Assembly: GCA_024641185.1 (NCBI GenBank)
Contig: JAHEDO010000002.1
Coordinates: forward strand, 1 to 32,091
Source: Burkholderiaceae bacterium
GTDB taxonomy: Bacteria; Pseudomonadota; Gammaproteobacteria; Burkholderiales; Burkholderiaceae_E
DNA: 32,091 nt
Direction: 5' to 3'
In this document: positions 1 through 32,091 of the stretch, in pieces
Numbering within the stretch: the stretch's first letter is position 1
Layout: each line of letters opens with the position of its first letter
Notes under the pieces: model-generated
Told to the model about the DNA's origin: nothing
The model's database searches: none
Seen by the model: the letters and a program-made list of their open reading frames with translations, nothing else
Position numbers and translations under genes: made by a program

Positions 1-407
1 AGTTCGAAGGTGTTCGGGCTGTTGAAGTCGGACGGATAGCTTCCCGGGTAGTAGTACTGCAGCAGGCCGATGTCGTAGCCGAAGTCGCCGACCGCCTGCT
101 TGTAGCCGCCGTAGAAGTCCCACTCGAGGCTGTTGCTCACCTGACCCGCGCCGCCGTCGGACAGCCAGCTGACGTTCGAAGCCCAGGTGCCGACATAGAA
201 GCCGCTGGCGTGCGTGTAGTCGAAACCGCCCTGTACCGCCGGCTTGGCGTTGGTTTGCGCGATGCCCCGATAGCGGTATTCGCTGACCAGATTGGCGTTG
301 GCGGTGAACGTGTAGGCCGGCGTGGCGGCGGCACTCTGAGCGGCGCTGAGCGAGGGGACCGAGGACGCCAGTGCCGCAAACCCGGCGGCGGCAATCAGTT
401 TCTTCAT
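1..407 (-). CDS. TorF-family putative outer-membrane porin, N-terminal part (runs off window start)
   Basis: Minus-strand reading from ATG at 407: MKKLIAAAGFAALASSVPSLSAAQSAAATPAYTFTANANLVSEYRYRGIAQTNAKPAVQGGFDYTHASGFYVGTWASNVSWL...; signal peptide plus the 'N..LVSEYRYRGI.Q' start typical of TorF (TIGR02001) proteins; open to the window edge. Confidence 0.85.
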   Translation of the reverse strand, partial: MKKLIAAAGFAALASSVPSLSAAQSAAATPAYTFTANANLVSEYRYRGIAQTNAKPAVQGGFDYTHASGFYVGTWASNVSWLSDGGAGQVSNSLEWDFYGGYKQAVGDFGYDIGLLQYYYPGSYPSDFNSPNTFE

Positions 408-476
408 TTCGAACTTCTCCGGTAGTAGAAAGGGATCTGGATCCGGGAAATAACTCCCGGGGTTTGCCGAACCAAT

Positions 477-492
477 TGCATTTCTCGTGCCA
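477..492 (-). promoter_or_regulatory. Candidate sigma-54 promoter for the porin gene
   Basis: Minus strand TGGCACGAGAAATGCA against consensus TGGCACNNNNNTTGCA; GG/GC spacing conserved, one mismatch; located 70-85 bp upstream of the porin ATG. Confidence 0.65.
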
Positions 493-555
493 GCACCGAT
501 TCGTCATGCGGCGGTGCAAAAAACCGGCACGGATGCCGGCCAAGCGCCCAGTTTT

Positions 556-572
556 CGCACCATGGTGGTGCG
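556..572. promoter_or_regulatory. Candidate NtrC-type enhancer site 1
   Basis: CGCACCATGGTGGTGCG, perfect 7-bp arms around TGG; matches the core of NtrC consensus TGCACCANNNTGGTGCA; about 85 bp upstream of the -12 element. Confidence 0.6.
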
Positions 573-583
573 TTTCTGGCCAA

Positions 584-600
584 TGCGCCTTAATGGTGCG
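584..600. promoter_or_regulatory. Candidate NtrC-type enhancer site 2 (weaker)
   Basis: TGCGCCTTAATGGTGCG, same architecture with three mismatches to TGCACCANNNTGGTGCA; centre 28 bp from site 1. Confidence 0.4.
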
Positions 601-832
601 CCCTCGAGCCGAAGTACCGCGGCCTTGCCGAGGTTGCCCCAGGATCGCGCCGGGCCGTACCGGGGCGGTACCGTAACTCCCGGGGGCGGGCACCATGTCC
701 GGCGCCAAGGACGGGCCGGCTTCGGAAGTCGCGGCGCGGGCCGCGATGACCCCCGTGCTAGACTGATTTCCGCTTCCAGCCCAGACTTTCTGTCGCCCGT
801 CTCGGGCGTCATGCGCCCGCCGAGAGGCTTTG

Positions 833-1096
833 ATGACCACCGACAAGCAGACGCTGCTCCAGGACCTGCAGAACCGTTTGACCGAACTGATGCGCAACAG
901 TCCGGCCTCGGACATCGAGCGCAACCTCAAGGCGCTGCTGGGCCAGACCTTCGAACGCCTCGAACTCGTCACCCGCGACGAGTTCGACGGCTACGTGGAA
1001 CTGCTCGGTTCACTGCGCGCGCGCGTGGCGAAGCTGGAGCAGACCGTCGCGGCGCTGGAGCGGCCGGCCGGCGCACCGGCGGGCGACCGACCCTGA
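833..1096 (+). CDS. ubiK: Ubiquinone biosynthesis accessory factor UbiK family (BMFP domain)
   Basis: MTTDKQTLLQDLQNRLTELMRNSPASDIERNLKALLGQTFERLELVTRDEFDGYVELLGSLRARVAKLEQTVAALE; typical YqiC/BMFP sequence with C-terminal coiled coil. Confidence 0.88.
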   Translation: MTTDKQTLLQDLQNRLTELMRNSPASDIERNLKALLGQTFERLELVTRDEFDGYVELLGSLRARVAKLEQTVAALERPAGAPAGDRP

Positions 1097-1145
1097 AACC
1101 GGCAGCCCGTGCCCCGGGGCAACGACCACCATCGGTGGTGAACCG

Positions 1146-1775
1146 GTGACGTCGGAACCGGGGAGCCCGCCAGGGCCCACCCCGCCCATGGAGGACCCGC
1201 CGGAGATCGATCTCTCCGACGCCGACATCCTCGACGCCATGCAGCACATCCCCGGCTACCTCGACATCACGACCGAGGATTTCCGGGCGATCTACCACCT
1301 CGCGCACCGCCACGCGGTCGAACGCGTGCACAGGGGGCTGCGCGCAGCCCGTCTGATGCGCGTCGACGTCAATCCGATCGCCCCCGACATGCCGCTGGAC
1401 GCCGCGGCGAGCGCGCTCGCGCGAAGCGGCTACAAGGGCCTGCCGGTCGTCGATGCCGCGGGCCGTGTGGTCGGGATGCTGACGGAGACCGACTTCCTGC
1501 GATGCCTTCAGGCGGACTCCTTCCTGGACTTGTTCCAGCGTCTGCTCGGCGACCCCGAAGACTTCCGGCACCGCTGCCACGAGACGCCGGTGAGCGTCGC
1601 CATGACCAGCCCGGCGGTCACGGTGCCCCCCGAGGCGGGCTACCTGGAGATGCTCGAGGCGTTCCGCCGGCACGGCGGACGCAGCATGCCGGTCACCGAC
1701 GTCGAGGCCCGCCTGTGCGGTCTGCTGCTGCGCAAGGACTTCCTCGGCGCGTTCGAGCCGGCGATATCGACGTGA
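1146..1775 (+). CDS. CBS-domain-pair protein (GTG start; alternative ATG at 1188)
   Basis: 209-aa ORF; two CBS-like segments (MRVDVNPIAPDMPLDAAASALARSGYKGLPVVDAAGRVVGMLTETDFL and VSVAMTSPAVTVPPEAGYLEMLEAFRRHGGRSMPVTDVEARLCGLLLRKDFL). Confidence 0.85.
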   Translation: MTSEPGSPPGPTPPMEDPPEIDLSDADILDAMQHIPGYLDITTEDFRAIYHLAHRHAVERVHRGLRAARLMRVDVNPIAPDMPLDAAASALARSGYKGLPVVDAAGRVVGMLTETDFLRCLQADSFLDLFQRLLGDPEDFRHRCHETPVSVAMTSPAVTVPPEAGYLEMLEAFRRHGGRSMPVTDVEARLCGLLLRKDFLGAFEPAIST

Positions 1776-2320
1776 GCCTGCGCGAGTATCTGGGCAAGAT
1801 GCGCGGCGCGCCCGGCAGCAAGCCGCCACGGGTGAGCAACAGCGAGATCCTGTGGTCGTGGGTCGGAAGCTTCGCCGGCATCGCGGCGGTCGCATGGGTC
1901 AGCCAGCTGTTTCTCGAGGGGACGGACCTGACCCTGCTGATCGGGTCGATGGGCGCATCGGCGGTCCTGCTGTACGGCGCGCCCCGCAGCCCTCTGGCGC
2001 AGCCCCGCAACCTGATCGGCGGACACGTCGTGTCGGCGATCGTCGGCGTCGCCTGCTGGAAACTGTTCCACCCGCACCCGTGGCTCGCCGCAGCCGCCGC
2101 GGTCGCCACCGCGATCGCGCTGATGCACGCCGCCCGCATGCTGCACCCGCCGGGGGGCGCGACGGCGCTGATCGCGGTCATCGGCTCGCCGGCGATCCAC
2201 GATCTCGGCTTCTTCTACGTGCTGGTGCCCGCGACCGCCGGCCCGCTGATCCTGCTGGTCGTGGCGGTGCTGGTCAACAACATCCCGAAAACCCGACGCT
2301 ACCCCGAAATCTGGTTCTGA
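1772..2320 (+). CDS. HPP family integral membrane protein
   Basis: GTG start overlapping the CBS gene stop (GTGA); hydrophobic; conserved HPP-family segments 'GSMGASAVLLYGAPRSPLAQPRNLIGGHVVSA' and 'ARMLHPPGGATALIAV'. Confidence 0.88.
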   Translation: MSLREYLGKMRGAPGSKPPRVSNSEILWSWVGSFAGIAAVAWVSQLFLEGTDLTLLIGSMGASAVLLYGAPRSPLAQPRNLIGGHVVSAIVGVACWKLFHPHPWLAAAAAVATAIALMHAARMLHPPGGATALIAVIGSPAIHDLGFFYVLVPATAGPLILLVVAVLVNNIPKTRRYPEIWF

Positions 2321-2415
2321 GGGTCGCCCGCTCTGTGCGCGACGCCATGCCATCCGGGAGCGTAGCGAGTTCCCGAACTTCCGGTGACGCAACGAATTGC
2401 CAGGAATGCCGATCC

Positions 2416-3102
2416 ATGAACAGACAAGCTTCCGGAGTTGCGGGTATGAGAATCTTCCCGGGGTTCACCAGGTCCGCCACGGCTCTGTTGCTGCTCGTCG
2501 CCGGCCTCGGCTTCGCCGCCGGGCCGCAGTCGACGAAGCCGGCGGACGGCGCGCCACCCCCGCCTTCCGCCCGCGCGCCGTTGACGGCGACTGCAATCTT
2601 CGCCGGCGGCTGTTTCTGGTGCATCGAAGCGGACTTCGAGAAACTGCCGGGCGTGATCGGGGCCGAGTCCGGATACACCGGCGGCACGACGCCAAACCCC
2701 ACTTACCAGCAGGTCAGTGCGGGCGGCACCGGCCACGCGGAGGCGGTTCGCGTCAGCTACGACCCGGCGAAGCTGAGTTACCAGGAGTTGGTCGACTACT
2801 TCTGGAGGCACATCGACCCGACGGTCGGGGATCGGCAATTCTGCGACGTCGGCACGCAGTATCGCAGCGCCATCTACTGGCAGAACGAGACCGAGCACAA
2901 GATCGCCGAAGCCAGCCGCGACGCGTTGCTCAAGAGCGGCAAGCAGCCGAGAGTGCTGACCGAAATCGCGCCCGCCTCGGTCTTCTACCCCGCCGAGGAC
3001 TATCACCAGGACTACTACAAGAAGAACCCGATCCGCTACGCCTACTATCGCAGGGGCTGCGGCAGGGACGCCCGCGTGCACGAAATCTGGGGCGACAAGT
3101 AG
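2416..3102 (+). CDS. msrA: Peptide-methionine (S)-S-oxide reductase MsrA with N-terminal signal/anchor
   Basis: 'ATAIFAGGCFWCIEADFEKLPGVIGAESGYTGG' contains the GCFWC active site; preceded by a hydrophobic signal segment. Confidence 0.93.
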   Translation: MNRQASGVAGMRIFPGFTRSATALLLLVAGLGFAAGPQSTKPADGAPPPPSARAPLTATAIFAGGCFWCIEADFEKLPGVIGAESGYTGGTTPNPTYQQVSAGGTGHAEAVRVSYDPAKLSYQELVDYFWRHIDPTVGDRQFCDVGTQYRSAIYWQNETEHKIAEASRDALLKSGKQPRVLTEIAPASVFYPAEDYHQDYYKKNPIRYAYYRRGCGRDARVHEIWGDK

Positions 3103-3142
3103 ACTGCCCGGACAGGAGGCCATCTCGGGTGGCGCATGACGA

Positions 3143-3220
3143 TTGCGCGTGCGACGCGTGCGACGCGTGCGACGTGGCAACACGGCAACGCGGCAACGCG
3201 GCAACGCGGCAACGCGAAGG
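3143..3220 (+). repeat. Two short-period tandem repeat tracts immediately upstream of the LysE gene
   Basis: GCGTGCGAC-type 9-bp repeats followed by CGGCAACG(CGGCAACG)n repeats. Confidence 0.85.
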
Positions 3221-3229
3221 AACGGAAAC

Positions 3230-3841
3230 GTGATTTGGCAGACATGGCTGGTCTACCTCCTGGCGGTCACCGGACTGTCGTTGACGCCCGGCCCCAACAG
3301 TCTGCTCGCGCTCACGCATGGCGCCCTGTACGGACACCGCAGAACGCTCTGGACCGTGATGGGCGGCGCCGTCGGTTTCGCCGTGCTGATCGGCCTGTCG
3401 ATGCTCGGCATCGGGGCCTTGCTGAAGGCATCGTCGGACCTGCTGACGCTGCTCAAGCTGTGCGGAGGCGCCTACCTGGTCTGGCTGGGAATTCAACTTT
3501 GGAATGCCCCCGCGCTGCGGCTGGACCTGCCGGTACGGAGCCGCGAGAAGAACGGTATGGCCCTGTCCCGGCAGGGTCTGCTGGCCGCAGTGTCGAACCC
3601 GAAGGCAATCCTGTTCTTCGGCGCCTTCCTGCCGCAGTTCATCGACGGCGAACGCCCGCTTCTGCCGCAGTTCGCGGTGATGGCCCTGACCTTCGGCACC
3701 GTCGAATTCCTGGTGGAGTACCTGCTCGCCAGAATGGCCAACAGCGTGCGTCCGCTCCTCGAACGCGCGGGAACGCGGTTCAATCGGCTCTGCGGCGGCC
3801 TGTTCGCGCTGATGGGCATCGCGCTGCCGCTCTCTCGATGA
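3230..3841 (+). CDS. LysE/RhtB family amino-acid exporter
   Basis: VIWQTWLVYLLAVTGLSLTPGPNSLLALTHGALYGHRRTLWTVMGGAVGFAVLIGLSMLGIGALL; canonical LysE N-terminus 'TPGPN'; GTG at 3230 preferred over the track start at 3143, which translates repeats. Confidence 0.88.
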   Translation: MIWQTWLVYLLAVTGLSLTPGPNSLLALTHGALYGHRRTLWTVMGGAVGFAVLIGLSMLGIGALLKASSDLLTLLKLCGGAYLVWLGIQLWNAPALRLDLPVRSREKNGMALSRQGLLAAVSNPKAILFFGAFLPQFIDGERPLLPQFAVMALTFGTVEFLVEYLLARMANSVRPLLERAGTRFNRLCGGLFALMGIALPLSR

Positions 3842-3861
3842 ACCGCCGGCGCAATGACCTG

Positions 3862-3990
3862 GTTACCCTCTTGCCCGATTACCCTCTTGCCCGATTACCC
3901 TCTTGCCCGATTACCCGCTTGCCCGCTTGCCCGCTTGCCCGCTTGCCCACTTATTTACTGACCCCCTGATTCCCTGATTCCCTGATTCCC
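3862..3990. repeat. Composite intergenic tandem repeats (GATTACCCTCTTGCCC, then GCTTGCCC, then CTGATTCC units)
   Basis: Two exact 16-bp GATTACCCTCTTGCCC copies at 3877-3908 with a partial copy before, four GCTTGCCC copies at 3917-3948, three CTGATTCC copies about 3965-3989. Confidence 0.9.
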
Positions 3991-4071
3991 CGACTCGCCG
4001 AGCCACTGATGCGCCCGCCCGCGGCGGCGATAATTGCCGACGCAACGTTCCAACAATCTACACTTCGTCCG

Positions 4072-5157
4072 ATGAAGCCAAACAACTCCATATTTGCAGC
4101 AGAACCCCTCACCCGCGCGATCGAGGCGATCGTCGCCGCCGGCGGCAGCGACGCCCGCGAAGCGCGGGTGGTTGCCGAGAATCTCGTCACCGCCAACCTG
4201 ACCGGGCACGACTCCCACGGCGTCGGCATGATCCCGCGCTACGTCGAGTCGCTGCTCGAGGGCGGGCTGTCGCCCAATCGCCACCCGGTGATCAGGTTCG
4301 ACGGCGGGGCGCTGATCTCACTCGACGGTCAGGCCGGCTACGGGCAGGTGATCGGCCTCGAGTCGACCGACATCGCCATCGACCGCGCGAAGCAGTTCGG
4401 CGTGTGCGTGATGGCGCTCGCCAACTCGCACCACCTGTGCCGCATCGGACAGTGGGCCGAGCAGGCGGTCGCGCAAGGGCTCGTCTCGCTCAGCTTCACC
4501 AACGTGATCTCGCGCTCGATCGTCGCGCCCTTCGGCGGTTCCGATGCGCGCTTCGGCACCAATCCGGTGACGATCGGCGTGCCGCTGCCGGACCAGCCGC
4601 CGTTCATCCTCGACATGGCGACCAGCGGCGTCGCGCAGGGCAAGGTGCGTGTCGCGCACAACAAAGGCGAGAAGCTGGCCGAGGGCCTGCTGATCGACGA
4701 CCACGGCAGGCCCACCGTCGACCCGCGCTACGGCGTGATCGACCCGTTCGGCGCGCTGACCACGTTCGGGCTGCACAAGGGCTACGGCCTGGCCGTGGTC
4801 TGCGAGCTGCTCGGCGGCGCGCTCACCGGCGGCGGCACCTGGCACTCGGAAGATCGCACCAAGAAGCGCGTGCTCAACGGCATGCTCAGCATCATCATCG
4901 ATCCGCAGCGCCTGGGCACCGCGCCGGACTTCGCGCGCGAGGCGGCGGAGTTCGTCAACTGGGTGAAGCAGTCACCGCCCGCGGAAGGCACCGACCGCGT
5001 CCGGATCGCCGGTGACCCCGAGCGCGAATCGAAAGCGAAGCGTCTCGCCGACGGCATCCCGGTGGACGCGACCACATGGAACGAAATTCTCGCGGCGGGC
5101 GCGAAGGTGGGCCTGGAACACGACGCGTTGCAGCGGCTGGCACAGGCGCGCGGATAA
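4072..5157 (+). CDS. Ldh family (malate/L-lactate/sulfolactate-type) NAD(P)-dependent oxidoreductase
   Basis: 'NLVTANLTGHDSHGVGMIPRYVE', 'FGTNPVTIGVPLPDQPPFILDMATSGVAQGKVRVA', 'FGLHKGYGLAVVCELLGGALTGGGT' are diagnostic of the Ldh_2 superfamily. Confidence 0.9.
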   Translation: MKPNNSIFAAEPLTRAIEAIVAAGGSDAREARVVAENLVTANLTGHDSHGVGMIPRYVESLLEGGLSPNRHPVIRFDGGALISLDGQAGYGQVIGLESTDIAIDRAKQFGVCVMALANSHHLCRIGQWAEQAVAQGLVSLSFTNVISRSIVAPFGGSDARFGTNPVTIGVPLPDQPPFILDMATSGVAQGKVRVAHNKGEKLAEGLLIDDHGRPTVDPRYGVIDPFGALTTFGLHKGYGLAVVCELLGGALTGGGTWHSEDRTKKRVLNGMLSIIIDPQRLGTAPDFAREAAEFVNWVKQSPPAEGTDRVRIAGDPERESKAKRLADGIPVDATTWNEILAAGAKVGLEHDALQRLAQARG

Positions 5158-5163
5158 TCGCAA

Positions 5164-5182
5164 CGGGCCGACGTCCGGCCCG
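5164..5182. terminator. Candidate stem-loop between convergent genes
   Basis: CGGGCCG-ACGTC-CGGCCCG, perfect 7-bp arms and 5-nt loop between the Ldh and HD-GYP genes; no clear T-tract. Confidence 0.4.
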
Positions 5183-5250
5183 CGGGGGGTCGCTCCGGTT
5201 CCGCCGGCCCCGGCCCGTGGCACCCCATTGCCTCGCCTTGCGGCGAAGGC

Positions 5251-6558
5251 CTAGTCGAGCAGTGCGCCCAGGTCGGTCCTGAAGTAGCGTTCGACGAGCG
5301 CCGAGACTTCGCTGCGCGCCGCCTCGTAGTCGTTCGCGAAGCGCGCGTGCAGGTCGGCGGCAATCGTCGTGAAGCGCGCCAGGAGCGCGGGATCGAAGTG
5401 TTTCCCGGCGCCCTGCTGCAGCACCGCGATCGACTCCCTGACCGTCATCGAGTCCTTGTACGGCCGCTCCGACGTGAGAGCGTCGAAGACGTCGGCGATA
5501 GCGAAGATCCGTGCGGTCAGCGGAATCGCCTCGCCCCGCAGTCCTCGGTGATAACCGTCGCCGGCGTACTTTTCGTGATGTCCGCCAATCACTTCGCCCG
5601 CGTCCTGCAGCCACTTCGACCGGGCGATGATGTCCAGGCCATGCGTGACGTGCGCCCTCATCGTGTCGAGTTCCTCGCCATCGAGGCGCCCCGGCTTGAG
5701 CAGGATATGGTCGGGCACGCCGATCTTCCCGACATCATGCAGAAAGGCCCCCTTCATCAGACGTCGGATGAGGGCGTCCTCCAGGCCCTCGGCCTCGGCA
5801 AGGCGCACCGAGTAGACCGTCACCCGGTAGTTGTGGGCATCGGTGTCGTTGTCGCGCTTGGCGATCGCGTTGCCGAGCACCTGGAGCGTCTCGAGATTGG
5901 CATCGAGGAGACCGATGGACAGGTCGCTCAGCCGTCGCACGAGGCGTCCGATGAACGGGTAGATCAGCAACGTGGTGACGACCACGATTGCCGCCGCGGT
6001 CAGCACCACGATCGCCAGGCGGCGATGGATCTGCGCAATGGTTTCGGGTGAAACCACGAAAACGCCGTTGATCTGCGCCACCCGCTCGCCCTGCCGGTCC
6101 GACACGGGAACGGAGATCGCCGCCGCGCCTGGAACGGACCCGTCCCGAATCGGCTCGATGTCGAGGCGATCGGCGCCGACCCTGAAGCCGCGCTGTCTGG
6201 CAAGTGATGTCAGCCCCGCGAGTGCGGGGTCTTCGACGCCGGCGAGCCGCCGACCGCCGGCGTCCAGTATCTCCACGAAGACGAACCGGCCTGCCGCGGC
6301 CGCCGGCATATCCGCGGCGAGTGCGTCCAGTGCCTGGGGCAGTACCGCCTGCCACGACTCGCCCCGGGACTGCGCGAGCTGCCGTACGCCCAGCCGGAGC
6401 AGCTCGACACCGACTGCTGCCCGCTCTTCGATCGCACCCGCCAGCCTGCGGCGCTCCAGCGCGTAGGTCCCGCTCCCGACCAAGGCCGCCAGCACGAGGC
6501 CTGCGACGACCATGCGAAGCATCAGGTCACGCTTTATCGAACGGCTTCGTGCATTCAT
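5251..6558 (-). CDS. Membrane-anchored HD-GYP domain protein (putative c-di-GMP phosphodiesterase)
   Basis: N-terminal TM, sensor region, second TM, then 'HDVGKIGVPDHILLKPGRLDGEEL...HVTHG...GGHHEKYAGDGYHRGLRGEAIPLTARIFAIADVFDALTSERPYK'. Confidence 0.9.
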   Translation of the reverse strand: MNARSRSIKRDLMLRMVVAGLVLAALVGSGTYALERRRLAGAIEERAAVGVELLRLGVRQLAQSRGESWQAVLPQALDALAADMPAAAAGRFVFVEILDAGGRRLAGVEDPALAGLTSLARQRGFRVGADRLDIEPIRDGSVPGAAAISVPVSDRQGERVAQINGVFVVSPETIAQIHRRLAIVVLTAAAIVVVTTLLIYPFIGRLVRRLSDLSIGLLDANLETLQVLGNAIAKRDNDTDAHNYRVTVYSVRLAEAEGLEDALIRRLMKGAFLHDVGKIGVPDHILLKPGRLDGEELDTMRAHVTHGLDIIARSKWLQDAGEVIGGHHEKYAGDGYHRGLRGEAIPLTARIFAIADVFDALTSERPYKDSMTVRESIAVLQQGAGKHFDPALLARFTTIAADLHARFANDYEAARSEVSALVERYFRTDLGALLD

Positions 6559-6825
6559 GGCGTGCGATTGCGACTGCGATCCATCGGGGTGCCGAACGGT
6601 TCACGGCGCAATGTCCGTATCCGGTTCTCGAGGCAGTTTAGCGGGCAAAGCTGGCAGGAGCCGAGTTTCGCGGTACGCAGATTGTCGGTCGACACCAGGC
6701 GGCGACGCGCCGCCCCCTAGGCGGTCCGGCCGACCCGAACGCTTAGGCACGGGTGCGCACGACACCAAGGCGAATCCGTAGACTGGGCCGATTGCCACCG
6801 CTCGCCGGCACATGCCCCCTTCGCG

Positions 6826-8325
6826 ATGTCCCTGGCCGTCGTCCACTCCCGCGCCCTGATCGGGCTGCACGCGCCCGAAGTGCGCGTCGAGGTCCATCTC
6901 GGCAACGGGCTGCCCGCGTTCCACATCGTCGGGCTGCCCCAGGCCGCAGTGCGCGAAAGTGCCGACCGGGTGCGTGCAGCGCTGCTGCACTGCGGGTTCG
7001 ATTTCCCCAATCGCCGCCTCACGGTGAACCTCGCGCCCGCGGATCTGCCAAAGGACTCGGGCCGATTCGACCTGCCGATCGCCGTGGGCATCCTCGGCGC
7101 CAGCGGGCAGGTGCCGATCGACGCGTTGCAGGCGCTGGAGTTCGTGGGAGAACTCTCGCTCACCGGAGAGATCCGCCCGATCCGCGGGGCGCTGGCGATG
7201 GCGCTCGCGCTGCACGCCGACCCGGCCCGAAAGCGACTGGTGATCCCGACCGCATGCAGGGCCGAGACGGCGCTCGTGTCCGACGGCAACTCGCTGGCCG
7301 CGGCGAATCTCGTCGACGTCTGCGCGCACCTGCGCGGCGACTCGCCACTGGAGCGCATCGCGCACGTCGTTCCCGCCGCGGCCGCGACACCGGGGGTCGA
7401 CTTCAGCGACGTCAAGGGCCAGCTGCTCGCCAAGCGCGCGCTCGAGGTGGCTGCCGCCGGCAACCACTCGGCGCTGATGATCGGCCCGCCGGGCGCCGGC
7501 AAGACGATGCTCGCGCAGCGGTTTCCGGGGCTGCTGCCTGCGCTGGACCACGACGAGGCGCTGGACTGCGCGCTGGTCCGGTCGATCGCGGGGCGCTTCG
7601 ACGAGCGCGACTGGGGACGACGCCCGTTCCGCAGCCCGCACCACACCGCGTCGGCGGTCGCGCTGGTCGGCGGCGGCGGTGTCCCGCGACCGGGCGAAGT
7701 CACGCTTGCGCACCGCGGCGTGCTGTTCCTCGACGAGCTGCCGGAGTTCGATTCGCGCGTGCTCGAGGTGCTGCGCGAGCCCCTCGAGTCCGGCGAGATC
7801 ACGATCTCGCGCGCGGCCCGGCAGGCCACGTTTCCGGCGCGCTTCCAGCTGATCGCGGCGATGAATCCCTGTCCCTGCGGACACGCGGGCGACGCCCATG
7901 GCCAATGCGCCTGCAGCGCCGATCGCATCCTGCGCTACCAGCGCTCCGTGTCCGGGCCGCTGCTGGACCGGATCGACATCCGGATCCACGTCGAGCCGGT
8001 GTCACCGGCGGACCTGCAACGCCCGCTGTCGGCATCCGACGACGCCCGTTCACGCGTGTCGGCCGCGATCGCGCGCCAGCGCGAGCGGCAGACCGTGCCC
8101 AACGCGCAGCTCGACGTGCGCGGTGTCGAACGCGTCTGCTCGCTCGCCGAAGGCGCACGCACCCTGCTGCGTGAAGCGCCCGAGCGGCTGGGATGGTCCG
8201 CCCGCGGCCATCACCGCGTGCTGCGTGTCGCGCGGACCATCGCCGATCTCGCCGGCGCCGAAGTCATCGGTCGCACGCACCTGGCCGAGGCGATCCAGTA
8301 CCGCAGGGCGCTTGCGACGGACTGA
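6826..8325 (+). CDS. comM: YifB/ComM family Mg-chelatase-like AAA ATPase
   Basis: MSLAVVHSRALIGLHAPEVRVEVHLGNGLPAFHIVGLPQAAVRESADRVRAAL...; Walker A GPPGAGKT; 'FRSPHHTASAVALVGGG'; 'AAMNPCPCG'. Confidence 0.95.
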   Translation: MSLAVVHSRALIGLHAPEVRVEVHLGNGLPAFHIVGLPQAAVRESADRVRAALLHCGFDFPNRRLTVNLAPADLPKDSGRFDLPIAVGILGASGQVPIDALQALEFVGELSLTGEIRPIRGALAMALALHADPARKRLVIPTACRAETALVSDGNSLAAANLVDVCAHLRGDSPLERIAHVVPAAAATPGVDFSDVKGQLLAKRALEVAAAGNHSALMIGPPGAGKTMLAQRFPGLLPALDHDEALDCALVRSIAGRFDERDWGRRPFRSPHHTASAVALVGGGGVPRPGEVTLAHRGVLFLDELPEFDSRVLEVLREPLESGEITISRAARQATFPARFQLIAAMNPCPCGHAGDAHGQCACSADRILRYQRSVSGPLLDRIDIRIHVEPVSPADLQRPLSASDDARSRVSAAIARQRERQTVPNAQLDVRGVERVCSLAEGARTLLREAPERLGWSARGHHRVLRVARTIADLAGAEVIGRTHLAEAIQYRRALATD

Positions 8326-8445
8326 CCGCCCGGGGCCGGACCCGGACAGCGCCACACCCGGTACCATCGGTAAACACCAGGCGGCATTCGCGCACCAGCC
8401 CGCGCCAGACGGTCCGTGCAACGCATCCGACGAAGGGACAACACA

Positions 8446-9804
8446 ATGACTTCGATTCTGCATCGCTCGATCCGGGACGAACTGCCTCGCGCGGTCGCCG
8501 GCGACGGCCCGTTCCTGATCGACGACCAGGGCAGGCGCTACCTCGACGCCTGCGGCGGCGCCGCGGTTTCCTGCCTCGGACACAGCCATCCGGCGGTCAT
8601 CGCCGCGATCCGGGCGCAGGCCGAGCGCCTGTGCTACGCGCACACCAGTTTCTTCACAAGCGAGCCGGCCGAGGAACTCGCGGAGCACCTGCTCGCCCGC
8701 GCGCCCGAGGGACTGTCGCACGCTTACTTCGTGTCGGGCGGCTCGGAGGCGGTCGAGGCGGCGCTGAAGATGGCGCGCCAGTACTTCGTCGAGATCGGGC
8801 AGCCGCAGCGCAGCGTCTTCGTGTCGCGCCGGCAGAGCTACCACGGCAATACGCTGGGCGCGCTCGCGGTCGGCGGCAACGAGTGGCGGCGCGCGCAGTT
8901 CGCGCCCTTGCTGATCGACACGGTGCAGGTGTCGCCCTGCTATGAATACCGGGACCGCCTTGCCGACGAGTCTCCCGAAGCGTACGGCCAGCGGCTGGCC
9001 GCCGAACTCGACGAGACGCTGCGCCGAGTCGGCCCGGATCGCGTGATCGCTTTCGTCGCCGAAACCGTGGGCGGCGCGACCGCGGGTGTGCTCACGCCGG
9101 TTCCGGGCTACTTCCGCGGAGTGCGCGAGGTCTGCGACCGGCACGGCGTGCTGCTGATCCTCGACGAGGTGATGTGCGGGATGGGCCGCACCGGCAGCCT
9201 GTACGCATGCGAACAGGAAGGCGTGGCGCCCGACATCGTCACGATCGCCAAAGGCCTGGGCGCGGGCTACCAGCCGATCGGCGCCGCGCTGCTGTCGCGC
9301 CGGATCTTCGATGCGTTCAGCCAGGGCTCGGGTTTCTTCCAGCACGGCCACACCTACCTCGGGCACGTGCTTGCCTGCACCGCGGCGCTCGAGGTGCAGC
9401 GCACGATCGAGCGCGAAGGGCTGCTCGAGAACGTGAAGCGGCTGGGCGCCACCTTCGAGGGCCTGCTGCGCGAGCGCTTCGGCGCGCATCCGCACGTGGG
9501 CGACATCCGCGGCCGCGGTTTCTTCCGCGGCATGGAGTTCGTCGCCGACCGCGCGAGCAAGGCGCCCTTCGATCCGTCGCTCAAGGTGCACGCAAGGATC
9601 AAGAAGGCGGCGATGGCGCAGGGGCTGATGACCTACCCGATGGGCGGAACGCTGGACGGGCGGCGCGGCGATCACCTGCTGCTCGCGCCGCCGTTCATCG
9701 TCGGAGAGGAGCACCTGGTGATGATCGTCGATCGGCTCGGCGCGGCGCTGGACGCGGTCGTGCAGGGTTTGCCCCGCGAGGCCTTCGCCGCCGCCGGGCA
9801 CTGA
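8446..9804 (+). CDS. Class-III PLP-dependent aminotransferase (aspartate aminotransferase family)
   Basis: 'YLDACGGAAVSCLGHSHPAVIAAI', 'YFVSGGSEAVEAALKMARQY', 'LLILDEVMCGMGRTG', 'TIAKGLGAGYQPIGA' (PLP lysine region). Confidence 0.93.
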   Translation: MTSILHRSIRDELPRAVAGDGPFLIDDQGRRYLDACGGAAVSCLGHSHPAVIAAIRAQAERLCYAHTSFFTSEPAEELAEHLLARAPEGLSHAYFVSGGSEAVEAALKMARQYFVEIGQPQRSVFVSRRQSYHGNTLGALAVGGNEWRRAQFAPLLIDTVQVSPCYEYRDRLADESPEAYGQRLAAELDETLRRVGPDRVIAFVAETVGGATAGVLTPVPGYFRGVREVCDRHGVLLILDEVMCGMGRTGSLYACEQEGVAPDIVTIAKGLGAGYQPIGAALLSRRIFDAFSQGSGFFQHGHTYLGHVLACTAALEVQRTIEREGLLENVKRLGATFEGLLRERFGAHPHVGDIRGRGFFRGMEFVADRASKAPFDPSLKVHARIKKAAMAQGLMTYPMGGTLDGRRGDHLLLAPPFIVGEEHLVMIVDRLGAALDAVVQGLPREAFAAAGH

Positions 9805-9823
9805 CCACGGCAGCCGAATCGGT

Positions 9824-11059
9824 TCATCCGGCGGGGCGCGGCTCCACCCGCCACATCAGCAGCAGCGCGAACGGCAGCGACTGGATCAGCACCCATACCA
9901 GCAGCGCGTGCCGGAACGCCGCGACCTCTGCGTCGCCCAGCGCCCGGAACGCGTCGATCGCGACGCCGAACAGCCACTGGCAGACGAAGATGCCGACGAA
10001 GATCAGCAGGTTGAACGCGGTGTACGCGCGCCCGGTGAGCGCCGGCGGAAAGGTCATGCTGACGTGCGGCTGCACGATGATGTAGCCGGTGCTCGCGATC
10101 GCGAACGGCAGCCACAGGACCCAGGCCCATGACGCGTCGATCAGCGCGATCGAAAGCTGCAGCAGCAGCACCACGGTGGTCGAGACCGAGATGATCCGCA
10201 GCGTCGACCAGCCGGTCTTGGCCAGCCGCGGCAGCAGCCACCCCAACCCGAGGTAGCCGAACAGCAGCACCAGGTTGAAGATGAACAGCGCCTGCGCGGC
10301 CTGTGCCTTGCCCATCCCCAGCACCTGGGTGAACCAGGGGCCGGCCCACAGGCTCTGCATCGAGATGAAGGTGCCCTGGATCACGATCGCGGTCAGGCCG
10401 AAGCGCCAGAAATAGGGATCGGCGAACACCTCCCGGTAGCCGTTCCACACCGACCCGGGCTGCGCCGGATGCACCGCCCGTTCCTCGTCCCTCGGCACGA
10501 ACACCCGGATCGCGGTCGACGCCACCAGCATCAAAGCCGCCGCCAGCCAGAACACGCCGCGCCAGCCGGCGATCGACAACGCGGCCTGCACCGGCACGGT
10601 CGAGGTCAGCGCTCCGGCGGTGCCCACGACCAGCATCCAGGCGGCGAGCTGCTGCTGGCGCTCGGCCGGATACCAGAAGCGATAGCCTTTGAGCGCCGAC
10701 ATCAGCGCTCCCGCCACGCCGGCGCCGATCAACGCGCGCCCCAGCCAGAGCATGGCGACGTTCTGGGCCAGCGCGAAGGTCACGCAACCTGCCGCCGCGA
10801 CCACCAGCAGGCTCGAGTCGGTGCGCCGCGAGCCGAAGCGGTCGAGCCATATGCCCAGCGGGAGCTGCAGCAGCGCGAATCCGAAGAAGTACGCCGACGA
10901 GAGTGACCCGAGCTGAGCGTGGCTGAGCCCGAAATCGGCGACCAGCTCGGGCGCGATCACCGCGTTCACCGAACGCAGCGCGTAGGACATGAAGTAGCCG
11001 CCGGCGAAGCACGCGAAGACGCGAAGGGCCATCGCACCCTTCAACGGAGGAGTGTTCAC
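9824..11059 (-). CDS. MFS transporter
   Basis: 411 aa, about 12 hydrophobic segments; 'LSSAYFFGFALLQLPLGIWLDRFGSRR' MFS motif. Confidence 0.9.
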   Translation of the reverse strand: MNTPPLKGAMALRVFACFAGGYFMSYALRSVNAVIAPELVADFGLSHAQLGSLSSAYFFGFALLQLPLGIWLDRFGSRRTDSSLLVVAAAGCVTFALAQNVAMLWLGRALIGAGVAGALMSALKGYRFWYPAERQQQLAAWMLVVGTAGALTSTVPVQAALSIAGWRGVFWLAAALMLVASTAIRVFVPRDEERAVHPAQPGSVWNGYREVFADPYFWRFGLTAIVIQGTFISMQSLWAGPWFTQVLGMGKAQAAQALFIFNLVLLFGYLGLGWLLPRLAKTGWSTLRIISVSTTVVLLLQLSIALIDASWAWVLWLPFAIASTGYIIVQPHVSMTFPPALTGRAYTAFNLLIFVGIFVCQWLFGVAIDAFRALGDAEVAAFRHALLVWVLIQSLPFALLLMWRVEPRPAG

Positions 11060-11062
11060 AGG

Positions 11063-11608
11063 TCAGGACCCCGGCTGCAGCAGTCTGAACGATTCGAAAA
11101 AGGTCCGGGCCTCTTCGCGCGGGAACCCCGACCCGATCACCACCCACTGATAAGCGCGTGTTCCGCTCGCGGTGAAACCGGCGAACATCGTCGCCGGCCT
11201 GCCCTGCGCGTTGCCGCTCGCTTCGACGCGGACCGCCGGCACCTGCCCGCGCGCAGCGCCGGTCGCGTCGATCACCGTCACGCTGCGCTCTTCGACCGCG
11301 TTCTCGGTTCCGCCGATATTGCGCACCATGCCCGAGCGCATCGCCGCCCGCGCCTTCTCCCGTGTCGCCGGCTGATCGTCGGGGAGCGTCGCGACCGCGA
11401 CGGTGAAAGAGGCCTCGCCGACGCGCGCGCCCTGCATCGTCATCGACACCTCGATCTCGTCGAGCCGGATCCCGCGGGTCATCGACACGGGCTTGCCCGG
11501 CAGCAACACCAGATAGCCGTCGCCGGACGAGCGCACCTCGCGCCAGTTGTATTCGGGCGAGCAGGCCGCGAGCAGGGTCGCCGCCAGCGCGGCCAATGCG
11601 AGTCGCAT
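11063..11608 (-). CDS. Putative lipoprotein of unknown function
   Basis: MRLALAALAATLLAACSPEYNW: signal peptide with lipobox LLAAC; 181 aa; just upstream of the MFS gene on the same strand. Confidence 0.75.
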   Translation of the reverse strand: MRLALAALAATLLAACSPEYNWREVRSSGDGYLVLLPGKPVSMTRGIRLDEIEVSMTMQGARVGEASFTVAVATLPDDQPATREKARAAMRSGMVRNIGGTENAVEERSVTVIDATGAARGQVPAVRVEASGNAQGRPATMFAGFTASGTRAYQWVVIGSGFPREEARTFFESFRLLQPGS

Positions 11609-11716
11609 CGGTTAATCTTAGCAGCGCCGCATCGGCCGCGATGGCCGTGGGCCGCGCGGGAGGCGACGCGCCAGTCGCAAGCCGCCGGCGCTCAGACCCC
11701 GGAGGAAAGATCCGCC

Positions 11717-12043
11717 ATGCTCTACGAGTTCAAGTCCCGAGCCACCGGCAACCTGGTAATGACGCAGAAGGTGGCCGAGCGACTGCTGGCGATCATCGGA
11801 AAGGCGCCCGGGCCCACAGGCATCATCCTGCCGGCGCAGATGCCGGCGGCGATCCAGGCGCTGGAGGCCGCGATCGCCGCCGAACGCGCGCACCCGCAGG
11901 CCGAGGAAGCCGACACCGACAACGACGGCGAGCGCGACCCGGAGCGCTCGCCGGCGATTACGCTCGCTCAGCGCGCCTGGCCGCTGATCGACATGATCAG
12001 GACCGCGGCGGCCGCCGAGCGCGAGATCACCTGGGGCGTGTGA
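11717..12043 (+). CDS. DUF1840-like small protein
   Basis: MLYEFKSRATGNLVMTQKVAERLLAIIGKAPGPTGIILPAQMPAAIQALEAAI...AWPLIDMIRTAAAAEREITWGV; preceded by AGGAAAG. Confidence 0.8.
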   Translation: MLYEFKSRATGNLVMTQKVAERLLAIIGKAPGPTGIILPAQMPAAIQALEAAIAAERAHPQAEEADTDNDGERDPERSPAITLAQRAWPLIDMIRTAAAAEREITWGV

Positions 12044-12049
12044 CGCGGC

Positions 12050-13159
12050 TCAGCCTTCGCGCATCAGCCGCCAGTAGTCGATCTTCATCATCAGCGCCGC
12101 GCCGGCGATCAGCGACACGAAGGTGATCAGCGATCCGAGCGCGAGCGTCGACATGCCCGACAGGCCCTGACCGATCGTGCAGCCCATCGCGGTGATGCCG
12201 CCGAAGCCCATCAGGATCGCGCCCAGCACGTGGCGCTTCAAATCGGCCGCATTCGGGAAGCTCTCCTCGCGATAAGTGCGCGAGATCAGCGCCCACGCGA
12301 GCGAACCCGCCACGATGCCCAGCGCGGTGGCGATGCCGAAGGTCACGTGCTTGCTGGTGTCGCTCCAGAACATCAGCAGCTCCAGCGTGTACGCGAACGG
12401 CGCGACCAGCGACAGCGACTCGGCGCGGTTGCTGTTGGTGGCGATGAACGCCTCCTCCAGCGTCTTCGGGTGCTCCGCGATGTAGCCCAGGTGCCCGGTC
12501 ACGTACCAGCCGCCGACCACGGTCAGACCGACGACGATCCCGCCGATCAGGGTGTCCCGCTGCCAGACGTGGCGATTGGCGAGCACGAACACGAGCAGCA
12601 CGATGCCGATCGCCAGCGGCAGCCACATGTCGGTGGTGCCGCGCTCCCAGCCCATCGCCGACGACAGCAGCGCGGGAATGTCCTGCGTCTTCTCGAACCT
12701 CACCGAGAGCTTGTCGAAGGTGTTGACCCGCCAGACCCCGAACAGACCCTTGAGCGTCACGTAGGCCGAAAACCCCAGCACGATGAAGACGACGAGCGAC
12801 TTCAGGTTGCCGCCGCCGATGCGGATCAGCGTCTTGCTGGTGCAGCCCGAGGCCAGGGTCATGCCGACACCGAACAGCACGCCGCCGACTATGTTCGACA
12901 TCCAGATGAGATTGGGGCCGGTGTAGATCGACTTCCGGATGTCGACGAGGCCGCCCATCTGCAATGCCCAGACGCCCAGGATCGCGACCGCGATCGCGAG
13001 CAGCCACATCCGCATGCGGGTCCAGTCGCCCATGTTGACGACGTCGGACACCGCCCCCATCGTGCAGAAATTGGTCTTGTTGCCGATGAAGCCGAAGACC
13101 GCGCCGAGCACGAAGCCCAGCCAGACGATCAGCGTCGCCGAAGGCACCTCTGCGTCCAT
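12050..13159 (-). CDS. YeeE/YedE (TsuA-like) family sulfur-compound transporter
   Basis: Polytopic 369 aa; Cys-containing motifs 'NKTNFCTMG', 'GMTLASGCTSKTLIRIGGGNLKSLVVF', 'GITAMGCTIGQGLSG' characteristic of the family. Confidence 0.92.
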   Translation of the reverse strand: MDAEVPSATLIVWLGFVLGAVFGFIGNKTNFCTMGAVSDVVNMGDWTRMRMWLLAIAVAILGVWALQMGGLVDIRKSIYTGPNLIWMSNIVGGVLFGVGMTLASGCTSKTLIRIGGGNLKSLVVFIVLGFSAYVTLKGLFGVWRVNTFDKLSVRFEKTQDIPALLSSAMGWERGTTDMWLPLAIGIVLLVFVLANRHVWQRDTLIGGIVVGLTVVGGWYVTGHLGYIAEHPKTLEEAFIATNSNRAESLSLVAPFAYTLELLMFWSDTSKHVTFGIATALGIVAGSLAWALISRTYREESFPNAADLKRHVLGAILMGFGGITAMGCTIGQGLSGMSTLALGSLITFVSLIAGAALMMKIDYWRLMREG

Positions 13160-13248
13160 TGTTCCCTCCCCCTGTGCGTGTTGGCGCCATGTTCGGCAGC
13201 GGGCGCCTCGCCGTCCATACCCCGATCGGGTGGCTTCTCTCGCGGCGC

Positions 13249-14391
13249 TCAGGCCGCCCAGGCATCGGTGAAGGAGGAAAGCGTTCCGGCGATCCGGTCA
13301 TGATACCGGGCGCGAAACACCAGCCGGCGGTGCTCCGGCGAATCGCTGAAGGCATCGCGCTCGTGCAGCACATTGTTGCAGACGATGCCCATGCCGGGCT
13401 CGAGCCGCAGGCTGTGGACGTAGGGCGCGGCCGCATCGAGCACCGCGCGCAGAGCGTCCACCGCGGCGCGCGTCGCCGGATCATCGTGCCAGGCGATGCT
13501 GCGGGTGCGCGCGGTGTAGCGCATGTGCAGATCGCCGCTCGCTGCGAGCAGCGAGAAGACCGGGCCGGACCGGGCGCGGCGCGCCACGTCGCCCGCAACG
13601 GCGGCGCCGGCATTCGAACCGGCGCCCGCGCCCGCGTCTGCGTTTGCGTCTGCGTCTGCGTTTGCGTTTGCGTTTGCGTCTGCGTCTGCGTCTGCGTTTG
13701 CGTTTGCGTCTGCGTCTGCGTCTGCACCGGCACCGGCCGCGGTGTCGGCAGCTGCACCGGTGGCGGCGTCCGCCACCGCCTCTCGCGGCGGAATGAGCAT
13801 CGCGTCGTGGGCCGACAGCGCCCGAACGAAAGCCGGATCGGCGTCCCGCAACAGGATGTAGGCGATCTCGTGGTCGAGCAGCCGGTTGCCGCCGCCCTGC
13901 TCGGCGCGCTCGGCGCAGTGCAGCAGCATCGCGTTGATGTTGCGCCGCGGCTCGTTGTAGTAGCCGTCCGTGTGCCACCTGATCGGTCGGTCGGTATACG
14001 GGATGAACTCGCTGCGCGTGCCGCGCTCGCTGACCATGAGGCTGCTGATCCCGTCCTCGTCGGCCAGCCAGTTCGCGTCGAGGCTGCGAAGGCCCAGCTG
14101 CTCCCCGAGCCGTCGTGCGATCTCCTTGTCGGGCTCGCGGCGCCGGCTCGCGTAGACCGCCATGTTCGAGACCCGGCAGCGCTCGACGATCGCGGCCTGC
14201 TCGGCAGCGCTCAGCCGGGTCGGGTCCCCGACCTCGACGATCAGCGCCTGCGCGCCGGCGGGTGCGCGGGCGAGCTTCCAGTCGCGCCAGCGTCGGTACG
14301 ACGCCTCGTCGTCCAGCGCGAACGGGCTCCGCGCGCGCCCCTGGCGGTCGTCCACAGGGTGGGCAGGGCGGAAGTCCGAGCCGGAAACCAT
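13249..14391 (-). CDS. TauD/TfdA family Fe(II)/2-oxoglutarate-type dioxygenase with low-complexity insert
   Basis: From ATG at 14391 (MVSGSDFRPAHPVDDRQG...). 'IRWHTDGYY' (HxD), 'NNVLHERDAF' (distal His) and 'RLVFRARYHDRI' (Arg) match the TauD facial triad and 2-OG Arg. The 790-aa track ORF is a read-through open frame. Confidence 0.85.
   Translation of the reverse strand: MVSGSDFRPAHPVDDRQGRARSPFALDDEASYRRWRDWKLARAPAGAQALIVEVGDPTRLSAAEQAAIVERCRVSNMAVYASRRREPDKEIARRLGEQLGLRSLDANWLADEDGISSLMVSERGTRSEFIPYTDRPIRWHTDGYYNEPRRNINAMLLHCAERAEQGGGNRLLDHEIAYILLRDADPAFVRALSAHDAMLIPPREAVADAATGAAADTAAGAGADADADANANADADADANANANADADANADAGAGAGSNAGAAVAGDVARRARSGPVFSLLAASGDLHMRYTARTRSIAWHDDPATRAAVDALRAVLDAAAPYVHSLRLEPGMGIVCNNVLHERDAFSDSPEHRRLVFRARYHDRIAGTLSSFTDAWAA
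13634..13723. repeat. Hexanucleotide tandem repeat, 15 units of GCGTCT/GCGTTT, inside the dioxygenase gene
   Basis: Counted directly: 15 contiguous units; on minus strand (GCAGAC/GCAAAC)n encodes (AD/AN)15. Confidence 0.95.
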
Positions 14392-14405
14392 GTCGTGCGC
14401 AGGCC

Positions 14406-15014
14406 CTACTCGCCCGCGTCGCCGCCGCGCCGAGGTTTGGGCTCGATCCCCAGCAGTCCGCGCATCGACTTCTCCATGACGTCCACGCACTCCGGCCCCT
14501 CGACGGTCATCGCCTGGTCGAGCGCCCAGCGGCGATCGTCCGGGTCGGCCAGGGTGTCGGTCAGCAGGTGCCCGAAATGGCGCAGCATCGCGAACTCCGG
14601 GCCGTCGTCCCGATAGTCGAAATCCGCGTACTCGGCGGCGCGCTGATTGAATCGGTCGATGAAGCGCTTGCGGTACCCGCCGTCCGGCGCCGGACCGAGC
14701 AGATCGTCGAAACTGTCCTGCAATAGCTCGCCCACCCGCGTGACCAGCGTCGACGTGAAGACCTCGCGTGCGGCTCCCGGGTCGTGGCGGTAGGCGATGC
14801 GGTCGGCGACGACCACCAGGAAGCACAGCAGCTCGACGAGCACCATCAGATAGTCGGGCCCGGCGGCGACGTCGAAGTTGCCCTTGCGCAGGTTCTTCAG
14901 CCGCGCGTCCGCGATTCGCCAGACGATGGCGGCCAGCGCGTTGGCCACCTGCGCCGGGTCGCGCGGCGTCGCGTCGCGAAACCAGTGGGTCTTCAGTTTG
15001 ATGCCAGGGCGCAA
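14406..15014 (-). CDS. Conserved-looking protein of unknown function
   Basis: 202 aa: MRPGIKLKTHWFRDATPRDPAQVANALAAIVWRIADARLKNLRKGNFDVAAGPDYLMVLVELLCFLVVVADRIAYRHDP...; 14-bp gap to the dioxygenase start and 30-bp gap to the TusA gene. Confidence 0.75.
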   Translation of the reverse strand: MRPGIKLKTHWFRDATPRDPAQVANALAAIVWRIADARLKNLRKGNFDVAAGPDYLMVLVELLCFLVVVADRIAYRHDPGAAREVFTSTLVTRVGELLQDSFDDLLGPAPDGGYRKRFIDRFNQRAAEYADFDYRDDGPEFAMLRHFGHLLTDTLADPDDRRWALDQAMTVEGPECVDVMEKSMRGLLGIEPKPRRGGDAGE

Positions 15015-15044
15015 GCGCGTGGTCTCCGGTCGGTGCGGCGCGAG

Positions 15045-15533
15045 TCAGGCCTTGCGGATGTAGAACTCCCAGTCGTGCGAGCCGAACTCGACCACGTCCT
15101 CGAGCTTGCAGCCGGTGACCCTGGCCCAGCCCTCGACGTCGGCGCGCGCGCCCGGGCAGTTGCTGACCAGCCGGAGGATCTCGCCCGAGGCCATTCCCCC
15201 CAGCACCTTCTTGGCCTCGAGGATCGGGCCCGGGCAAACCGAGCCGCGCATGTCGAGCGAAACCTGCGGTTCCAGCTCGGGGCGTCGACCGCGGCGAACG
15301 TAGTAGCCGGTGGCACCGCTGGTCAGCCGCTCGGTCTTCACCACCTGGTTGCCGGTGCGCTCGGCCCAGGTATGGAGCTCGTCCATGGTCGCCGGGCAGT
15401 CGGAGATCAGCAGCAGGACCTCCCCCTCGGCGAGTTCCATGACGATCTTCTTCGCGCCGATGATCGGGCCGGGACAGCTCACCCCGGACAGATCGAGCGT
15501 GACGCCGGGACTGACAGCGGGCGATTGGGCCAT
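15045..15533 (-). CDS. Tandem (two-domain) TusA/SirA-family sulfurtransferase
   Basis: 162 aa with two complete repeats: 'LDLSGVSCPGPIIGAKKIVMELAEGEVLLLISDCPATMDELHTWAERTGNQVV' and 'LDMRGSVCPGPILEAKKVLGGMASGEILRLVSNCPGARADVEGWARVTGCKL'; both have the CPxP catalytic motif. Confidence 0.93.
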   Translation of the reverse strand: MAQSPAVSPGVTLDLSGVSCPGPIIGAKKIVMELAEGEVLLLISDCPATMDELHTWAERTGNQVVKTERLTSGATGYYVRRGRRPELEPQVSLDMRGSVCPGPILEAKKVLGGMASGEILRLVSNCPGARADVEGWARVTGCKLEDVVEFGSHDWEFYIRKA

Positions 15534-15575
15534 GATGATTCCTCTTCAGGTGAACTGCGGGGCGGCCGCGGCGGC

Positions 15576-16217
15576 TCAGTCGATACCGCTGATGATCTTG
15601 TGGGGCAGGAAGATTCCGCAACCGAGCCCGCGCAGTTCGCCCAGCCCGCGCCGCTGCATCAGCAGCGACTGCAGGGGGCGCAACTGGTGCAGAACGACCC
15701 CGGCGCCGCTGATCGGGACCCCGCCGGCGCGCACCGTGCGCATTCTCCCGCAGATGAACCGCAGCGGCACGTCGAGCGCCTCGAGCATCGTCTGCACCGT
15801 CTCCTGATGCTCGAGCTCGTCCGCGGCGCCGGTCGCGACGAAATGCGCCGACAGCGTCGGATAGGGCTCCAGGGCGCGCGACCTGGCCGTGCCGATGTCG
15901 ATCTGCTCGCCTTCGACCGTCAGCGACTGCCCGGTCAGGCGCATCGCGTCCGTGCCGCGCGCGCCCGGCAGCCGCAGCGTCAATCGCGCACGCCGCGACA
16001 GCAGCAGGCCTGCGTCGGTCATCGCCCCCCGAATCGGATGCACGCCCGCACCCGGCTCGTCGGCCAGCCAGGGCAGGCGTTCCAGCAGCGCGGCCCAGAG
16101 CAGCGCGTGATAGTCGCGGGGCAGCCGGGTGCCGCGCAGCTCGAACACCAGGTCGAGGATCTCGTCGCCCGCCGCATCCGGCGGGTCGTCCCGGCCGACG
16201 ATAGGCGCATCGGTCAT
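15576..16217 (-). CDS. Cas6/Cmx6 (type I-MYXAN)-like protein, not associated with a CRISPR array in this window
   Basis: MTDAPIVGRDDPPDAAGDEILDLVFELRGTRLPRDYHALLWAALLERLPWLADEPGAGVHPIRGA...RRARLTLRLPG...GLGELRGLGCGIFLPHK; 'L.RDYHALLWAALLERLPWL....GVHPIRG' and the C-terminal glycine-rich 'GLG..RGLGCGIF' match what I know of the Cmx6 (TIGR02807) family. ATGA overlap with the upstream gene. Confidence 0.75.
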   Translation of the reverse strand: MTDAPIVGRDDPPDAAGDEILDLVFELRGTRLPRDYHALLWAALLERLPWLADEPGAGVHPIRGAMTDAGLLLSRRARLTLRLPGARGTDAMRLTGQSLTVEGEQIDIGTARSRALEPYPTLSAHFVATGAADELEHQETVQTMLEALDVPLRFICGRMRTVRAGGVPISGAGVVLHQLRPLQSLLMQRRGLGELRGLGCGIFLPHKIISGID

Positions 16218-16450
16218 TGCGGCTCCTGCCCGGCCTGTGGCTGCGACCCCGCCCATCGCGTCAGCGCCTCGCCCCAGGCGGCGGCGGAAGCCGGGTCGAT
16301 GTCGAACACGGTGAAGCGCCGGCCCTCTCGGATCCGGATCCTGAGCAGGCTCATTCCTCCGCCGGGGTAGTCGACCTGCTGCAGCTCGATCTCCTGGCCG
16401 CCGAGCGGCACCCGGAGCTTGTCGAGATTCGTGATTGTGAGTTTATCCAT
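16214..16450 (-). CDS. Small conserved protein (possibly DUF6967-like), unknown function
   Basis: MDKLTITNLDKLRVPLGGQEIELQQVDYPGGGMSLLRIRIREGRRFTVFDIDPASAAAWGEALTRWAGSQPQAGQEPQ; first gene of the operon; stop overlaps the Cas6-like start. Confidence 0.7.
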   Translation of the reverse strand: MDKLTITNLDKLRVPLGGQEIELQQVDYPGGGMSLLRIRIREGRRFTVFDIDPASAAAWGEALTRWAGSQPQAGQEPQ

Positions 16451-16514
16451 GGCGCACCGGCGATTGGGCAAGTTTGCGCGTCCCGCGTCCATAACCAGTG
16501 CCGGGGATCGCCTC

Positions 16515-16529
16515 TACCCCAATTGGGTA
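16515..16529. promoter_or_regulatory. Inverted repeat in the divergent dsrA promoter region (candidate regulator site)
   Basis: TACCCCAATTGGGTA (within CTACCC-CAATT-GGGTAG, 16514-16530); resembles paired NarL-type half sites TACYYMT but with spacing 1 rather than 2. Confidence 0.4.
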
Positions 16530-16638
16530 GCTGCCCGCCCCCCATCAGGTCGTTAAGAATAGCCGAGGAGGGGGATGGTCGCAGATACGCGCGATTCGTA
16601 GGATCGATGCGTAGCCTGCCGCCGTGCCGGTCGATTAC

Positions 16639-16660
16639 GCGCGTCGTGTCCGCGACGCGC
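16639..16660 (+). promoter_or_regulatory. 5' leader hairpin directly upstream of the dsrA Shine-Dalgarno
   Basis: GCGCGTCG-TGTCCG-CGACGCGC, perfect 8-bp stem and 6-nt loop, followed by CAGGAGGAGG. Confidence 0.5.
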
Positions 16661-16675
16661 CAGGAGGAGGTGCCC

Positions 16676-17971
16676 ATGGCAAAGAAAATGCGTGATACAC
16701 CGATGCTCGACGCGCTCGAGACCGGCCCCTGGCCCAGCTTCGTCACCGGACTGAAGCGGGTCGCCCAGGACAAGGACTACATGGTCGACGTGCTGGGAAC
16801 GCTCGAGACCTCGTACGAGACCCGCAAGGGCTACTGGAAGGGCGGCACGGTCAGCGTCTTCGGTTACGGCGGCGGCGTGATCCCGCGCTTCACCGAGCTC
16901 AAGGACGCGGACGGCAAGCCCAAGTTCCCGGACGCCGCCGAGTTCCACACGCTGCGCGTGATGCCCCCGCCCGGAATGCACTACAACACCGACGTGCTGC
17001 GCAAGATGGCCGACATCTGGGAGCGCCACGGCTCGGGCCTGATCGCCTTCCACGGCCAGTCGGGCGACATCATGTTCCAGGGCGCGACCTCGGCCAACGT
17101 CCAGCCCGCCTGGGACGAGATCAACGAACTGGGCTTCGACCTGGGTGGCGCCGGCCCCGCGGTGCGCACCGCGATGTCCTGCGTCGGCGCGTCGCGCTGC
17201 GAGCAGTCGTGCTACGACGAGGGCCACGCGCACCGCGTCGTGCTCAACAACTTCCTCGACGACATCCACCGTCCGGCACTGCCCTACAAGTTCAAGTTCA
17301 AGTTCTCGGGCTGCCCGAACGACTGCATGAACTCGGTGCAGCGCGCCGACATGGCGGTCATCGGGACCTGGCGCGACAACATCCGCACCGACGAGCCGCT
17401 CGCCCGCAAGTGGTTCGCCAAGCACGGCATGCACGAGCTGGTGCGCGACGTCGTCGCGCGCTGTCCGACCAAGACGATCCAGCTCAAGCAGGTCAAGGAC
17501 GTGCAATCGGGTCCGACCATCTCGAGCGTGGCGCTCGACGATGAAAACTGCCTGGAGATCGACAACCGCGACTGCGTGCGCTGCATGCACTGCATCAACG
17601 TGATGACCGGGGCGCTGGCGCCGGGCAAGGACAAGGGTGCCTCGATCCTGATCGGCGGCAAGCGCACGCTGAAGATCGGTGACCTGATGGGCACCGTGGT
17701 CGCGCCTTTCATTCCGCTGCAGAAGGAAGAGGACTACGAGCAGCTGGTCGACCTGGGGCAGCGCGTCGTCGAGTTCTTCGCCGACAACGCGCTCGAGCAC
17801 GAGCGCACCGGCGAGATGATCGAGCGCATCGGCCTGGTCAACTTCCTGGAAGGCATCGGCCTGGAAGTCGACGCGAACATGGTCTCCACGCCGCGCACCA
17901 ACCCCTACGTGCGCACCGACGGCTGGGACGAAGAAGTCGCCAAGATCAACCTCCGCAAGAACGCGGCCTGA
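16676..17971 (+). CDS. dsrA: Dissimilatory sulfite reductase alpha subunit
   Basis: MAKKMRDTPMLDALETGPWPSFVTGLKRVAQ...; siroheme/Fe-S cysteines 'CVGASRCEQSCYD', 'FSGCPNDCMNS', ferredoxin 'CVRCMHCINVM'. Confidence 0.98.
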   Translation: MAKKMRDTPMLDALETGPWPSFVTGLKRVAQDKDYMVDVLGTLETSYETRKGYWKGGTVSVFGYGGGVIPRFTELKDADGKPKFPDAAEFHTLRVMPPPGMHYNTDVLRKMADIWERHGSGLIAFHGQSGDIMFQGATSANVQPAWDEINELGFDLGGAGPAVRTAMSCVGASRCEQSCYDEGHAHRVVLNNFLDDIHRPALPYKFKFKFSGCPNDCMNSVQRADMAVIGTWRDNIRTDEPLARKWFAKHGMHELVRDVVARCPTKTIQLKQVKDVQSGPTISSVALDDENCLEIDNRDCVRCMHCINVMTGALAPGKDKGASILIGGKRTLKIGDLMGTVVAPFIPLQKEEDYEQLVDLGQRVVEFFADNALEHERTGEMIERIGLVNFLEGIGLEVDANMVSTPRTNPYVRTDGWDEEVAKINLRKNAA

Positions 17972-17982
17972 GAGGTACGACG

Positions 17983-19095
17983 ATGACACAGGTAGCACAG
18001 GCCCCGCAGGCGGCGAAAGCCGCACCCCCCACGCCGCGCCGCGCGAAAGAGACCGGCGTGCCGGACCACCGCCAGTACATGCACCCGGCGCTGATCCGCA
18101 ACCACGGCAACTGGAAATACCACGACCGGCCCCGCCCCGGCGTGCTGCATCACGTTTCGCACAGCGGCGAGGAGGTCTGGTCGGTGCGCGCGGGCACGCA
18201 GCGGCAGATGGACGTCTACACGATCCGCACGCTGTGCGACCTTGCCGACAAGTACGCCGAAGGCCACGTCCGGTTCACCATCCGTTCGAACATCGAGTTC
18301 ATGGTCGCCGACGAGAAGAAAGTGGCGCCGCTGATCGTGGCACTGGAGTCGGCGGGCTTTCCGGTCGGCGGCACCGGCAACTCGGTGTCGATGATCGCCC
18401 ACACGCAGGGGTGGCTGCACTGCGACATCCCCGGCACCGACGCATCGGGCGTGGTCAAGGCGCTGATGGACGAGCTCTACGAGGAGTTCAAGCGCGAGGA
18501 GATGCCCAACCGGGTCCACCTGTCCACCTCCTGCTGCGAGATCAACTGCGGCGGCCAGGCCGACATCGCGATCATCGTCCAGCACACCAAGCCGCCCAAG
18601 ATCAACCACGACCTGGTCGCCAACGTCTGCGAGCGCCCCGCGGTGGTCGCGCGCTGCCCGGTCGCTGCGATCCGGCCGGCACTGGTCAACGGCAAGCCCT
18701 CGCTCGAAATCGACGAGAAGAAGTGCATGTGCTGCGGCGCCTGCTATCCGCCGTGCCCGCCGATGCAGATCAACGACCCGGAACACTCCAAGCTTGCGAT
18801 CTGGGTGGGCGGCAAGAACTCGAACGCCCGCGCCAAGCCGACCTTCATGAAGATGGTCGCCAGCGGCCTGCCGAACAATCCGCCGCGCTGGCCCGAAGTC
18901 AACGAGGTGGTGCGCAAGATCCTGTTCACCTACAAGGCCGACGCGCGCCCTTGGGAGCGGCTCTCGGACTGGGTCGACCGGATCGGCTGGCCGCGGTTCT
19001 TCGAAAAGACCGAGCTGCCGTTCACCAAATACCTGATCGACGACTGGCGCGGTTCGCGGGCGAGCCTGAACGCTTCGGCGCACATCCGCTTCTGA
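17983..19095 (+). CDS. dsrB: Dissimilatory sulfite reductase beta subunit
   Basis: 'DHRQYMHPALIRNHGNWKYHDRPRPGVLHHVSHSGEEVWSVRAGTQRQMDVYTIR', 'CCEINCGGQAD', 'CMCCGACYPPCPPM'. Confidence 0.98.
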   Translation: MTQVAQAPQAAKAAPPTPRRAKETGVPDHRQYMHPALIRNHGNWKYHDRPRPGVLHHVSHSGEEVWSVRAGTQRQMDVYTIRTLCDLADKYAEGHVRFTIRSNIEFMVADEKKVAPLIVALESAGFPVGGTGNSVSMIAHTQGWLHCDIPGTDASGVVKALMDELYEEFKREEMPNRVHLSTSCCEINCGGQADIAIIVQHTKPPKINHDLVANVCERPAVVARCPVAAIRPALVNGKPSLEIDEKKCMCCGACYPPCPPMQINDPEHSKLAIWVGGKNSNARAKPTFMKMVASGLPNNPPRWPEVNEVVRKILFTYKADARPWERLSDWVDRIGWPRFFEKTELPFTKYLIDDWRGSRASLNASAHIRF

Positions 19096-19111
19096 GGCAA
19101 AGGGTGCGCGC

Positions 19112-19471
19112 ATGAAGTTCGGGATTCTGATCAACGAGGGACCGTACCAGCACCAGGCCAGCGACACCGCCTACCTGTTCTGCAAGGCGGCGATCGCCAA
19201 GGGCCACGACGTCAGCCGGGTGTTCTTCTACCACGACGGCGTGAACAACTCGACGCGCCTCACAGAGCCGCCGCAGGACGACCGCAACATCGTCGCGCGC
19301 TGGTCGAAGTTCGCCGAGGAGCACAGCGTGGACCTCGTGGTCTGCGTGGCAGCGGCGCTGCGCCGCGGCATCAAGGACGAGGTGCTCGCGCCCGGGTTTC
19401 GCATCTCCGGCTTGGGCCAGCTGGTCGAGATCGGCATCGAGGCCGATCGCCTGGTCACGTTCGGCGACTGA
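19112..19471 (+). CDS. dsrE: DsrE sulfurtransferase subunit
   Basis: MKFGILINEGPYQHQASDTAYLFCKAAIAKGHDVSRVFFYHDGV...DLVVCVAAALRRGI (persulfide Cys context). Confidence 0.97.
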   Translation: MKFGILINEGPYQHQASDTAYLFCKAAIAKGHDVSRVFFYHDGVNNSTRLTEPPQDDRNIVARWSKFAEEHSVDLVVCVAAALRRGIKDEVLAPGFRISGLGQLVEIGIEADRLVTFGD

Positions 19472-19479
19472 GGGCGGCA

Positions 19480-19845
19480 ATGTCGATTCAGAAGAAGTTC
19501 ATGTTCGTGAACCGCAAGGCGCCCTACGGCACGATCTACGCGCTCGAGTCGCTGGAGGTGGTGCTGATCACCGCCGCTTTCGACCAGGACGTATCGCTGG
19601 TGTTCATGGACGACGGGGTCTACCAGCTCAAGCGCGGCATGCAGACCAAGGGCATCGAGACCAAGAATTTTTCGCCCACCTACCGGGCGCTGGACGGCTA
19701 CGACGTGGAGAAGCTCTACGTGGAGCGCGAGTCGCTGCAGGCGCGCGGGCTGACCGAGGACGACCTGCTCGTCGACGTGACCGTGCTCGAGCGCGACGAG
19801 CTCGCCGCGCTGATGCGCGAGCAGGACGTCGTGATGGGTTTTTAG
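19480..19845 (+). CDS. dsrF: DsrF, DsrEFH complex subunit
   Basis: MSIQKKFMFVNRKAPYGTIYALESLEVVLITAAFDQDVSLVFMDDGVYQLKRGM. Confidence 0.97.
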   Translation: MSIQKKFMFVNRKAPYGTIYALESLEVVLITAAFDQDVSLVFMDDGVYQLKRGMQTKGIETKNFSPTYRALDGYDVEKLYVERESLQARGLTEDDLLVDVTVLERDELAALMREQDVVMGF

Positions 19846-19859
19846 CGGGAACCGAACGG

Positions 19860-20159
19860 ATGCTTCACATCGTCAACAAGTCGCCCACCGACGGCAACGC
19901 GCTCGACGGCGCCCTGCGCATGGCCAGCGCCGAGTGCGCGCTGCTGCTCATCGAGGACGCGGTGTACGCCGCCACGCGCGGCGGCATCGCCGAGACCAGA
20001 ATCCAGGAGGCGCTGCGTCGGCACAAGGTCTACGTGCTGGGTCCGGACCTCGAAGCGCGCGGCATGGCCGATCGACTCACCGAGGGCGTGACCCTCGTCG
20101 ACTACACGGGCTTCGTCGACCTCGTCGCCGAGCACCCCAACTGCCAGTCCTGGCTCTGA
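19860..20159 (+). CDS. dsrH: DsrH, DsrEFH complex subunit
   Basis: MLHIVNKSPTDGNALDGALRMASAECALLLIEDAVYAATRGG; TusB/DsrH family, correct position. Confidence 0.96.
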   Translation: MLHIVNKSPTDGNALDGALRMASAECALLLIEDAVYAATRGGIAETRIQEALRRHKVYVLGPDLEARGMADRLTEGVTLVDYTGFVDLVAEHPNCQSWL

Positions 20160-20211
20160 CACGCCGGCTGGCCCACACTTCAACGCAGACATACCCAAGG
20201 GAGAGAACGAC

Positions 20212-20547
20212 ATGTCCACCATCGACGTCGCAGGCAAGGCCATCGAAACCGACGAGGAAGGCTACCTCGTAAATCTGTCGGACTGGACCGATGACGTTGC
20301 CAACGAAATCGCCAAGACCGAGAACATCGAAATGTCGGATTCGCACTGGGAGGTGGTGAACTTCCTGCGCGAGTACTACGAAGAGTTCCAGATCGCACCC
20401 GCGGTCCGCGTCCTGACCAAGGCCATCGGCAAGAAGCTGGGCGCCGACAAGGGCAACAGCCAGTACCTGTACGAACTGTTCCCGTACGGGCCCGCCAAGC
20501 AGGCGTGCAAGATCGCCGGCCTGCCCAAGCCGACCGGCTGCGTCTGA
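20212..20547 (+). CDS. dsrC: DsrC/TusE-type sulfur carrier with both C-terminal cysteines
   Basis: C-terminus 'YGPAKQACKIAGLPKPTGCV' contains both conserved Cys of true DsrC. Confidence 0.98.
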   Translation: MSTIDVAGKAIETDEEGYLVNLSDWTDDVANEIAKTENIEMSDSHWEVVNFLREYYEEFQIAPAVRVLTKAIGKKLGADKGNSQYLYELFPYGPAKQACKIAGLPKPTGCV

Positions 20548-20626
20548 TATCGCGCAAGCGGCGTCCGTCGCGGCCGACCGGCCGTGCCCGCGCCGCGCGT
20601 TCGCCTGTGATCGCAGGCAGGGGGAG

Positions 20627-21361
20627 ATGATGTCCGCGGTGACGTTTGCGTTTGCGGTGCTCTTCTACTTCGCGGCTGCGGTCTGCGCGGCGGGACTGGT
20701 CGTGCGGATCGCCGACTACGCCCGCACGCCCGCGCCGCTGAAGATCCCCACGACGCCCGCGCCCACCACGGGCAGCGGGGTCGCGCTGCGCATGGTGCGC
20801 GAAGTGGTGTTCTTCGAGAGCCTGTTCAAGGGCAATCTCTGGACCTGGGGCCTGGGCTGGCTGTTCCACGCGAGCCTCGCACTGGTGCTCTTGCGCCACC
20901 TTCGGTACTTCACTGAACCGGTGTGGGCCTGGGTCGCGTTCATCCAGCCGTTCGGCATGTACGCCGCCTTTACGATGGCGATCGGGCTCGCCGGCCTGTG
21001 GGCCCGGCGCTTTCTCGTCGACCGGGTGCGTTACATCTCGACCGCCTCGGACCACCTGATGCTCGCGCTGCTGCTGGCGATCGCGCTTACCGGCCTGTCG
21101 ATGAAGTTCCTGTTTCCGACCGACATCGTGGGCGTGAAGAGCTTCTTCCTCGGCCTGATGCTGTTCGACTGGCAGCCGCTGCCGGCCAGCGGCGCGCTGT
21201 ACCTGCACCTGGCGCTGGTCGCCGCGCTGATGATCATCTTCCCGTTTTCCAAGCTGCTGCACGCGCCGGGGCTGTTCTTCTCGCCGTCGCGCAACCAGGT
21301 CGACAATCCCCGCGAGTCCCGGCACCTGGCGCCGTGGGCCGCGCGGCTCGAGGAGCGCTGA
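20627..21361 (+). CDS. dsrM: DsrM, membrane cytochrome b subunit
   Basis: Multiple TM; 'VVFFESLFKGNLWTWGLGWLFHASLALVLLRHLRYF'. Confidence 0.96.
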   Translation: MMSAVTFAFAVLFYFAAAVCAAGLVVRIADYARTPAPLKIPTTPAPTTGSGVALRMVREVVFFESLFKGNLWTWGLGWLFHASLALVLLRHLRYFTEPVWAWVAFIQPFGMYAAFTMAIGLAGLWARRFLVDRVRYISTASDHLMLALLLAIALTGLSMKFLFPTDIVGVKSFFLGLMLFDWQPLPASGALYLHLALVAALMIIFPFSKLLHAPGLFFSPSRNQVDNPRESRHLAPWAARLEER

Positions 21362-21364
21362 GCC

Positions 21365-22906
21365 GTGGCCGCCGAAGTCAAGGCACCAGCGCTGCGCGCC
21401 CTGCCGTCGGTGCCTCCGGCGCTCGCGCCGGACTCGATGGTGGACAGCAAGCCCTACGTCGCCGCCGAGAAGATCAACGAGGCCATCGGGTTTCCGGGCA
21501 AGCTCGACGACGACTGGCAGGTGGTTCACGACAAGGCGATCGCGCACATGGGCACGCTGCTCAAGCGCTACCGGTCGCTGAAGGTGTACCTGGACGCCTG
21601 CGTGCACTGCGGCGCCTGCACCGACAAGTGCCACTACTTCCTGGGCACCGGCGACCCGAAGAACATGCCGGTGGCACGCCAGGACCTGATGCGCAGCGTC
21701 TACCGCCGCTACTTCACGCTGCCCGGCAAGCTGGTTCCCAAGCTCGTCGGCGCGCGCGACCTCACGCGCGACGTGCTCGACGAGTGGTACACCTACTACC
21801 ACCAGTGCTCCGAGTGCCGGCGCTGCTCGGTGTACTGCCCCTACGGCATCGACACCGCCGAGATCACGATGGCGGGGCGCGAGATCCTGGACGCCGTCGG
21901 CTACGGCCAGAAGTACTCCAACGAGATCATCGGCAAGGTCCACCGGGTCGGCAACAATCTCGGACTGCCCGGACCGGCGCTGCTCAACACGCTCGAGGGC
22001 CTGGAGGAGGACACCAAGGAAGAGACCGGCGCGGACGTGCGTTTCCCGCTCGACCAGAAGGGCGCCGAGGTGCTGCTGGTCACGCCGTCGGCCGACTTCT
22101 TCGCCGAGCCGCACGTCGAGAGCCTGATCGGCTACGCGAAGGTGTTCCACGCGGCCGGCGTGAGCTGGACGATGTCGTCGCACGCATCGGAGGCGGGCAA
22201 TTTCGGCCTGTTCATCGGCAACTACGAGCAGCTGCGCACGATCGCGTTGCGCATCCGCGAGGCGGCGCTGGAGCTCGGCGTCAAGCGAATCGTCGTCGGC
22301 GAGTGCGGCCACGCCTGGCGCATCGCCTACAGCTTCTGGAACACGCTGGCCGGCATCGGCCAGGGCGCCAAGGACCCGTTCGCGGTCCAGCTGCAGAGCC
22401 AGCTCGACCTGCGCTATCGCCAGCCGATGCACATCTGCGAGTTCACCTGGGACCTGATCCAGCGCGGCGCGCTCACGCTCGACAAGGATGCCAACGACCA
22501 CCGGATCGTGACCTTCCACGACAGCTGCAATGTCGCACGCGCTTCGCGGATGGGCGATGCACCGGGCGGGCAGTTCGAGATCCCGCGCGCGATCATCCGG
22601 GCCACCGCCAACCACTACCACGAGATGATGCCCGGCACCACGCACGAGGCGACCTTCTGCTGCGGCGGCGGCGGCGGCGTGCTGACCGACGAAGTCCTGG
22701 ACCTGCGGGTCAAGGGCGCGCTGCCGCGGATGGAAGCGCTGCAGCAGGTGGTCAACGACCACGGCGTGAACTTCATGGCGACGATCTGCGCGATCTGCAA
22801 GGCGCAGTTCAGCAAGGTGTTGCCCTACTACGGTTTCAAGATGGGAATGGTCGGTGGCGTTCACCAGCTGGTGAGCACCGCGATCCGCCTCGGCGCGAAG
22901 TCCTGA
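21365..22906 (+). CDS. dsrK: DsrK, Fe-S/HdrD-like subunit
   Basis: 'CVHCGACTDKCHYFLGTGDP', 'CSECRRCSVYCPYGIDT', CCG motif 'TFCCGGGGGVLTDEV'; GTG start. Confidence 0.97.
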   Translation: MAAEVKAPALRALPSVPPALAPDSMVDSKPYVAAEKINEAIGFPGKLDDDWQVVHDKAIAHMGTLLKRYRSLKVYLDACVHCGACTDKCHYFLGTGDPKNMPVARQDLMRSVYRRYFTLPGKLVPKLVGARDLTRDVLDEWYTYYHQCSECRRCSVYCPYGIDTAEITMAGREILDAVGYGQKYSNEIIGKVHRVGNNLGLPGPALLNTLEGLEEDTKEETGADVRFPLDQKGAEVLLVTPSADFFAEPHVESLIGYAKVFHAAGVSWTMSSHASEAGNFGLFIGNYEQLRTIALRIREAALELGVKRIVVGECGHAWRIAYSFWNTLAGIGQGAKDPFAVQLQSQLDLRYRQPMHICEFTWDLIQRGALTLDKDANDHRIVTFHDSCNVARASRMGDAPGGQFEIPRAIIRATANHYHEMMPGTTHEATFCCGGGGGVLTDEVLDLRVKGALPRMEALQQVVNDHGVNFMATICAICKAQFSKVLPYYGFKMGMVGGVHQLVSTAIRLGAKS

Positions 22907-22940
22907 CGCGCGGGCGCCCACGTTTCGGAGAACACGGATC

Positions 22941-24893
22941 ATGTCGACGACCACTGATAAGCCCAGCGAGAAACTCACCTTCCGTCGCTACAAGGACGGC
23001 GAGCACACCTGGAAGAACTTCCACCAGAAGATCTTCGACGCCGACCACTCGCACAAGTGCCCGACCTACATCCAGTCGACGCCGCCGTGCCAGGGCAGTT
23101 GCCCGTCGGGAGAGGACATTCGCGGCTACCTGAACATCGTGCGCGGCATGGAGAAGCCCCCGGCCGGCATGTCCTGGCAGGAGTACGCGTGGCGCCGCCT
23201 CACCCAGGCCAACCCGTTCCCGTCGGTGATGGGGCGCGTCTGCCCGGCACCCTGCGAGTCCGGCTGCAACCGCAACGAGGTCGAGGACCACGTCGGGATC
23301 AACTCGGTCGAGCACTACCTGGGCGAGTGGGCCAATGCCAACGGCCTGAAGTTCGTCAAGCCCGAGCACTCCACCGGCAAGAAGGTCGCAGTGATCGGCG
23401 GCGGGCCGGCTGGTCTGTCGGTCGCGTATCAACTCGCCCTCAAGGGCCATGCGGTCACGATCTTCGACGAGCGCGAGTTCCTGGGCGGGATGATGCGCTA
23501 CGGCATCCCGGGCTTCCGCACGCCGCGCGAGGTCCTCGACACCGAGATCAACCGCATCCTCGAGCTCGGTGTACAGGCGCGGCTGAAGTGCCGGATCGGC
23601 ACCGACGTGACGCTCGACCAGTTGCGCAGCGAGTTCGACGCGGTCTTCCTGGGCATGGGCGCGCAGGCGGGTCGCGCGCTGCCGGCCAAGGACAGCGAAG
23701 CCCCCAACGTCGTCACCGCCACGGCGTTCCTGCGCGCCTTCAACGACGGGCGGCTGCGCCACGTCGGCAAGCGCGTCGTGGTCGTCGGCGGCGGCGACAC
23801 CTCGATCGACGTCGCAACTGTCGCGCGCCGGCTCGGCCACATCGAGCAGGCCCACCCCACCGACTTCGAAGGTGCGATCGCCGGCCACATGGCGCAGGAC
23901 GTCGCCGAGGTTTCGGTCAAGCAGGGCGCGGAAGTCGTGCTGACCTCGGTCTTCTCGATCGCCCAGATGCAGGCGAACCCGCACGAGATCGAGCAGGCGC
24001 AGGCCGAGGACATCACCATTCGCGGCGGGCTGGTGCCGGTGGCGGTGATCAAGGGGCCGGATGGCCGCGCCACCGCGCTGCGAGTCGCACAGTGCGAAGC
24101 GAAGTTCGTCGGCCCCAAACTCGAGATCAAGACGATCGAGGGCACCGAGGAAGACATCCCGGCGGACCTGATTGTCTCGGCGATCGGCCAGGCGGTGGAC
24201 TTCACCGGGCTGGAGGTCTTCGACAACGGCCGCGGTGCGGTCACCGCGGACCGCAGCTACCAGGTGCAGGGCCAGCCCGGCGTGTTCGCCGGCGGCGACG
24301 TGCTCCGACCCCACCTGCTGACCACCGCGATCGGCCACGGCGCGATCGCGGCGGACGGCATCGACCGGTTCCTGGGCGGCGAGGAGATCGGCAAGCGCCC
24401 GAAGATCGACGTGCACGTGTTCGACCTGATGCGCAAGTACGTCGAGAAAGGGACGGATCTCGCCGAGATCAAGGAGCCGCTGCGCGGCACCGACCGGGCC
24501 ACCGGCGCGATCCACAACTACGACAACCGCTCGGATCGCTATGTGATCCCGAACAAGGATCTGTATCTCGGCCACTTCGGGTACGTCCCGCGCAACAGAC
24601 GCAATTTCATCACGCTGACCAAGGAGTCGGCGCTGGGCAACTTCGAAGAGCGCATCGAGGCGCTCGACGAGGCGGTCGCGGTGGCCGAGGCCAAACGCTG
24701 CATGAGCTGCGGACTGTGCTTCGAGTGCGACAACTGCGTGGTGTACTGCCCCCAGACCGCGGTCAAGAAAGTGCCGAAGAAGGAGGCGACGACCGGACGC
24801 TACGTGTACACCGACTACAGCACCTGCATCGGCTGCCACATCTGCGCCGACGTCTGCCCGACCGGCTACATCCAGATGGGCCTGGGCGAGTGA
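22941..24893 (+). CDS. dsrL: DsrL, NAD(P)H:acceptor oxidoreductase of the oxidative Dsr pathway
   Basis: MSTTTDKPSEKLTFRRYKDGEHTWKNFHQKIFDADHSHKCPTYIQSTPPCQGSCPSGEDIRGYL...; FAD 'VAVIGGGPAGLSVAYQLA'; C-terminal 2x[4Fe-4S]. Confidence 0.97.
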   Translation: MSTTTDKPSEKLTFRRYKDGEHTWKNFHQKIFDADHSHKCPTYIQSTPPCQGSCPSGEDIRGYLNIVRGMEKPPAGMSWQEYAWRRLTQANPFPSVMGRVCPAPCESGCNRNEVEDHVGINSVEHYLGEWANANGLKFVKPEHSTGKKVAVIGGGPAGLSVAYQLALKGHAVTIFDEREFLGGMMRYGIPGFRTPREVLDTEINRILELGVQARLKCRIGTDVTLDQLRSEFDAVFLGMGAQAGRALPAKDSEAPNVVTATAFLRAFNDGRLRHVGKRVVVVGGGDTSIDVATVARRLGHIEQAHPTDFEGAIAGHMAQDVAEVSVKQGAEVVLTSVFSIAQMQANPHEIEQAQAEDITIRGGLVPVAVIKGPDGRATALRVAQCEAKFVGPKLEIKTIEGTEEDIPADLIVSAIGQAVDFTGLEVFDNGRGAVTADRSYQVQGQPGVFAGGDVLRPHLLTTAIGHGAIAADGIDRFLGGEEIGKRPKIDVHVFDLMRKYVEKGTDLAEIKEPLRGTDRATGAIHNYDNRSDRYVIPNKDLYLGHFGYVPRNRRNFITLTKESALGNFEERIEALDEAVAVAEAKRCMSCGLCFECDNCVVYCPQTAVKKVPKKEATTGRYVYTDYSTCIGCHICADVCPTGYIQMGLGE

Positions 24894-24894
24894 G

Positions 24895-25335
24895 GTGACC
24901 GCGATGCTGCACGCGACGCTGAGCCGCTGGATCGTGCTGGCGCTGGTGCTCGTGGCGGGTGCGGGGGCGACTTGGGCGAGCGCCTGGGCGGCCGACGCGG
25001 CCGGCCGGGTGCCCAAGCCCGAGATTTCTGTCGACGCCGCCACACAGTGCATCGCCGCTCCCGAGGTCATGCGGCGCACCCACATGGACATGCTCAAGCA
25101 CCAGCGCGACCGGACAGTGCATCTGGGCGAGCGCGGCGTGAAGGTGACACTGAACGCGTGCATCGACTGTCACGCCGGCAAGGGCGCGGGCGCGGCGGCT
25201 GGATCGGTGGTCGGCAGCCCGCAGGCCTTCTGCGAGACCTGCCATCGGTATGCGGCGGTCAAGCTCGACTGCTTCGAGTGCCATCAGCCGAAGCCGGGAG
25301 CCGCCCCTGCGGCCGCGGCGGCGGCGAAACAGTGA
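24895..25335 (+). CDS. dsrJ: DsrJ, periplasmic triheme cytochrome c
   Basis: Three CXXCH motifs (CIDCH, CETCH, CFECH); upstream Cys in 'TQCIAAPEVMRRTHMDMLKHQRDRTVH'; GTG start (alternative ATG 24904). Confidence 0.95.
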   Translation: MTAMLHATLSRWIVLALVLVAGAGATWASAWAADAAGRVPKPEISVDAATQCIAAPEVMRRTHMDMLKHQRDRTVHLGERGVKVTLNACIDCHAGKGAGAAAGSVVGSPQAFCETCHRYAAVKLDCFECHQPKPGAAPAAAAAAKQ

Positions 25336-25357
25336 GCGCCTCGGCGGAGATTCGACG

Positions 25358-26152
25358 GTGAGCGAACGGGACCAGACGAACGGCAAGGCCGCGCAGGTGA
25401 CAGCGCAGCCTCAGGAGGCGAAGCGCCCCGGCGCATCGCGGCGCACGCTGCTCGGCGCGGGCACCGCGGCACTGGCCGGGGTGCTGCTCGCGCCCGGCAT
25501 CCGCCTGATCGAGATCGCCGGCGCGCAGATGCAGCGCGCCCCCGGCGAACCGGTGTCGGGCAAGGTGCGCTGGGGCATGCTGATCGACACGACGCGCTGC
25601 TCGCCCGACTGCAACGAGTGCGTGAAGGCCTGCAACACCGAGAACGGCCTGTCCGGCGGCACCGCGCCGACCGATTCGCAGTGGATCCGCAAGATCGAGA
25701 TCAAGTACGAACGCACCGGGCGCACCGTGAGCGCGCCGGTGATGTGCCAGCACTGCGCGAAGCCCCCCTGCGTCGACGTCTGCCCCACCGGCGCTTCGTT
25801 CAAGCGCGCCGACGGCATCGTGCTGGTCGACCGTCACAGCTGCATCGGCTGCCGCTACTGCGTGCTCGCTTGCCCGTACAAGGCGCGCAGCTTCGTGCAC
25901 GAACCGCTCACCGAGCAGAAGCCCGACGTGCCGCGCGGCAAGGGCTGCGTCGAGGGCTGCACGATGTGCGTCCACCGCGTCGACCGCGGGCAGCAGCCGG
26001 CCTGCGCCGAGTCCTGCCCGGAAGGCGCGATCACCTTCGGCGACCTCAACGACCCGGAAAGCGCGATCTCGCGGCGGGTCCGCGAAATCGCGACGACCCG
26101 CATCCGCGAGGACCTGCGGCTCGACACCGGCATCCGTTACCACGGGCTGTGA
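25358..26152 (+). CDS. dsrO: DsrO, periplasmic Tat-exported ferredoxin-like subunit
   Basis: GTG start; 'SRRTLLGAGTAALAGVLLAPG' Tat signal; four Cys clusters (CSPDCNECVKAC, CQHCAKPPCVDVCP, CIGCRYCVLACP, CTMCVHRV...CAESCP). Confidence 0.95.
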   Translation: MSERDQTNGKAAQVTAQPQEAKRPGASRRTLLGAGTAALAGVLLAPGIRLIEIAGAQMQRAPGEPVSGKVRWGMLIDTTRCSPDCNECVKACNTENGLSGGTAPTDSQWIRKIEIKYERTGRTVSAPVMCQHCAKPPCVDVCPTGASFKRADGIVLVDRHSCIGCRYCVLACPYKARSFVHEPLTEQKPDVPRGKGCVEGCTMCVHRVDRGQQPACAESCPEGAITFGDLNDPESAISRRVREIATTRIREDLRLDTGIRYHGL

Positions 26153-26157
26153 CCGAC

Positions 26158-27360
26158 ATGCACGCGAGCCAATTGACGACACCCCCCTCCGAACGGCGCT
26201 TCTGGCTGATGGTGGCGCTGGGCGGGCTGATGGTCGTGATGGCGCTGGGCGCCGCGCACTACATGGAGGTGTCCGGGCACATCGTGACCGGCATGAACAA
26301 CCACGTGGTCTGGGGCTTGCCGCACGTGTTCGCGATCTTCCTGGTCGTCGCCGCTTCGGGCGTGCTGAACGTCGCGTCGATCGGTTCGGTCTTCGGCAAA
26401 GCCGACTACAAGGCGCGGGCGCCGCTGTCCGGCCTGCTCTGCGTGGCGATGCTCGCCGGCGGCCTGGCGGTGCTCAGCCTCGACCTGGGCCGCCCGGAGC
26501 GCGTGATCATCGCTGCCACCAGCTACAACTTCACCTCGGTGTTCGCCTGGAACATGTTCATGTACTCGGGCATGTTCGCGATCGTCGCGCTCTACCTGTG
26601 GACGCTGATGGATCGGCGGATGAACCCGTTGTCCAAGAAGGTCGGCCTCGCGGCCTTCGTCTGGCGGCTCATCCTGACCACCTGTACCGGCTCGATCTTC
26701 GCCTTCCTCGTCGCGCGCGAAGGCTACGGATCGGCGCTGCTCGCCCCGATGTTCATCGTGATGTCCTTCGCCTGGGGCCTGGCGGTGTTCCATCTGGTCC
26801 AGTCGGTGATCTTCGCCTGGAACGGAATGTCGCTGCCCGACCACGTGCACCGGCGGATGAGTCGCCTGCTCGGCGTGTTCGTTGCCGCCGTGCTGTACCT
26901 GGTGGCCATGCACCACCTGACCAACCTGTACTTCGCCCGCAACGTCGGCTTCGAGCGCTTCATCCTGCTCGACGGCGGCGTCTATCCGACGCTGTTCTGG
27001 GCCGGCTTCGTGGTCGCGGGCAGCGTCATTCCTCTGCTGCTGATCTACGCCCGCGGTTTCGGCAGGCAACGCGACACGGTGCTCGCGAGCGCGCTGGTCG
27101 TCGCGGGTGCGTTCTGCGCGCTGTACGTGCTCATCGTCGGCGGACAGGCCTGGCCGCTCAATCTGCTGCCTGGCGCGACCGTGCACTCGACGTTCTACGA
27201 CGGCCAGATCGCGCCGTATGCGCCGTCGCTGCCGGAACTGTTGCTGGGGATCGGCGGGATCGCGGTCGCGTTCCTGATCACGACGATCGGAATCCAGGTC
27301 TTCGATTTCCTGCCCCGGGACGTCAGCAAGCCGGCTAGCGCAGAGGGCCAGGCCCGGTGA
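26158..27360 (+). CDS. dsrP: DsrP, NrfD-type integral membrane subunit
   Basis: MHASQLTTPPSERRFWLMVALGGLMVVMALGAAHYMEVSGHIVTGMNNHVVWGLPHVFAIFLVVAASG; about 10 TM; the in-frame 25618 track start is an artefact. Confidence 0.95.
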   Translation: MHASQLTTPPSERRFWLMVALGGLMVVMALGAAHYMEVSGHIVTGMNNHVVWGLPHVFAIFLVVAASGVLNVASIGSVFGKADYKARAPLSGLLCVAMLAGGLAVLSLDLGRPERVIIAATSYNFTSVFAWNMFMYSGMFAIVALYLWTLMDRRMNPLSKKVGLAAFVWRLILTTCTGSIFAFLVAREGYGSALLAPMFIVMSFAWGLAVFHLVQSVIFAWNGMSLPDHVHRRMSRLLGVFVAAVLYLVAMHHLTNLYFARNVGFERFILLDGGVYPTLFWAGFVVAGSVIPLLLIYARGFGRQRDTVLASALVVAGAFCALYVLIVGGQAWPLNLLPGATVHSTFYDGQIAPYAPSLPELLLGIGGIAVAFLITTIGIQVFDFLPRDVSKPASAEGQAR

Positions 27361-27370
27361 GGGCACTGCG

Positions 27371-28879
27371 GTGAGCCGCTGGCTCGTTTCGGCAGCGCAC
27401 AAGTCGTCGGGCAAGACGACGGTGTCGATCGGCCTGTGCGCGGCGCTGAGCCGTCGCGGGCTCGTCGTCCAGCCGTTCAAGAAAGGCCCCGACTACATCG
27501 ATCCGATGTGGCTGGGGCTGGCAGCCGGGCGCCCCTGCCGCAACCTCGACCCGCACATCGCCGGTTGGGATGAAGTCCGGGCCTCGTTCCTTCGCGCATC
27601 CGCGGGCACCACCGCCTGCATCGTCGAGGGCAATCACGGACTGCACGACGGGATCTCCGCCGACGGCAGCGACAGCAACGCGGCGCTGGCCATGCGCCTG
27701 GGGCTGCCGGTCATCCTGGTCCTGGACACGCGTGGGACGGCGCGAGGCATCGCCCCGCTCGTGCTGGGCTACCAGGCGTTCGAGCCGAGGCTGAAGATCG
27801 CCGGTGTCGTGCTCAACCGCGTCGGCGGGTCGCGCCACGAAGGCAAACTGCGGCAGGCGCTGGAGCGCTACACCGACGTGCCGGTGATCGGCGCGCTGGG
27901 CGAGGATCCGCGGCTCACGATCGCCGAACGCCATCTCGGGCTCACCCCGAGCAACGAGGCCGGCGCCGCCGCCGAACTGATCGACACGCTGGGCGACGCG
28001 ATCGCCCGGGGCGTGGACATCGACCGGCTGATCGGCATCGCCGCCGCGCCGTTGGCGCCGCCATCGCCGGATACGCCACGAGCGCTCGATGCGAAGGCCC
28101 CCGGAACAATCGAGCACGGCACGCTGACCGTCGCGGACGCGCCGGCCGCGGTGCGGATCGGCATCGCACGCGACGAAGCCTTCGGTTTCTACTACGCCGA
28201 AGATCTCGAAGCGCTGCGCAGCGCCGGCGCCCGGCTCGTGCCTTTCGACACGCTGCGGGACGCACGGCTGCCGCCGGTCGACGCGCTGTTCATCGGCGGC
28301 GGATTCCCCGAGATCCACGCGGCGGGCCTGCAGGCCAACGACGCGCTGCGCCGGGAGATCCTCGACAGGGTGGAAGCGGGGATGCCGGTGTACGCGGAAT
28401 GCGGGGGGCTGATGTACCTGGCCCGCTCGATCACGGTGAAGGGCGAGCGCTACGAGATGATCGGCGCGATCCCCGGCGACGCGGTGATGCACGCGCGCCC
28501 GGTGGGTCGCGGCTACGTTCAGCTGCAGGAAACCGGGGAGTTTCCCTGGCCGGGCGGCGCACCCCAGCCGGTGCGCGCGCACGAGTTCCACCACTCGAGC
28601 CTGGAGAATCTCGCGCCCGACACCCACTATGCGTACCGGGTGCTGCGCGGCCACGGCGTCGACGGCGAGCACGACGGCATCGTGCGGGGCAATCTGCTCG
28701 CGTCGTACGCGCACCTGCGCAGCGTCGGCGGACTCGGCTGGCCGGCGCGATTCGTCGATTTCGTTCGCGGCGTCAGCGCGGGGCGCCAATCCGACACGCG
28801 GGCGTGCCCGCCGGATACCGCGCACGCCCGAGCGCCTGTGTGCGCGCAGTTCACACAAGGAGAGGTCGCCCGATGCTGA
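27371..28879 (+). CDS. dsrN: DsrN, cobyrinate a,c-diamide synthase-like siroheme amidase
   Basis: [62 protein letters not shown]-terminal GATase '[11 protein letters not shown]'; GTG start. Confidence 0.95.
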
Positions 28880-29259
28880 CCGTCACCCCGACAGCGGCCG
28901 AGCAGATCCTTCGCGCGGCGGACGAGGCGGACATGGAAGAGCCTTTGTTGCGCGTGGCCGCCCGCGTCGACGAGACCAACGGACAGATCGAGTACGGGAT
29001 GGGCTTCGACGAGCGCCGGGAGCAGGACGAGGAGTTCGACTGCGAGGGTGTGATCGTGCTGGTCTCGCCGCCGTCGTTGGAACCGCTGTCGGGCACCGTG
29101 CTCGACTATGTCGAGATCGCGCCCGGCGACTTCCGCTTCGTCTTCAGCCGCGCCGAGCACGCCGCGCCAGACTCCCCGGCACGAGACAAACCCGAATCGC
29201 AGTCCGAACCGGGCGCCGGCTGCGGCGACTGCGGCTGCGGCAAGCGCACTTGCGCCTAG
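28873..29259 (+). CDS. dsrR: DsrR-like A-type (IscA/HesB-like) protein with Cys-rich C-terminal tail
   Basis: [81 protein letters not shown]; in the dsrN-dsrR order; 7-bp overlap with dsrN. Confidence 0.88.
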
Positions 29260-29276
29260 CACCACGGAGATCGTTG

Positions 29277-30134
29277 ATGGACCTGTCGTCCCCGCCCCCG
29301 TATTCAAATCCGACGCTGCCGGCGCAGGGCCCCGCGCTGGCACCCGGCGAGGTAGCACTGGTCGGCACCGGCCCCGGCGACCCGGAGCTTCTGACGCTGC
29401 GCGCGCTGCGCCTGATGCAGCAGGCAGACGCGGTGCTCTACGACAACCTCGTTTCGCCCGAGATCATGGCGCTCGTGGCACCCGATGCGCAGCGCATCTA
29501 CGTGGGCAAGGAACGCAACCGCCACACCATGCGCCAGGAGGCGATCAACGACCTGATGGTCGAACTCGCCAGGGCCGGCCGCCGGATCGTCCGGCTCAAG
29601 GGCGGAGATCCGTTCATCTTCGGCCGAGGGGGCGAAGAGATCGAGACGCTTGCTGCCCAGGGCGTCGCGTTCCAGGTCGTGCCCGGCATCACCGCGGCGG
29701 CCGGCGTCGCCGCCTACGCCGGCATCCCGCTCACGCACAGGGACCACTCGCACGCCTGCATCTTCGTCACCGGCCATCTGCGCGACGGCACGATGAACCT
29801 CGACTGGCCGGCGCTCGCGCGGCCCGGCCAGACGGTGGTCTGCTACATGGGCTTCCTGGGGCTGGTCGAACTGTGCACCAAGCTCGTCGAGCACGGCATG
29901 GCCGACACGACGCCGGCCGCGATCATCCAGCAGGGCACGCAGCAGGGCCAGCGGGTGATCACCGGCACGCTGGGGTCCCTGCCCGACCTCGCCGTCCGGG
30001 CACAATTGCATCCGCCGACCCTGATCATCGTCGGCGAGGTCGTGCGCCTGCGCGACAAGCTGAAGTGGTTCGAGCGCATGCAGGCGCAGCCCGCCGAACA
30101 TCCCGGGCTGCAGCAGGCCTTCGCCGGGTCCTGA
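29277..30134 (+). CDS. cobA: Uroporphyrinogen-III C-methyltransferase (siroheme/cobalamin branch)
   Basis: '[40 protein letters not shown]', '[16 protein letters not shown]', '[23 protein letters not shown]'; no CysG N-terminal domain. Confidence 0.94.
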
Positions 30135-30177
30135 GCTCCGTCGGCGCCGACGACGTCGACGCGTCCTGCGGTGCCCG

Positions 30178-30897
30178 CTAGCGGGAGTGAGTCTGCGCGA
30201 GCGGCGGGGCCGTGTCGTGCTGACCGGCGGCTTCCATGCGGGCCGCTTCCTCGATGCGGTGCTCGATCGCGAACACGGCCGCCTCCACGCGCGACGAGAA
30301 ACCCAGCTTCGACAGGATGTGGCGGACGTGCAGCTTGACCGTGTCGTGGCTGATTCCCAGCGTCTTGGCGATCGCCTTGTTGCTCAGCCCCCTCGAAACA
30401 TAGGCAAGGATCTGCCGCTCGCGCGCGGTGAGCAGGTCGAGTGAGCTCTCGCGCTCCTGCCGCTGCTTGCCCTCCTCCAGCAGTCCCGCGAGTTTGGCAG
30501 TCATCGCAGGCGCGACCACGAGCTCGCCGCGCGCCGCGCGGGAGATTGCCTCGATCACGTCGTTCGGATCCATGTCCTTGAGAAGATAGCCGCGCGCGCC
30601 CATGCGCAGTGCCGCCGCGAGATCGTCGCGCGAATCGCTCATCGTGAGGATCACCACCGGCACTTTCGAGCCGGAGTCGCGAAGGCGTCTCAGCAGGCGC
30701 AATCCGTCGAGCGGCGCCATGCGCAGATCGATCACCGCGAGGTCGGGCTTGTGGCTCTCGATCAGCCCGACCGCCTCTTCGGGCTTTCCGGTGGTCGCGA
30801 CCACCCGAAACCCCAGGCGCAATTCGATGAGCTCGGCCAGGCCGAGGCGACACAGGCCGTGATCGTCGACCAGCAGGACACGCAGCGGTTCGATCAT
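30178..30897 (-). CDS. NarL/FixJ family response regulator
   Basis: MIEPLRVLLVDDHGLCRLGLAELIELRLGFRVVATTGKPEEAVGLIESHKPDLAVIDLRM...; C-terminal LuxR HTH 'LTARERQILAYVSRGLSNKAIAKTLGISHDTVKLHVRHILSKLG'. Confidence 0.93.
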   Translation of the reverse strand: MIEPLRVLLVDDHGLCRLGLAELIELRLGFRVVATTGKPEEAVGLIESHKPDLAVIDLRMAPLDGLRLLRRLRDSGSKVPVVILTMSDSRDDLAAALRMGARGYLLKDMDPNDVIEAISRAARGELVVAPAMTAKLAGLLEEGKQRQERESSLDLLTARERQILAYVSRGLSNKAIAKTLGISHDTVKLHVRHILSKLGFSSRVEAAVFAIEHRIEEAARMEAAGQHDTAPPLAQTHSR

Positions 30898-32091
30898 CGC
30901 CTCCCCCCGTTCGTCGCGCGCGGCTCGGGCGCAGGTTCGGCGACCGGCACGCGCAGCCGGACGCGCGCGCCGCCGTCGGGCGGATTGTCGAACGAGATAC
31001 GCCCGCCGACCGCGTTCGCCCGGTCGCGCATGATCTCGAGCCCGAAGCTTGCCCGGCCGGAGGTCACCGCCTCGCCGCTGCGCGCCTGCTGCGCGGGAAA
31101 ACCGCGGCCGTCGTCCTGCACGTTGATCACGACTTCGTCGCCGGCGCGCTCGATGCGCAGGCAGACGCGTCCCGCGCCCGAATGCTTGCGAACGTTCGCA
31201 AGCGCCTCCTGCACGATGTAATAGACCTGGATCTCCCGGTCCGCCGAAAGCTTGGGCACGGGCTCCCGGCTGTCGAAATCGAACGCGATGCCGGTGCGCT
31301 CGAAGAAGGTGTCGGCCGTCTGCTCGAGCGCGCGTTGCAGCCCGTCCGCATCCATTCCGGCGCGGAAATGGGTCACCAGTTCGCGCACCCGCCGGCTCGC
31401 GTTGCCCAGTTCCTCGTTGAGATCCTTGCAGTACCGGCTCGCGCGGGGCTGGTCCTCCCGGAGAACCGCGTCCTGCAGCAGCGGCATGCGCATCCGCATG
31501 AAGGTCAGCGACTGGGCCAGCGAATCGTGGATCTCGGCGGCCATTGTCTGGCGCTCTTGCACCAGGCTCGTCTGCAGATTCTCTCGCTCGAGGCGCGCGT
31601 TCTCCAGCGCCAGCCCGAACAGCTGCCCCACCGGCCGCAGCAGGTGGATGACCTCGCCGCGCAGCGAGTGCACTCCGTCGAAGAAAAGCGTGAAGACTCC
31701 GACCGACCGCCCCTTGTACTCGAGCGGGACCGCCACCGTTCCGGTGCACACCTTCTTGAAGAAAGCGTCGACCGCGAGCTTGCCGCAGCGCGCGGGATCA
31801 TCGGCAACCTGCACCCCATCGCCACGCAGGGCATCGCCACAGACCCCGCAGGGGTCGATCAGGGCCTCGCGCGCGAGGACCTCCTCGGGCAATCCCCAGG
31901 CGGCGACCAGCCGCAGCTTGTCGCCGTCCGGTGACAGCGCACGCACGGCGCCGGCGTTCGCGCCGGCCAGTCGCACGACCGTGACGAGAAAGGCATCGAG
32001 CATCGAGCTCGGGCCGCTGTTGTCAATGCCCTTCGCGGTGCCGACTGCCGGGGCCGGGCGCCGGTCGACGAGCGGAATCGCGGATGCCGCC
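30894..32091 (-). CDS. NarX-like sensor histidine kinase (GAF + HisKA_3 + HATPase), N-terminus beyond window
   Basis: 'ERQTMAAEIHDSLAQSLTFMRMRMPLLQDA' (H-box), 'YYIVQEALANVRKHSGA' (N-box), 'QDDGRGF'; frame stays open to the window end; 4-bp overlap with the regulator gene. Confidence 0.9.
   Translation of the reverse strand, partial: AASAIPLVDRRPAPAVGTAKGIDNSGPSSMLDAFLVTVVRLAGANAGAVRALSPDGDKLRLVAAWGLPEEVLAREALIDPCGVCGDALRGDGVQVADDPARCGKLAVDAFFKKVCTGTVAVPLEYKGRSVGVFTLFFDGVHSLRGEVIHLLRPVGQLFGLALENARLERENLQTSLVQERQTMAAEIHDSLAQSLTFMRMRMPLLQDAVLREDQPRASRYCKDLNEELGNASRRVRELVTHFRAGMDADGLQRALEQTADTFFERTGIAFDFDSREPVPKLSADREIQVYYIVQEALANVRKHSGAGRVCLRIERAGDEVVINVQDDGRGFPAQQARSGEAVTSGRASFGLEIMRDRANAVGGRISFDNPPDGGARVRLRVPVAEPAPEPRATNGGRR

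Follow-up and report, generated by a model that had tools for sequence, protein, structure and literature searches.

The window, i.e. the whole stretch of DNA analysed (32,091 nucleotides of a Burkholderiaceae contig), contains the genes for a reverse dissimilatory sulfite reductase (rDsr) and, on the opposite strand, a cassette of genes among which one codes for a Cas6-family protein. The features concerned are the following:

13249-14400, minus strand: TauD/TfdA-like oxygenase gene at the cassette end, start codon uncertain (weak dioxygenase matches)
14406-15014, minus strand: conserved uncharacterised ORF of 202 amino acids, cassette member (no family above cut-off)
15045-15533, minus strand: tandem TusA-TusA protein (PF01206, 2.8e-38, two stretches; both Cys-Pro motifs intact)
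15576-16217, minus strand: Cas6-family protein of 213 amino acids, assigned to a dsr-linked clade (TIGR02807, PF09559, AlphaFold2 model and Foldseek)
16214-16492, minus strand: DUF6967 protein of 92 amino acids, upstream of the Cas6-family gene with an ATGA overlap (PF22295, 5.3e-30)
16514-16530, no strand: palindrome CTACCC-N5-GGGTAG in the divergent intergenic region (search of the genome and of homologous regions)
16676-17971, plus strand: dsrA, alpha subunit of reverse dissimilatory sulfite reductase (TIGR02064, 502 bits)
17983-19095, plus strand: dsrB, followed by dsrEFHCMKL to about 24893 (ORFs; same ortholog order in relatives)

The Cas6-family gene is an ORF that starts with an ATG at position 16217 and overlaps the DUF6967 gene at 16214-16217, while the divergent dsrA start lies 183 bp from the DUF6967 start. 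The initial annotation had placed a Cas6/Cmx6-like protein inside a sulfur-oxidation operon, translationally coupled to a small DUF gene, followed by a tandem TusA gene and divergent from dsrAB. The coupling, the two-domain TusA gene and the divergence were all read correctly; the gene indeed lies at the dsr locus, but in a separate unit divergent from the dsr operon and not within it. Two repetitive stretches were seen in the window as well, namely a hexanucleotide-type tandem repeat (GCGTCT/GCGTTT; 13598-13741), coding for an Ala/Asp/Asn-rich linker inside the TauD-like protein, and 8-bp tandem repeats at 3858-3953 (CCCGATTA / CCCTCTTG / CCCGCTTG).

Judged by sequence profiles and a predicted structure, the window protein is a member of the Cas6 (RAMP/RRM-fold) family. 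It scored 140.3 bits against the NCBIfam Cas6/Cmx6 equivalog (TIGR02807; curated cut-off 98.85), 176 bits (1e-51) against the Pfam Cas6 family (PF09559; cut-off 26.7 bits) and 2.8e-52 against the Cas6 models of PADLOC. Support independent of these profiles came from a phmmer search of the PDB, in which Cas6 of a type I-B CAST (8fcj_B) was matched at 9.7e-13, and at 1.2e-30 with an alignment profile as query. The AlphaFold2 model, built from 44 homologs, was confident (pLDDT 87, pTM 0.81); its best PDB match in Foldseek was again a type I-B CAST Cas6 (8fcu_B; TM 0.82, E 5e-16), and the first 40 PDB ranks consisted of Cas6 proteins or Cas6 in Cascade. Two RRM-like domains and a C-terminal glycine-rich loop GLGELRGLGCGIF were present. 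Hence, the family call of the initial annotation was right, both motifs that it had quoted occur in the translation, and significant Cas6 matches were obtained in sequence and structure, instead of the lack of any match that it had named as grounds for abandoning the assignment. PF09559 was present in a single copy in the own genome, an assembly of 3.2 Mb in 369 contigs that is 80% complete.

The distribution of this family follows that of rDsr. Among 150 relatives, 25 contained PF09559, making 26 with the own genome, and the dsrA-positive set (E below 1e-40) was identical to these 26/26. All of their loci shared one arrangement, consisting of a divergent dsrA followed on the other strand by DUF6967, the Cas6 homolog, a DsrC paralog and/or TusA, and the 202-amino acid ORF. 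In a sample of 369 Gammaproteobacteria (GTDB class, including 'beta'), PF09559 was found in 119 genomes (own genome counted) and dsrA in 120, of which 113 were shared (Fisher 5e-78, a value that ignores relatedness and hence overstates independence). Six genomes had PF09559 only, and at least two of them count as assembly edges, since the contig of G275 ends inside the adjacent TauD gene and that of G242 is only 3.5 kb long. Both genes lay within 7 kb of each other in 82 of the 113 shared genomes (median 2.8 kb), on different contigs in 29 and far apart in two. These last two genomes and G453 keep the Cas6 homolog away from the dsr locus, indicating that co-occurrence survives the loss of linkage. 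In two genomes of 1.4-1.5 Mb (G472 and G257; L156:6666-7379 and L157:5779-6441), the Cas6 homolog was seen off the dsr locus, beside a SoxW-like thioredoxin gene and divergent from rnc-era-recO. A scan of GTDB genomes yielded at least 577 confirmed relatives of the window protein; each of the 80 named loci retrieved (from Thiobacillus, Sulfuricella, Sulfuriferula, Gallionellales, Rhodocyclaceae, Lautropia and others) had the cassette, as a rule in divergent orientation to dsrA, with dsrA or dsrB on the same stretch in 77. A beta dsr cassette was also met on contigs of metagenome-assembled genomes labelled Moraniibacteriota, Chloroflexota and Rhizobium (L082, L088 and L107), which are probably misbinned, and in one locus (L025/L027; G068:C1:853269-853828) the Cas6 homolog occupied two frames, through either a sequencing error or a broken copy. 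PF09559 was found in none of the other classes of the phylum samples, despite 48 dsrA-positive genomes there, which indicates that rDsr as such does not need the Cas6 homolog. This distribution makes the coupling a trait of the Gammaproteobacteria, 'beta' members included. Compared with the known rDsr cluster (dsrABEFHCMKLJOPNR), the cassette has the same locus and a near-identical distribution within the Gammaproteobacteria, but it is a separate divergent unit that was not found described as a part of Dsr and that does not accompany dsrA in other classes.

DUF6967 adjoins the Cas6 homolog in nearly all beta loci; in gamma loci, the Cas6 homolog is preceded by a TauD-like oxygenase gene and a 64-amino acid ORF, and a homology of DUF6967 to this ORF was rejected, as the profile comparison was not significant (probability 0.9%). 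The TauD-like gene recurs in the cassette, its gamma ortholog matching PF02668 at 2.1e-20, and the 202-amino acid ORF recurs beside Cas6, TusA or the DsrC paralog in other loci. In most loci, the gene directly after the Cas6 homolog codes for a member of the DsrC/TusE family (PF04358), for which TusA-TusA stands in the window's family. This paralog lacks the penultimate cysteine and ends in KGGY (123/130), unlike the operon's own DsrC, which ends in TGCI or TGCV (65/76 copies) and keeps both catalytic cysteines. Judging by its sequence, the paralog would be unable to act as a sulfur carrier by the established mechanism; regulation, or service as a decoy, is a natural guess for its role. Within the loci L002-L165, an example of a DsrC paralog without the C-terminal catalytic cysteine is found at L152:6237-6578.

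With up to one mismatch allowed, the own genome has no second copy of the palindrome that lies between dsrA and the cassette. Across 77 non-redundant homologous intergenic regions, CTACCC-N4/5-GGGTAG occurred in 44, compared with 2.8 expected, and in several Thiobacillus loci two copies lay 25 bp apart. A role of the palindrome as an RNA hairpin bound in the leader of the cassette would be compatible with a short stem-loop, but was disfavoured, since the motif is met in both mirror variants (CTACTC..GGGTAG and CTACCC..GAGTAG) with a half-site spacing of 10-11 bp, making a DNA operator more likely. This suggests that the palindrome is a candidate operator of a dsr regulator.

A maximum-likelihood tree of 100 sequences separated dsr-linked from CRISPR-linked Cas6 by a branch with 100/99 support, the outgroup being small and mostly cyanobacterial, and the gamma dsr-linked sequences formed one clade (100/98). 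The direction from CRISPR to dsr is one that we infer from the wider Cas6 family and not from this tree. Positions that set the dsr clade apart, and the position corresponding to the catalytic histidine, are encoded in the window as follows:

15597-15605, minus strand: codons of Pro205-His206-Lys207, His-Lys being specific to the dsr clade
15747-15752, minus strand: codons of Cys156-Gly157, a motif of the dsr clade (clade alignment)
15990-15992, minus strand: codon of Arg76, which never varies within the dsr clade but does in the CRISPR outgroup
16110-16112, minus strand: codon of Tyr36, the residue aligned with the alpha-1 His that occurs in CRISPR-linked members and in dsr-linked members from gamma (alignment column)

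Arg76 was found in 100% of the dsr clade and is unconserved in the CRISPR outgroup. Similarly, Cys156 (92% of beta, 71% of gamma) and Gly157 (100% and 97%) contrast with an outgroup in which position 156 is occupied by Ile or Leu and position 157 never by Gly, and the near-invariant PHK at 205-207, with His206 in 97% of beta and 91% of gamma and Lys207 in 98% and 95%, contrasts with variable residues at 206 and 207. Cys156 was rejected as an essential sulfur-carrying residue, as it is not universal in gamma. Both clades have Arg82, Leu94 and the C-terminal glycine-rich loop in common. In Cas6 enzymes that have been studied, a histidine at or just before helix alpha-1 is catalytic. At alignment column 36, His occurred in 87% of the CRISPR-linked and 100% of the gamma dsr-linked sequences, while the beta dsr-linked sequences had His, Asn and Tyr in 51, 24 and 21%, respectively, reflecting repeated replacement of His36 across the beta branch. 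The window protein has Tyr36 and thus no catalytic His near alpha-1, which speaks against RNA cleavage of the usual Cas6 kind in this organism but makes it no more than less likely, because some Cas6 enzymes lack that His; crenarchaeal Cas6, for example, works without it (PMC3652601). Most close pairs had a dN/dS of 0.03-0.18, with about 0.49 in the window's family (simple counting method), and by these estimates the dsr-linked Cas6 homologs are under purifying selection (dN/dS 0.03-0.49). Compared with Cas6/Cmx6 of type I-MYXAN (I-B; PDB 8fcj and 8fcu), the window protein shares the profiles TIGR02807 and PF09559, the two-domain RRM fold, Arg82 and the loop GxGxxxxxGCGxF, but it lacks cas genes and an array, is dsr-linked, falls in a separate clade, has the new residues R76, C156-G157 and H206-K207, and carries Tyr in place of His36.

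Taking profiles, predicted fold and genome distribution together, descent from the Cas6 family and coupling to rDsr appear practically certain. As to function, the best explanation, with a probability of about 0.45, is that the protein acts at the RNA level, as an accessory of the rDsr system that binds RNA, because its close structural relatives all bind RNA (every one of them being a crRNA-binding protein), it is coupled to one pathway and its neighbours are sensors or carriers of sulfur of the DsrC- and TusA-like kinds. The retention of Arg82 and the glycine-rich loop in both clades, the presence of His36 in all gamma-clade sequences and the precedent of DsrR, a regulatory Dsr protein already known in the sulfur oxidation of Allochromatium (PMC11406059), are consistent with such a role. 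The targets of the Cas6 homolog would be structured RNAs, one or a few in number (transcripts of dsr or of the cassette, or a small RNA), and Dsr expression would be set to the sulfur load reported by the DsrC-like and TusA-like partners. Gamma members with His36 may still cut RNA in the metal-independent manner of Cas6; in the window lineage, with Tyr36, RNA binding without cutting would be more likely. Several observations weigh against an RNA role. An Rfam search gave no known RNA element in the region and no RNA target was found, the conserved palindrome resembles a DNA operator and not an RNA hairpin, His36 has been lost repeatedly in the beta branch, Cys156 conservation and the neighbouring sulfur carriers suit a protein-only role equally, and the 48 dsrA-positive genomes of other classes lack the Cas6 homolog. 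In its fullest and more tentative form, the proposal is that a Cas6 endoribonuclease-family protein may have been captured early in the Gammaproteobacteria as a dedicated RNA-level controller of rDsr, forming with the cysteine-less DsrC paralog and small partners an undescribed RNA-protein regulatory module, kept down to genomes of 1 Mb.

The main rival is a protein-only role, in which the Cas6 fold would now serve the trafficking of sulfur in the cytoplasm (TusA, DsrEFH, DsrC and DsrAB) as a scaffold or an accessory subunit, using the new residues R76, C156-G157 and H206-K207, RNA binding being gone. This is possible, though less likely. DsrC paralogs and TusA adjoin the Cas6 homolog, residues specific to the clade have appeared and the repeated loss of His36 in beta fits as well; however, Cys156 reaches just 71% in gamma, the DsrC paralog itself has no sulfur-carrying cysteines, and the Arg82, glycine-rich loop and overall Cas6 shape that have been kept would have no obvious use in a pure scaffold. 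TusA and proteins of the DsrC/TusE family take part in tRNA thiolation in other bacteria. As members of both are present in the cassette, the Cas6 homolog might be an RNA modification adaptor that presents RNA, for instance tRNA, to a TusA/DsrC-like sulfur relay, parallel to tRNA thiolation by TusABCDE; yet the KGGY end of the DsrC paralog and a co-occurrence with dsrA instead of general tRNA thiolation make this improbable.

The idea that the protein still works in trans for a CRISPR system encoded elsewhere in the genome is largely refuted and was rejected. The Cas1 found in half of the carriers would allow for it, but Cas1 was absent in the other half, namely in 13/26 order-level and 40/79 class-level carriers, including all five carrier genomes of 1.0-1.1 Mb. 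In the own genome (80% complete), neither Cas1 nor Cas7/DevR was found, and Cas3-core matches were only sub-cut-off helicases. Furthermore, no cas3, cas5, cas7 or cas8 neighbour was annotated or detected at any dsr-clade locus inspected, and the clade stands apart from CRISPR-linked Cas6. The initial annotation had reported no CRISPR-like array in 32 kb, which a repeat search of the window upheld, and had named, as a finding against it, a complete type I locus that lacks its own cas6 and uses this protein; none was found in the own genome at its 80% completeness. Its term 'orphan' is apt as far as CRISPR partners are concerned and not overall, given that the homologs surveyed have a conserved genomic setting of their own with dsr and TusA, and its idea of a non-CRISPR repurposing linked to sulfur oxidation is borne out by the co-occurrence with dsrA described above, a linkage far stronger than it could have foreseen; the dsr mRNA processing or scaffold role that it proposed would be candidate functions only. 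Based on tree topology and gene context, a separate, vertically inherited, single-copy clade partnered with rDsr, and not with CRISPR, is well supported. That the protein is an accessory of defence or of mobile elements which became fixed beside dsr by chance is a reading for which the Cas6 ancestry speaks, but it is very improbable in view of the single copy, vertical inheritance and retention in reduced genomes, the lack of hits in viral contigs and plasmids, and the near absence from dsr-negative relatives.

A viral or plasmid origin was likewise rejected, as the window protein had no relatives in viral contigs and no close ones in plasmids. When plasmids were searched with Cas6 from the PDB, cyanobacterial members were retrieved, 6/7 of those inspected having cas3/cas8, and mostly cas7/cas5, adjoining. 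On a plasmid of Gloeobacter morelensis (L142), a gene annotated as Cas6/Cmx6 without annotated cas neighbours lay near genes for a PAPS-reductase-family protein and a cupin, and is possibly another non-CRISPR use. Solo or domesticated Cas proteins, such as solo-Cas4 and CreTA using Cascade/Cas6, are likewise CRISPR components used outside an array, but the window family is tied, throughout an entire class, to a pathway of metabolism and not to mobile elements or toxin-antitoxin units.

In the open-licence full-text literature, no paper was found on an association of Cas6 with dsr or TusA, on DUF6967, or on an orphan Cas6 or Cmx6 in this setting, and a 2024 study of rDsr gene content makes no mention of Cas6 or CRISPR (PMC11406059). 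A 2025 classification of CRISPR systems names only Cas3 and CARF as abundant outside CRISPR islands and treats Cas profile hits outside the islands as false positives when building profiles, so that the association may have been missed (PMC12669027). In addition, dsr-linked homologs are easily counted as defence genes, because genome annotation labels them CRISPR Cas6.

The data indicate that one of the main sulfur-oxidation pathways has, across the class, taken over a CRISPR RNA-processing protein, also in reduced genomes that resemble those of symbionts, and the Cas6 homolog would be an overlooked conserved component of rDsr. The protein itself is a variant of a known family; if the proposed mechanism is true, its setting would amount to a new kind of system. 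As cultivated carriers suited to testing exist (Thiobacillus denitrificans, T. thioparus and Sulfuricella), the question of what Cas6 does without CRISPR becomes directly testable.
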